Shown here: one piece after another, positions 1-64,000 of the stretch | How the letters are laid out: each line of letters opens with the position of its first letter | Numbering within the stretch: the stretch's first letter is position 1 | Assembly (NCBI GenBank): GCA_019449595.1 | Contig: JAGRPL010000006.1 | Span: forward strand, 233,451-297,450 | Direction of reading: 5' to 3' | DNA length: 64,000 nt | Origin: Rhodoferax sp. | GTDB lineage: Bacteria > Pseudomonadota > Gammaproteobacteria > Burkholderiales > Burkholderiaceae_C | Notes under the pieces: model-generated | What the model saw: the letters and a program-made list of their open reading frames with translations, nothing else | What the model was told of the DNA's origin: nothing | Databases searched by the model: none | Translations under genes and position numbers: made by a program

Positions 1-1309
1 TTCCATGCCGAAATGGCTGCTACACGGCTTCGGTACTGCGCAGACAGCTCCAGTTTTGATAGCAGAGGCTGAAGGATGTTGTCTTCCACCCGCATCTGGT
101 AGTGGGTGGTGTCGCGCCGGGCACCGGACCCTGCGATGGCTTCGCTGCTGTACAGGTTGCGCAGGCGCACATCCAGCGGGTCCATGTCCAGCGCACGGGC
201 GATGTCGCCCATGATGGTCTCGATCACGATTACGCCCTGCGGCCCGCCAAAGCCGCGAAACGCGGTGTGGCTCTGGGTGTTCGTCTTGCAGCGGTAGGAG
301 GCAATCTCCACGTCCGACAGGTAGTAGGCGTTGTCGGCGTGGAAGAGGGCGCGGTCGGCCACCGGCCCGGAGAGGTCTGCACTGAAGCCGCAGTTGGCGG
401 CCATTACCAGCTTGAGCGCGGTCAGGCGCCCGGTGGCGTCAAAGCCGGCGGTGTAGTCGAAGGTGAAGGGGTGGCGCTTGCCGGTGATGAGGAAGTCGTC
501 GTCGCGGTCCAGCCGCAGCTTCACCGGGCAGTGCAGCTTGTGCGCGGCAACGGCGGCCCACACCGCCAGGTGCCCGGCCTGCGTTTCCTTGCCGCCAAAG
601 CCGCCGCCCATGCGCCGGCACTCCACGCGCACGGCGTGGTTGTCCAGCCCCAGGGCGTGGGCCACCCAGTGCTGTACCTCGCCGGGGTGCTGCGTGCTGC
701 TGTGAATGAGCCACTGGTTCTGTTCCTGCGGCAGGGCGTACGCCACCTGGCCTTCCAGGTAGAAATGTTCCTGGCCCCCCACCTCCAGCGTGCCGTCCAG
801 GCGGTGCGGCGCGCCAGCCAGGGCGGCGCTGGCATCGCCCCGGCGCACGAACACCGGGGGCAGCACATAGCTCTGGGCCGTGAGCGCGTCCCGTACGGTC
901 AGGATGGCGGGCAGGGCTTCGATGCGCAGCGCAACCGCGCGCGCGGCGCGGCGCGCCTGCACCAGGCTGCGGGCGACCACCAGGCCGACGACCTGGCCAA
1001 CATACTGCACAGTGTCGACGGCAAACACCGGCTCGTCGCCGGCAAAGGCGGCCAGCATGGGGTCGCCCGGAATGTCGGCGGCCAGCACCACGTCCACCAC
1101 GCCGGGCAGGGCCCGCGCGGCGGCGGTGTCCACGCCCAGCAGACGGCCATGCGCCACCGTGGACAGGATGGGCGCGGCGTGCAGCGTGCCGCGCAGCTCT
1201 GGAATGTCGTCCACGTAGCGGGCGCTGCCGGCCACGTGCGCGGCGGCGCTCTCGTGCGCCAGCGCGGTGCCGCTGGCACCCCGGTGGAGTGGCGAAGCCG
1301 GGCGGGCCG

Positions 1310-1313
<4 letters not shown>
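1..1313 (-). CDS. xdhB: Xanthine dehydrogenase molybdenum-binding subunit, C-terminus truncated by window edge
   Basis: Translation of the minus strand from ATG at 1313 (MTARPASPLHRGASGTALAHESAAAHVAGSARYVDDIPELRGTLHAAPIL...) has xanthine dehydrogenase large subunit character; ATGA overlap with upstream xdhA. Confidence 0.9.
8..63 (-). repeat. Dispersed GCTAT/GCGCA repeat, copy 1 (inside xdhB)
   Basis: Minus strand GCTATCAAAACTGGAGCTGTCTGCGCAGTACCGAAGCCGTG... Confidence 0.65.
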
Positions 1314-2794
<1,481 letters not shown>

Positions 2795-2908
2795 GGGCAC
2801 TAGCATAGAGCACAATTTCACCCCTTGCAGGGGCTGGCCGGTGTGGCCGGCATGAGCGTGTACAGTGAGCGCCTGCAACCCAAAACAACGAGCAGAATTT
2901 CCTCCAGC

Positions 2909-4450
2909 ATGGCAATCCCCAGACTCCAATTAACGGGCATCACCAAGGCGTACCCCGGCGTGGTGGCCAACAGCGACGTGTCGCTGACCGTCATGCCCGG
3001 CGAAATCCATGCCGTGCTGGGCGAGAACGGCGCCGGCAAATCGACCCTGATGAAAATCATCTACGGCGCCGTCAAGCCCGATGCCGGCGAGGTGCGCATC
3101 AACGGCCAGGTGATGCAGATCCGCAACCCCAAGGAAGCGCGGGCCAACGGCATCAACATGGTGTTCCAGCACTTCAACCTGTTCGACACCATGACCGTGG
3201 CCGAGAACGTGTGGCTGGGGCTGACGCGCAGCTCGCTGGAGCAGGTCAGCGCCGCCATCCAGGGCAAGGCCGCCGAATACGGGCTGGACGTGGACCCGGC
3301 GCGCCCGGTGCACACGCTCAGCGTGGGCGAGATGCAGCGGGTGGAGATCATCCGCGCCCTGCTGACCCGCCCGGAGCTGCTGATCCTGGACGAGCCCACC
3401 TCGGTGCTCACGCCCCAGGCGGTGGAGAAACTCTTTGTGGTGCTCAGGAAGCTTGCCAGCGAGGGCTGCAGCATCCTCTATATCAGCCACAAGCTGCATG
3501 AAATCCGCGCGCTGTGCACCGCCTGCACCGTGCTGCGCGGCGGCAAGGTCACCGGCGTGTGCGATCCATCGCAGGAATCCAATGCCTCGCTGTCGCGCCT
3601 GATGATCGGTGCCGAGCCGCCCCTGCTGGAGCGCCGGGTGCGCCAGGCCGGCGCGCCGGTGCTGACGGTCAAGGGCCTGAGCCTGCCGCGCGAGGACCAG
3701 TTTGGCGTGGACCTGCACGGCATCGACCTGCAGGTGCGCGCCGGCGAGGTGGTCGGTGTGGCCGGCGTGTCCGGCAACGGCCAGAAGGAATTGCTGTATG
3801 CCCTGTCGGGCGAGGACACGCGCGCGCCCCGGGGCAGCGTGCATGTGGGCGCGGTGGACGTGGCCGCGCTGCACCCGGGCCAGCGGCGCCAGCTGGGCCT
3901 GCACTTCGTGCCCGAGGAGCGGCTGGGGCGCGGCGCGGTGCCTACGCTGAGCCTGGCCCACAACCTGCTGCTCACGCGTACCGAGTCCGTTTCCATGCCC
4001 CGTTTTGCCGGCGGCTGGATCCGGCTGCGCAAGCTGGAGGCCCATGCCGCGCGCCTCATCAAGCAGTTCATGGTCAAGGCGAGCGGGCCGCAATCGGCCG
4101 CCCGTGCGCTGTCGGGCGGCAACCTGCAGAAGTTCATCGTGGGCCGCGAGATCGACGCGCAGCCCACGCTGCTCATCGTGTCGCAGCCCACCTGGGGGGT
4201 GGATGTGGGCGCTGCGGCGCAGATTCGCGGGGAACTGCTGGCCCTGCGCGACGCCGGTTGCGCCGTGCTGGTGGTGAGCGAAGAACTGGACGAATTGTTT
4301 GAAGTGTGCGACCGGCTGCATGTGATTGCACGCGGGCGGCTGTCGCCGTCGGTACCGGTTGCCGAAGCATCGGTGGAAAAAATGGGGGAATGGATGAGTG
4401 GCTTGTGGACGGCGGCCGATCAGGGTGGGGTGCAACATGCTCAAGCTTGA
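2909..4450 (+). CDS. BMP-type (nucleoside) ABC transporter, duplicated ATP-binding protein
   Basis: Two ABC domains; Walker A GENGAGKST, signature LSVGEMQRVEI, LILDEPTSVLTP; followed by two permeases and a BMP lipoprotein. Confidence 0.93.
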   Translation: MAIPRLQLTGITKAYPGVVANSDVSLTVMPGEIHAVLGENGAGKSTLMKIIYGAVKPDAGEVRINGQVMQIRNPKEARANGINMVFQHFNLFDTMTVAENVWLGLTRSSLEQVSAAIQGKAAEYGLDVDPARPVHTLSVGEMQRVEIIRALLTRPELLILDEPTSVLTPQAVEKLFVVLRKLASEGCSILYISHKLHEIRALCTACTVLRGGKVTGVCDPSQESNASLSRLMIGAEPPLLERRVRQAGAPVLTVKGLSLPREDQFGVDLHGIDLQVRAGEVVGVAGVSGNGQKELLYALSGEDTRAPRGSVHVGAVDVAALHPGQRRQLGLHFVPEERLGRGAVPTLSLAHNLLLTRTESVSMPRFAGGWIRLRKLEAHAARLIKQFMVKASGPQSAARALSGGNLQKFIVGREIDAQPTLLIVSQPTWGVDVGAAAQIRGELLALRDAGCAVLVVSEELDELFEVCDRLHVIARGRLSPSVPVAEASVEKMGEWMSGLWTAADQGGVQHAQA

Positions 4451-5507
4451 ATCCCGGCCCCAACCTTCGCGCCTGTGGAGCTACGCCTCGCCCGTGCTGG
4501 CACTGGCGTGCACGGTCGTCATCGGCGTCGTGCTGTTTGCGCTGCTGGGCAAGGACCCGGTGCGCGGCCTGCAGATCTTCTTCTGGGAGCCCATCCGCAG
4601 CGGCTATGCGCTCGGTGAGCTGGTGGTCAAGGCCACGCCGCTGCTGCTGATCGCGCTGGGCCTGGCGGTGTGCTTTCGCTCCAACGTGTGGAACATCGGC
4701 GCCGAGGGCCAGTACATCCTGGGCGCGATTGCCGCCAGCGGCATCGCCCTGCAGGCCGACAGCAGCACCGGGGGCTGGATTGTGGTGCCCGTGCTGCTGG
4801 CCGGTGTGCTGGGCGGCATGGTGTGGGCTGGCATCACCGCGCTGCTGCGCGACCGTTTCAACGCCAATGAAATCCTGGTGAGCCTGATGCTGGTGTACGT
4901 GGCCGTGCAGGTGCTCGGGTATCTGGTTTTCGGCCCCTGGAAAGACCCGATGGGCTACAACTTCCCCCAGACCAAGAGCTTCGAAGCCGTTACCCGCATT
5001 CCCCGCCTGTTTGCCGGTTCGCGCATGAACATCGGGCTGCTGTTCGCCCTGCTGGGTGTGGCCGGCATCTGGGTGTTCCTGTTTCGCACCCGTGCCGGCT
5101 TTGCCCTCCAGGTGGGCGGGCTGGCGCCGGCTGCGGCGCGCTACGCCGGGTTTTCCTCGCGCCGCGCCCTGTGGACGGCGCTGCTGATCTCCGGGGGCAT
5201 GGCGGGTCTGGCCGGTGCGCTGGAGGTGGCCGGCCCCATCGGCCAGCTCACGCCCTACGTGCCGGCGGGCTATGGTTTCGCCGCCATCATCGTGGCCTAT
5301 GTGGGGCGCCTGCACCCGGTGGGCATGGTGTTCTCGGCCATTCTCATGAGCATGTTCTACATCGGCGGTGAGCTGGCGCAGTCGCGCCTGGGCCTGCCCA
5401 AATCGCTCACGGGCGTGTTCCAGGGGCTGCTGCTGTTTACCCTGCTGGCCTGCGACACCCTGGTGAATTACCGGCTGCGCTGGCTGGCCGATGGAGGAAA
5501 GAAATAA
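4437..5507 (+). CDS. ABC transporter permease (BMP/nucleoside type)
   Basis: Hydrophobic protein with NVWNIGAEGQYILGAIAASG motif; overlaps flanking genes. Confidence 0.9.
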   Translation: MLKLESRPQPSRLWSYASPVLALACTVVIGVVLFALLGKDPVRGLQIFFWEPIRSGYALGELVVKATPLLLIALGLAVCFRSNVWNIGAEGQYILGAIAASGIALQADSSTGGWIVVPVLLAGVLGGMVWAGITALLRDRFNANEILVSLMLVYVAVQVLGYLVFGPWKDPMGYNFPQTKSFEAVTRIPRLFAGSRMNIGLLFALLGVAGIWVFLFRTRAGFALQVGGLAPAAARYAGFSSRRALWTALLISGGMAGLAGALEVAGPIGQLTPYVPAGYGFAAIIVAYVGRLHPVGMVFSAILMSMFYIGGELAQSRLGLPKSLTGVFQGLLLFTLLACDTLVNYRLRWLADGGKK

Positions 5508-6427
5508 TGGAAGCCTATGCATTGCTGATCGCCTCAACCCTCAATGCCGGCACCGTGCTGGCCATTGCCGCGCTGGGGCTGCTGATCAACGAGAAGGCCG
5601 GCATCGTCAACCTGGGCGCCGAAGGCATGATGCTGTGCGCGGCCATAGCCGGCTTTGCCACCGTGGTGCACACCGGGAGCGACAGCCTGGGCTTCGTGGC
5701 CGGTCTGGCCGCCGGGGCGCTCTTGGCGGCGGTATTCGGGGGGCTGGTGATCTGGCTCAACACCAACCAGTACGCCACCGGGCTGGCGCTGAGCCTGTTT
5801 GGTGCCGGCTTTTCGGCCTTTGCCGGCATTGGTTACGTGCAGGCCAAGATTCCCGAGCGTCCCAGCTTCGCCGTGCCGTTCCTGTCCGACATTCCGCTGG
5901 TCGGCCCGGCGCTGTTTCGCCAGCATCCGCTGGTGTACCTGACCATGGCGTTCGTGGCGGGCCTGATCTGGTTCCTGTACCGCACCCGCTCCGGCCTGGT
6001 GCTGCGCAGCGTGGGCGAGAACCCGGAGTCCGCCCATGCGCTGGGCTACCCGGTGCGCTGGATCCGCTTGGGCGCCGTGGTGGTGGGTGGGGCGCTGTGC
6101 GGCCTGGCGGGTGCCTACATCTCCATCGTCTATACACCGCTGTGGACGGAGGGCATGGTGGCGGGCAAGGGCTGGATCGCGCTGGCCCTCACCACCTTTG
6201 CCACCTGGCGCCCGGCACGGGTCTTGCTGGGTGCCTACCTGTTCGGGGGCGTCACCATGCTGCAATTCCACTTGCAGGGCATGGGTGTGGAAATGCCCAG
6301 CCAGTTCCTGACCATGTTGCCCTACCTCGCCACCATCGTGGTGCTGGCCCTGATCTCGCGCAATCCGCGCTGGATTCGGATTAACATGCCAGCTTCGATT
6401 GGAAGGCCGTTTTACCCTGGCACCTAG
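5507..6427 (+). CDS. ABC transporter permease (BMP/nucleoside type)
   Basis: NEKAGIVNLGAEGMMLCAAIAGF motif; translationally coupled to the preceding permease. Confidence 0.92.
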   Translation: MEAYALLIASTLNAGTVLAIAALGLLINEKAGIVNLGAEGMMLCAAIAGFATVVHTGSDSLGFVAGLAAGALLAAVFGGLVIWLNTNQYATGLALSLFGAGFSAFAGIGYVQAKIPERPSFAVPFLSDIPLVGPALFRQHPLVYLTMAFVAGLIWFLYRTRSGLVLRSVGENPESAHALGYPVRWIRLGAVVVGGALCGLAGAYISIVYTPLWTEGMVAGKGWIALALTTFATWRPARVLLGAYLFGGVTMLQFHLQGMGVEMPSQFLTMLPYLATIVVLALISRNPRWIRINMPASIGRPFYPGT

Positions 6428-6486
6428 ACTGTGGAATGCTGCCCCGGATTTTTCGTCCTTAACTGACCTTTCTAGAAGGAACTGAC

Positions 6487-7641
6487 ATGACCGATTTGCA
6501 AAAACGTGCGCTGCTGAAAGTGGCAGCGCTGACCGCTGTGGCCAGCGCTGCGCTGGTAGGTTGCGGCAAGAAGGAAGAGCCGGCACCGGCGCCCGCTCCC
6601 GCGCCGGCCGCTTCGGCGCCCGCGCCCAAGCCGGCACCGCTGAAAATTGCGTTTGCCTACGTGGGCCCGGTGGGCGACGGTGGCTGGAGCTTCGCCCACG
6701 ACAACGGCCGCAAGGCGGTGGAGAAGGAATTTGGTGACAAGGTCGCCACGACCTTTGTGGAGAGCGTGGCGGAGTCGGCCGACGCCGAGCGCGTGTTCCG
6801 CGACATGGTGGGCCAGGGCAACAAGCTGATTTTCGGCACCACGTTTGGCTACATGGAGCCCATGCTCAAGGTCGCGGCCGACAACAAGGATGTGCATTTC
6901 GAGCACGCCACCGGCTACAAGACCGCCGAGAACATGAGCACCTATGACAGCCGCACCTACGAAGGCGCGTACATGGCAGGCGTGATTGCCGGCAAGATGA
7001 GCAAGACCGGCACGCTGGGCGTGGTGGCCTCGGTGCCAATTCCCGAAGTGATCCGCAACATCAACAGCTTCACGCTGGGTGCCCAGAGCAGCAACCCCAA
7101 GATCAAGACCAAGGTGGTGTGGGTCAACGAGTGGTTCAACCCGCCCAAGGAAACCGAAGCCGCCACCAGCCTGATCAACGGCGGTGCCGACGTGCTGTTC
7201 CAGAACACCGACTCGCCGGCCGTGCTCAAGACCGCGCAGGACAAGGGTAAGCGCGCCTTCGGCTGGGATTCCGACATGACCGCCTACGGTCCCAAGGCCC
7301 ACCTGGCGTCTTCCATCATCAACTGGGGTCCCTACTACATCAAGACCGTCAAGGACGCGCTGGATGGCAAGTCGGTGAGCGGACAGAGCTGGTGGGGCGT
7401 GAAGGAAGGCGCTATTGACATCGTGTCCATTGCCGACGACGTGCCGGCCGAAACCAAGGCCAAGGTCGACGAGGTGAAGGCCGGCCTGAAGGACGGCAGC
7501 TTCGTCATCTGGAAGGGCCCGATCGTGGACAACACCGGCAAGGTGCAGATTGCCAAGGACGCCGTGGCGGACGACAAGTTCCTGGGCGGTCTGAATTTCT
7601 ACGTCAAGGGCGTGGAAGGCAAGATCCCAGGCGGCAAGTAA
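6487..7641 (+). CDS. BMP family ABC transporter substrate-binding lipoprotein
   Basis: Lipobox LVGC then Ala/Pro linker; KIAFAYVGPVGDGGWSFAHDNGR...; SD AGAAGGA upstream. Confidence 0.92.
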   Translation: MTDLQKRALLKVAALTAVASAALVGCGKKEEPAPAPAPAPAASAPAPKPAPLKIAFAYVGPVGDGGWSFAHDNGRKAVEKEFGDKVATTFVESVAESADAERVFRDMVGQGNKLIFGTTFGYMEPMLKVAADNKDVHFEHATGYKTAENMSTYDSRTYEGAYMAGVIAGKMSKTGTLGVVASVPIPEVIRNINSFTLGAQSSNPKIKTKVVWVNEWFNPPKETEAATSLINGGADVLFQNTDSPAVLKTAQDKGKRAFGWDSDMTAYGPKAHLASSIINWGPYYIKTVKDALDGKSVSGQSWWGVKEGAIDIVSIADDVPAETKAKVDEVKAGLKDGSFVIWKGPIVDNTGKVQIAKDAVADDKFLGGLNFYVKGVEGKIPGGK

Positions 7642-7656
7642 GCCTTACCGCACTGC

Positions 7657-7687
7657 AAAAAGGCCGCTCTCGAGCGGCCTTTTTTTA
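7657..7687 (+). terminator. Rho-independent terminator of the BMP operon
   Basis: AAAAAGGCCGCTCTCGAGCGGCCTTTTTTT. Confidence 0.9.
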
Positions 7688-10060
7688 TTGGGCGGACGGT
7701 GACCCTTGGGGGGTGCTATCCGGTGGCGCGGCCGGGGCGGCGTCGGCCTCGGATGTGCCGGTTTCCGGTTGCAGCAGCTGGTCTATTTTTTCCTGCAGGG
7801 GATCGGGTTCGGTGGGCAGTTCGGGCGCGGCGGGCGCCGACGCCGGCGGCTGTGCAGCGCGCTGCGGTGCGGGGGCCTGGGCCGGCGGGCTGGCAAACAG
7901 GCCCACGATCCAGGCGCGGAATTGCCGCAACCAGCGCCGCAACGGGTTGCTGTCGGGTGGCTCCTCGAAGCGGATGCGCGGATCGATGAGGCGTGCGTGC
8001 AGCGCCTTGCCGAAGAAGTCGCCCACCATGGGCAGGGCGCTGTGGGCACCCTGGCCCCAGTAGTCGCTGCGCAGCGTGATGCGGCTGTCATCGAACCCGA
8101 CCCAGGCGCCGGCCACGAGCTGCGGGTGCATCAGGATGAACCAGCCGTCGGCGTTGTCCTGCGTGGTGCCGGTCTTGCCGGCGACATCGGCGCGGATGCC
8201 AAAGCGGCGGCGGATGTCGGCTCCGGTGCCGCGGTCAATGACACCCCGCAGGGTGTCGAGCAGGGTGTAGGTCACGTCCGGCGGGAGGGCCGGCTCCGGG
8301 GTGGGCGGAGCGAAGGCTTCGATCACCCGGCCGTTGCGGTCCTCGATGCGGGTGACCAGCACCGGTTCGGTGTAGCTGCCGCCATTGGCAATGGTGCCGT
8401 AGGCCGCGACCATTTCCTTCAGGGTGACCGGGCTGGTGCCCAGCGCGAGCGAGGGCACCTCTTCCAGTCTGCTCTGGCGCACGCCCATGGCGCGGGCGAG
8501 GCGGGCCACCTTGACCGGGCCGGTTTCCTGCATCAGCTGGGCGGTGATGGTGTTCTTCGACTGCGCCAGTGCGTCGCGCAGGCGCATCGCCTGGCCACTG
8601 GGGGGCGTGCTGTCGCCGGGCCGCCAGATTTCACCGCCGCCAACGGCGATCTCCACGGCCTGGTCGACCAGGGTGTCATCCGGGCTCTTGCCTTGGCGGA
8701 AGGCTTCGCCGTACACGAAGGGCTTGAAGGTCGAGCCGGGCTGGCGGCGCGCCTGCTGGACATGGTCAAAGGCGCTTTGCTCGAAGTCGCGGCTGCCGAC
8801 CCAGGCCTTGACCTGGCCGTTGTGCGGGTCCAGCGCCAGAAAGCCGGCCTGCACCAGGGTCTTCTGCTGGCGTAGCGCCCGCAGGAAGGACGCGTCGGTC
8901 TGCAGCTGCTGGATGGCCTGCTCGTGCGTCAGGCCGGTGGCACGGGCAGCGCTGTAGGGCGCCGATTCGCGCAGCAAGGCCTGGACCAGGCTGCTGTTGG
9001 CGCTCCACGCCGAGCGCGAGGCCCACGCGCCGTTGGCCACGTTCTGCAGGAGCCGGCCCTGGCGCGCAACGGCCTGGTTGGCCAGGGCCTGCAACCGGGA
9101 GTCCAGGGTGGTGTACACGACCAGCCCGTCGTTGTAGATGTTGTAGTCGTTGCGGTCGGCCCAGGCGATCAGCCATTTGCGCACCTGCTGGGCGAAATGG
9201 GGGGCGGGCCCCGCCGGTTCGGTCTGCCGTTCAAAGTCGATGTTCAGGGGCTTCTTGCGCAGCGATTCGTACTGGGCCGGCGCCAGCTTCCCGCGCTTGA
9301 CCAGCTGCGCGAGCACGGTGTTGCGGCGCTGCAGGGCGCGTTCGGGGTTCAGCACCGGGTTGTAGTAGCTGTTGCCCTTGAGCATGCCGATGAGGGTGGC
9401 GCTTTCCAGCACGTCCAGCGCGTGGGCCGAGGTGCCGAAATAGGTGCGCGCCGCCATCTCGATGCCGTAGGCGTTGTAGAGAAAGGGAACCGTGTTGAGG
9501 TAGGTCTCCAGGATTTCGTCCTTGGAGTAGACGAACTCGATCTTCAGGGCGGTGATGGCTTCCTTGATCTTGCGCGTGAGGGTGGGCGAGCGGCCAATGT
9601 CTTCGGGGTACAGGTTGCGTGCCAGCTGCTGGGTCAGGGTGGAGCCGCCCTGTCGGGTGCCGCCAAAGGTGCTGAGCAGCGCCGCTCCGGTGCGGCGCCA
9701 GTCCAGACCGTGGTGGCTGTAGAAGCGGTGGTCTTCCGTGGCGATCAGGGCGTCGATCACATGCGGGGAGACGTCGGACAGTGCCACCCATTCGCGGTTG
9801 GCGGGCTTGAGCTCGGCCAGCAGCTTGCCGTCGGCCGAGAGGATGTGCGCCGGCTGCTCCGTGGCCACTTTGCGGATGTCGCGGATGCTGGGGGTAAACG
9901 GAATCAGCACCAGCACATACACCAGCACCAGGGCCGGCACGGCCAGCAGCGCATGGGCCACTTCCCGGCGGGAAGCGTTGCGCGCACGGGCCAGCACCGG
10001 GGCAAGGCGGGCTGCTGCGGCGCGCAGCGCCTGTGGGATGGCAGAGAGTGGGGTTGGCAT
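7685..10060 (-). CDS. Class A penicillin-binding protein (transglycosylase/transpeptidase)
   Basis: EDHRFYSHHGLD, QGGSTLTQQLARNLY, RQPGSTFKPFVYGEA, GKTGTTQDNADGWF motifs. Confidence 0.92.
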   Translation of the reverse strand: MPTPLSAIPQALRAAAARLAPVLARARNASRREVAHALLAVPALVLVYVLVLIPFTPSIRDIRKVATEQPAHILSADGKLLAELKPANREWVALSDVSPHVIDALIATEDHRFYSHHGLDWRRTGAALLSTFGGTRQGGSTLTQQLARNLYPEDIGRSPTLTRKIKEAITALKIEFVYSKDEILETYLNTVPFLYNAYGIEMAARTYFGTSAHALDVLESATLIGMLKGNSYYNPVLNPERALQRRNTVLAQLVKRGKLAPAQYESLRKKPLNIDFERQTEPAGPAPHFAQQVRKWLIAWADRNDYNIYNDGLVVYTTLDSRLQALANQAVARQGRLLQNVANGAWASRSAWSANSSLVQALLRESAPYSAARATGLTHEQAIQQLQTDASFLRALRQQKTLVQAGFLALDPHNGQVKAWVGSRDFEQSAFDHVQQARRQPGSTFKPFVYGEAFRQGKSPDDTLVDQAVEIAVGGGEIWRPGDSTPPSGQAMRLRDALAQSKNTITAQLMQETGPVKVARLARAMGVRQSRLEEVPSLALGTSPVTLKEMVAAYGTIANGGSYTEPVLVTRIEDRNGRVIEAFAPPTPEPALPPDVTYTLLDTLRGVIDRGTGADIRRRFGIRADVAGKTGTTQDNADGWFILMHPQLVAGAWVGFDDSRITLRSDYWGQGAHSALPMVGDFFGKALHARLIDPRIRFEEPPDSNPLRRWLRQFRAWIVGLFASPPAQAPAPQRAAQPPASAPAAPELPTEPDPLQEKIDQLLQPETGTSEADAAPAAPPDSTPQGSPSAQ

Positions 10061-10091
10061 GGACGGCACGGGGGCGGGACAGGGGCGCCGC

Positions 10092-11036
10092 TCAGGACCG
10101 GTGGCTCAGGGCCAGCGCCAGTGCCATCAACAAGCCGTTGGCGTTGGCGGCGGCAATGGTGGCCTGGATGGCCGGTGTCAGCCGTGCCGGCTGGTCGGCG
10201 TGGCGCAGCAGCCTGCGGCATGCGATGAACGATAGTGCGGCGGGTAACAGGCCCAGCGCACACAGCGCTGGCAAAGCCCCCGCCACCAGCGCCAGCGCCA
10301 GCCAGAGGTAGGCCGCGCCGGTCAGCAGCGGGTAGCCCCAGCGCGCCGTTTGTGTGCCCAGGCGCACGATCAGCGTGCGTTTGCCGGCCGCGGCATCGGC
10401 CAGCCGGTCCGGAAACTGGTTGAGGTACAGGATGGCGCCCACCAGCAGCGCAAACGGCAGGCCGGCCACCAGGGGCAGGGCCGCAAACGCCCCGCGCTGC
10501 ACGAAATCCGTTCCCAGCACCACCAGCAGCCAGCCGCCCACAATGGCCAGCTCCCCGACGCCGCGGGCCATCAGCTGCAGCGGTGGGGCCGAGTAGGCCC
10601 AGGCAATCAGCAGTCCGGCCAAGCCGATCAGCAGGAGCCCGCTGGCCGAGTGGGCGGTCAGCCACAGCCCGGCGGGAATTACCGCGGCCAGCAAGGTGTA
10701 GCCAAACAGCCGGGTGGCCTGCAGGCTCAGCACGCCGTTCTGGATGAAGCGGCTGCCACCGGTGAAGGGGAACAGGCGCTCCTGGTTGGCTGCATCCGTG
10801 CCGCTGAGCGCATCGTAGTAGTCGTTGACCACGTTGGCGCCGGCGTGGGCCATCAGGGCGAAGAGCACGGTGAGCACGGCCTTGGTCAAGTCGATCGCCA
10901 GGCCACCGGCGCTGGCGGCGCCCAGGCCGATCAGAACGCCGGCCAGCGTGACGCTGAGGAATGCGGGCCGGGTGGCGGCGAAGTAGGTGGCAAAGGGGTG
11001 GCTGGCGTGCAGCAGACTGGGTTCGCGTGGATTCAT
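10092..11036 (-). CDS. UbiA-family prenyltransferase, MenA-like (1,4-dihydroxy-2-naphthoate polyprenyltransferase-like)
   Basis: NVVNDYYDALSGTD prenyltransferase motif, multiple TM helices. Confidence 0.8.
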   Translation of the reverse strand: MNPREPSLLHASHPFATYFAATRPAFLSVTLAGVLIGLGAASAGGLAIDLTKAVLTVLFALMAHAGANVVNDYYDALSGTDAANQERLFPFTGGSRFIQNGVLSLQATRLFGYTLLAAVIPAGLWLTAHSASGLLLIGLAGLLIAWAYSAPPLQLMARGVGELAIVGGWLLVVLGTDFVQRGAFAALPLVAGLPFALLVGAILYLNQFPDRLADAAAGKRTLIVRLGTQTARWGYPLLTGAAYLWLALALVAGALPALCALGLLPAALSFIACRRLLRHADQPARLTPAIQATIAAANANGLLMALALALSHRS

Positions 11037-11083
11037 GGGGTAATCATGCCAGTTCGGTAACGGGAATTTGCTACCCTTGCGGC

Positions 11084-12223
11084 ATGAGCACACTCCCACT
11101 GGAACGCGCGACGCACGCCGCCGATGGCTCCGCCCACCGGCTCAACCTGGCCTTGCAGGGGGGCGGCTCGCATGGCGCCTTTACCTGGGGGGTGCTCGAC
11201 GCCCTGCTGGAAGATGGCCGCATTGCCCTGGAAGGCATCAGTGGCACCAGTGCCGGGGCCATGAATGCGGTGGCGCTGGCCCATGGCTTTGCGCAGAGCC
11301 TGGGCAAGCCGCAGGCCGATGCCCGCGAGGCCGCCCGGGAATCGCTGGCCAATTTCTGGAACGGGATTGTGGCCATGGGGGTGCTGGGGCAGGCGCAGCG
11401 CGCGCCGTTTGACCTGCTGTTTGGCCAGTTGGGTGGCAGCAGCAACCCGACGGCGCTGTGGGCCGACGCCATGACGCGGGCCTGGTCCAGCACGCTGTCG
11501 CCGTACCAGAGCAATCCGTTTGACCTCAACCCGCTGAAGAATTTTCTGGAAAGCCAGGTGGATTTTGAACGTCTGGCCGATCTCCAGGCACTCAAGGTGT
11601 TCGTGGTCGCCACCCGGGTGACGACCGGCAAGGCCGAGGTGTTTTCGGGCCGGCGGCTGACGGCCAAGGCCGTCATGGCCTCGGCGTGCCTGCCCATGGT
11701 GTTCCAGGCGGTGGAGATTGAGGGCGACCATTTCTGGGACGGAGGCTACTCGGGCAACCCTGCCATCCACCCACTGATCTACCAGTGCGCCAGCCGCGAC
11801 ATCATGCTGGTGCAGATCAATCCGATCCGCCGCGACAAGTTGCCCACCAACGCCAGCGACATCATGGACCGCCTGAATGAAATCACGTTCAACGCCGCGC
11901 TCATTGCGGAAATGCGGGCCATTGATTTCGTCAAGCGTCTGTTGAAGGAAGGCAAGCTCGATCCAACCCATTACAAGGACGTGCTGATGCACCGCATTGA
12001 TGGTGGCCAGGTCCTGGAGCAGTTCAGCGCCTCCACCAAGACCTCGACCGATGCCAAGCTGATCAAGTCCCTGCACGACCTCGGACGGGAATGCGCCCGG
12101 GAGTGGATGAGCCGGCACCACGCATCGCTCGGCGTGGCCGGTACAGTCAACATTGCCCGGGATTACCTGGACGACCTGCGCATGCCGGTGCAGGCCCATG
12201 GCGGCGGCCCTACCGCGGCGTGA
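11084..12223 (+). CDS. Patatin-like phospholipase family protein
   Basis: LALQGGGSHGAFTWGVLD...GISGTSAGAMNAV (GXSXG) and DGGYSGNP (DGG/A) motifs. Confidence 0.92.
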   Translation: MSTLPLERATHAADGSAHRLNLALQGGGSHGAFTWGVLDALLEDGRIALEGISGTSAGAMNAVALAHGFAQSLGKPQADAREAARESLANFWNGIVAMGVLGQAQRAPFDLLFGQLGGSSNPTALWADAMTRAWSSTLSPYQSNPFDLNPLKNFLESQVDFERLADLQALKVFVVATRVTTGKAEVFSGRRLTAKAVMASACLPMVFQAVEIEGDHFWDGGYSGNPAIHPLIYQCASRDIMLVQINPIRRDKLPTNASDIMDRLNEITFNAALIAEMRAIDFVKRLLKEGKLDPTHYKDVLMHRIDGGQVLEQFSASTKTSTDAKLIKSLHDLGRECAREWMSRHHASLGVAGTVNIARDYLDDLRMPVQAHGGGPTAA

Positions 12224-12251
12224 GCAGACAATGGTGTTCTGGAGATCAACC

Positions 12252-12896
12252 ATGAGACAAGGCCTATCCATGCAGACCCGTTCTTTCCGATCCTGGACCG
12301 TTGCCGGTCTGGTGTGCCTGCTGCCGCTGGCGGCCCTGGCCGAATTGCCCCGGCGCGACCTCACGGTGGAATTGCGCCAGGTGCAGGAGGGCGAGGAGTC
12401 GGGGGGCTATTCCGTTGGCATGGCGCCGCGTGAACCGACGCTGGCTCCGCAGCAGGTCCGGGTTCGCAACGGTGAAAAAGCCCGCCTGCAGATGACCCAG
12501 TCCATGCCCGTGCTGTGGGCGCAAAAGGTGGAGGGGCAGACGTCGTCGTTGAGCGTCGGTGGCGCCACCGCCAGCAGCAGTGGGGGCGGGGTGACGCAGG
12601 CGGTGACCTGGATGGAAGCCGGGCAGAGCCTGGCGGTGACGCCCCGCTGGCCGGGCGGCAAGCAGCCGGCGCGTGTGGAGGTGGAGGTGGAGGTGCAGAC
12701 GGCCGCGGTGGATGAGCGCACCGGTTCGGAACTGCCGGCCACGGGGCGCCAGCAGCTGGTCACCACCGTGACTGCACCGCTGCGCCAGTGGGTCACGATC
12801 GCGACCAGCGGCAGTGCGGCGCAACCGGGGGTCTACAGCAGCACGGCCAACGCCAGCCGCCGCCGGCTGCTGCAGATCCGGGTACTGGATAACTGA
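12252..12896 (+). CDS. Hypothetical secreted protein
   Basis: Signal peptide MQTRSFRSWTVAGLVCLLPLAALAE; ORF open to 12896; no family recognised. Confidence 0.7.
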   Translation: MRQGLSMQTRSFRSWTVAGLVCLLPLAALAELPRRDLTVELRQVQEGEESGGYSVGMAPREPTLAPQQVRVRNGEKARLQMTQSMPVLWAQKVEGQTSSLSVGGATASSSGGGVTQAVTWMEAGQSLAVTPRWPGGKQPARVEVEVEVQTAAVDERTGSELPATGRQQLVTTVTAPLRQWVTIATSGSAAQPGVYSSTANASRRRLLQIRVLDN

Positions 12897-12930
12897 AACC
12901 CCAGGCACGGCACGGGCCGTGCCCAGGGGC

Positions 12931-14502
12931 TCAGTGGCTGGTGCCTTCGGAGCGGCTGATCTTGTTCCAGACGTTGTATTTGCCGATGGGCTTGTTCATG
13001 GGCAGGCGTTTGACTTCCTGCAGCGTCTGTGCGTCGTAGACGATGATGGCGCCATCGGTCTCCATCAGGCTGGCTAGCGCATAGCGCCCGTCGCGGGTGA
13101 ACTCCATGTGGGCAAACGTCTTGCCGGGCACCGGGCGCAGCCGGGCGGCAATGGCCAGGGTGTCCTTGTCGATGGCGATCAGGGTGTCCTTGGCGGTGGG
13201 GCTCATCATGGCGTCGGCAAAGGCGTAGCGGGATTTTTCATGGCTGCGCAGGAAGAAGCCCGGGCCCAGGGTGGTGACGCTGCCGACGGTTTTCCAGTCC
13301 TTGGTGTCGATGAGGCTGATCACGCCTTCCTTCAGGTTGGGCGTGGCCATGACGCGGCGGCCCTTCCAGTCGAACGCGATGCCGGAGCCCAGGTGGGGCA
13401 TGCCCGGGAGGTCCAGGTCGGCGATCTTGCGCCGGGCATTGAGGTTGACCACCTGCCCCTTGCCCACGCCGTTGCCGTCGGGGCGGGTGGCGCCGAACAC
13501 ATTGGCATAGCTGTCGTCAAAGAAGAAGTCGTCCAGGATGTCTTCCAGCGGCGTGCGCCGCGGGTTGAGGAAACCGGGCTTGGCAATGGCCTCCTTCATC
13601 TTGTAGTCGTGCACGTAGCCGTCGTAGATGGGTTCGGCGTTGGGGTCGTAGCTGACTTCCCACAACTCGGGAATGTCCTTGAGTGCCACGATGAAACTCT
13701 TGCGCGGGGCAGCGTCGTACACGGCCGACACCCGGGAGCTGTGCTTGCCGTCCAGGCTGGTGGTGGGGATGGATTTGACGAAGTTTAGCTCCGCGTCCAG
13801 CACCACCACGGAATGGGGCAGGTAGTTGCCCACCAGAACCCATTTGCCGTCGTTCGACACCGCCACGTTGCGGGCGTTGATGCCGGCGCGCACTTCCACG
13901 ACGGTCTTGAGGTTCCACAGGTCATATTTGGACACCCAGCCGTCGCGCGAGCCGAAGTACACGTAGCGGCCGTCGGGCGAAAACTTCGGTCCACCGTGCA
14001 GGGCAAAGCGTGTTGGCGTGCGGCCGATCACTTCCAGCTTGTCGCCGTCGAGCACGCTGACGTGGTGGTCACCGGCTTCCACCACGACAAACAGGTTGAG
14101 CGGGTCGGCCTTGAAGGCGGGATGGTCGGGCAAGGTGCCGGGGGCATGGTGCACGACGCGGGAGGCCCGGATTTCGGCCTCGTTCCACACCGGTTGCGGG
14201 GTGACGGGCGTGTAGATCCAGGCGGCCAGCGCCTGGATTTCGGCATCACCCAGCACACCCTGGAAGCCGGCCATTTGAGTGGCGGTGCGGCCTTCGCGGA
14301 TGACGCGCAGGGCTTCGGGGCGGCGCAGGCGTTCCAGGTTTTCCGGCAGCAGCGCGGGCCCGGTTCCGCCCAGTCGGTCCGCGCCATGGCAGGAGGCGCA
14401 GCGCTGCTGGAAGACGGCAGAGGCATCCACCGTGTCGGCGGCCAAGGCGGGACCGCTGATGGCGATCAGCAGCGCGAGCAGGGGCAAGGACAGCCACTTC
14501 AT
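12931..14502 (-). CDS. nirN: NirN-like: cytochrome c domain fused to cytochrome d1-like beta-propeller
   Basis: Signal peptide, CASCH heme c site, d1-like propeller; directly downstream of nirJ. Confidence 0.85.
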   Translation of the reverse strand: MKWLSLPLLALLIAISGPALAADTVDASAVFQQRCASCHGADRLGGTGPALLPENLERLRRPEALRVIREGRTATQMAGFQGVLGDAEIQALAAWIYTPVTPQPVWNEAEIRASRVVHHAPGTLPDHPAFKADPLNLFVVVEAGDHHVSVLDGDKLEVIGRTPTRFALHGGPKFSPDGRYVYFGSRDGWVSKYDLWNLKTVVEVRAGINARNVAVSNDGKWVLVGNYLPHSVVVLDAELNFVKSIPTTSLDGKHSSRVSAVYDAAPRKSFIVALKDIPELWEVSYDPNAEPIYDGYVHDYKMKEAIAKPGFLNPRRTPLEDILDDFFFDDSYANVFGATRPDGNGVGKGQVVNLNARRKIADLDLPGMPHLGSGIAFDWKGRRVMATPNLKEGVISLIDTKDWKTVGSVTTLGPGFFLRSHEKSRYAFADAMMSPTAKDTLIAIDKDTLAIAARLRPVPGKTFAHMEFTRDGRYALASLMETDGAIIVYDAQTLQEVKRLPMNKPIGKYNVWNKISRSEGTSH

Positions 14503-15656
14503 GCTGGCACCACCGAGGTCAGGCCGATTTCAGCGTCGGTCAGGTAGCAGCCCGGGTCCTCCGCCCAGAAGTCGCCCGTGGTCTGGTGCGCCCGCACGCG
14601 GGTGTTGCCGTTGCAGATGCTGAAATAGGCGCATTCTCCGCAGCGCCCCGTCACCGTGCGCGGCTTGGCCTTGAGCCCGGCCATCAGCGGGTCCGAGACA
14701 TCGCTCCAGATCTGGGAGAACGGCCGCTCGCGCACGTTGCCCAGCGTGTGGTGCCACCACATGGTGTCGGGGTGCACCTTGCCCAGGTTGTCGATGTTGG
14801 CCACGTTCACGCCGCTGGAGTTGCCGCCCCATTGCTCCAGCTTCTGGCGCAGGTGGGGTACCGATTCGGGGAACCGCTTTTGTGCCCACTGCAGCAGGTA
14901 CACGCCGTCAGCGTCGTTGTTGCCGGTCACCAGCTCGCGTGGGGTGCTGGACGCGTTCCAGCGCAGGCCGGTTTCGAACAGCAGGTCCATGGCATCGCGG
15001 GTGGTGCGGTAGTGGGCATCGGTGTCGCGGTTTTTCTTGCCGCGGCCGGCGTAGTTGAGGTGCGAGAAATAGAACTTGTCGATGTCCTCGTCTTCGGTGA
15101 GTTGCAGCAGGTTGGGCAGGTCGTGGGCGTTGTCCTGCGTCATGGTGTAGCGCACGCCCACCTTGACGTCAATGGCGCGCAACTCGCGGATGGCATTCAG
15201 GGAGCGATCAAATGCGCCCTCCTTGCGGCGAAAGAGGTCGTGCGTCTTGGAGATACCGTCCAGGCTGATGCCCACGTAGTTGAAGCCCACCGCGGCGATG
15301 CGCTTGGCCATGGGCGCATCGATCAGGGTGCCGTTGGTGGACAGGCCGACATAGAAGCCCATCGCTTTGGCCTCGTTGGCAATCTCGAAAATATCCGGGC
15401 GCAGCAGCGGTTCGCCACCGGACAAGATCAACACCGGCACGCCGTAGGCCTTCAGGTCCTTCATCACCGTGGTGACTTCCGCGTGGCTCAGTTCGTTGGG
15501 GAAATCCTTGTCGGTCGAGATGGAATAGCAGTGCAGGCAGGTCAGGTTGCAGCGGCGGATCAGGTTCCAGATGACCACCGGGCCGGTGGGCTGGTGGCCA
15601 CGGCCCATCGGGGTGGGGTTGGTGATTTCCTTGAGGTACTGGGAGATGCGAAACAT
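14499..15656 (-). CDS. nirJ: Heme d1 biosynthesis radical SAM protein NirJ
   Basis: CNLTCLHCYSIS radical SAM motif, C-terminal CGECAYFSICNGNTRVRA; nir cluster context. Confidence 0.92.
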   Translation of the reverse strand: MFRISQYLKEITNPTPMGRGHQPTGPVVIWNLIRRCNLTCLHCYSISTDKDFPNELSHAEVTTVMKDLKAYGVPVLILSGGEPLLRPDIFEIANEAKAMGFYVGLSTNGTLIDAPMAKRIAAVGFNYVGISLDGISKTHDLFRRKEGAFDRSLNAIRELRAIDVKVGVRYTMTQDNAHDLPNLLQLTEDEDIDKFYFSHLNYAGRGKKNRDTDAHYRTTRDAMDLLFETGLRWNASSTPRELVTGNNDADGVYLLQWAQKRFPESVPHLRQKLEQWGGNSSGVNVANIDNLGKVHPDTMWWHHTLGNVRERPFSQIWSDVSDPLMAGLKAKPRTVTGRCGECAYFSICNGNTRVRAHQTTGDFWAEDPGCYLTDAEIGLTSVVPA

Positions 15657-15708
15657 GGGGTCTACTCCGGTTGGGATCTGGGATGGACGGTTGTAGGGGC
15701 TGGCGGCG

Positions 15709-16194
15709 TCACGCCGCCAGACGCAGGCCGGTTTTCTTGAGAATCTGGGTGGAGAACAGGATGTCGTGCTGGCGGCAATGGGGGCCCAGCAGGGCGGCAA
15801 TCTGCGCGGCCTGGCTGCGCACCTCATCGCGGGTGGCGCCGTGCAGCATGGCAAACAGGTTGTAGGGCCATGCGGGCATGTGGCGTGGCCGGCGGTAGCT
15901 GTGGGTCACGAAGACCAGGGCCCCCACCTGTTCGCCCAGGCGGTCGACCTGCTCGTCGGCCACGTCCCACACGCTCATGCCGTTGGCGGCATAGCCGATG
16001 GCGTAATGGTTGGGAACGGCGCCAATGCGCCGGATGATGCCGCGGTCAAGCAGGCCCTGCAGGCGTTGCAGCACTTCGGCTTCGCTCAGGCCCAGCTGTT
16101 CGGCTACGGCCTGGTAGGGGTGTGCCACCAGCGGCAGGCCACCCTGCGTGGCGACAATCAGCTTTTGGTCGGTTGCGTCCAGTGCGTGTGTCAT
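15709..16194 (-). CDS. nirH: Siroheme decarboxylase subunit NirH (Lrp/AsnC-like fold)
   Basis: GGLPLVAHPYQAVAEQLGLSEAEVLQRLQ...WPYNLFAMLHG; context. Confidence 0.82.
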   Translation of the reverse strand: MTHALDATDQKLIVATQGGLPLVAHPYQAVAEQLGLSEAEVLQRLQGLLDRGIIRRIGAVPNHYAIGYAANGMSVWDVADEQVDRLGEQVGALVFVTHSYRRPRHMPAWPYNLFAMLHGATRDEVRSQAAQIAALLGPHCRQHDILFSTQILKKTGLRLAA

Positions 16195-16640
16195 GTGATC
16201 ACCGGCAATTTCATTTCAACAAAGTACTCGCGCTCCTTGGGAAACGCATAGACCGTGAGTTGGGTGGCGGCCTCAATTTTCCGGATGGTGGCCGCAATGT
16301 CCTGTGGTGTGCGGGTGGCCAGCACGAACCACATGTTGAGGGCGTGCTCGCGCCGGTAGTTGTGGGCAACCTCGGCAAAGGCGTTGACGGCCTGGTTGAC
16401 TTCCTCAAACCGCTCTTCGGGAACCTGCAGGGCCGCTAGGACAAAGGCGCCACCCATGCGCTCGACCTGGAACATGGGGCCAAAGCGGGTGAGGACCCGG
16501 GTGTCGAGCAGATGCTGCAGGCGCGCCAGCAGGGTAGTTTCGTCGATGCCTATTTTTTCGGCAACCTGTGCGTAGGGCGACGGGCACAGCGGAAACCCAC
16601 CCTGCAGGTTGTCGATGATGGCGCGGTCTATGGCATCCAT
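16191..16640 (-). CDS. nirG: Siroheme decarboxylase subunit NirG (Lrp/AsnC-like fold)
   Basis: GGFPLCPSPYAQVAEKIGIDETTLLARLQ...EVAHNYRREHALNMWFVLA; context. Confidence 0.82.
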   Translation of the reverse strand: MDAIDRAIIDNLQGGFPLCPSPYAQVAEKIGIDETTLLARLQHLLDTRVLTRFGPMFQVERMGGAFVLAALQVPEERFEEVNQAVNAFAEVAHNYRREHALNMWFVLATRTPQDIAATIRKIEAATQLTVYAFPKEREYFVEMKLPVIT

Positions 16641-16643
16641 GGG

Positions 16644-17693
16644 TCAGGCCGCCAGGGTGTTGGGTTGCGGGTCCGCGGGGGCGGCATTGGCATAGTAGGC
16701 GCCTTGCTGCTTGTAGCGGGTACGTGAAAAAAGCACCGCGTGCGGATAGTCCTGCAAGGCATGGCGCGCGCGCAATTCTGCAATCTGTTGCTCAACCACG
16801 TTGCGGTCGCGGCCATGCACCATGCAGAACAGGTTGTAGGGCCAGTCGGGCGCCACGCGCGGGCGCCGGTAGCACAGGGTCACGCCAGGGTGTTGTCCCA
16901 GTTGGCGCCCCAGTTCGGAGACGAGGGCATCCGGAATGTCGTGCACCACCATGGCATTGGCCGTGTAGCCCAGCTCATGGTGGCGGACCACGATGCCGAA
17001 GCGTTTCAGGATGCCCAGTTCCAGCCAGGACGCGAGCTGCTCCAGGACCCGCTGCTCGGTCCAGTGCATTTGCCGGGCCAGCTGCTGGTAGGGCTGCGGT
17101 ACGAGCGGCAAACCGCCTTGCAGGGCATTGACCAGGGCCTGTTCGTCGGCGTCCAGTTCCACGGTGTTCGCGAGGTTGACGGGTGCGTGGGCGGGTTTGG
17201 GCGTGGCCGCGTCAGCGGGCGCACAGGTGCCGTTGTGTTCCAGCCGGAACCCCAGATCGATGTGGTATTCCTCCTGCAGCGGTAGGCGCAGCACGGGCAA
17301 CTGGCATTGAGCCTCGATCTCGGCGAGCACGTGGGCCAGTCGCTGTGCCGAGCTGGCCGTCACCACGAACCACAGGTTGTAGTGGTGCTCGCGTTCGTAG
17401 TTGTGGTTGACTTCCGGGAACTGGCTGACCGTGGCGGCCACCTCCGCCAGGCGCTCGGGCGCCACGCTCAGGGCGGCCAGGGTGCTGGCACCGATGCGCC
17501 GGGGCGCGAAGACCGCACCCACGCGGGAAATGCGGCCCTCCTGCTGCAAGCGGGCACAGGCGGCCAGCACGGCGGCCTCGGTGCTCCCCAGTTCCTGCGC
17601 CATGCGGGCAAAGGGCGCGCTGCACAGCGGAAAGCCGCGCTGGTACTCGTTGAGTACCCGGAATTCCAGCGGCGACGCGGCGGCGTTGGGCAT
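16644..17693 (-). CDS. nirDL: Siroheme decarboxylase NirD-NirL fusion
   Basis: Two tandem NirD/L modules: YQRGFPLCSAPFARMAQELG... and LQGGLPLVPQPYQQLARQMHW... Confidence 0.85.
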   Translation of the reverse strand: MPNAAASPLEFRVLNEYQRGFPLCSAPFARMAQELGSTEAAVLAACARLQQEGRISRVGAVFAPRRIGASTLAALSVAPERLAEVAATVSQFPEVNHNYEREHHYNLWFVVTASSAQRLAHVLAEIEAQCQLPVLRLPLQEEYHIDLGFRLEHNGTCAPADAATPKPAHAPVNLANTVELDADEQALVNALQGGLPLVPQPYQQLARQMHWTEQRVLEQLASWLELGILKRFGIVVRHHELGYTANAMVVHDIPDALVSELGRQLGQHPGVTLCYRRPRVAPDWPYNLFCMVHGRDRNVVEQQIAELRARHALQDYPHAVLFSRTRYKQQGAYYANAAPADPQPNTLAA

Positions 17694-17697
17694 GGCG

Positions 17698-18930
17698 TCA
17701 GAAACCGGTGCGACCGGCGCGCACCGTGAACAGGATGCCCGAGGGCGACTCCGCTGGCAGCTCGGTAATCGGGCGGTGGGTGCGCGTGTCCATGACCACG
17801 ACCTTGTTGTCGTCCCGGGCACTGATCCACACGGCTTCGCCCCGGGGTGTGAACTCCATGTGCAGGACGACCTTGCCCGGCTCCAGGTTGTGGGTGATTT
17901 TCTGGGTCAGGGTGTCAATGACCTGCACGTGGCTGTTGTCCGGGTGGGCAAAGTTGACCCAGATTTCGCGCCCGTCCGGGCGCGCCATGACAAACACGGG
18001 CTGGCCCTTGACGGCGATGCGCCCCACCTCCTGCCAGGTGCGGGTGTCCACCACCAGCACCTCATGCCGGCCGATGGCGGGCAGGTAGAGACGACCGTCC
18101 GCCATAGCCCAGCCGCGCAGGTGCGGCATCTTGTACACCGGCAGGGGTTCTTCGCCGCGGCCGTAGCCGGCCAGCACCTTGCGCACGCCGCGCTCGGGTT
18201 GCCACAGGTCGAGCATGGCCAGACCGTCTTCGCCGAACAGCCCGGCCAGGTAGTAGCGGCCGTCGGGGGTGATCAGGCCGTCATACGGCTGCTTGCCAAT
18301 CCCGGTATAGCGGGTGATGGTGGGGTGGGCCGGGTCCGCGGAGAGGTCCGCCACCCAGATTTCCCCGGCCTCGAACAGCGAAAAGACGAATCCGACGCCC
18401 GGGGCGTCAGCCAGGCCGACCACCTTGGAGGTCTGCCCCGCGTCGCCGTAACGGGCCGGAATGTCGGCCACCGGCGCCAGTGTCTGCGCATCAAAAATAC
18501 GCACGCCGCCGGGCTCGTAGTTTTGTGCCGCCACAAAGCGGCCGTCTTGCGAGATGGCGCCCCCGATGGAGTTGCCGGCCTGGACCACACGCCGCACCAG
18601 CGTGGCAGTCAGCAGGTCAATTTTGGACAGGCCGCCATCACGGCCAAAAACGTAGGCATAGCGGCCATCGCGGGAAAACACGGCCGATGCGTGGGAGAGG
18701 TCTCCCAGCCCGGCGACCGTGGCAATGCGGGAACGGGCAGTGGTGTCGACGATCTGGACCTGGCCGATGGCGCGTTCAATGACGATTCCCAGGTCGCCGG
18801 TGCCCCGCAATACGGGCTGCGGCTCGGCCGCCTGGGCGGTTGGGGCCAGCAAAGCGGCGCTGGCCAGCGTGGCGCCCAGCAGGGCGGCTACTCGGTGGGA
18901 AATCCGGCTTGCAAATGTTCGACGATCCAT
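17698..18930 (-). CDS. nirF: NirF, heme d1 biosynthesis beta-propeller protein with Tat-like signal
   Basis: MDRRTFASR... signal; d1-type propeller (GTGDLGIVIERAIGQVQIVDTT...). Confidence 0.88.
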   Translation of the reverse strand: MDRRTFASRISHRVAALLGATLASAALLAPTAQAAEPQPVLRGTGDLGIVIERAIGQVQIVDTTARSRIATVAGLGDLSHASAVFSRDGRYAYVFGRDGGLSKIDLLTATLVRRVVQAGNSIGGAISQDGRFVAAQNYEPGGVRIFDAQTLAPVADIPARYGDAGQTSKVVGLADAPGVGFVFSLFEAGEIWVADLSADPAHPTITRYTGIGKQPYDGLITPDGRYYLAGLFGEDGLAMLDLWQPERGVRKVLAGYGRGEEPLPVYKMPHLRGWAMADGRLYLPAIGRHEVLVVDTRTWQEVGRIAVKGQPVFVMARPDGREIWVNFAHPDNSHVQVIDTLTQKITHNLEPGKVVLHMEFTPRGEAVWISARDDNKVVVMDTRTHRPITELPAESPSGILFTVRAGRTGF

Positions 18931-19220
18931 TGAGCTTCCTGTTCTGTTAACAGCCCGCGCCAGGGGGGCATGGGGGTACCCTTTCGGCCATCCAGGATGG
19001 TGGCTACCAGGGACGATGCGGGTTTCCCTTCCAGGTCCTGGGGAAGCAGCGGGGAGCCCAGCCCGCCGGTCAGACGCAGGCCGTGGCAGGACCCGCAGTC
19101 CTGCCGGACCAGGCGCACCAGCTGGGAGGCGTGCTCGGGCGAAATCTCGCCAGCGTTGCACAACGACAGCGAGAAAATGCTCCAGCACACGCCCAGACCC
19201 AGGGCGAAGCCACGCTTCAT
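18888..19220 (-). CDS. nirC: Cytochrome c NirC-like
   Basis: Signal peptide, CGSCHG, PMPPWRGLLTEQEAQWIVEHL; overlaps nirF start by 43 nt. Confidence 0.83.
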   Translation of the reverse strand: MKRGFALGLGVCWSIFSLSLCNAGEISPEHASQLVRLVRQDCGSCHGLRLTGGLGSPLLPQDLEGKPASSLVATILDGRKGTPMPPWRGLLTEQEAQWIVEHLQAGFPTE

Positions 19221-19289
19221 GTTGCTCTCCTCCAGAGGGTGGATTGATGTGGCATAGTAACAATTTTGACGGGTGACTTTGGATTGGCT

Positions 19290-19303
19290 TTGACCTGAGT
19301 CAA
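19290..19303. promoter_or_regulatory. FNR/DNR-type candidate binding site
   Basis: Perfect inverted repeat TTGAC-CTGA-GTCAA in the nirC/nirE divergent intergenic region (FNR consensus TTGAT-N4-ATCAA). Confidence 0.7.
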
Positions 19304-19316
19304 TATTCGTGGACCA

Positions 19317-19339
19317 TTGATGCAATTAAATTGCATCTT
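19317..19339. promoter_or_regulatory. NsrR-like candidate operator
   Basis: TTGATGCAATT-A-AATTGCATCTT, 11-1-11 palindrome resembling AAGATGYATTT-N-AAATRCATCTT. Confidence 0.5.
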
Positions 19340-19369
19340 ATAAATACAGGACAAGCAAAGGTGAACGTC

Positions 19370-20182
19370 ATGAATGCCACGGTTCCTACATCCATATTGC
19401 TTGAGCCATCCGAAGGCACAGGCGCGGCCGGGCGGGTCAGCCTGGTGGGGGCGGGTCCTGGCGATCCCGATTTGTTGACGCTGAAGGCGGCACGCCGTCT
19501 GGCGGAGGCCGATGTCGTGGTCTACGACAACCTGGTAGGCGCCGGGGTGCTGGCCCTGATTCCCGACCACGTGGAGCGCATTTACGTGGGCAAGGAGTCG
19601 TCCAACCATTCGGTGCCACAAGATGAAATCACCCTGCTGCTCATTGCCCAGGCCCAGCGGGGCCGGCGGGTGGTGCGCCTCAAGGGGGGGGACCCCTTTG
19701 TCTTCGGGCGTGGCGGCGAGGAACTCAGTGTGATTGTTGCCGCGGGGGTGCACGCGGAGGTGGTGCCCGGAATTACGGCGGCGCTGGGCGCGTGCGCCGA
19801 TACCGGCATTCCGCTGACGCACCGGGATTTTGCCCAGAGCTGCGTTTTCGTGACCGGGCACCGCAAGGATGGATCGATCGGGCTGGACTGGCCCATGCTG
19901 GCGCGGCCGTTCCAGACCGTGGTGATCTACATGGGGGTGGGCGGCCTGGCGGGCATTGCCGAGCAGCTGGTGCTGCACGGCATGCCGGCCGATACGCCCG
20001 TGGCACTGGTGCGCAATGCCACCCGCGCCGACCAGCAGACGGTGGTGGGCACGCTGCACACCATTGTCGACATTGCTGCCCGTCACCGCATCCAGGCTCC
20101 GGCCTTGATCATCGTGGGCGCGGTTGTTTCGCTGTATGACCCGGTGCTGGCCCATGGCCTGCAGGCCATTTCTCGTTCCTGA
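19370..20182 (+). CDS. nirE: Uroporphyrinogen-III C-methyltransferase (SUMT), NirE/CobA type
   Basis: VSLVGAGPGDPDLLTLKAARRLAEADVVVYDNLV; RVVRLKGGDPFVFGRGGEE. Confidence 0.88.
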   Translation: MNATVPTSILLEPSEGTGAAGRVSLVGAGPGDPDLLTLKAARRLAEADVVVYDNLVGAGVLALIPDHVERIYVGKESSNHSVPQDEITLLLIAQAQRGRRVVRLKGGDPFVFGRGGEELSVIVAAGVHAEVVPGITAALGACADTGIPLTHRDFAQSCVFVTGHRKDGSIGLDWPMLARPFQTVVIYMGVGGLAGIAEQLVLHGMPADTPVALVRNATRADQQTVVGTLHTIVDIAARHRIQAPALIIVGAVVSLYDPVLAHGLQAISRS

Positions 20183-20191
20183 GCGAGTCCC

Positions 20192-21229
20192 ATGCCCTAC
20201 CGAGCTATTTCTCCGGAGCGCCTGCCCGAATTGCTGCGGCGCATGCCCAAGGCCGAGCTGCACATGCACATCGAAGGCTCGCTGGAGCCCGAGTTGCTGT
20301 TTGCCATGGGCCAGCGCAATGGCGTGCCGCTGGCCTACCCCAGCGTGGAGGCGCTGCGCCAGGCCTACGTGTTCGACAACCTGCAGAGTTTCCTGGACAT
20401 CTACCACGCCGGCACCACGGTGCTCAAGACGGAGCAGGACTTTTTCGACATGACCTGCGCCTACCTGGAGCGCGCGCAGGCCGACAACGTGGTGCACACC
20501 GAGATTTTCTTCGACACCCAGACCCACACCGGCCACGGCCTGAGCACCGAGACCGTCATCAACGGGCTGTACCGTGCCTGTGAAGAGGCACCGGCCCGCT
20601 ATGGCCTGTCGGCCTCGCTGATCCTGTGCTTTTTGCGGCACCTCAGCGAGCGCGAAGCCTTCGAGTGCCTGGAGCAGGCCTTGCCGCTGCGTGACAAGCT
20701 GGTGGGCATTGGCCTGGCCTCAAGTGAGGTCGGCCATCCGCCCGAAAAGTTCGCCCGCGTGTTCGCGCGCGCCCGGGAACTGGGTTTCCGGCTGGTGGCC
20801 CATGCCGGCGAGGAGGCCCCGCCGGCCTACATCTGGAGTGCGCTGGATGTGCTCAAGGTCGAGCGCATCGACCACGGCGTGCAGGCCATCCACGACGCGG
20901 CGCTCATGCAGCGCCTGGTGGCCGAACGCATGCCGCTGACCGTGTGCCCGCTGTCCAATCTCAAGCTGCGGGTGTTTCCCACACTGGAGCAGCACACGCT
21001 CAAGCGCATGCTGGACGCCGGCATTGTGGCCACCGTCAATTCCGATGACCCAGCCTACTTTGGCGGCTACATCAACGAGAACTTCACCCAGACCTTTGCG
21101 GCCCTGGGGATGACGGGGCAGCACGCCTACCAGCTGGCGCGCAACAGCTTTGACGCCAGCTTCATCGGAGAAGCCCGGCGCAAGCAGTATGTGGAGCGCC
21201 TGGACGCGGTGTTCGAGACCTTCGTGTAG
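20192..21229 (+). CDS. add: Adenosine deaminase
   Basis: PKAELHMHIEGSLEPELL, HAGEEAPPAYIW, NSDDPAYFGGYI. Confidence 0.92.
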   Translation: MPYRAISPERLPELLRRMPKAELHMHIEGSLEPELLFAMGQRNGVPLAYPSVEALRQAYVFDNLQSFLDIYHAGTTVLKTEQDFFDMTCAYLERAQADNVVHTEIFFDTQTHTGHGLSTETVINGLYRACEEAPARYGLSASLILCFLRHLSEREAFECLEQALPLRDKLVGIGLASSEVGHPPEKFARVFARARELGFRLVAHAGEEAPPAYIWSALDVLKVERIDHGVQAIHDAALMQRLVAERMPLTVCPLSNLKLRVFPTLEQHTLKRMLDAGIVATVNSDDPAYFGGYINENFTQTFAALGMTGQHAYQLARNSFDASFIGEARRKQYVERLDAVFETFV

Positions 21230-21262
21230 CCCCGGTCGGCGGCAACGGCTAAAATCTGCCCC

Positions 21263-21294
21263 AAGGCCCGCTGCTCCGGCGGGCCTTGTCTTTT
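21263..21294 (+). terminator. Rho-independent terminator after add
   Basis: AAGGCCCGC-TGCTCCG-GCGGGCCTT followed by T-rich GTCTTTTG. Confidence 0.8.
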
Positions 21295-21322
21295 GTGTAC
21301 CGGAGCCATGTAGAGGACCACC

Positions 21323-22426
21323 ATGTACAAAAACCTCGCAGCCACGTTCGTGGCGGCCTGTGCTTTCTCGCTCGCACCTGTGGGTGCTTTTTCCCAGACC
21401 CAGGACACGCCCCCAGCCGCACCGTTGAAGGTCGGCTTTGTGTATGTCACGCCCCTGACCGATGCCGGCTGGGTGCGCCAGCACGAGCAGGGGCGCCTGG
21501 CCCTGGAGGCCGCCCTGGGCAAGGCCGTGCAGACCCGCTACGTGGAAAACGTGGCCGAAGGGCCGGACGCCGAGCGTGTCATCCGCGACCTGGCACGCCA
21601 GGGCCACACACTCATCTTCACGCCCAGCTTTGGCTACATGGAGCCCACGCTCAAGGTGGCGCAGGAGTTTCCGGACGTGAAGTTCGAGTCCATCACCGGC
21701 TACAAGACAGCGCCCAACGTAGCCGCGGCCAATGCGCGCTATTACGAAGGACGCTACCTGGCCGGCATTGCCGCCGGGCGCATGACCCGCAGCAATCTGG
21801 CGGGGTATGTGGCGGGTTTCCCCATTCCCGAAGTGCTGCAGGGTATCAACGCCTTCACGCTGGGCATGCGCTCGGTCAATCCCCAGGCGCAGGTCAAGGT
21901 GGTGTGGCTCAATGAGTGGTTCAACCCTACGCGCGAGCGCGACGCCGCCATGACCCTGTTCAACCAGGACGTGGACGTGATCGCCTTCCACACCGGCTCC
22001 ACCGCCGTCATGGCCGCCGCCCAGGAGCGCGGCAAGCTGGCCGTGGCCTACCACTCCGACATGCGCAAGATCGCGCCCGACGCCCAGATCGTGGCCGTCA
22101 CCCACCAGTGGGGCGACTACTACATCCGGCGCGCCCGCGCCGTGCTGGCCGGTACCTGGAAGAGCGGCACCGTGTGGGGCGGCGTGCGCGAGGGCATGAT
22201 CCGCGTGGGCGACTTTGGCTCCAAAGTGCCCAAGGCCGTGCAGGCGGAAGTGCTGGCACGCCAGAAAGACATTGCCCGTGGCACCTTGCACCCGTTCCAT
22301 GCCACCCAGGTGGTGCGAGATAACGAGGGCCACCCGGTGATCGAGAAGGGCCAGACGCTGAGCGACGCCCAGATTCTGGGCATGAACTGGCTGGTGGAGG
22401 GCGTGCAGGGAAAACCCGGCCATTAG
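21323..22426 (+). CDS. BMP family ABC transporter substrate-binding protein (second copy, no lipobox)
   Basis: Paralogous to the 6487 gene (PSFGYMEPTLKVAQEFPDVKFESITGYKTAPN); Sec-type signal peptide. Confidence 0.9.
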   Translation: MYKNLAATFVAACAFSLAPVGAFSQTQDTPPAAPLKVGFVYVTPLTDAGWVRQHEQGRLALEAALGKAVQTRYVENVAEGPDAERVIRDLARQGHTLIFTPSFGYMEPTLKVAQEFPDVKFESITGYKTAPNVAAANARYYEGRYLAGIAAGRMTRSNLAGYVAGFPIPEVLQGINAFTLGMRSVNPQAQVKVVWLNEWFNPTRERDAAMTLFNQDVDVIAFHTGSTAVMAAAQERGKLAVAYHSDMRKIAPDAQIVAVTHQWGDYYIRRARAVLAGTWKSGTVWGGVREGMIRVGDFGSKVPKAVQAEVLARQKDIARGTLHPFHATQVVRDNEGHPVIEKGQTLSDAQILGMNWLVEGVQGKPGH

Positions 22427-22457
22427 CCCGGTTCAAGCCCGGTTTAAGCTTGGGCCC

Positions 22458-23780
22458 ATGAAAGCCTACCGCGCCTGCCTTCTCTGGTTTGCCCCGCACA
22501 GCGAGGGGCCGGCCCGTGCCCTGCTGGAGGAAGATGGCCTGCTGGTGGTGGGCCCCAATGCGGCGGGCGTGCAGGTGGTGCAGGCGGTGGGCGCTTACCG
22601 CGACGTGGCGGGCCGCTACCCGGACGTGCCGGTGGAGCACTTCCCGGGGCGCATCATTGCGCCGGGTTTCGTGGATCTGCACACCCATTACCCGCAGACC
22701 AACGTGATAGGGTCTCCCGCCGAGGGGCTGCTGCCCTGGTTGGAGTACTACACATTTCCAGAGGAAAAACGCTTTGCAGCGCCCGACTACTGTGCGCAGG
22801 CAGCTACGTTTTTCATAGCAGAACTGCTGCGCAACGGTGTGACGACGGCGTTTGCCTTCGCCACCTCGCACCCCGCATCGGTCGACGCCCTGTTCAGTGC
22901 GGCCCAGGCCCGGCACCTGCGCCTGGTCACCGGCCTGTGCCTGATGGACCGCCACGCCCCGGCGGAGCTGCTGAACCAGCCCGTGGCGGGTGCAGCGGCC
23001 GATGCCACCGAGCAGAGCCTGCTGGACTCCGAGGCCCTGATCCAGCGCTGGCACGGCCAGGGCCGCCTGGGTTACGCCATCACACCCCGTTTCGCACCCA
23101 CCAGCACCGACGCCCAGTTGCGCGGCGCGGGGGCACTGGCGGCGCGCTACCCGGACGTGTGGGTCCAGTCCCACGTGGCCGAGAACCGGCAGGAAATTGC
23201 CTGGGCGCGTACGCTGTTTCCTGCTTCGCGCAGCTACCTGGCCACGTATGCCGATTTCGGCCTGATGCGCCCGCGCGCCCTCTACGCCCACTGCATCCAC
23301 TTCGACGATGACGATCGTGCTCTGATGCGCGACACCGGGGCGGCGGCGGCGGTGAGCCCTACCAGCAACCTGTTCCTGGGCAGCGGTTTCTTCGACTATG
23401 CCGGGGCGGACCGCGCAGGCTTTGCGTACGGCCTGGCCAGCGACGTGGGCGCCGGCACCTCGTTCAGCCCGTTTCACACCATGCTGGGGGCCTACTACGT
23501 GGGGCGCGAGGGGCAGACCAAGCCGGGCGTATCCCTGCGCCCGCAGCAGCTGTGGTGGCAGCACACGGCCGGCGCCGCGCGCGCTGCGGGGCTGGACGGC
23601 GTGGTGGGCAATCTGCTGCCGGGCTGCGAGGCCGACTTTGTGGTGCTCAATCCGCAGGCCACGCCCTTGCTGGCGCGCAAGACCGCCCTGGCTGCGAATC
23701 TGGACGAACTGCTGTTCGCCCTGATCGTGCTGGGCGACGACCGGGTGGTGGAACGCACGGTGATTTCACAAGCCTTTTAG
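22458..23780 (+). CDS. guaD: Guanine deaminase (amidohydrolase family)
   Basis: GRIIAPGFVDLHTHYPQTNVIGS; HVAENRQEI; SDVGAGTSFSPFHTM. Confidence 0.87.
   Translation: MKAYRACLLWFAPHSEGPARALLEEDGLLVVGPNAAGVQVVQAVGAYRDVAGRYPDVPVEHFPGRIIAPGFVDLHTHYPQTNVIGSPAEGLLPWLEYYTFPEEKRFAAPDYCAQAATFFIAELLRNGVTTAFAFATSHPASVDALFSAAQARHLRLVTGLCLMDRHAPAELLNQPVAGAAADATEQSLLDSEALIQRWHGQGRLGYAITPRFAPTSTDAQLRGAGALAARYPDVWVQSHVAENRQEIAWARTLFPASRSYLATYADFGLMRPRALYAHCIHFDDDDRALMRDTGAAAAVSPTSNLFLGSGFFDYAGADRAGFAYGLASDVGAGTSFSPFHTMLGAYYVGREGQTKPGVSLRPQQLWWQHTAGAARAAGLDGVVGNLLPGCEADFVVLNPQATPLLARKTALAANLDELLFALIVLGDDRVVERTVISQAF
22761..22819 (-). repeat. Dispersed repeat, copy 3 (inside guaD, antisense orientation)
   Basis: Minus strand GCTATGAAAAACGTAGCTGCCTGCGCACAGTAGTCGGGCGCTGCAAAGCGTTTTTCCTC. 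Confidence 0.85.
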
Positions 23781-23828
23781 GCCTCCAGCGCCCGCGCTCA
23801 TTGCGCAGGCAGCTCTTCTTTTAGTAGC
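23771..23828 (-). repeat. Dispersed repeat, copy 4 (spans guaD stop codon and intergenic region)
   Basis: Minus strand GCTACTAAAAGAAGAGCTGCCTGCGCAATGAGCGCGGGCGCTGGAGGCCTAAAAGGCT. Confidence 0.85.
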
Positions 23829-23875
23829 GTTTGCGGCCTGCTTACAATCACCCCCAACTTAGGAGTTGTGTTCCC

Positions 23876-24448
<573 letters not shown>

Positions 24449-24466
24449 TTCCCGGCTGCTGCGTTC

Positions 24467-25858
24467 TCAGGCCGCCTTGGGCAGGTCTTCGGCCTGCAGG
24501 CGTGCCATGGCGGCCTTCAGGGCTTCGAAGCAGCGCGGGTCCAGGGCCGTGCCAACGGTCTTGGCCATCATTTCCAGCGTCTGCGGAATCGGTACCGCGC
24601 CGCGGTAGGGGCGCTCGGCCGTGATGGCGTCAAAAATATCCGCCGTGGTGATGATGCGGGTTTCCAGATGGATGTCTTCGGCCGTGAGGCCCCGCGGGTA
24701 GCCACGGCCGTCGAGCCGTTCATGGTGCGCGCCGGCCACGCGGGCCAGTTCGCTGAAAGCATGGATCTTGGACAGGATGGATTCGGTCAGGCGCGCATGG
24801 TCGCGCACCGCCGCCCATTCGGCTTCGTCGAGCTTGCCGGCCTTGTCCAGCACACTGTTGCTGACCCCCAGCTTGCCCACGTCGTGCAGGAGTGCACCGC
24901 GCTTGAGCCAGCGCCGGCGCTCCAGGCTCTGGCCCAGCGCTTCGGCGATCAGGTCGGTGTACAGGGCCACGCGGGCGCTGTGGCCGCTGGTGTAGGGGCT
25001 TTTGGAGTCCACCACCTGGCCGAAGGCGGCGGCGATGTCGTCCAGGTAATCCTCGTCCAGCGGCACCACGTGGGCGGCGGGTTCCAGGGCCAGGACGGCG
25101 GTTTCGATGCCGGCTGAACCCAGGATGGACCAGAAGGCGTCGTTCGTTGCCACCGCTTCCATGGCGGCGGCCAGGGTCGGGTCGAACCACTGGCCAGAGC
25201 GACGGCGTACCTCGTCCATGGCCGCTTCGCGCCCGTCGGCCGTGTGGAACACGTCCACCACCTGGGCCAGCAGGGCAATGCGGGCATAGATGGGAATGGC
25301 CTCGCCCTGCAGCTGGTCGGGCTTGCCCTGGCCATTCCAGTGCTCGTCCAGGCTGTAGATGCCGGCGGCGACGCCTTCGGAGAAGCGAAGAAGGCGCGCG
25401 ATCTCCGCGCCGCGCTGGCATCGCGTCTGGATCAACTCCTGCGAATATTCGGGTCCGTTGCGGAAGATGTTGAGCACGCTGCGAAAGCGCTCGGCCAGGC
25501 CCGACTTCAGGCCGGTGTGCTGCAGCACGAAGCGAACCACCTGGGGCAGGCTGTCGCCCACGTGTTTGAAATCGCGCTTGAAATCCAGGTCGTCAGTCAG
25601 GTACAGCTCGCAGATGCGAGCCGCGTTGCTGCTGCAGCCCAGGTCCTTGAGCAGCAGGGTGTAGTACAGCTCCCACTGCTGGGCCTCGCTTAGGCCGATG
25701 GACCGGCCGATGTGCATGCCAATCCAGCAGCAGCGCACGCAGTGCCCCTCGGGCTGGCCTTCGGTGATGTCCAGCGCGTGGCTGAGCGCGCTGATGAGCT
25801 CGGCCAGCTTGAGCCCGGCGGCAATGGGGCTGGGGTCAACCAGGGTTCGTTGGAGCAT
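24467..25858 (-). CDS. HD-GYP domain protein, apparently with a degenerate N-terminal HD-GYP module
   Basis: C-terminal LLHDVGKLGVSNSVLDK...AGAHHERLDGRGYPRGL; N-terminal degenerate DEHWNGQGKPDQLQGEAIPIYARI. Confidence 0.85.
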   Translation of the reverse strand: MLQRTLVDPSPIAAGLKLAELISALSHALDITEGQPEGHCVRCCWIGMHIGRSIGLSEAQQWELYYTLLLKDLGCSSNAARICELYLTDDLDFKRDFKHVGDSLPQVVRFVLQHTGLKSGLAERFRSVLNIFRNGPEYSQELIQTRCQRGAEIARLLRFSEGVAAGIYSLDEHWNGQGKPDQLQGEAIPIYARIALLAQVVDVFHTADGREAAMDEVRRRSGQWFDPTLAAAMEAVATNDAFWSILGSAGIETAVLALEPAAHVVPLDEDYLDDIAAAFGQVVDSKSPYTSGHSARVALYTDLIAEALGQSLERRRWLKRGALLHDVGKLGVSNSVLDKAGKLDEAEWAAVRDHARLTESILSKIHAFSELARVAGAHHERLDGRGYPRGLTAEDIHLETRIITTADIFDAITAERPYRGAVPIPQTLEMMAKTVGTALDPRCFEALKAAMARLQAEDLPKAA

Positions 25859-25995
25859 GGAGCGAGTTTAGGCAGCCCGGGGTGGTCGTTCCGGATCTAG
25901 GGGTATTGGGGGTTGGTCCGGCTTGCTGGAGGCCGGGAAACGATCGCATCCGGGCCTGCAATACCGCGGCCCTACCACCCAACGTGAGACTAGGG

Positions 25996-26071
25996 GATAA
26001 TACGAGGCTGCCCCCAGCGTTGGGAGGCAGTCAGCTATCGGATGGATAGCACCTCCTTTTGCTATGCATGA
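25996..26071 (+). promoter_or_regulatory. Candidate structured leader of rhlE (promoter -10 GATAAT, SD hairpin, overlapping uORF)
   Basis: GATAAT 25996-26001; stem CTGCCCCCA/TGGGAGGCAG 26008-26030; stem GCTATC/GATAGC 26034-26050; uORF 26042-26071 overlaps rhlE ATG as ATGA. Confidence 0.5.
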
Positions 26072-27615
26072 CCGATTTGAATACTGAACTCACCCCCCCC
26101 GTTTCCCCCGAAGTTTCCAATGCGCTGACGGCGGATACGCCGCCGATGGCCTTTGCCCAGCTGCAACTGGCCGCACCGATTGCCCGCGCCGTGGCCGAAA
26201 TGGGGTACGAGAGCATGACGCCCATCCAGGCGCAGGCCATCCCGGTGGTCTTGACCGGCAAGGATGTGATGGGCGCGGCCCAGACCGGCACCGGCAAGAC
26301 GGCCGCTTTCGCACTGCCCTTGTTGCAGCGCATGATGAAGCACGAAAACGCCTCCACCTCGCCCGCCCGCCATCCGGTGCGCGCGCTGGTGCTGCTGCCC
26401 ACCCGCGAACTGGCCGACCAGGTTGCCCAGCAGGTGAAGCTGTACGCCAAGTACACCAACCTGCGCAGTGCGGTGGTGTTTGGTGGCATGGACATGAAGC
26501 CCCAGACCCTGGAGCTGAAAAAAGGCGTGGAAGTGCTGGTAGCCACCCCCGGCCGCCTGCTGGACCACATCGAAGCCAAGAACGCCGTCTTGAACCAGGT
26601 GGAATACGTGGTGCTGGACGAAGCCGACCGCATGCTGGACATCGGTTTTCTGCCGGACCTGCAACGCATCCTGTCCTACCTGCCCAAGCAGCGCACCACG
26701 CTCCTGTTCTCGGCCACCTTCTCGCCGGAAATCAAGCGCCTGGCCAACAGCTACCTGCAGAACCCGGTCACCATCGAAGTGGCGCGGTCCAACGCCACGG
26801 CGTCGACGGTGGAGCAGCATTTCTACAGTGTTCCCGAAGACGAGAAGCGCCACGCCCTGCACCAGATCCTGAAATCGCGCGGCATGAAACAGGCTTTTGT
26901 GTTTGTGAACAGCAAGCTCGGTTGCGCCCGTCTGGCGCGCTCGCTGGAGCGCGAGGGCCTCAAGACCGCTGCCCTGCACGGTGACAAGAGCCAGGACGAG
27001 CGCCTGAAGGCGCTGGACGCGTTCAAGAAGGGCGAGGTCGACCTGCTGGTTTGTACCGACGTGGCCGCGCGCGGCCTGGACATCAAGGACGTGCCGGCGG
27101 TGTTCAACTTCGACATCCCGTTCAATGCCGAAGACTACGTGCACCGCATCGGCCGCACCGGCCGCGCCGGCGCATCCGGCCTGGCGGTCAGCTTTGTGGG
27201 CGGCAACAACGACGCCCGTCTGGTGGCCGACATCGAAAAGCTCATCAAGACCAAGATCGAGCTGGAGGCGGTGGAGTTCGACGAGAACAGCCCCGACATC
27301 CGCCGTCAGGGCCGCATCAACGACGGCCGGCGCATGTACGCTGAAGATGGTGGCGACAATGGCCGCAGCGGCGGACGCGGCGAGCGTCGCCCGTCACGTG
27401 ACGAAGCGCCCCGCGCGCCGCGGCCCCCACGCGGCGACTACAGCCGCCCCGCGCAGGCCTCACGCGACCCCTTCTTCGACAAACCGTACGAAGCCCCTGC
27501 GGCGCAGGAAGCGGCGACACCGTCCTGGGAAGCCAGCGCACGTCCGGCAACGCGCAGCATCTCCGCCAACATCAAGCCCAAGGTCAAGGTCGCAGCGCTG
27601 TTCAAGTCACAGTGA
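26068..27615 (+). CDS. rhlE: DEAD-box ATP-dependent RNA helicase RhlE-like
   Basis: AQTGTGKTAAF, VLDEADRMLDIGF, SATF, HRIGRTGRAG; basic Gly/Arg/Pro-rich tail. Confidence 0.93.
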   Translation: MTDLNTELTPPVSPEVSNALTADTPPMAFAQLQLAAPIARAVAEMGYESMTPIQAQAIPVVLTGKDVMGAAQTGTGKTAAFALPLLQRMMKHENASTSPARHPVRALVLLPTRELADQVAQQVKLYAKYTNLRSAVVFGGMDMKPQTLELKKGVEVLVATPGRLLDHIEAKNAVLNQVEYVVLDEADRMLDIGFLPDLQRILSYLPKQRTTLLFSATFSPEIKRLANSYLQNPVTIEVARSNATASTVEQHFYSVPEDEKRHALHQILKSRGMKQAFVFVNSKLGCARLARSLEREGLKTAALHGDKSQDERLKALDAFKKGEVDLLVCTDVAARGLDIKDVPAVFNFDIPFNAEDYVHRIGRTGRAGASGLAVSFVGGNNDARLVADIEKLIKTKIELEAVEFDENSPDIRRQGRINDGRRMYAEDGGDNGRSGGRGERRPSRDEAPRAPRPPRGDYSRPAQASRDPFFDKPYEAPAAQEAATPSWEASARPATRSISANIKPKVKVAALFKSQ

Positions 27616-28464
27616 TTTGCCGGGCTGCTGTGCCGCCTGGCAGGCAACCTGGATGAGTTCCTGGGTCCAGGCACCCGCCTGGCTGCCAATGCGCAGGGCG
27701 CTCAGGGCGCCGCCCCACACGCAGCCCGTGTCCAGTGACAGCACGTCGCTGCGGCCCAGCCAGCCCAGCGTGGACCAGTGGCCGAACGCCACCGCCACGT
27801 CGGCCGTGCGTCGACCCGGCACCTCAAACCAGGGCAGATAGCCCGCCGGTGCACTGCCGGAGCTGTCCTTGGTGTCGAATTCCATCTTCCCCTTCGGCGT
27901 GCAGAACCGCAGGCGGGTCAGTGCGTTGACCACCACGCGCAACCGGTCGACGCCGGTGAGGGAGTCTTTCCAGCGCGCGGGTTCGTTGCCATACATCTGG
28001 TGCAAAAAATCCACCAGATCCGGCCCGCGCAACACCACTTCCACTTCTGCTGCCAGCTCCAGGGTTTGCCAGGCCGTCCACTGGGGCAGCACGCCCGCAT
28101 GCACCATCAGCAGGTCGCGTGTGCCAATGCTTTCAAACAGGGCCATGTTCTGCTGGCACAGCCAGGCCAGCATGGCGGAGCGGTCCGGCGCGTTCAGAAT
28201 GCCGTCCAGGGTGTCCGTGCGGTGGGGCTTGCGCACGCCATGCGCCACGGTGAGCAGGTGCAGGTCGTGGTTGCCCAGCAGGCAGCGGGCGGCGGTGCCG
28301 TAGCCCATCAGGCGGCGCAGCACGGCGGCCGAGTCGGGGCCGCGGTTGACCAGGTCACCGAGCAGGTAGATGGTGTCGCGACTGGGGGAAAAATCCAGGG
28401 TGTCGAGCAGGCGCTGCAGCGCGGTGTCGCAGCCTTGGACATCGCCAATAAGGTAAAGTGCCAT
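27607..28464 (-). CDS. apaH: Symmetrical bis(5'-nucleosyl)-tetraphosphatase
   Basis: MALYLIGDVQGCDTALQRLL...LGDLVNRGPDSAAVLRRL...LGNHDLHLL. Confidence 0.95.
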   Translation of the reverse strand: MALYLIGDVQGCDTALQRLLDTLDFSPSRDTIYLLGDLVNRGPDSAAVLRRLMGYGTAARCLLGNHDLHLLTVAHGVRKPHRTDTLDGILNAPDRSAMLAWLCQQNMALFESIGTRDLLMVHAGVLPQWTAWQTLELAAEVEVVLRGPDLVDFLHQMYGNEPARWKDSLTGVDRLRVVVNALTRLRFCTPKGKMEFDTKDSSGSAPAGYLPWFEVPGRRTADVAVAFGHWSTLGWLGRSDVLSLDTGCVWGGALSALRIGSQAGAWTQELIQVACQAAQQPGKSL

Positions 28465-28488
28465 GCTGTTTATTCTCGCTTGGGTTTC

Positions 28489-29787
28489 ATGGAATTTGTT
28501 CTGATCGTGCTGCTCACGCTGCTCAACGGCGTTTTTGCCATGTCGGAGCTGGCGTTGACGGCCAGTCGCAAGGTGCGTTTGCAGACCATGGCCGACACGG
28601 GCGACCGGGGGGCCCAGGCCGCGCTGACCCTGCTGGAGAACCCGACCCAGTTCCTCTCTTCGGTGCAGGTGGGCGTTACCTCCATCGGCATGCTCAACGG
28701 TATTGTGGGCGAGGCGGCTTTCAGTGATGGTGTGGCCCGCTGGCTGGAATCCAGCCTGCACATTGCACACCGGGCGTCTGAAATTTCAGCGACTGCACTG
28801 GTGGTGACCCTCATCACGTTCGTCACCATCCTGTTCGGCGAGCTGGTACCCAAGCGCATTGGGCAACTGTATCCGGAGCCGGTGGCGCGGGTGCTGTCGC
28901 GTCCCATGACCTGGTTTGCCACCGGTGCCAAGCCCTTTGTGCGCCTGTTGTCCGTGTGCACGCACGGCACCTTGAAGCTCCTGCGCATTGACGCCACCGA
29001 CAACCGCGCGGTGACCGAGGCCGAGATCTCCGCCAGCCTGGAGGAGGGGGTGGATGCCGGCATCATCGAGCAACATGAGCACCAGATGGTGCGCAACGTG
29101 TTCAGTCTGGACGACCGGCCCCTGACGTCCGTCATGCTGCCGCGTTCCGACATCGAGTGGCTGGACGCCGCTTCCTCCGTGGCGCAATGCCTGGAGCAGG
29201 CTAGTACCGGTGGCAGCAAGGGTGCGCACTCCTGGTACCCGGTGTGCCGCGGGTCTCTGGATCACGTGGTGGGGCTGATCAGTGTGGCGCGCCTGCTGGA
29301 ACTCGGGCCCGGGCACCCGGGCAGCGTCGGGGCGCTGATGGAACCCGCTGTGTTTGTGCCCGAAACGCTGAGTGGCATGGAGTTGATCGAGCAGTTCCGC
29401 ATCAAGGCCGCGCGCATGGTGTTTGTAGTGGACGAGTACGGTGTCGTCCAGGGCCTGCTCACACCCCATGACCTGCTCGAAGCCATTACCGGCGAGCTCA
29501 AACCCGACGCACAAACCCAGGCCTGGGCCACCCAGCAGCCGGACGGTTCCTGGCAGCTCGACGGCCTGATGCCGGTAGGCGAACTCAAGGCCCGCCTGGA
29601 TATCGACGAGCTGCCCCAGGAGGACCGGGGCCGCTACAACACGCTGGCTGGGCTGCTGATGGCCGTGTCAGGCCATTTGCCCGCCGTGGGTGAGTGCATT
29701 GAGTGTGCGCAGTGGCAGTTCCAGGTGACGGGCCTGGAGGGCAAACGCATTGACAAGGTGCGGGCCGTGCCTACAGCCGCCCACTGA
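28489..29787 (+). CDS. Hemolysin family/CNNM-CBS domain transporter-like protein
   Basis: MEFVLIVLLTLLNGVFAMSELALTASRKVRLQ; CorC_HlyC-type C-terminus; EYGVVQGLLTPHDLLEAI. Confidence 0.92.
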   Translation: MEFVLIVLLTLLNGVFAMSELALTASRKVRLQTMADTGDRGAQAALTLLENPTQFLSSVQVGVTSIGMLNGIVGEAAFSDGVARWLESSLHIAHRASEISATALVVTLITFVTILFGELVPKRIGQLYPEPVARVLSRPMTWFATGAKPFVRLLSVCTHGTLKLLRIDATDNRAVTEAEISASLEEGVDAGIIEQHEHQMVRNVFSLDDRPLTSVMLPRSDIEWLDAASSVAQCLEQASTGGSKGAHSWYPVCRGSLDHVVGLISVARLLELGPGHPGSVGALMEPAVFVPETLSGMELIEQFRIKAARMVFVVDEYGVVQGLLTPHDLLEAITGELKPDAQTQAWATQQPDGSWQLDGLMPVGELKARLDIDELPQEDRGRYNTLAGLLMAVSGHLPAVGECIECAQWQFQVTGLEGKRIDKVRAVPTAAH

Positions 29788-30541
29788 GCCGGTAGGCCAG
29801 CAGCCCCAGCCCCTCGTGCAGCACCAGCTGCCAGCGCACAATGCCGCCCTCTAGCGAGTATTCGGTCCAGGGGGTGTCCGTGCCCGTGCGAAAGTCCACC
29901 GGATAGGCCGTGACATTCCAGCCTGCCTTGGCAAAGGTCGCCATGGCACGCGGCATATGCCAGGCCGACGTGACCAGCAGCCAGGGCTGGGCGATGTTCA
30001 CCCCCGGCAATTGCGCCGTCAGCACGGCGTTTTCGTAGGTGTTGCGCGATGCCGCTTCGTATTCGATCGGCGGCTCGCTGGGTCCCAGGCTGTCAAAGAA
30101 GTTGCGCGCCCGTTCGGCTTCCGTAGGGCCGCTGCCCAGCAGGCTGCCTTCGCCGCCGGTGAACACCACGCGCAGGTGTGGGTTGCGCAGGCGGCTGGCC
30201 AGGGGCGCGGTCATGCGTTCGGCTGCATCCGTGAGCAGGGGTTGGGTGTGGGCCAGTGCCACGTGTCCCGACTCCAGTGCACCCCCCAGCACCACCATGC
30301 CCACGTAGCCACGCAGATCGGCCTGCGGAGGAATCTCGGCATACTGGGCTTCCAGCCGCCGGATCAGCAGGTCCGGTAAGGGTTGCCAGCCCGCGGCCAA
30401 CAGCACCGCCAGGGCACTCCCTGTCAGGCGGCGACCCAGGGCCGGACGGCGCCGCAACACCAGCAGGCCCCCCAGCAGGAGGGCGGCCACCCAGGCCAAT
30501 GGCTGGGTCAGAAGGGCGAGAATTTTGGCGGCAAGAAACAT
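29771..30541 (-). CDS. YdcF/ElyC family (DUF218) protein
   Basis: VVLGGALE..., SRNTYENAVLTAQL, LLVTSAWHMPRAMATFAKAG. Confidence 0.88.
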   Translation of the reverse strand: MFLAAKILALLTQPLAWVAALLLGGLLVLRRRPALGRRLTGSALAVLLAAGWQPLPDLLIRRLEAQYAEIPPQADLRGYVGMVVLGGALESGHVALAHTQPLLTDAAERMTAPLASRLRNPHLRVVFTGGEGSLLGSGPTEAERARNFFDSLGPSEPPIEYEAASRNTYENAVLTAQLPGVNIAQPWLLVTSAWHMPRAMATFAKAGWNVTAYPVDFRTGTDTPWTEYSLEGGIVRWQLVLHEGLGLLAYRLSGRL

Positions 30542-30695
30542 GGCTAGGGGTACGCTTGGTGTCGTGAAACAGGTCGGGATGGTAAGTGATGTGGCATGCG
30601 TGCCGGGTTATCCCCTAGTGGATGTCCACAATGGTGCAATCTTGGGATTCGACTAATCTTGACCGTAACGTCATCACTTCCACGGGTCGCTCACC

Positions 30696-31700
30696 ATGAA
30701 TATTCGCGCCATTGCACTGGGTCTGGTTGCCGGGTGTTTTTCCTTCGCCGCGCTCGCCCAGGCGCCCATTGTCATCAAGTTCAGCCACGTGGTGGCCAAC
30801 GACACGCCCAAGGGCCATGCCGCCGAGTTCTTCAAGAAAAAGGCAGAAGAGCTCACCAAGGGCCGGGTCAAGGTGGAGGTGTACGCCAACAGCACCCTCT
30901 ACAAGGACAAGGAAGAAATGGAGGCGTTGCAGATTGGCGCCGTGCAGATGCTGGCGCCCTCCCTGGCCAAGTTTGGCCCGCTGGGCGTGAAGGAGTTCGA
31001 GGTCTTTGATCTGCCCTACATCTTCGACGGGTACGAAGATTTGCACAAAGTCACGCAGGGCCCGGTGGGGCGCATGCTGCTGGACAAGCTCGATGCCAAG
31101 GGCGTGAAAGGTCTGGCCTATTGGGACAATGGTTTCAAATCGTTCTCAGCCAACAGGCCTCTGAAATCCCCGGCGGATTTCAAGGGCCTGAAGATGCGTA
31201 TCCAGTCTTCCAAGGTGCTGGAGTCGCAAATGCGCTCCCTGGGCAGCTTGCCGCAGGTGCTGGCGTTTTCCGAGGTCTACCAGGCCCTGCAGACCGGTGT
31301 GGTGGACGGTACCGAAAACCCCATTTCCAACCTCTACACCCAGAAAATGCACGAAGTGCAGAAGAACCTGACGCTGACTGAACACGGTTACCTGGGTTAT
31401 GCGGTCATCACCAACAAGAAGTTCTGGGACGGCCTGCCTGCAGACATCCGCAAGCAGCTCGACGACGCCCTGGACCAGGCCACCCGCTACGCCAACCAGA
31501 TTGCCAAGCTGGAAAACGACAAGGCGCTCGATGCCGTCAGGAAGTCTGGAAGGACCGAGGTCTACACTCCTACGGCCCAGGAGAAGCTGGCTTTCAAGAA
31601 GGCCATGATCAAGACCCACACCGAGATGGAGTCGCGCATTGGCAAGGACCTGATCCGGAGCATTTACAAGGAAACCGGTTTCGACCCCAGCAAGCTGTAA
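30696..31700 (+). CDS. dctP: TRAP transporter substrate-binding protein DctP
   Basis: Signal peptide; IKFSHVVANDTPKGHAAEFFKKKAEELTKGRVKVEVY. Confidence 0.93.
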   Translation: MNIRAIALGLVAGCFSFAALAQAPIVIKFSHVVANDTPKGHAAEFFKKKAEELTKGRVKVEVYANSTLYKDKEEMEALQIGAVQMLAPSLAKFGPLGVKEFEVFDLPYIFDGYEDLHKVTQGPVGRMLLDKLDAKGVKGLAYWDNGFKSFSANRPLKSPADFKGLKMRIQSSKVLESQMRSLGSLPQVLAFSEVYQALQTGVVDGTENPISNLYTQKMHEVQKNLTLTEHGYLGYAVITNKKFWDGLPADIRKQLDDALDQATRYANQIAKLENDKALDAVRKSGRTEVYTPTAQEKLAFKKAMIKTHTEMESRIGKDLIRSIYKETGFDPSKL

Positions 31701-31713
31701 TCCGGACTGATTT

Positions 31714-32310
31714 GTGAAGTTTCTTGATCATCTGGAGGAAGGGATCATCACCTTCCTCATGGGGGCGGCAACCCTGGTCATTTTTGTCGCCGTCATCCAC
31801 CGTTACGCCTCGGGAATTTCCATCCCGGTAGTGCAAGACTGGCTGCTGTCCATCAACATGGGCTGGGCGCAGGAACTGTGCATCATCATGTTTGTCTGGA
31901 TGGCAAAATTTGGTGCAGCGTATGGTGTGCGCACCGGCATTCACGTGGGGGTGGACGTGCTGATCAACCGGCTGCCGGACAGCCGCCGCCGCAAGTTCAT
32001 TGTTTTTGGCTTGCTGGCCGGGGCGCTGTTCACCGGCGTCGTCGGTACGCTGGGCCTGCGTTTCGTGTGGGAGAACGGCATGCACTACGCGGTTTTTTCC
32101 GCCATGGGCATGGCGCCGGGCGATGTGTTTGAAGGCCCGACAACACCCGACCTGGAGTGGCCGACCTGGATGGTGTACTCCGCCATTCCCATGGGTTCTT
32201 ACCTCATGTGCTTTCGCTTTCTGCAGGTTGCCGTCCGCTTCGTGCGCACGGGTGAGCTTCCCCACCATGACCATGGCCATGTGGATGGTCTGGACGGGGC
32301 GCAGCCATGA
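31714..32310 (+). CDS. dctQ: TRAP transporter small permease DctQ
   Basis: GTG start; small TM protein between DctP and DctM; QELCIIMFVWMAKFGAAYGVRTGIHVGVD. Confidence 0.9.
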   Translation: MKFLDHLEEGIITFLMGAATLVIFVAVIHRYASGISIPVVQDWLLSINMGWAQELCIIMFVWMAKFGAAYGVRTGIHVGVDVLINRLPDSRRRKFIVFGLLAGALFTGVVGTLGLRFVWENGMHYAVFSAMGMAPGDVFEGPTTPDLEWPTWMVYSAIPMGSYLMCFRFLQVAVRFVRTGELPHHDHGHVDGLDGAQP

Positions 32311-33593
32311 ACACGCTCATCATTCTGAGCCTGCTGGTGGTGCTGATGCTCACGGGCATGCCCATCTCCATCTCGTTGGGCCTGACGGTGCTCTCGTTTC
32401 TGTTCTTCATGACCGAGGTGCCTATCGAGTCGGTGGCGCTCAAGCTATTCACCGGCATCGAGAAGTTCGAGATCATGGCCATCCCGTTCTTCATCCTGGC
32501 GGGCAACTTCCTCACCCATGGCGGTGTGGCCCGGCGCATGATTGCCTTTGCCACCTCCATGGTGGGCCACTGGCATGGAGGACTGGGCTTGGGTGGGGTA
32601 TTGGCCTGTGCCCTGTTTGCCGCGGTGTCGGGCTCCAGCCCGGCCACGGTGGTGGCCATCGGCTCCATCCTCATGCCCGCCATGGTGAAGGCGGGCTTTC
32701 CCAGGAGCTTTGGCGCCGGTGTCATCACCACGTCGGGTGCGCTGGGCATCCTGATTCCCCCATCCATTGTGATGGTGATGTACTCGGTCTCCACCAACAC
32801 CTCGGTGGGAGCCTTGTTCATGGCGGGTGTCGTGCCGGGTCTGCTGCTGGCCCTTTCCCTGGGGCTCACCACCTGGTACCTAGCCAAGAAGAATAATTAC
32901 CCGTGCCAGCCCAAAGCAAGCTGGTCGCAGCGCTGGGACGCGTTTCGCAAGGCGATATGGGGGTTGCTGCTGATTGTGGTGGTCATGGGCGGCATTTACA
33001 CCGGTGTCTTCACGCCCACCGAGGCCGCCGCCATGAGTGCCGTGTACGCGTTCTTTGTCGCTGTGTTTGTCTACAAGGACATGGGACTGCGAGACGTGCC
33101 GCGCGTGCTGCTGTCGTCAGCCAACATGAGTGCCATGCTGCTGTACATCATCACCAACGCGGTGTTGTTCTCGTTCCTGCTGACGCACGAGAACATTCCG
33201 CAGCAAATGGCCGACCAGATGATCGGCACCGGTGTGGGCGTCATCGGTTTCCTGCTGATTTCCAACGTGCTGCTGCTGGTGGCGGGCAACTTCATGGAGC
33301 CCTCGTCCATCGTTCTGATTCTGGCGCCCATCCTGTTTCCCATTGCCATGAAGCTGGGCATTGACCCGGTGCATTTCGGCATCATCATGGTGGTGAATAT
33401 GGAGGTGGGCATGTGCCATCCTCCGGTGGGCCTGAACCTCTATGTGGCCTCGGGCATTACCAAGATGGGTATCACCGAACTGACCGTGGCGGTGTGGCCC
33501 TGGCTGCTCACCATGCTGGGTTTCCTGGTTCTGGTGACCTACTGGCCCCAGCTCTCACTGTGGTTGCCGCGCCTGATGGGCATGGTGCCGTAG
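32307..33593 (+). CDS. dctM: TRAP transporter large permease DctM
   Basis: ILAGNFLTHGGVARRMIAFATSMVGHWHGGLG...AVSGSSPATVVAIGSIL. Confidence 0.95.
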   Translation: MNTLIILSLLVVLMLTGMPISISLGLTVLSFLFFMTEVPIESVALKLFTGIEKFEIMAIPFFILAGNFLTHGGVARRMIAFATSMVGHWHGGLGLGGVLACALFAAVSGSSPATVVAIGSILMPAMVKAGFPRSFGAGVITTSGALGILIPPSIVMVMYSVSTNTSVGALFMAGVVPGLLLALSLGLTTWYLAKKNNYPCQPKASWSQRWDAFRKAIWGLLLIVVVMGGIYTGVFTPTEAAAMSAVYAFFVAVFVYKDMGLRDVPRVLLSSANMSAMLLYIITNAVLFSFLLTHENIPQQMADQMIGTGVGVIGFLLISNVLLLVAGNFMEPSSIVLILAPILFPIAMKLGIDPVHFGIIMVVNMEVGMCHPPVGLNLYVASGITKMGITELTVAVWPWLLTMLGFLVLVTYWPQLSLWLPRLMGMVP

Positions 33594-33612
33594 CATCCAA
33601 TGCCACGCCCAT

Positions 33613-33656
33613 GAAAAAATCCCCTGCTATCGGAACGGTAGCAGGGGATTTTTTAT
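33613..33656. terminator. Rho-independent terminator after the TRAP operon
   Basis: AAAAAATCCCCTGCTATCGGAACGGTAGCAGGGGATTTTTT. Confidence 0.9.
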
Positions 33657-33667
33657 TGGGGGGAGAT

Positions 33668-34021
33668 TCAGTAACTGGCAGCAGCCACTTTCCTGGTCTT
33701 GCCGTGCTTGGCTTTCTTGGTCTTCAGGTGTTGGACTTTTTTGACTTTTGCGTGCCGGGCCTTCTTGGCTTTCGTGTGCTTTATCTTGGCAGCTTTGGAG
33801 GCCTTGGGGGCCTTGGCGTGCCGGGCCTTTTTGGCTTGCGCTGGCTGACGGGTGTTGTCGGCGTAAGGTTTGATCGCCTCACCGTTCGCCGGCGCGGTTG
33901 CATAAGAAGGCGACCAATTGTTGGAAATGGGCGCTGGCTTGGGTGCGTCTGCGGTTTGCGCAAAAGTGAATGCCGCAACGCTGGAAAGGCAGGCTGCTGC
34001 AATGAGGTGCTTGATCTTCAA
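33668..34021 (-). CDS. Small exported Lys/Ala/His-rich repeat protein (acid-shock Asr-like composition)
   Basis: Signal peptide MKIKHLIAAACLSSVAAFTFAQ then KKARHAK/KIKHTK/KKAKHGK repeats. Confidence 0.75.
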   Translation of the reverse strand: MKIKHLIAAACLSSVAAFTFAQTADAPKPAPISNNWSPSYATAPANGEAIKPYADNTRQPAQAKKARHAKAPKASKAAKIKHTKAKKARHAKVKKVQHLKTKKAKHGKTRKVAAASY

Positions 34022-34070
34022 GATAATCTTCTTTCAATGAATGTCGACTGTCGCCGGGTTAGTTTACGTG

Positions 34071-34928
34071 CTATTTGCGTGCCAGATATACGCCCCAGAC
34101 GGCCAGTGCCATGCCAAACAGCGCAAGCCCCGAAAACGTGTCGCCGAACAGCAACCAGGCAAACAGTGCGGTGCAGGGTGGTACCAGGTAAAACAGGCTG
34201 GCCACATTGACCGCGCTGCTGTGGCGGATCAGCCAGTTCAGCAGGCTGATGGCGCCAATGGAGAGCACCAGCACCAGCCAACCCACCGCAAAAATCAACT
34301 CGCCTACCCACTCCACGCGAAAATGCTCGGTCAGAGAGGCCGCCAGCAGCGTGACCACGGCGGTGGGCAGAAACTGTGCCACCGAGCCGGTCCGCCAGTC
34401 AAAGGCAGGGCAGAACCGCTTCTGGTACAGCGTGCCTGCGGTGATGCCCAGCAGCGCAACAACGGCAGGCAGTATGGCGTGGGCGGCGAACTCCGTTCCC
34501 AGCTTGCCCGCCACGACCAGCCCCACGCCCACAAGGCCCAGCACCAGACCGCTCCATTGCCTGCGGGATACGGTGGCCCCCAGCAACCACCCTGCGCCCA
34601 CGGCCGTGAGCAGCGGCTGCACCCCCACCACCAGGCTGGTCACGCCGGCGGGTAGTCCCTGTGAAATGGCAATGAACACGCCCCCCAGGTACACGCCATG
34701 CACCAGCAGGCCCGCCACGCCAATGTGCAGCCACTCGCGGGCAGACTGAGGCCAGGGGGCCCGGGTGAGAACGGCAATCAGCGTCATGCAGCACAGGACG
34801 GCAGCGTAGCGAATGAGTAGAAAGGTCAGCGGCTCCGTATGCGGCAAGCCGAGCCGGGCGCCAATGAAGCCGGTAGACCAGAGCACGACGAACAGAAGGG
34901 GAAAGATGCGTGCTTGGCGAGGGGTCAT
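34071..34928 (-). CDS. DMT/EamA family transporter
   Basis: PLLFVVLWSTGFIGARLGLPHTEPLTFLLIRY; 10-TM pattern. Confidence 0.9.
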   Translation of the reverse strand: MTPRQARIFPLLFVVLWSTGFIGARLGLPHTEPLTFLLIRYAAVLCCMTLIAVLTRAPWPQSAREWLHIGVAGLLVHGVYLGGVFIAISQGLPAGVTSLVVGVQPLLTAVGAGWLLGATVSRRQWSGLVLGLVGVGLVVAGKLGTEFAAHAILPAVVALLGITAGTLYQKRFCPAFDWRTGSVAQFLPTAVVTLLAASLTEHFRVEWVGELIFAVGWLVLVLSIGAISLLNWLIRHSSAVNVASLFYLVPPCTALFAWLLFGDTFSGLALFGMALAVWGVYLARK

Positions 34929-35046
34929 CGGTGGTGGCGCTGTGGGTTGTGCTGCGAGCTTACCGGATGGTTGCGCGGCGTGCAGGGGCAGGGTCTTCAC
35001 CTGCTATCCTCCGGGGCTCCCTGCCATGGCCGTTGCCTTTTTTTTC

Positions 35047-35754
35047 ATGTCCCGTCACGCCCGTTCTGACTCCGGTCCCGCAAGCCACCCGCTGGCGGTG
35101 CTGCGCCTCACCGCGCCCGTTGCCATGGGCTACATCCCCCTGGGCACCGTGTTTGGCTTCCTGTTCGTGCAGGCAGGTGCCGCCTGGTGGCTGGCCATCG
35201 TGGCCAGCGTCGTGGTGTATGCCGGTGCGGCGCAGTACATGATGATCCCGATGCTCGCTGCCGGCATGTCCTGGGGCACCATCGCGCTGGCCACCCTCAT
35301 CGTCAACCTGCGGCATGTTTTTTACGGCCTCTCGCTGCTGCACCAGTTTCCAAACGGAACGCTGCTGCGCTGGTACATGGCATTCGGGCTGACCGATGAG
35401 ACCTATTCGGTTCTTACCACCGTGCCAAAGACGACCAGCCATCGGCAGATGGCCCTGGTTGTCTTGCTCAACCACGGCTGGTGGGTGCTGGGAACCACCC
35501 TGGGGGCCGTGATCGGTGTACAGGCCCAGATTCACCTGCGCGGCCTGGACTTTGTTCTCGCAGCCCTGTTTGCGGTGCTGGCAGTCGAACAGTGGCGCAC
35601 CCGCAATAGCCCGGCGCCCCTGTGGGTCGCGCTCATGGCATACGCCGTGGCCTATCCGCTGGCGCCCCAGCATGCCCTGGTCATTTCCATTGTGCTGACT
35701 CTGGTGGCGGGAGTGCTCTGGCAATCAGCGACCCGGGAGTCTGCTTATGATTGA
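35047..35754 (+). CDS. azlC: AzlC family ABC-type branched-chain amino acid exporter subunit
   Basis: VAMGYIPLGTVFGFLFVQAG; VVYAGAAQYMMIPMLAAG; NLRHVFYGLSLL. Confidence 0.92.
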   Translation: MSRHARSDSGPASHPLAVLRLTAPVAMGYIPLGTVFGFLFVQAGAAWWLAIVASVVVYAGAAQYMMIPMLAAGMSWGTIALATLIVNLRHVFYGLSLLHQFPNGTLLRWYMAFGLTDETYSVLTTVPKTTSHRQMALVVLLNHGWWVLGTTLGAVIGVQAQIHLRGLDFVLAALFAVLAVEQWRTRNSPAPLWVALMAYAVAYPLAPQHALVISIVLTLVAGVLWQSATRESAYD

Positions 35755-36079
35755 GGCGGGGTATGTGCTCGGCGTGATTGGCGCCATGGCGCTGGTCACG
35801 TTCGCGCTGCGCGCGCTGCCGTTTGTGGCCGCGCAATGGCTGGTCAAGCATGCGCTGGTGCAGCGCATCGGCGAGTTCCTGCCGCTGGCCATCATGGTGC
35901 TGCTGCTGGTGCACTCGGTGGTCGGCTCCGCCCGCGAACATGCCGCCGGTCCGTGGCCGGAGCTGCTGGCCGTGGCCATCGTTGTGGTCTTGCAGTGGCG
36001 CAGCCGCAACCCGCTGCTCAGCATTCTGGCGGGCACGCTGGTGTATGTGCTGCTGCGCAACATTCCCTTGACGAACTAA
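35747..36079 (+). CDS. azlD: AzlD domain protein
   Basis: Small TM protein overlapping the azlC 3' end; ALVTFALRALPFVAAQWL. Confidence 0.9.
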   Translation: MIEAGYVLGVIGAMALVTFALRALPFVAAQWLVKHALVQRIGEFLPLAIMVLLLVHSVVGSAREHAAGPWPELLAVAIVVVLQWRSRNPLLSILAGTLVYVLLRNIPLTN

Positions 36080-36089
36080 GGAGCCAGAC

Positions 36090-36278
36090 GTGAGAGTAGG
36101 GCAGATACCCAAATGCGGTTGCGGCAAGAGCAAGCACCCGGACATGCTGTGTGATGGCAGCCACTCGCAACTGACCGCAGAAGAACTGCAGCGCTTGCGG
36201 GAAGCCAAGGCGGGCCAGGGCGCGCTCGGGCTCAAAAACAAGCCAGTCGGGCCCCCCAACCACGGCAAGCCCCGCTAG
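36090..36278 (+). CDS. Small protein with CDGSH-like iron-sulfur motif
   Basis: IPKCGCGKSKHPDMLCDGSH; GTG start, 62 aa. Confidence 0.7.
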   Translation: MRVGQIPKCGCGKSKHPDMLCDGSHSQLTAEELQRLREAKAGQGALGLKNKPVGPPNHGKPR

Positions 36279-36356
36279 CCGCGGGCCCCCGGCAAAAGGA
36301 TTGCATCGCGCGGTGGGTTGCTCCAGAATGGGTCACCAACCGATAAGGGGCTATCC

Positions 36357-36995
36357 ATGGACCTGCATAACCGGCGCGCATTTCTGGGCTACGCCGCCTG
36401 GCCCGTGGTCTTGCCCCCCATCGCCTTGCAGGCGGTTGCGGCCCACGCCCAGACGGCATCTGGTTCGTCTTCTGCCTCCGTCGACCCCGCCGTGGTGGAC
36501 CGCTGGATGCGCACGTGGATGGAAGACAAGGCCCTGGTCGGGCGCCTGTTCCTGTCGCGCTTTGTGGAACCGGTCTACTTTCTGCTGGAGCCCATCGTCT
36601 GGGAACCCAACCCCGGAGCGCAAGACTTGCCCACCGTGCAGGTCCCCCGTGGGTTTGTGACCGATTTCGCCAGTATTCCCCGCATCTTCTGGTCTGTGTT
36701 GCGCCCGGATGGCGAATATGCCCACGCGGCGGTCATCCACGACTACCTGTACTGGTCGCAAACGACTCCCAAGGCGGTCGCCGATTCCATCTTCAAGCGG
36801 GCCATGGAGGATTTGAAAGTCGCGCCTGCAACGGTTGCAACGCTCTACAACGCCGTGAAACTTTTCGGCGATCAGGCATGGCAGGAGAATGCCCGCCTGA
36901 AAGGCCAGGGTGAAAAACGCATTCTGAAACGCTTCCCCGATGATGCGGCGACCCGATGGGCAGATTGGAAAACAAGGCCAGACGTGTTGCAGTGA
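36357..36995 (+). CDS. DUF1353 domain protein with Tat-like signal peptide
   Basis: NRRAFLGYAAWP signal; VPRGFVTDFASIPRIFWSVL...HDYLYW. Confidence 0.8.
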   Translation: MDLHNRRAFLGYAAWPVVLPPIALQAVAAHAQTASGSSSASVDPAVVDRWMRTWMEDKALVGRLFLSRFVEPVYFLLEPIVWEPNPGAQDLPTVQVPRGFVTDFASIPRIFWSVLRPDGEYAHAAVIHDYLYWSQTTPKAVADSIFKRAMEDLKVAPATVATLYNAVKLFGDQAWQENARLKGQGEKRILKRFPDDAATRWADWKTRPDVLQ

Positions 36996-37126
36996 AACGC
37001 TGAATGGGAGCGGACTTTCACCCGGTCAAAAGACAAACCTGATGGCGCATTGATTATTGTCACGAATGCAGTCCCGAGCAATGACTAACGTGTGACAAGC
37101 GACGGTTTGTTTGTAACGGGGGGCAT

Positions 37127-37972
37127 ATGAAGGTCACAGCGCTTGTCGAAAACACACGCATTCAAGGGATGGAGAATCTCACGGCGGAGCACGGTCTGTC
37201 CCTGTACGTTGAACACAATGGCAAGCACATTTTGTTTGACACAGGCGCATCGGGCGTATTTGCCGATAACGCCATTCAGCTCGGGATTGATATTCAGTCC
37301 GTAGACTGCGTCGTCTTATCTCACCACCACTATGACCATGGAGGCGGACTGCGGCGATTTTTGCAGTTGAACCAGCAGGCCCCAATCTACCTCCGCGGGC
37401 CGATGGTCAGTGAGTGTTATGGAAAGTTTCTGTGGTTTGAAAAGTACGTGGGGATCGATCAGGAACTGCTCCGCGAGCATCGCGACAGATTCATCTTTGT
37501 CAATGAGCGAACCGCGATCTTCCCGGGGGTTTCCATACTCACTGAAGTGGGGCGAGTGCACCCCATGCCGCGTGGCAACCGATCCATTTTTGTCAAGGAA
37601 AACGGAAAGCTTGAACTGGACAACTTCTCACACGAGCTGGTGCTGGTGATTGAAGAAGCGGATGGCTTGGGTGTGTTCACAGGTTGCGCGCATCAAGGCG
37701 TATTGAACATGGTTCAAGCAGTCACCCATGCGTTCCCAGGCATTCCTATCAAGGCGGTCTTCGGGGGCATGCACTTCATGGCCATGCCGCCTTTCAACTT
37801 TATGTCGGGCAGCAAGGAAGAGGTGGCGCAAATTGGGAAAAGGCTTCTGGAATTCCCGCTCAGTCGCGTGTACACATGCCACTGCACCGGCTCGCATGCT
37901 TATCCGGTTCTCAAGGGCGCCATGGGAGAGAAGCTCGAATACATCGGGACCGGGCGCAGCGTATCTGTTTAA
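37127..37972 (+). CDS. MBL-fold metallohydrolase
   Basis: ILFDTGASGVFADNA, LSHHHYDHGGGL, GCAHQGVLNMVQ. Confidence 0.87.
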   Translation: MKVTALVENTRIQGMENLTAEHGLSLYVEHNGKHILFDTGASGVFADNAIQLGIDIQSVDCVVLSHHHYDHGGGLRRFLQLNQQAPIYLRGPMVSECYGKFLWFEKYVGIDQELLREHRDRFIFVNERTAIFPGVSILTEVGRVHPMPRGNRSIFVKENGKLELDNFSHELVLVIEEADGLGVFTGCAHQGVLNMVQAVTHAFPGIPIKAVFGGMHFMAMPPFNFMSGSKEEVAQIGKRLLEFPLSRVYTCHCTGSHAYPVLKGAMGEKLEYIGTGRSVSV

Positions 37973-38047
37973 TCGGAGATTGCGGCAACGGAGCCCCGAT
38001 TTCGAAAGGCCAATGCCGTGAAGTACTGGGCACATGCGCAGCACATT

Positions 38048-38082
38048 AAAAAACCCGCAGTCCTTTCGAACTGCGGGTTTCA
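38048..38082 (-). terminator. Rho-independent terminator of tRNA-Thr
   Basis: Minus strand AAACCCGCAG-TTCGAAAGGA-CTGCGGGTTTTTTAA. Confidence 0.85.
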
Positions 38083-38086
38083 AGAG

Positions 38087-38162
38087 TGGTGCCGGAGAGA
38101 TGAATCGAACACCCGACCTTCTCATTACGAATGAGCTGCTCTACCGACTGAGCTACACCGGC
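38087..38162 (-). tRNA. tRNA-Thr, anticodon CGT
   Basis: Minus strand GCCGGTGTAGCTCAGTCGGTAGAGCAGCTCATTCGTAATGAGAAGGTCGGGTGTTCGATTCATCTCTCCGGCACCA; loop TTCGTAA. Confidence 0.95.
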
Positions 38163-38190
38163 TGGTAAGCCTGAGATTATATCCGGCTCG

Positions 38191-39210
38191 TTACCCTTCT
38201 GTGTGGTAGCGGGTGACGCGTTCCACTTCATTTTTTGAACCCAGGATCACGCTCACGCGTTCGTGCAGCTGGGTGGGCTGGATGCCCAGAATGCGCTCGC
38301 GGCCGTTGGTGGCAGCGCCACCGGCCTGTTCCACCAGCCAGCTCATGGGGTTGGCCTCGTACATCAGGCGCAGCTTGCCCGGCTTGTTCGGCTCGCGCTT
38401 GTCCCACGGGTACATGAAGATGCCGCCCCGGGTGAGGATGCGGTGCACGTCGGCCACCATGCTGGCAATCCAGCGCATGTTGAAGTCCTTGCCGCGGGGG
38501 CCTTCCACGCCGGCCAGGCACTCGTCCACATAGCGTTTCACCGGGGCGTCCCAGTGGCGCATGTTGCTCATGTTGATGGCGAATTCCTTGGTGTCTTCGG
38601 GGATCTTGACGTGTTCTTCCGTCAGCACGAAGGAGCCCTGCTCGCGGTCCAGGGTGAACATGGCCACGCCGTCGCCCACGGTCAGTACCAGCGTGGTCTG
38701 CGGGCCGTAGACACAGTAGCCGGCGGCCACCTGCTGGCAGCCCTTTTGCAGGAAGTCCTGCTCGCAGACGGGTTCGATCGCCGTGGGGTCGTCGTTACCC
38801 TTCTTGAGCACCGAGAAGATGGTGCCGATGCTGACGTTGACGTCGATGTTGCTGGAGCCGTCCAGGGGATCAAACAGCAGCAGGTATTCGCCCTTGGGGT
38901 AGCGGTTGGGCACGGCGTAGATGCTGTCCATTTCCTCGGACGCCATGGCCGCCAGGTGGCCGCCCCATTCGTTGGCCTCGATCAGCACCTCGTTGGCAAT
39001 GATGTCGAGCTTTTTCTGTACTTCGCCCTGCACGTTCTCGCTGCCGGCGCTGCCCAGCACGCCGCCCAGGGCGCCTTTGTTGACGGCCTGGCTGATGCTC
39101 TTGCAGGCGCGGGCCACCACTTCGAGCAGCAGACGCAGCTCGGACGGGATGTGCCCGTCCACGCGCTGCTGCTCCACCAGGTAGCGGGTGAGGGAGATTT
39201 TGGGTGCCAT
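38191..39210 (-). CDS. fbp: Fructose-1,6-bisphosphatase class I
   Basis: [59 protein letters not shown]. Confidence 0.96.
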
Positions 39211-39232
39211 ATCGGTGCTCCTTGTTGCGTGT

Positions 39233-41938
39233 TTAGTCTGCCAGTGCGCGGTCGACGACCTCGCGCACGTCATTGCTCAGGTCGGCCTTGGCGGCCACGC
39301 GGGCCAGGGCCTCGCGGGCGGCGCTGCGGTAGGGTTCGGCCAGGCGCTTCCAGCGGTCCAGGGCGCGGGCCAGGCGGGCGGCAACCTGCGGGTTGATGCT
39401 GTCGAGTTCGATCACGCGTTCGGCCCAGAACACATAGCCGGCCGCATCCGGGCGGTGGAAGCCACCGGGGTTGGCGCTGCAGTAGCTGAAGATGACGCTG
39501 CGCGCCCGGTTGGGGTTGCGGATGTGGAAGTCCGGGTGGGTGAGCAGCTGGCGCACGGCCGGCAGCACCTGGCCGTTGCGGTCGGGGGCGCCGGCCTGCA
39601 GGGCAAACCACTTGTCGAGCACCAGTTCCTCGTCCTTGAACAGGCTGTGGAACTGGGCCAGCGCCGGGGTGGCCAGGGCGTGGCCGCTGGCCACCAGCGC
39701 CTGCAGGGCGTTGAAGCGGTCGGTCATGTTGCCGGCATCCTTGAAGCGCTGCAGGGTCTTGCCGGGCCAGACGGCATCGCCCGTCTCAACGGCGGCCAGG
39801 CACAGGAAGTTGAGCGCCATGCCGGCCAGCGCGCGCCGGCCGGCCGAGACGGCGTCGGGGCGGTAGCCGCCGGTGTCCTGGTGGGCGTCAAACGCCCATT
39901 GCCAGTCGGCCTGCAGTTGCACGGCCAGTTGCAGGCGCATGGACTCGCGCACCGCGTGGATGCGCTGGGGGTCGACCACGTCGAGCTGCTCGGCGATGTA
40001 GGTCTCGCTGGGCAGGGTCAGCACCAGCTCCTTGAAGGCGGCGTCCAGCGTGGGGCTGCGCAGCACGCTGCGCATGGCTTCGATATAGGCATCATTCAGC
40101 ACGCCAGGTGCCGTGGAACCTGCGTCGACAGTTATTGAATTGATAGCGCTGCGCAGGGCCAGACGTTGCCCGGCTTCCCAGCGGTTGAACGGGTCGGGGT
40201 CGTTGGCCAGCAGGGTCAGCAGCTGGGCGTCGGTGTAGTCGAACTCCAGCACCACCGGGGCGCTGAAGCCGCGCAGGATCGAGGGCACGGGCTCTTCGTC
40301 CACCTGGGTGAAGGTGATGCTTTCGTCTTCGCCGGTCATCACCAGCAGGTGGCTGCCGGTGGCGGCCGCATCACGGCCTTGCAGTGTGAGGGGCAGGGCC
40401 GCGCCGCTGGTGCCGACCAGGCCCAGGCTGATCGGGATCACAAACGGTTCCTTGACCGTCTGGCCGGGCGTGGGCGCGCAGTGCTGGCGCAGGCGCAGGG
40501 TGTAGGTGCGCGCTGCCGCATCGAACTGGCCGCTGGCCTGCACGCGGGGCGTTCCGGCCTGGCTGTACCAGCGCTTGAACTGGGGCAGCAGGCGCGCCAG
40601 TTCGGAGGCCGGGTTGGCGTCGGCAATGGCCTGGGCAAAGTCGTCGCAGGTCACGGCCTGGCCATCAAAGCGTTCGAAGTACAGCTTCATGCCCCGGGCG
40701 AAGCCGTCGCGGCCCACCAGGGTCTGCATCATGCGCACCACCTCGGCACCTTTTTCGTAGATGGTGACGGTGTAGAAGTTGTTGATTTCGATGTAGCTGT
40801 CCGGGCGCACGGGGTGGGCCATGGGGCCCGCGTCTTCGGGAAACTGGGCGGTGCGCAGCACGCGCACGTCTTCAATGCGCTTGACGGCGCGGGCGCTGGG
40901 CTCGGCGCACAGGTCCTGGCTGAATTCCTGGTCGCGGAACACGGTCAGGCCTTCCTTCAGGCTGAGCTGGAACCAGTCGCGGCAGGTGACGCGGTTGCCG
41001 GTCCAGTTGTGGAAGTACTCGTGGCCCACCACGCTTTCGATGTTGGAGTAATCCACATCGGTGGCCGTGGCCTGGTTGGCCAGCACGTACTTGGTGTTGA
41101 AGATGTTCAGGCCCTTGTTCTCCATGGCGCCCATGTTGAAGTCGCTGGTGGCGACGATCATGAAGCGCTCCAGGTCCAGCGAGAGGCCAAAGCGGGCCTC
41201 GTCCCAGGCCACGCTGGCCATGAGCGAATGCATGGCGTGCTCGGTCTTGTCCAGGTCGCCGGGGCGCACATAGACCTGCAGCAGGTGTTCCTTGCCGGCG
41301 CGGCTGGTGATGCGCTGCTCGCGTGCCACCAGCTGACCGGCCACCAGGGCAAACAGGTAGCTGGGCTTCTTGTGCGGATCGACCCACTTGGCAAAGTGGC
41401 GGCCGTCTTCCAGCGTGCCCTGTTCCACCAGGTTGCCGTTGGAGAGCAGCACCGGGTACTTGGCCTGGTCGGCGCGCAGCGTCACGGTGTAGCTGGCCAT
41501 CACATCGGGGCGGTCCAGGAAGTAGGTGATGCGTCGGAAACCCTCGGCCTCGCACTGCGTGAAGAACGAGTCCTGGCTGACATACAGGCCCGAGAGCTTG
41601 GTGTTCTTCACGGGCGAGCAGGTGGTGAAGATTTCCAGATCGAAGGGCTCCAGCCCCTCGGGCAGGTTTTCCAGCACCAGCTGGCTGCCTTCCATCTTGA
41701 AGGAGGTGCCCTGGCCGTTGACCAGCACGCGGGCCAGGTTGAGTTCCTCACCGTCGAGTTTCAGGGCTTGTGCGGTCACGTCGGGGTTGCGGCGCAGGCG
41801 CATCTTGTTGAGCACGCGGGTCTTGGCCGGGTCCAGGTCAAAGGTCAGATCAACGGTGTCAATCCGGTAGGCGGGTGCCGTGTAGTCACCGCGGTGGATT
41901 ACCGTGGCAGGGCCTTCGTTTTCACGCAGTTGCAACAT
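39233..41938 (-). CDS. pepN: Aminopeptidase N
   Basis: [50 protein letters not shown]. Confidence 0.96.
40093..40146 (-). repeat. Dispersed repeat, copy 5 (inside pepN, diverged)
   Basis: Minus strand GCTATCAATTCAATAACTGTCGACGCAGGTTCCACGGCACCTGGCGTG. Confidence 0.65.
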
Positions 41939-42614
41939 GCAAGCTCTCCAGAAATTTTGATTCGAACAATTCGTTGTAGTCCCGCACATGGGCCAGCACG
42001 TGCGGCCCGTCCAGCTCGCGTGCGCTGTGGCCGCTGCAGATGGCCACGGCGCGCATGCCGGCGCGCCGCGCCGCTTCGATGCCAAAGGGCGCGTCTTCAA
42101 ACACCACACAGGCACTGGCCGGCACACCGATGCGCCGGGCCACTTCCAGGAAAATTGCGGGTTCGGGCTTGCCGGGCAGGCCCTCGTCGCCGCCCACGAC
42201 CGCTTGTGGCGGGACGGGCATCTTGAGGTGCGACAGCACGAAGGCGATGTTCTGCTGGTCGCCCGCGGTGCCCACGCCCATTTTCAGGCCGCGTGCCACG
42301 GCCTGTTCCGAGAAGGCGCCAAAGCCGGCCACCTCGGAAAAGACCGGTGCAAACAGCTCGCGGTAGATCACCTCTTTTTCGTGGATGAGGGCCCAGGCCG
42401 CATCGTCATCCATCTCGCGCTGGAACAGCTCGCGGATGCATTCGGCGCCGTTGCGCCCGGTGGTGCGGCGCATCAGGTCGGGCAGGTCCAGATTGAGGCC
42501 GTGGCGGCGTGTGAACTCCACCCAGCTCTGGGCGTGCCAGGGCATGGAGTCGACCATGGTGCCGTCCATGTCAAAGATGAAGGCCTTGACCGGCCCGGTG
42601 CCCTGCATGCTCAC
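41922..42614 (-). CDS. HAD family phosphatase
   Basis: [36 protein letters not shown]. Confidence 0.92.
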
Positions 42615-43715
42615 ACGCCCTGCTTCAGCGAGGCTTCAATGAACACGTCCAGGTCGCCGTCCAGCACCTTCTGCGTGGCCGAAACTTCGACGTTGGTGCG
42701 CAGGTCCTTGATGCGGCTGTTGTCCAGCACGTACGAGCGGATCTGGTGGCCCCAGCCCACGTCGGTCTTCGTGTCTTCCAGCTTTTGCTGCGCTTCCTGC
42801 TGCTTGCGCAGCTCGAAGTCGTACAGGCGGCTACGCAAACGCTTCCATGCCACGTCGCGGTTGCTGTGCTGGCTGCGTCCGTCCTGGCACTGCACCACGA
42901 TACCGGTGGGGATGTGGGTCAGGCGTACGGCCGAGTCGGTCTTGTTGATGTGCTGGCCGCCGGCGCCGCTGGCGCGGAAGGTGTCGGTGCGCACGTCCGA
43001 CGGGTTGATCTCGATCTCGATCGAGTCGTCGATCTCGGGGTAGACAAACACGCTGGCAAAGCTGGTGTGGCGTCCGCCGGACGAATCGAACGGGCTCTTG
43101 CGCACCAGGCGGTGCACGCCAGTCTCGGTGCGCAGCAGGCCGAAGGCGTATTCGCCCTCGATCTTGATGGTGGCGCCCTTGATGCCGGCGGTGTCGCCCG
43201 CGGTCTCGTCTTCAATGGTGGTCTTGAAGCCCTTGCGCTCGGCGTATTTCAGGTACTGGCGCAGCAGCATGCTGGCCCAGTCGCAGGCCTCGGTGCCGCC
43301 TGCGCCGGCCTGGATGTCCAGGAAGCAGTTCAGCGGGTCCGCCGGGTTGTTGAACATGCGGCGGAATTCCAGGTCCTTGATGATGGCGGCCAGCTTCCCG
43401 GTCTCGCCCTCGATGGTCATCAGGCCGGCTTCGTCGCCGTCCTCCTTGCTCATTTCGTAGAGTTCGGAGTTGTCGGCCAGTTCGCTTTCCAGCGTGTTGA
43501 GCGTGACGACCACGCCGTCGAGCAGCTTCTTTTCCTTGCCCAGTTCCTGGGCGCGCTTGGGGTCGTTCCAGACCGTGGGGTCTTCTAGCGATGCGTTGAC
43601 CGTGCGCAGGCGTTCGGCTTTGGCATCGTAGTCAAAGATACCCCCGTAACTCTTGGGCCCTGGCGCTCAGGTCCGCGAGAGTGGTGCCAATGAGGTTGAT
43701 GCGTTCTGCTTCCAT
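42611..43715 (-). CDS. prfB: Peptide chain release factor 2 with programmed +1 frameshift
   Basis: Zero-frame ATGGAAGCAGAACGC...CGGGGGTATCTTTGAC; internal TGA at 43632-43634; downstream [25 protein letters not shown]. Confidence 0.95.
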
Positions 43716-43794
43716 GGTGCGGGTCCTAAACAAGAGGTATTCGAATAACCCGCTATTTTCTCATGCCGGGCCCCCGGCCGCTGCGGGGGGCTGT

Positions 43795-44697
43795 TCAGGC
43801 AATAAAGCGCTCGATCAGCGCCGCCAGGACCTCGGGCTGGTCGTGGTGCATCATGTGGCCGGCGTCGGGAATCAGGGCGATTTCCACATCGGGCACCGCC
43901 CGGATGCGCTCGTGGTACTGGGCCAGGGTGTACTTGCCTTTCCACCACATGTCCAGGCTGTTGTCGGAGGCCTCCACGGCCAGCACAGGCATGCTCAGAC
44001 GCCGGTAGTGCGCCAGGGCTTCTTCCACGTGGTACAGGTGCGCGCTGGTGATCTTGTGTGCCGGCTGGCCCATGATGGCCCACTGGCCCTGCACGGTTTC
44101 CTGGGCCCAGTGCCGCGCCAGCCATTCGGCCTTGTCCGGGCTCAGGCGGGGGTTGGTCTTCATCAGCCGGCGGGCCACGCCGCTGACAGCGTCGTAGGCC
44201 TTGAGGTCCATCTCGCCGCGGTGCAGCTTCTTTAACTCGTCCATCCACGTGGCGTAGCGCAGCGGGGCCTGCTCGGGCAGGGTGGCGGGCAGGCCAAAGC
44301 CTTCCAGGTTGACCAGCCGGCGGATGCGTTCGGGGCGCACGCCGGCGTACATCATCACCACGTTGCCGCCCAGGCTGTGCCCCACCAGGTTGACGGGCTG
44401 GTCGGGCGCGTAGTGGTCCAGCAGGAAGTCCAGGTCCGCCATGTAGTCGGGGAACCAGAAGGCGTCCACCCCGCCCGAGGGGGTGCGGCCGTAGCCGCGC
44501 CAGTCGGGGGCAATGATGTAGTGGTCCTGCGAGAAGGCGTCCACCACGAACTGGTAGCTGGCCGCTACGTCCATCCAGCCGTGGACCATGAACAGGGGAA
44601 TCTTGTCGGGGGCGGGTTCGCCCCAGACCTGCACGTGGTATTGCAGCGTGCGTATAGGTACAAACTCGCTACGGAAAACTCTTTTGACTTGGTACAT
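43795..44697 (-). CDS. Alpha/beta hydrolase
   Basis: PLFMVHGWMDVAASY; VNLVGHSLGGNVVMMYAG. Confidence 0.9.
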   Translation of the reverse strand: MYQVKRVFRSEFVPIRTLQYHVQVWGEPAPDKIPLFMVHGWMDVAASYQFVVDAFSQDHYIIAPDWRGYGRTPSGGVDAFWFPDYMADLDFLLDHYAPDQPVNLVGHSLGGNVVMMYAGVRPERIRRLVNLEGFGLPATLPEQAPLRYATWMDELKKLHRGEMDLKAYDAVSGVARRLMKTNPRLSPDKAEWLARHWAQETVQGQWAIMGQPAHKITSAHLYHVEEALAHYRRLSMPVLAVEASDNSLDMWWKGKYTLAQYHERIRAVPDVEIALIPDAGHMMHHDQPEVLAALIERFIA

Positions 44698-44723
44698 TGA
44701 CACACATCATACGGAGGTGCCTT

Positions 44724-46529
44724 GTGAGCGTGAGTCAAAGCAGTGACAGGAAGGTGCTGGCGCAGCCGCCCGCCGCGTACACCCGGCTGCATGCTGCATT
44801 CCGGTGGACGGTTCCCGAGGCGTTCAACATCGCCCAGGTGTGCTGCGCGCGCTGGGCGGCGCAGGCGGATGCTACAAAAAAAATAGCTGTCTGCGCATAT
44901 TCCACGGGCGCTGAAACCGTTTTTTATACCTACGCGCAGCTGCAGGAGCAGGCCAACCGCCTGTCCGGTGTGCTGGCCGTGCTGGGGGTGCAACGGGGCG
45001 ATCGGGTGGCCATTGTCATGCCCCAGTGTTTCGAGACCGCGGTGGCCTACATGGCCGTGCTGCAGATGGGTGCGGTGGCCATGCCCCTGTCGCTGTTGTT
45101 TGGCCCCGACGCCCTGGAGTACCGGCTGCACGACAGCGAGGCGGTGCTGGCCATTGGCGACGCCAGCGCACTGGACAGCCTGCAGACCGTGCGCGACAAC
45201 TGCCCCCTGCTGCGCACCGTGCTGGGTGTGGGCGATCTGGACGCCACGCGGGGGCGGGCCGACCTCAATTTCGCTGCCGCGCTGGCGCAGGAGCGCGCCC
45301 ATTTCGCACCGGTGCCCACGCTGGCGGACGACCCCGCCGTGCTGATCTACACCAGCGGCACCACCGGCAACCCGAAGGGCGCGCTGATTCCGCACCGGGC
45401 GCTCATCGGCAACCTGCCGGGCTTTGTGGCCAGCCAGAACTGGTTCGGCTTTGACGGCCGGGACAACCGGGACACCGAAGCCGTATTCTGGTCGCCGGCC
45501 GACTGGGCCTGGACCGGCGGGCTGATGGACGCCCTGCTGCCCACCCTGTACTTCGGGCGGCCCATCGTGGCGTACAACGGTCGCTTCAGCCCGCAGACGG
45601 CGCTGGCGCTGATGGGGCAGTGCGGGGTCACGCACACCTTTCTGTTCCCCACTGCGCTCAAGGCCATGATGAAGGCCTACCCGGGGTCGCCCCGGCGCAC
45701 GGTGGCGCAGCAGTTCGGGCTCAAGCTGCAGGCCATCATGAGCGCGGGCGAGGCGGTGGGTGACGCTGTGTTTGCCTACTGCCAGCGGCAGCTGGGCGTG
45801 GCGCCCAACGAGATGTTCGGCCAGACCGAGATCAACTACATCGTGGGCAACTGCAATGCCCTGTGGCCCTCCAAACCCGGCAGCATGGGCATGGGCTACC
45901 CCGGCCACCGGGTGGCGGTGATCGGTGACGACGGGCAGGAATGCCCGGTGGGCGTGCCGGGCGATGTGGCCCTGCACCGCCTGGACGTGCACGGCCAGCC
46001 GGACCCCATCTTCTTCCTGGGCTACTGGAAGAACGAGGCTGCCACCCGGGCCAAGTTCACCGGAAAGAATGGCGAGGGGGAGTGGTGCCGCACCGGCGAC
46101 CTGGCGGTGCGCGATGCCGAGGGCTACCTCTGGTACCAGGGCCGTTCGGACGACGTGTTCAAGGCCGCTGGCTACCGCATCGGCCCGGGCGAGATCGAGA
46201 ATTGCCTGGTCAAGCACCCCGCGGTCATGAACGCCGCCGTGGTGCCCAAACCCGACCCCGAGCGCGGCGCGCTGGTCAAGGCCTATGTGGTGATTGCTCC
46301 TGATTTCATAGCTGCTTGCGCAGACAATACGGTCGCCTTGGAGCAATTGAAGGCCAAATTGGTGGCCGAGCTGCAGGCCCATGTGAAGGGCCTGCTGGCG
46401 CCCTACGAGTATCCCAAGGAGATCGAGTTTCTGGACGCGCTGCCCATGACGACCACCGGCAAGGTGCAGCGGCGGGTGTTGCGCCTGCAGGAAGAGGAGA
46501 GAGCCCGTAAACTCGTTGCTCACTCCTGA
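44724..46529 (+). CDS. AMP-dependent acyl-CoA/acetyl-CoA synthetase family protein
   Basis: SD GGAGGT then GTG; YTSGTTGNPKGALIPHRAL; GYRIGPGEIENCLVKHPAV; TTTGKVQRRVLR. Confidence 0.93.
   Translation: MSVSQSSDRKVLAQPPAAYTRLHAAFRWTVPEAFNIAQVCCARWAAQADATKKIAVCAYSTGAETVFYTYAQLQEQANRLSGVLAVLGVQRGDRVAIVMPQCFETAVAYMAVLQMGAVAMPLSLLFGPDALEYRLHDSEAVLAIGDASALDSLQTVRDNCPLLRTVLGVGDLDATRGRADLNFAAALAQERAHFAPVPTLADDPAVLIYTSGTTGNPKGALIPHRALIGNLPGFVASQNWFGFDGRDNRDTEAVFWSPADWAWTGGLMDALLPTLYFGRPIVAYNGRFSPQTALALMGQCGVTHTFLFPTALKAMMKAYPGSPRRTVAQQFGLKLQAIMSAGEAVGDAVFAYCQRQLGVAPNEMFGQTEINYIVGNCNALWPSKPGSMGMGYPGHRVAVIGDDGQECPVGVPGDVALHRLDVHGQPDPIFFLGYWKNEAATRAKFTGKNGEGEWCRTGDLAVRDAEGYLWYQGRSDDVFKAAGYRIGPGEIENCLVKHPAVMNAAVVPKPDPERGALVKAYVVIAPDFIAACADNTVALEQLKAKLVAELQAHVKGLLAPYEYPKEIEFLDALPMTTTGKVQRRVLRLQEEERARKLVAHS
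44871..44930 (+). repeat. Dispersed repeat, copy 6 (inside acyl-CoA synthetase, N-terminal region)
   Basis: GCTACAAAAAAAATAGCTGTCTGCGCATATTCCACGGGCGCTGAAACCGTTTTTTATACC. Confidence 0.9.
46296..46353 (+). repeat. Dispersed repeat, copy 7 (inside acyl-CoA synthetase, C-terminal region)
   Basis: GCTCCTGATTTCATAGCTGCTTGCGCAGACAATACGGTCGCCTTGGAGCAATTGAAGG. Confidence 0.8.
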
Positions 46530-46551
46530 TCCCTTCCTTTTCAAGCGTCTT

Positions 46552-47616
46552 ATGAAACCTGTTCAACTTGGCCAGAGCGATCTGCACGTACCCCCCATCT
46601 GCCTGGGCACCATGACCTTTGGCGAGCAGGTCGATGAACCCACGGCCTTTGCCATCATGGACCGTGCGGTGGAGCGCGGTGTCACCTTTTTTGACACCGC
46701 GGAGATGTACGCGGTGCCGCCCCGGGCCGAGACTTTCAACGCCACGGAGAAGATCATGGGCCACTGGCTGGCCCAGCGCCCCGGCATGCGCGAGAAACTG
46801 GTCATTGCCACCAAGGTGGCAGGGCCCTCCCGCGGCATGCCGTGGATACGTGGTGGCAAGGCCGACCTGACGGCGCGCGACATCGTGGAGGCCTGCGACG
46901 GCAGCCTGCAGCGCCTGGGGACCGATGTGATCGACCTGTACCAGATCCACTGGCCCACCCGCGCAGTGCCCATGTTCGGCGCCCTTTACTACAACCCTGC
47001 GCACGACCGCCCGGTAACCAGCATCCACGAACAGCTCGAGGCGCTGGGTCAGCTCGTCAAGGCGGGCAAGGTCCGCGCGGTGGGCCTGTCCAACGAAACC
47101 CCCTACGGCGTGCACGAATTCGTGCGGCTGGCCGAGCAGCACAACCTGCCGCGCGTGGCCACGGTGCAGAACGTCTACAGCCTGATCAGCCGGGGGCTGG
47201 AAAACGCGCTGGACGAAACCATGCACCGCCTGGGCGTGTCGCTGCTGGCCTACTCGCCGCTGGCGTTCGGGCTGCTGACCGGCAAGTACGACGCGAGCGG
47301 CATTGACGGGCCGACCGCGCCCAAGGAGGCGCGCATTGCCAAGTTCGAGTCGGTGCGCAAGCAGCGCTGGGGCCGCAAGGAGTCGTTTGCCGCCGCCGTG
47401 CGCTACAACGCCCTGGCGCGGGACCACGGCATGACGCCGGCGCAGATGGCGCTGGCCTTTTGCTACACCAAGTGGCAGGTGGCCAGCACCATCATCGGCG
47501 TGACTTCGGTGGCGCAACTCGACGAAGACATCAACGCCTGGGGGACGCAGCTCTCGCCCGAGGTGCTGGCCGCCATCGACGCCATCCGCTGGGAAATCCG
47601 CGACCCCGCCATCTGA
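46552..47616 (+). CDS. Aldo/keto reductase (Tas-like)
   Basis: LGTMTFGEQVDEPTAFAIMDRAVERGVTFFDTAEMYAVPP. Confidence 0.92.
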   Translation: MKPVQLGQSDLHVPPICLGTMTFGEQVDEPTAFAIMDRAVERGVTFFDTAEMYAVPPRAETFNATEKIMGHWLAQRPGMREKLVIATKVAGPSRGMPWIRGGKADLTARDIVEACDGSLQRLGTDVIDLYQIHWPTRAVPMFGALYYNPAHDRPVTSIHEQLEALGQLVKAGKVRAVGLSNETPYGVHEFVRLAEQHNLPRVATVQNVYSLISRGLENALDETMHRLGVSLLAYSPLAFGLLTGKYDASGIDGPTAPKEARIAKFESVRKQRWGRKESFAAAVRYNALARDHGMTPAQMALAFCYTKWQVASTIIGVTSVAQLDEDINAWGTQLSPEVLAAIDAIRWEIRDPAI

Positions 47617-47629
47617 CGGCGGGGCCGCT

Positions 47630-48562
47630 TCAGCAGTTTTCGCAGGCGTTCAGCGCGGACGACACCTGCAGGCGGGTCTGCTCCGTCAGATAGTCCAGAA
47701 AGACCCGTGTGCGCTGCGGCAGGAACTTGCGGCTGGGCAGCGCGGCGTACATGGTGAGCTGCCCGCTGATCCAGGGCCGCAGCACCCGCACCAGGGAACC
47801 GCTGGCCAGGTGCACCGCGGCCAGGTCCACCGACGTGGACGTGATGCCGGCCCCGTCCAGGGCGGCTTGCAGCAGGGTGTCGGTGTGGTTGGCCCAGATT
47901 ACCGGCTCCACTTCCAGGTCCCGGTATTCCTGCGGGTTGTCGGCCTGGAACAGGTGCCAGATGCGCGGGCGCAGGCCGGGCGCCTTCAGGCGCAGGCAGT
48001 CATGCTGGGCCAGTTCCTCGGGCGCCATGGGCGTGCCCCGGCGTTTCAGGTAGGCGGGCGAGGCCACCAGAATGGCTTCGGTCGAAACCACCTTGCGCGC
48101 GATCACGTCGCCGTCAAAATTCGCGCCTGCGGCCAGCAGGGTGATGTCGTAATCCTCGATGGGCGGCTCGTTGAACGTCTCGACGTCGATGTCGAGCCGG
48201 ATCTTGGGGTACAGCTGGCGAAAGCCCGCCATCAGCGGCGCCAGCACATAGGTGGCCAGCACCGGTGGCGCCAGCAGGCGCAGCACGCCGGCGAGTTCGT
48301 GCGTGTGCGAGCTGGCCATCTGGTCGGCTTCGTCGATGTCCTGCAAGATGGCACGCACCCGGCCCAGGTAGGTTTCGCCGGCATCGCTGAGCGACAGGCG
48401 GCGCGTGGTGCGGTGCAACAGGCGGGTGCCCAGGTGGTCTTCCAGATCGGCGACCAGGCGGGTCACCACGGCGGGTGACATGTCCAGGGCTCGTGCGGCA
48501 GCGGCAAAACCGCCTTCATCGATCACCCGCTGGAATACCCGCATCGACATTAATCGGTCCAT
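47630..48562 (-). CDS. LysR family transcriptional regulator
   Basis: MDRLMSMRVFQRVIDEGGFAAAARALDMSPAVVTRLVADLEDHLGTRLLHRTTRRLSLSDAG. Confidence 0.94.
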   Translation of the reverse strand: MDRLMSMRVFQRVIDEGGFAAAARALDMSPAVVTRLVADLEDHLGTRLLHRTTRRLSLSDAGETYLGRVRAILQDIDEADQMASSHTHELAGVLRLLAPPVLATYVLAPLMAGFRQLYPKIRLDIDVETFNEPPIEDYDITLLAAGANFDGDVIARKVVSTEAILVASPAYLKRRGTPMAPEELAQHDCLRLKAPGLRPRIWHLFQADNPQEYRDLEVEPVIWANHTDTLLQAALDGAGITSTSVDLAAVHLASGSLVRVLRPWISGQLTMYAALPSRKFLPQRTRVFLDYLTEQTRLQVSSALNACENC

Positions 48563-48763
48563 AGAGCCTTTGAGTAGCGATTCAAGACCTTGATTATTTC
48601 TTATTTGGCAACGTATCGGTGACTAAATGGGTATTTCTCTCTGTCGATGGAAATTTTAAAGTTCATCCCATCGACGAGACGCATCTTTAAACGCCCCATC
48701 GATGCCGTTCAAACAACCGCCGGTTGCCCGAACGGGATCTTCAACTTTAAAAGGATACTCATC

Positions 48764-49309
48764 ATGAAAAAGAATGCATACGCTGCCGCCATCGCTCTGG
48801 CTATCACCACTTTGGCTGCCGGCCAGGTTCTGGCTGCTGATACTTCCGTCCAAGGCAAGACCCGCGACCAGGTGCGCGCTGAACTGGCTGAAGCCCAGCG
48901 CACCGGCGACATCGTTGTGGGCAAGAGCGGCGACGAACTGGGCGTGGGCCACAAGCTCAACGAAGTGGCTCCCGCCAGCTACCCGGCCAAGGCTGTGGTC
49001 CAGGGCAAGACCCGCGCCCAGGTGAAGGCCGAGCTGGCTGAAGCACAGCGCACCGGTGACATCGTCGTGAGCGCCAATGCTGGCGACGAGCTGGGTGTGG
49101 GCCGCAAGCTCAACGAAGTGGCTCCCGCCAGCTACACGGCTGCCAAGGCTGACCCCCAGGGCAAGACCCGCGCCCAAGTGAAAGCCGAACTGGCTCAAGC
49201 CCAACGCAACGGTGACATCGTGGTGGGCAACAGCGGTGACGAACTGGGCGTAGGCCGCAAGCTCAACCAGGTGTTCCCCGGCCGCTACGCTGCCAAAGCC
49301 GTCAACTGA
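48764..49309 (+). CDS. DUF4148-type exported protein with three tandem repeats
   Basis: Signal peptide; three GKTRxQVxAELAxAQRxGDIVV..GDELGVGxKLNxVxPxxY units. Confidence 0.85.
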   Translation: MKKNAYAAAIALAITTLAAGQVLAADTSVQGKTRDQVRAELAEAQRTGDIVVGKSGDELGVGHKLNEVAPASYPAKAVVQGKTRAQVKAELAEAQRTGDIVVSANAGDELGVGRKLNEVAPASYTAAKADPQGKTRAQVKAELAQAQRNGDIVVGNSGDELGVGRKLNQVFPGRYAAKAVN

Positions 49310-49326
49310 TTCGGCTGGACATCCAG

Positions 49327-49351
49327 AAAAAGGGACTTCGGTCCCTTTTTT
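49327..49351. terminator. Rho-independent terminator after the DUF4148 gene
   Basis: AAAAAGGGAC-TTCG-GTCCCTTTTTT. Confidence 0.92.
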
Positions 49352-49383
49352 CATGGCCGGGCGGGCAGTGGAAAATACCGCCT

Positions 49384-49875
49384 ATGGCCAAGAAAGAACA
49401 TGTCAGCGAAACCCCCGCCACCCAGATGCTCAAGGCACACCAGGTGACGTTTACCGAGCATCCCTACGAGTACCTGGAGCACGGGGGGGCCCAGCACAGC
49501 GCCCAGGTGCTGGGTTTTGACCCGTTCACGGTGGTCAAGACACTCATCATGCAGGACCAGGATGCCAAACCCCTGGTGATCCTGATGCACGGCAACCGCA
49601 AGGTGTCCACCAAGAACCTGGCTCGCCAGATCGGCGCCAAGTCGGTCGAGCCCTGCGCCCCCGAGGTGGCCAACCGCCACAGCGGCTACCTGGTGGGGGG
49701 AACGTCGCCCTTTGGCACCCGGCGGGCCATGCCGGTGTACATCGAGGAAAGCATCCTGACCCTGCCCTCGATCCTGATCAACGGCGGGCGCCGTGGCTAC
49801 CTGGTGGGAATCGACCCGGCGGTGTGCGTGCAATTGCTGGCGGCAAAAGCGGTACAGTGCGCACTGGCCGAATGA
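49384..49875 (+). CDS. ybaK: Cys-tRNA(Pro)/aminoacyl-tRNA deacylase YbaK family
   Basis: TPATQMLKAHQVTFTEHPYEYLEHGG...VKTLIMQD...GGTSPFGTRRAMPVYIEES. Confidence 0.93.
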   Translation: MAKKEHVSETPATQMLKAHQVTFTEHPYEYLEHGGAQHSAQVLGFDPFTVVKTLIMQDQDAKPLVILMHGNRKVSTKNLARQIGAKSVEPCAPEVANRHSGYLVGGTSPFGTRRAMPVYIEESILTLPSILINGGRRGYLVGIDPAVCVQLLAAKAVQCALAE

Positions 49876-49926
49876 GGCCTGCACCGCTGGCGCTGGGCTG
49901 GCGGTGTGCTGTCAGGAGAACTGGTT

Positions 49927-50565
49927 TTGGATTCCCTCGTTTCTTTTTACCCCTTGCTGGCCACGGTGGTCGCGTATCTGGTGGGCTCGCTGTCCTTTGC
50001 GGTCATTGTGAGTCGCGCCATGGGTCTCAATGACCCGCGCACCTATGGCAGCAAGAACCCCGGTGCCACCAACGTGCTGCGCTCCGGCAGCAAGGCCGCC
50101 GCCGTGGTGACCCTGTTGCTCGACGCCTTCAAGGGCTGGTTGCCGGTGATGCTGGTCAAGTGGTTTGGCGAGCCCTATGGCCTGGGCGATGGCACCGTGG
50201 CCCTGGTGGGGCTGGCGGCCTTTGTGGGGCATCTGTTTCCGGTGTTTTTCCGCTTTGTGGGCGGCAAGGGTGTGGCCACCGCGCTGGGCGTGCTGCTGGC
50301 CATCAGCGGGATACTGGGCCTGGCGACTGCCGCGACCTGGCTGGTGGTGGCCTACGCTTTCCGCTATTCGTCGCTGGCATCCCTGGTGGCCGCCCTGTTT
50401 GCCCCGGTGTATTACATCTTTGGCGACGGCGCGGCCTGGGCCATGGATAAGAGCATCCTGCTGGCGATTGCGGTCATGTCCCTGCTGCTGGTCTGGCGCC
50501 ATGCCGAAAATATTGGGCGCCTGGTCAAGGGCACCGAATCTCGGCTGGGCAAGAAGAAAGCCTGA
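49927..50565 (+). CDS. plsY: Glycerol-3-phosphate acyltransferase PlsY (start TTG 49927 or GTG 49906)
   Basis: [57 protein letters not shown]. Confidence 0.93.
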
Positions 50566-50604
50566 TTCCCTGCCATCCAGTCCCCCATTGCATGGGGGCC
50601 GGGC

Positions 50605-51573
50605 CTACAGCGTCTGCGCGGCGAAGCTGCCCAGTTGCAGGATGTGGAAATGGTTCAACCGGGCGCGCACGGCGGAGGCCGTCAGGGCCGACCGGATGCG
50701 CAGGTTGTTGTCGGCCGTGCGGTGCAGGCGGGGTGTGGGAATCAGCTCGCCGTTGGCCTTGCCGACAATGGCCACGTAGGGCAGGTTGTGCTTGCTGCTG
50801 CGGCGCACCACCACTGCCAGTTCGTCGTTGTCCATCCGCACATAGGTGCCGGGCGGGCAAAGCCCCACGGCGCGCACCAGGGCGTGGCCAATCTCGTCGC
50901 TTTTTTCCGAGGCATTGGCCAGCACGGTCCGCGCCGATTCGGCCGCACTACGCCCCGAACGGGACAAGCGCGGGCTGATCATGGCCGCGTAGCGGTCCAC
51001 CACCTTGAGGATGCGGGCCAGCCGCGTGGCCGGGGGGCTGAGGCGTGGGTCCTGCCGCTCCAGGACTTCGTCGTGGTGGGCGGTCACGATGTCGAGCCAC
51101 TGAGTGTCCAGCACTCCCAGGTTGGCCAGCATCATGGCGCCCTTGATGGCGTGGGCGCGAATGATGGCCTGTTGCTCGGGCGTGGGCTTTTCCGTCTGGT
51201 TGGCCAGTTCGTTCTGCAACGCCGTCATGGCGATGTTCATGGTCAGGGCGGCGCGCACCAGGCTGTCACGCTCGCTGGGAGACACGCCCAGCTCGGACGC
51301 AACGACGTGGCACAGGGTGGCACACACCAGTGCGTGCGATGCGCTGTAGCCCACCGGGGAGTTGCTGGCGAGCTGGAACAGCAAATACAGGCCCACATCC
51401 GGGTCGCGCTGCATCAGGCCCTGCATCCAGCGGTCGTACTGCACCACGCGGTGTGCAAACTCCTGGGTGCTGCCCGGGTTGTTCAGGATGACGGACAGGC
51501 CTGACTCGAGGTCAGACCACTGCCCCAGCATGTCCTCGTACTCGTATTCGTTATGGATGGTCACGGCCGGCAT
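50605..51573 (-). CDS. HD-domain (degenerate HD-GYP-like) protein
   Basis: SASHALVCATLCHVVASELG...VTAHHDEVLERQDPRLSPPATRLARILKVVDRYAAMISPR. Confidence 0.65.
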   Translation of the reverse strand: MPAVTIHNEYEYEDMLGQWSDLESGLSVILNNPGSTQEFAHRVVQYDRWMQGLMQRDPDVGLYLLFQLASNSPVGYSASHALVCATLCHVVASELGVSPSERDSLVRAALTMNIAMTALQNELANQTEKPTPEQQAIIRAHAIKGAMMLANLGVLDTQWLDIVTAHHDEVLERQDPRLSPPATRLARILKVVDRYAAMISPRLSRSGRSAAESARTVLANASEKSDEIGHALVRAVGLCPPGTYVRMDNDELAVVVRRSSKHNLPYVAIVGKANGELIPTPRLHRTADNNLRIRSALTASAVRARLNHFHILQLGSFAAQTL

Positions 51574-52230
51574 TCAATAGCGTTTGTCAAGGACCATCTG
51601 GTCGTTGGTGCGTGTCATCTGGAAGTGTGTCAGGAAGCTGTTGCCCAGCAGCACGAAGGGCATGGAGGCCGGGGACACCACGGCGTCCACGCCGTACACC
51701 ACCACGTCGCCCACGCGCACCGACGCCACTTTGACCAGCCAGGCGGGCACGACACCGTTGGCTGTGCCCAGCTGGGTGGGCTGCCCGGCCTTGTAGTTGA
51801 TGCCCATGCGCTCTGCCTCGGCCACGCTCATGGCCACTTTGGTAGCGCCGGTGTCCACCATGAACTGGACCGAGCGGCCATTGATCTGGCCCTGGGTCAG
51901 GAAGTGGCCGCCGGACCCCGCCGTCAGCACCACCCGGCTGCCGCCGGCGTCGCCCCCGGCAGGCGCACTGCCCACGCTGGCAGGGGCGTCACCCACACGC
52001 AGCGTGTGCCGCTTGCCGGCAATCTCGACTACGGCCTGGTCGCCCTGGGTGGAGACGATCTTGACACCCCGGTAGGTCTCGCCGGCCGCCACGGACTTGG
52101 GCGCAGCCCCGTCCACAATGACCAGCGCCTTGCCGCCCAGCATGCCCGAGAGGGCCACGGTCTGGGCCAGCGCCACGGTGCCGCCGGTGAGGGTGGCGGT
52201 CAGCAGGAGGGACAAAACGGCGGTTTTCAT
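51574..52230 (-). CDS. Retropepsin-like clan AA aspartic protease (TIGR02281-like)
   Basis: Signal peptide; INGRSVQFMVDTGATKVAMSVAEAERMGI; VLLGNSFLTHFQM. Confidence 0.85.
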   Translation of the reverse strand: MKTAVLSLLLTATLTGGTVALAQTVALSGMLGGKALVIVDGAAPKSVAAGETYRGVKIVSTQGDQAVVEIAGKRHTLRVGDAPASVGSAPAGGDAGGSRVVLTAGSGGHFLTQGQINGRSVQFMVDTGATKVAMSVAEAERMGINYKAGQPTQLGTANGVVPAWLVKVASVRVGDVVVYGVDAVVSPASMPFVLLGNSFLTHFQMTRTNDQMVLDKRY

Positions 52231-52715
52231 CAGTCGCGGAAGTTGTTGAAATCCAGCGGTACGTCGGTGATTTCCTTGCGCAGCAGGGCCATGGTGGCTT
52301 GCAGGTCGTCGCGCTTGGCGCCGGTGACGCGCACCTTCTCCTCCTGAATGGCGGCCTGGACCTTGATCTTGCTGTCCTTGATCAGGCGCTGGATCTTCTT
52401 GGCCAGTTCGGACTCGATGCCGTTGCGCACCTTGACCACGCGCTTGACCTTGTCGCCGCCCATCTTCTGCATGTCGCCCACGTCCAGGAAGCGGACATCG
52501 ACCTTCTGCTTGGTGAGCTTGTTGCGCAGCACGTCCAGGATCTGTTCCAGCTGGAAGTCCGCATCACCGATGACCGTGATTTCCTTGTCCTTGATCTCAA
52601 TGGAGGCAGACGTGCCCTTGAAGTCAAAGCGGGTGGCGATTTCCTTGGCGGAATTTTCCACACCGTTCTTGACGTTGACCATATCGGCTTCGCAGACGGT
52701 ATCAAAAGAAGGCAT
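52230..52715 (-). CDS. yajQ: YajQ family nucleotide-binding protein
   Basis: [41 protein letters not shown]. Confidence 0.95.
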
Positions 52716-52836
52716 ATTTTTTAGCAATAGTTGGTTCGCCACCCATGTCGGTCCCGGGTTGCGCGTTTCGAACGACAAGGCCATGACCGACCCGGCCTGC
52801 GCGGGGTGCCTGGCACCCCAATGCGACAATCCTGCC

Positions 52837-53907
52837 ATGTTAGTCGAGAAAAACGTCCCGCTCCAGCCCTTCAACACCTTCCATATCGTGGCCAAGGCCC
52901 ATGCCCTGGTGCGCGTCGGCAGCGAGGCCGATGTGCGGGAGCTGCTGGCCGACCCCGAATGGGGCGGTACGCCGAAATTTGTGCTGGGCGGTGGCAGCAA
53001 CGTGGTGTTCACCGGTGACGTGAAGCCGGTGGTGCTCAAGGTGGAAGTCAAGGGCCGTCGTCTGGTGGAAGAAACCCCCAGGGCTTTCATCGTGGAGGCG
53101 GGTGGGGGCGAGATCTGGCACGACTTTGTCGCCTGGACGCTGGCACAGGGCTATCCGGGGCTGGAAAACATGGCCCTGATTCCCGGCACGGTGGGCGCAT
53201 CTCCGGTACAAAACGTGGGTGCCTACGGTGTGGAGCTGCAGGATCGCTTCGATTCGCTGGATGCGGTGGACCTGCAGACCGGCCAGCTGTTCACGCTCAA
53301 TGCCGCCCAATGTGCCTTTGGCTACCGCGACTCGGTGTTCAAGCACGGTGGCACCGTGCAGTCCGGTGGCCACCAGGTACTGGGGCTGAAGGACCGGGCC
53401 CTGATCCTGCGCGTGCGCTTTGCCCTGCCCAAGGCCTGGAAGCCGGTGCTGGGCTACGCCGACATCGAGAAAAAGATGGCCGAACAGGGCTGCATCCAGC
53501 CCACGGCGCAGCAGCTGTTTGACTGGGTGTGCGCCATTCGCCGCGCCAAGCTGCCCGATCCGGCCGTCATTGGCAACGCCGGCAGCTTCTTCAAGAACCC
53601 CACGGTCACCCCCGAGCAGTGCGCCGACATCATCGCCCGCGACCCCAAGGTGGTGCACTACCACCTGGCCGATGGCTCGGTGAAGCTGGCCGCTGGCTGG
53701 CTGATTGACTCCTGTGGTTGGAAGGGCAAGTCGGTCGGCCAGGCCGGGGTCTACGAAAAGCAGGCCCTGGTGCTGGTGAACCGGGGGGCGGGCACCGACG
53801 GCAACGGCGCCACCGGGGGCGAGGTCATGACGCTGGCCAAGGCGATCCAGACCAGCGTGTACGAACGCTTTGGCATCCTGTTGGAGCCCGAGCCGGTGGT
53901 CGTGTAG
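52837..53907 (+). CDS. murB: UDP-N-acetylenolpyruvoylglucosamine reductase
   Basis: [56 protein letters not shown]. Confidence 0.95.
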
Positions 53908-53951
53908 GTAAAGATTTGCACGGCTGCGCGCGCATGCGGTAGATTGCGGCC

Positions 53952-54944
53952 ATGAACAACATTCTGGTTTTGGGTGGCACGGGGTTTATCGGTGCCCATG
54001 TATGCGAAAAGCTGGTGCGCCAGGGGTGGAATGTCACGGTTCCCACCCGCCGGCGCAGCAACGCCAATCACCTGCAGCACCTGCCGTCGCTCACCGTGCT
54101 GGAGCTGGACGTGCACAACGAAGCCGCCCTGACCCATGCCACGCAAGGGCAGGATGCCGTTGTCAACCTGGTGGCCATCCTGCACGGAACGCCTGCCGCG
54201 TTCGACAAGGTCCATGTGATCCTGCCGCAAAAGCTGGCCCGCGCCTGCCAGGCGCAGCGGGTGCACCAGCTGGTGCACATCAGTGCGCTGGGCGCGAACC
54301 ACCAGCGCCCGGGGACTGCGCCGTCCGAATACCTGCGCAGCAAGGGGCGGGGCGAAGCGGTGTTGCGCACGGCCGCCGCCGAGTCGGGGATGGAGCTGAC
54401 GGTTCTGCGGCCCAGCGTGGTCTTTGGCCCGGAGGACCAGTTTCTCAACCTGTTTGCGCGGCTGCAGAAAACCTGGCCGGTCATGCCGCTGGCCGGCGCT
54501 CGGGCGCGTTTCCAGCCGGTGTGGGTGGAAGACGTGGCAACGGCCGTGGTGCGCAGCCTGGAGCGCCGTGTAGGTCCTGGGCTGCGCAGCCCCTCTGTGC
54601 GCACGCTGGAGGCCTGCGGCCCGGAAGTGTTCACCCTGGCCGATCTGGTGCGCCTGGCGGCACAACTCAGCGGCGTGAACCACGGTCAGGGCCGCCCGAT
54701 CGTGCCATTGCCCGACTGGCTGGGACGCTTGCAGGCCCTGCTGCTGGAGTGGGCGCCCGGCGGGCCGCTGATGAGCCGGGACAATCTCGACTCCATGCGC
54801 GTCGACAACGTGGCCACGGGGCAGGTGCCGGGGCTGCAGGCGCTGGGCATAACGCCGTCGGCGCTGCAACCCATTGCCACGGACTACCTGACCCGCAACC
54901 AGCCGGGGCAGGGGTTGCTGCGTCTGCGCCAGCGGCTGCGCTAG
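53952..54944 (+). CDS. NAD-dependent epimerase/dehydratase (complex I NDUFA9-like)
   Basis: NILVLGGTGFIGAHVCEKLVRQGWNVTVPTRRR. Confidence 0.9.
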   Translation: MNNILVLGGTGFIGAHVCEKLVRQGWNVTVPTRRRSNANHLQHLPSLTVLELDVHNEAALTHATQGQDAVVNLVAILHGTPAAFDKVHVILPQKLARACQAQRVHQLVHISALGANHQRPGTAPSEYLRSKGRGEAVLRTAAAESGMELTVLRPSVVFGPEDQFLNLFARLQKTWPVMPLAGARARFQPVWVEDVATAVVRSLERRVGPGLRSPSVRTLEACGPEVFTLADLVRLAAQLSGVNHGQGRPIVPLPDWLGRLQALLLEWAPGGPLMSRDNLDSMRVDNVATGQVPGLQALGITPSALQPIATDYLTRNQPGQGLLRLRQRLR

Positions 54945-54952
54945 CGCGCCCA

Positions 54953-54986
54953 TGAAAAAGGGCCGCACGCAGCGGCCCTTGGCTTT
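54953..54986 (-). terminator. Terminator-like hairpin downstream of argG
   Basis: AAAAAGGGCCGCACGCAGCGGCCCTTGGCTTTT, between convergent genes. Confidence 0.75.
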
Positions 54987-54998
54987 TCGCAGCGCGCG

Positions 54999-56395
<1,397 letters not shown>

Positions 56396-56415
56396 GCAGC
56401 CTGGGGCTGGCTGGA

Positions 56416-56742
56416 TCAGCCGAAGTGGCAGATGTAGTGGTAGGGCTCGGTCACGCGGATGTCGAACGAGGAATTGCCCGGCACGCTGAACTTCTCACCG
56501 GCGCTGGACTTGACCCAGGCGTCGCTGCCCTTGAGCTTGTACTCGCAGCTGCCGGCCACGCATTCCATGATCTCGGGTGCGCCGGTGTTGAAGGTCAGGG
56601 TGGCGGGCAGTACCACGCCCACGGACTTCTTCGTGCCATCGGGGAAAGTGATGCCGTGGCTGACGCATTTTCCGTCGAAGTAGACGCTGGCTTGGGTGGT
56701 GACGGACACGCCGTCGATCCGTGCGGTGGGGGTGGTGCTCAT
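56416..56742 (-). CDS. ppnP: Pyrimidine/purine nucleoside phosphorylase (PpnP family)
   Basis: FDGKCVSHGITFPDGTKKSVGVVLPATLTFNTGAPEIMECVAGSCEYKL. Confidence 0.92.
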   Translation of the reverse strand: MSTTPTARIDGVSVTTQASVYFDGKCVSHGITFPDGTKKSVGVVLPATLTFNTGAPEIMECVAGSCEYKLKGSDAWVKSSAGEKFSVPGNSSFDIRVTEPYHYICHFG

Positions 56743-56779
56743 GGGGTCAGGGTAGTGAAATGCGGTTGGAGGGGGGATT

Positions 56780-57130
56780 TTAGGGCAGGCGGGCCGCAAA
56801 GCCGTCGGGCGTGAAGCCGACCGTCACGCGGCCGTCGGGCCATTCGACCACCGGGCGCTTGATGGCGCTGGGTTGGAGCAGCACCAGGGCCCGCGCGCTG
56901 GCGGTGTCGGTGACGGCGGCTTTGGCGGCGTCATCGAGCGTGCGCCAGGTGGTGCCTTTGCGGTTGACCAGCGTTTCCCAGCCCACGGCGGCCAGCCAGG
57001 CGTCGAGCTGCGGCTTGGGCACGCCCTGCTTCTTGAAGTCGTGGAACCGGTAGTCCTGGCCATGGTCGGTAAGCCAGGTGCGGGCTTTTTTGACGGTGTC
57101 GCAGTTGGGAATGCCGTAAAGGGTGGTCAT
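56780..57130 (-). CDS. ArsC/Spx-family (YffB-like) protein
   Basis: MTTLYGIPNCDTVKKARTWLTDHGQDYRFHDFKKQG. Confidence 0.93.
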   Translation of the reverse strand: MTTLYGIPNCDTVKKARTWLTDHGQDYRFHDFKKQGVPKPQLDAWLAAVGWETLVNRKGTTWRTLDDAAKAAVTDTASARALVLLQPSAIKRPVVEWPDGRVTVGFTPDGFAARLP

Positions 57131-57168
57131 GGCAGGGATTTTGGCATGTGCGCGACAATCGGGGCTGT

Positions 57169-58479
57169 ATGGAATCACTTACCACCCTTGAAGACTGGCT
57201 GGCGCATTGCGAGCGCCTGCATCCCACCACCATAGACCTGGGCCTGGAGCGCGTGCGCACCGTGGCGGACCGCATGGCCATCCGGTTCGAATGCCCGGTG
57301 ATCACTGTGGCCGGCACCAACGGCAAGGGTTCCACCTGCGCCATGCTGGAAGCCATTCTGGGGCAGGCCGGTTACCGCACCGGGGTGTACACCTCGCCCC
57401 ATCTGGTGCGCTTCGAGGAGCGGCTGCGCCTGTTGGGAGAAGCGGTGGATGCTAGCCATTTGATAGCAGGCTTCGCAGCCGTCGAGCGGGCCAGAACCCA
57501 AAATGGCGCTGAAATATCGCTGACCTATTTTGAGTTTTCTACCCTCGCCATCCTGGATGTGATGGCGCGCAGCGGCCTGGATGCGGTGATTCTGGAAGTG
57601 GGTCTGGGCGGACGGCTGGACGCGGTCAACATCATCGACCCCGACTGCGCCATCATCACCAGCGTCGATCTGGACCACATGGAATTTCTGGGCAACGACC
57701 GCGAAAGCATCGGGCGGGAGAAGGCCGGCATCATGCGTACGGGCCGCCCGGTGGTGGTGAGCGATCCCATGCCGCCCCAAAGCGTGCTGGACCATGCGCT
57801 GGAAGTGGGCGCTGACCTGTGGCGCTTTGGCGTGGATTTCAATTTCTCGGGCGACAAGCAGCAGTGGGGCTGGGCCGGCCGCGGACGGCGCTACAGCGGG
57901 CTGGCCTATCCGGCCCTGCGCGGCGCCAACCAGCTGGTCAACGCCAGCGGCGCGCTGGCCGCGCTCACCGCCTTGCGTGAGCAACTGCCGGTCACCGCGC
58001 AGGCGGTGCGCAACGGGTTGGCGTTTGTGGAGCTGCCGGGGCGCTTCCAGATCGTTCCGGGGCAGCCAACGCTGGTGCTGGATGTGGCGCACAACCCGCA
58101 TTCGGTGGCGGCACTGGCGGCCAATCTGGACGCCATGGGCTATTTCCCCACCACGCACGCCATTTTTGGCGCCATGGCCGACAAGGATCTGGCACCCATG
58201 TTCGCCAAGGTCGCTCCGCTGATCGACCGCTGGTATTTCACCGATCTGCCCACGCCGCGTGCCGCGACGGGCGCGGCCCTGCAGGCGCAGTGGCAGGCCC
58301 AGAATACGCGCAAGGACACGGCGGCGCTGGCGTTTGCCGACCCCATGCAGGCGCTGCAGGCGGCCATTGATGCCGCAGACCCCACTGATAGAATCATCGT
58401 CTTTGGATCGTTCTATACCGTGGGTGGCGTGCTGCAACAGGGCGTACCGCGGCTGCATGCCAAACACCTGAACTCCTGA
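57169..58479 (+). CDS. folC: Dihydrofolate/folylpolyglutamate synthase
   Basis: VAGTNGKGSTCAMLEAIL; LTYFEFSTLAILDVM; DVAHNPHSVAALAANL. Confidence 0.95.
   Translation: MESLTTLEDWLAHCERLHPTTIDLGLERVRTVADRMAIRFECPVITVAGTNGKGSTCAMLEAILGQAGYRTGVYTSPHLVRFEERLRLLGEAVDASHLIAGFAAVERARTQNGAEISLTYFEFSTLAILDVMARSGLDAVILEVGLGGRLDAVNIIDPDCAIITSVDLDHMEFLGNDRESIGREKAGIMRTGRPVVVSDPMPPQSVLDHALEVGADLWRFGVDFNFSGDKQQWGWAGRGRRYSGLAYPALRGANQLVNASGALAALTALREQLPVTAQAVRNGLAFVELPGRFQIVPGQPTLVLDVAHNPHSVAALAANLDAMGYFPTTHAIFGAMADKDLAPMFAKVAPLIDRWYFTDLPTPRAATGAALQAQWQAQNTRKDTAALAFADPMQALQAAIDAADPTDRIIVFGSFYTVGGVLQQGVPRLHAKHLNS
57451..57515 (+). repeat. Dispersed repeat, copy 9 (inside folC)
   Basis: GCTAGCCATTTGATAGCAGGCTTCGCAGCCGTCGAGCGGGCCAGAACCCAAAATGGCGCTG. 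Confidence 0.7.
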
Positions 58480-58493
58480 GTCACCCCATACAC

Positions 58494-59288
58494 ATGGCTT
58501 TCTTCAAGTTTCGCAAAGGCGGCGACGACCAAACTGCCGCACCGCCACCTCCCGCCCCCGAGAGCGTGGAGGCCATGCGCAAGCGTGCCCGGCACCGCCT
58601 GATCGGCGCGTCTGTGCTGGTGCTGCTGGGAGTCATCGGTTTTCCGCTGCTGTTTGACAGCCAGCCACGGCCGATTGCCGTCGATATTCCCATCGAGATT
58701 CCCGACAAGGGCAAGGTCAAGCCGCTGGGCAATGCCCCGGTGGTGGCGCCTGGCGCACAGGTTCGCGGCGCCATTGATGCCGGCCCGGCTCCCGCCCCTG
58801 CGGCATCGGCCGCATCGGCCACGGTGACGGCTCGCCCGGCGGTTGCCGTGGTGCCCCCGGCTCCCGCGTCGGCACCGGCGACCAAGCCGGAGAGCAAACC
58901 GGAAAGCAAGCCCGAAACCAAAATCGAAACCAAAATCGACAGCAAGCCCGCCGACAAACCCGTGGCCAAGGCTGGCGCCAGCGCACAGGACGGAGCCAAG
59001 GCCCAGGCCTTGCTGGACGGCAAGACCGCAGAGCCCAAGCCTGCGGCCGCTGCCGCGGCCGGCCGGTTCGTGGTGCAGGTGGGGGCCTTTGCCGACGTGG
59101 CCAAGGCCCGCGAAGCGCGCCTCAAGCTGGAAAAGGCGGGCCTGAAGACCTATACGCAAGTCGTACAGGCCAAGGACGGACGGCGTGTGCGGGTGCGCGT
59201 GGGGCCGTTTGAAACGAAGGCAGCCGCCGACAAGGCGGCGCAAAAAATCAAGAAGCTGGACTTGCCTGCAGCCATTCTGGAACTGTAA
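58494..59288 (+). CDS. SPOR-domain protein (DedD-like)
   Basis: RHRLIGASVLVLLGVIGFPLLFD; Pro/Lys-rich linker; C-terminal GRFVVQVGAFADVAKAREARLKLEKAGLKTY. Confidence 0.9.
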   Translation: MAFFKFRKGGDDQTAAPPPPAPESVEAMRKRARHRLIGASVLVLLGVIGFPLLFDSQPRPIAVDIPIEIPDKGKVKPLGNAPVVAPGAQVRGAIDAGPAPAPAASAASATVTARPAVAVVPPAPASAPATKPESKPESKPETKIETKIDSKPADKPVAKAGASAQDGAKAQALLDGKTAEPKPAAAAAAGRFVVQVGAFADVAKAREARLKLEKAGLKTYTQVVQAKDGRRVRVRVGPFETKAAADKAAQKIKKLDLPAAILEL

Positions 59289-59303
59289 GAACGGCCCGCA
59301 CCC

Positions 59304-59789
59304 ATGCCCGCGCTGGACTGGATCTTTTTGGCTGTGTTGCTGGTGTCGCTGACGGTGGGCGCCTGGCGCGGCCTGGTGTATGAGGTGCTGTCGGTGTTGA
59401 GCTGGATTGCGGCGTTTGTGCTGGCGCAGTGGTTTGCTCCGGATGCGGCGCGGTGGTTGCCCATGTCGGGCGCCACGGAGATGATCCGCTACGCCGCCGG
59501 CTTCGTGCTGGTGTTTGTGGCGGCGGTATTCCTGGGCGGGTTGGTGGCATTTCTGGTGAAGAAATTGGTGACCGCCGTGGGCTTGCGACCGATAGACCGC
59601 CTGCTGGGCGCCGCGTTTGGCGTGGTGCGCGGGCTCATCGTATTGCTGGCGCTGACGGTGGTGGCGGGCATGACGCCCGTGCACACGGCCTCCTGGTGGG
59701 AAGAGGCAACCGGCCCCCGGGTGGCGACCGTGGTCTTGCAGGGCATCAAGCCCGTGCTGCCGCAGGAATTTGGAAAATATCTACCTTGA
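59304..59789 (+). CDS. cvpA: CvpA family protein
   Basis: LDWIFLAVLLVSLTVGAWRGLVYEVLSVLSWIAAF; upstream of purF. Confidence 0.92.
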   Translation: MPALDWIFLAVLLVSLTVGAWRGLVYEVLSVLSWIAAFVLAQWFAPDAARWLPMSGATEMIRYAAGFVLVFVAAVFLGGLVAFLVKKLVTAVGLRPIDRLLGAAFGVVRGLIVLLALTVVAGMTPVHTASWWEEATGPRVATVVLQGIKPVLPQEFGKYLP

Positions 59790-59803
59790 ATGAGTGAACA
59801 TCT

Positions 59804-61303
59804 ATGTGCGGAATAGTGGGCGTTGTCAGTAATGAGCCGGTCAATCAACTGATTTATGACGCGTTGCTGCTGTTGCAGCACCGCGGGCAGGACGCCGCGG
59901 GTATCGTGACCCAGCAGGAGCGCAAGTTCTTCATGCACAAGGCCAAGGGCATGGTGCGTGATGTGTTCCGCACTCGCAACATGCGCTCCTTGCCGGGCAA
60001 CTGCGGGCTGGGCCAGGTGCGCTACCCCACGGCGGGCAATGCCTTCAGCGAAGAGGAAGCCCAACCGTTCTACGTGAACGCGCCCTTTGGCATCGTGCTG
60101 GTGCACAACGGCAACCTGACCAACGCCCACGCGCTCAAGGCCGAGTTGTTCAATACCGACCACCGCCATATCAACACCGAGAGCGATTCCGAAGTGCTGC
60201 TCAACGTGCTGGCGCACGAGATCGAGAAGACCACGCGCGGCTCCACGCTGCAGATCCCCGACCTGTTTGCCGCCGTGCGCAACGTGCACCGGCGCATCAA
60301 GGGGTCCTACGCCGTGATTGCGCTGATTGCCGGGCACGGCGTGCTGGCGTTCCGCGACCCCTTTGGCATCCGTCCGCTGTGCATGGGCCGCCACAACGGC
60401 AGCACCGTGGTGGCCAGCGAGTCGGTCGCCCTGGAGGGTATTGGCTACCACTTCGAGCGCAACATCGACCCGGGTGAGGCGGTGTTCATCGACCTCGATG
60501 GCAAGGTGCATGCGCAGCAGTGCGCCGATGCACCCCAGTTGCACCCCTGCATTTTTGAATTTGTGTACCTGGCGCGCCCGGACTCGGTCATGGACAACAT
60601 CTCGGTGTACCAGGCCCGCCTGAACCTGGGTGAGTCGCTGGCCAAGCGGGTGATTTCCACGGTGCCGCCCAACGAAATCGACGTGGTGATCCCGATTCCC
60701 GAATCCAGCCGCCCCAGTGCCGCACAGCTGGCGCATTTGCTGGGTTTGCCCTACCGCGAGGGGTTTGTGAAAAACCGCTACGTGGGCCGCACGTTCATCA
60801 TGCCGGGGCAGTCGGTGCGCAAGAAGTCGGTGCGCCAGAAACTCAATGCCATCGCCAGCGAGTTCAAGGGACGCAATGTGCTGCTGGTGGACGATTCCAT
60901 CGTGCGCGGCACCACCTCCAAGGAAATTGTGCAGATGGCGCGCGACGCCGGCGCTCGTAAGGTGTACCTGGCCAGTGCCGCGCCGCCGGTGCGTTACCCC
61001 AACGTGTATGGCATCGACATGCCCACCAGCAGCGAGCTGGTGGCCCATGGTCGCACTGTGGAAGAAATTCGCCAGCTGATTGGCTGCGATGCGCTGATCT
61101 ACCAGGATGTCGACGGCATGAAGAAGGCCATCGGCGCCCTCAACGCCAACATCAAGGGCTTTGATGCCTCGTGCTTTGACGGTGTGTACGTCACCGGCGA
61201 CATCACCTCGGACGACATTGCCCGTCTGAATGAAAAACGGGTAGGGGGAGAGGAAGGGCAGGAAGACAACTCCCGCCTGGCGCTGCCGAACCCGGCCGAC
61301 TGA
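59804..61303 (+). CDS. purF: Amidophosphoribosyltransferase
   Basis: MCGIVGVVSNEPVNQLIYDALLLLQHRGQDAAGI; VLLVDDSIVRGTTSKEIV. Confidence 0.97.
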   Translation: MCGIVGVVSNEPVNQLIYDALLLLQHRGQDAAGIVTQQERKFFMHKAKGMVRDVFRTRNMRSLPGNCGLGQVRYPTAGNAFSEEEAQPFYVNAPFGIVLVHNGNLTNAHALKAELFNTDHRHINTESDSEVLLNVLAHEIEKTTRGSTLQIPDLFAAVRNVHRRIKGSYAVIALIAGHGVLAFRDPFGIRPLCMGRHNGSTVVASESVALEGIGYHFERNIDPGEAVFIDLDGKVHAQQCADAPQLHPCIFEFVYLARPDSVMDNISVYQARLNLGESLAKRVISTVPPNEIDVVIPIPESSRPSAAQLAHLLGLPYREGFVKNRYVGRTFIMPGQSVRKKSVRQKLNAIASEFKGRNVLLVDDSIVRGTTSKEIVQMARDAGARKVYLASAAPPVRYPNVYGIDMPTSSELVAHGRTVEEIRQLIGCDALIYQDVDGMKKAIGALNANIKGFDASCFDGVYVTGDITSDDIARLNEKRVGGEEGQEDNSRLALPNPAD

Positions 61304-61311
61304 AACCCGCA

Positions 61312-62541
61312 ATGCCCATGACCGAGAAAACCTTGCCTGACAACCTGCACCCGGACACGCTGGCGGTGCGCATGGCCCTGGAGAAAAGCCAGTACGGCGA
61401 AAACTCGGAGGCGCTGTACCTCACCTCCAGTTTTGTCCAGCCCGATGCGGCCACCGCCGCGCGCCGCTTTGCCATGGAGGAAGACGGCTACACCTACACC
61501 CGTGTGGGCAATCCGACGGTATCCAGCATGGAGCTGCGACTGGCAGCGCTGGAAGGCACGGAGGCGGCCATTGGCACTTCCAGCGGCATGGCGGCCATTT
61601 TGTTGCTGGGTATGGGATTGCTGCGAAATGGCGACCACGTGGTGTGCTCGCAGTCGGTCTTCGGCTCCACCATCCGGCTGTTTGCCGGTGAGTTCTCCAA
61701 ATGGGGTATTTCCACCAGCTTCGTGTCGCAAACCGATGTGCAGCAGTGGAAAGAGGCGATCCGCCCCAACACCAAGCTGCTGTTCGCTGAAACCCCCACC
61801 AATCCGCTGACGGACATTTGCGACATCCAGGCCCTGGCCGATCTGGCCCACAACGCCGGCGCCTTGCTGGCCGTGGACAACTGCTTTTGCAGCCCAGCCC
61901 TGCAGCAACCCAAGCGCTTTGGCGCCGACTTCATCATCCACTCGGGCACCAAATACCTGGACGGCCAGGGGCGTGTGATGGCCGGTGCCATTTGCTGCGA
62001 CCAGCGCCACGTGGACGAACTGTTTCTGCCAGTGACCCGCACCGCGGGCATGGTGTTGTCGCCCTTCAACGCCTGGGTGGTGCTCAAGGGCATGGAAACC
62101 CTGGGCATTCGTATGCAGGCGCAGTCGGAGCGCGCGCTGGCCGTGGCCCAATGGCTGCAAGCCCATCCGCAGGTGAAGAATGTGTACTACCCCGGTCTGC
62201 CCAGCCACCCGCAGCACGCGCTGGCCATGCGCCAGCAGTCGGCCAGCGGCAAGGGGCTGGGGGCGGCCGTGGTGTCGTTCGATGTGCGTGGAGCGGATCC
62301 TGAGGCACTGCGCCGCAACGCCTTCGCCGCCATCGACGCCGTGCGCGTCTGCTCCATCACCACCAACCTGGGTGACACCAAGACCACCATCAGCCATCCG
62401 GCCAGCACGTCGCATGGACGCCTCACGGAAGTGCAGCGCCAGGCCGCGGGCATTGGCCAGGGGTTGATCCGCCTGGCCGTGGGCCTGGAGCATATTGAAG
62501 ACTTGAAGGCCGACCTTGCACGTGGCCTGGACACCCTGTAA
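61312..62541 (+). CDS. metZ: O-succinylhomoserine sulfhydrylase
   Basis: Cys/Met metabolism PLP family: [48 protein letters not shown]. Confidence 0.93.
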
Positions 62542-63944
62542 TGACCCAAAAAATACGCACCCGCATCGCACCGTCTCCCACCGGTTTTCTGCACCTGGGC
62601 ACGGCCCGTACCGCCCTGTATTCGTGGGCTTACGCTCGTCACTTTGGCGGCACGTTCGTGCTGCGCATCGAAGACACCGACGTGGCACGCTCCACGCAGA
62701 ACTCGGTCGACCAGATTCTGGAATCCATGCGCTGGCTGGGGCTGGACTATGACGAAGGCCCCATCTACCAGATGCAGCGCCTGGAGCGCTACAAGGAAGT
62801 GGTCGACCGCCTGATTGCCGAAGGCAAGGCCTACTACTGCTACAGCACCCCCGAAGAGCTGGAAGCCACCCGGGAAGCCAAGCGCGCGAAAGGTGAGAAG
62901 ACGCTGTATGACGGCCGCTGGCGCCCGGCTCCCGGCAAAACCCTGCCGCCGGTTCCACAGGGCGTGCAGCCGGTGGTGCGCTTCTGCAACCCGGCGGACG
63001 GCGAGGTGAGCTGGAACGATCTGGTCAAGGGCCCCATCACCATCAGCAACCGCGAGATTGACGACCTCATCATCGTGCGCACCGACGGCATTCCCACCTA
63101 CAACTTTGCCGTGGTGGTGGACGACTGGGACATGCAGATCACCCACGTGTTCCGGGGTGACGAGCACATCAACAACACGCCGTGGCAGATCAACATCTTC
63201 AACGCGCTGGGTGCACCCCTGCCGCTGTTCGGGCACTGCCCGGTGATCCTGGGGGATGACGGACAGAAGCTGTCCAAGCGCCGTGGCGCGGTCAGCGTGA
63301 CGGCGTACGAAGACGGCGGCTACCTGCCCGAGGCCATGCTCAACTACCTGGCGCGCCTGGGGTGGAGCCATGGCGATGAAGAGCTGTTCACCCGCGAGCA
63401 GCTGGTGTCCTGGTTTGACGGTACCCACCTCAACAAGAGCCCGGCCCAGTGGGACCCGGTCAAGCTGCTGTGGGTCAACGCACAGTACATGAAGCAGGCC
63501 GACAACCAGCGGCTGGCGGTCCTGGTGGCGCAGCAGCTGGTGAAACAGAATGTGGTGCTCGACGCCGCGCTGGTCGAGGGCCACCTGTCCAAGGTCTGCG
63601 CCCTGTTCAAGGATCGGTGCGACACCACGGTGGCGCTGGCTGCCTGGGCCGCCAAGTTCTACGGTGATGTGGTGCCCGATGCCGCCGAGAAGGCCCAGCA
63701 TGTGACTGAAGCGGTGAAACCCGCTCTGCAAATGCTGGCGGACAAACTGGCAACCTGTGTCTGGGACAAGGCCAGCATTGCGGCGGCAATCAAGGAAGTG
63801 CTGACTGCCACGGGCTTGAAGATGCCGCAGTTGGCTATGCCGGTGCGTGTGTTGGTGGTGGGCACGGCCCAGACGCCATCGCTGGATGCGGTGCTGGAAT
63901 TGTGCGGAAAAGAAAAAGTAATCACAAGATTGGCCGCAACCTGA
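62541..63944 (+). CDS. gltX: Glutamyl-tRNA synthetase
   Basis: [44 protein letters not shown]. Confidence 0.96.
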
Positions 63945-63954
63945 ATTTCTACGC

Positions 63955-64000
63955 TATAATTTGAGGCTCGGGAATTGAGAATGTTAGATAAAACATTCTC
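63955..64000 (+). promoter_or_regulatory. Promoter -10 (TATAAT) followed by a 9-bp inverted repeat GAGAATGTT-AGATAA-AACATTCTC at the window end
   Basis: TATAAT 63955-63960; inverted repeat 63977-64000. Confidence 0.5.

Follow-up and report, generated by a model that had tools for sequence, protein, structure and literature searches.

Some bacteria recognise their own DNA during uptake by dispersed sequence signals. Those of Pasteurellaceae, the uptake signal sequences (USS), combine a GC-rich core with AT-tracts, occur in many dispersed copies and are reported to be products of point mutation, not inserted elements (PMC7811141). In H. influenzae, their AT-tracts are rigid and bent (PMC7811141). 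The DNA uptake sequences (DUS) of the betaproteobacterial Neisseriaceae are high-copy signals that occur as lineage dialects (PMC3630211); they measure about 10–12 bp, reach thousands of copies and have a known receptor, ComP. Beta-proteobacterial repeat elements (BRE) are dispersed in Rhodoferax, Polaromonas, Delftia and Acidovorax, with some copies inside coding sequences; they are about 90 bp long, have a GC content of 69% in Bordetella and are often arranged in tandem (PMC3110155). A further repeat family inside coding genes is formed by the Rickettsia palindromic elements. These are in-frame insertions.

The motif described here was studied in a window of 64,000 nucleotides within the 3.37-Mb genome of a Rhodoferax-like bacterium (G000). 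Literature searches by exact sequence and by topic yielded no description of it, with BRE as the nearest reported repeat, and no such signal was reported for this bacterial family in the papers searched. The motif is about 70 bp long, with A-tracts near −36, −25 and +18 flanking the core TGCGCARRCAGCTAY…ATAGC. With USS it shares the GC-rich core with AT-tracts, the many dispersed copies and an origin by point mutation, but its sequence is unrelated and its A-tracts flank the core both upstream and downstream. Like DUS it is betaproteobacterial, high-copy and split into lineage dialects, whereas DUS are far denser. It may differ from BRE, going by their description, in that its GC content averages 47% (against 66% in the flanks) and its copies were mostly single in the sample analysed. 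Unlike with Rickettsia palindromic elements, proteins hosting the motif are mostly not longer.

Counting with the core pattern TGCGCARRCAGCTAYNANWWWNATAGC and up to three mismatches gave 226 matches in G000, of which 122 lie on the forward and 104 on the reverse strand; the reversed control gave none. H. influenzae has about 2,200 USS. As expected of USS or DUS, the motif was dispersed and strongly over-represented on both strands, in G000 as well as in a congener assembled as one contig (G113). Along the latter, the strands were interleaved (26 plus, 30 minus) with no replichore switch, and a polar chromosome signal of the KOPS or AIMS type was therefore rejected. On the contigs of G000, adjacent copies lay on the same strand in 55 of 88 cases, a weak correlation above chance (permutation p 0.017).

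A profile built from 86 distinct G000 copies, a sample weighted to better-matching ones, spans about −39 to +30 and fades at its edges with no sharp boundary. Fifty-one of these 86 copies were intergenic, and this enrichment between genes counts against a role in uptake, as the evidence for substitution comes from coding sites. Only four of the 51 lay in divergent intergenic regions, which disfavours a promoter site. Within genes, one reading phase was used by 18 of 19 same-strand copies and one by 14 of 16 opposite-strand copies; the favoured phases avoid stops and yield alanine-rich peptides such as AQTAxKxIA.

In the window, eight sites scored 37.5–63.6 bits with a 70-bp matrix from whose training set the copies in the window had been left out, compared with a maximum of −11.6 bits in a background of 30 simulated 64-kb sequences. 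The highest score (63.6 bits) belonged to a plus-strand copy with an intergenic core at 56332–56401. Other plus-strand copies were found at 2202–2271 (45.9 bits), in a minus-strand open reading frame (1310–2929), at the 3′ end of guaD (23763–23832, 52.2 bits), where the core is intergenic and about the first 18 bases overlap the gene, and at 40082–40151 (41.8 bits), antisense in the minus-strand gene pepN (39233–42127; TIGR02414). On the minus strand, two copies lie in a plus-strand gene for an AMP-binding acyl-CoA synthetase (44697–46529; PF00501), one antisense at 44867–44936 (49.6 bits) and a second at 46292–46361 (55.1 bits), and a degenerate copy (57447–57516, 37.5 bits) is antisense in the plus-strand gene folC (57148–58479; TIGR01499). 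A plus-strand core with two mismatches to the pattern was additionally present at 37–63, the upstream half of this copy being mostly outside the window.

The eighth scored site lies in guaD (22458–23780, plus strand), which encodes a guanine deaminase of 440 amino acids (TIGR02967 and PRK09228 above cut-off) and whose close named relatives are mostly from Rhodoferax. The first-pass annotation had claimed a repeat at this position that did not lengthen the protein, and both statements were borne out. The copy occupies 22754–22823 on the plus strand (49.9 bits, well above the simulated maximum), its core TGCGCAGGCAGCTACGTTTTTCATAGC at 22793–22819 differs from the family pattern by one mismatch, and its codons encode CAQAATFFIA. 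All 80 bacterial orthologues aligned ungapped through the motif stretch, and so did four solved enzymes of the guanine deaminase type or related to it (6ohb, 2ood (Blr3880), the human enzyme 2uz9 and the related 2i9u). In motif-free relatives, this stretch is made up of GC-rich codons. Among 81 sequences including the window gene, 43 were carriers (1–4 mismatches), 32 were without the motif (7–12 mismatches) and six were intermediate; the states were graded from 1 to 7 and then from 9 to 12 mismatches, with intermediates at 5–7. In carriers, GC3 was 0.29 in the core as opposed to 0.78 elsewhere in the gene, and third-position similarity was higher in the core (0.71 versus 0.55), whereas the reverse was true for non-carriers (0.42 in the core versus 0.59). 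Carriers retain the motif over long divergence. In a tree built without the motif region, in which the direction of change is unrooted, carriers and non-carriers clustered and about three changes were needed, so the site is old and was gained or lost rarely; this is compatible with an old gain and later losses. Since neither gains nor losses came with a change in length, both proceed by substitution.

Ten further coding sites were compared with five motif-free congeners, which lack copies of this dialect and might carry another dialect elsewhere in their genomes, and with four congeners having 248–481 copies. Their hosts, as identified by family searches, were the AMP-binding acyl-CoA synthetase (two sites), pepN, folC, coaBC, nadE, hpnC, hemD, an RsuA-type pseudouridine synthase and a fusion of OHCU decarboxylase and allantoate amidohydrolase. 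Codon replacement with no consistent indel was found at nine of 11 coding sites including guaD (eight of ten without it), which agrees with the way in which coding copies of USS and DUS arise. An orthologue alignment had been proposed as the check, and it located a cluster of substitutions exactly at the motif: over all comparisons, amino-acid identity of motif-free congeners to G000 was 82% in the flanks and 37% in the core, and that of carriers was 82% and 72%, respectively. Hundreds of copies of about 70 bases are scattered through the genome, and at most of the coding sites compared they were written into genes by changed letters and not by inserted DNA.

The exceptions were pepN, which is two to three codons longer in carriers than in four of the five motif-free relatives, and the fusion gene. 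At the latter site (L012:1501–1527), the protein of the carriers G000, G301 and G303 exceeds that of G302, G306 and two motif-free species by about 11 residues at the motif; it is the sole insertion-like site. With a length change at two of 11 coding sites, indels cannot be said to be absent altogether. The first-pass annotation had tentatively extended its reading from guaD to folC and the synthetase and had also named pepN for the comparison. Copies were indeed present in all of these genes, twice in the synthetase. No core indel relative to motif-free relatives was seen in folC and at the first synthetase site, and the second synthetase site showed codon replacement with a one-codon gap in a single relative (G325); pepN differed in length. 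Replacement instead of transposition was supported for guaD and most other coding sites, the two with length changes being the exceptions. These two length differences, together with the mostly intergenic position of the sampled copies, are what a miniature mobile element or REP-type repeat spreading by insertion, with some copies in frame in genes, could account for. Such an element is nevertheless very unlikely, as most coding sites lack a consistent indel, the length of guaD is constant out to the human enzyme, the profile has no sharp boundary and the only insertion-like difference amounts to 33 bp, which is shorter than the motif. Hosts longer by the length of an element, as known from MITE, REP or RPE insertions, were not found, the 33 bp in the fusion gene being a partial exception, and an insertional repeat was rejected on the coding-site alignments.

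Replacement without indels is also predicted by one-shot templated overwriting, in which ectopic gene conversion or a retroelement would copy a donor repeat over existing codons. The first-pass annotation had left the choice between such a conversion and strong convergence. Intermediate guaD states with 5–7 mismatches, the preservation of the frame and of many residues, and the persistence of shared copies in divergent carriers all speak against overwriting in one step, which we regard as having only a slim chance of being right. Graded states, long-kept copies and genome-wide dialect shifts between species make one-shot copying unnecessary and fit a stepwise accumulation under a recognition bias, as in uptake signals, a convergence of which that bias would be the cause.

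The three A-tracts (−38 to −35, −27 to −24 and +16 to +20) are spaced by 11 and about 43 bp, which would be close to whole helical turns. They tolerate A-runs, T-runs and ApT steps, with TpA nearly excluded in G000 and likewise in G113. Rigid A-tracts have this sequence signature, so that the motif combines a core with putatively rigid AT-tracts of the USS type, which may be comparable to those of H. influenzae (PMC7811141). Pairing of the arms GCTAT and ATAGC is conceivable, and the repeat was therefore considered as a source of a structured RNA, an attenuator or a terminator. Such a role is hardly credible, as the arms lack compensatory changes (positions 14/22 were T-A in 44 copies, C-A in 18, T-G in 13 and C-G in two), the orientation relative to genes has no strong bias and an Rfam search gave no match. 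With neither a covarying helix nor a known family found, this candidate was dropped.

Across the genomes sampled, the motif is restricted to one GTDB family, and its copy number per genome runs from 0 to 644. Matches occurred in 103 of the 301 genomes sampled from the family, with up to 644 copies, and in 44 of the 60 sampled from the genus (0–491 copies), whereas 49 other families of the order showed isolated matches only (one or two per genome). The core occurs in lineage-specific dialects, as known from USS and DUS, which differ even within a genus (TGCGCAGACAGCTAT in G000, TGCGCAAGCAGCTAT in G113 and GCTGGAGCAGCTAT in G198), and in genus g31 it reads TGCCTAAGCAGCTAT; the surrounding architecture is kept across dialects. 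These data bear on the main rival explanation, namely that the motif is bound by an abundant protein, chromosome-organising or other, at hundreds of sites kept by selection and not by transformation. The A-tracts and the long footprint would suit a DNA-bending protein, and the genome-wide spread and the conservation at guaD point in the same direction. A copy number from 0 to about 490 inside one genus, a wholesale change of dialect between congeners and the lack of replichore polarity on G113 are difficult to reconcile with it, and this role is considered unlikely, although it deserves to be taken seriously.

High copy number on both strands, substitution, A-tract architecture and dialects form the pattern of USS and DUS (PMC7811141, PMC3630211, PMC2397512), and the best explanation is therefore that the motif is probably uptake-signal-like and arose by point mutation together with biased recombination, which would make this the third bacterial family with such a signal. 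Strand balance, family restriction, the wide range of copy numbers and dialects suit USS or DUS better than they suit a transposon, an RNA or a polar signal of the chromosome. In the proposed mechanism, the type IV pilus/ComEC machinery of natural transformation would have a DNA-binding component that prefers motif-bearing DNA, giving fragments with a better-matching copy a higher rate of uptake and of recombination into the chromosome. Point mutations that bring a partial match closer to the motif, genic or intergenic, would then spread by biased uptake and homologous recombination (molecular drive), and copies would accumulate in place by substitution where the protein tolerates it. Once the preference is lost or shifted, copies would decay by substitution or adopt a new dialect. 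It counts against an uptake signal that the length of the motif (about 70 bp) exceeds that of known USS and DUS and that its density is lower (in G000 about one copy every 15 kb).

ComEC and ComP_DUS-family pilins are present in G000, and the latter were found in 56 of 60 congeners, whether or not these carry the motif. Across these 60 congeners, PF16732, TIGR00361, TIGR00426 and PF12019 gave no split between motif-rich and motif-free species. As ComEC, ComP_DUS, ComEA-type and GspH/FimT proteins occur in both, no receptor stands out. The motif, its copy number, in-place substitution, A-tracts, dialects and family restriction are demonstrated; uptake, receptor, function and drive are putative. 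The chances are about even that Comamonadaceae-type bacteria possess their own system for self-DNA uptake, distinct from the ones in Neisseriaceae and Pasteurellaceae. Such a system would read a signal of about 70 bp whose A-tracts stretch over more than six helical turns, it would diversify into species-specific dialects, and hundreds of loci and many segments of proteins would have been remodelled by it. If true, it would become feasible to test how the specificity of uptake originates, is lost and changes its receptor in a third family, one that is environmental and has dialects and many motif-free sister species, and gene exchange in freshwater and soil bacteria would be easier to predict. 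The motif is also a clear example of a DNA signal reshaping protein, with residues altered at the motif and flanks conserved as elsewhere.

In mobile DNA, five exact matches were found in 2.9 million viral contigs, one weak match in phage and matches in eight of 72,556 plasmid records, phage and plasmid counts that may depend on how many Comamonadaceae records the collections hold. Seven of the eight plasmid records were labelled with Comamonadaceae genera or the family. The Rhodoferax antarcticus plasmid NZ_CP019241.1 (31.9 kb) has three motif places, which is dense for its size.

Two other repeats were observed in the window. The open reading frame at 48647–49309 has three DUF4148 matches (PF13663) arising from direct repeats of about 153 bp that are 80–93% alike (48832–49302). 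Furthermore, positions 6757–7079 and 21542–21864, 14.8 kb apart, are about 77% alike and sit in open reading frames of similar length (6487–7641 and 21323–22426), which are likely paralogous genes.
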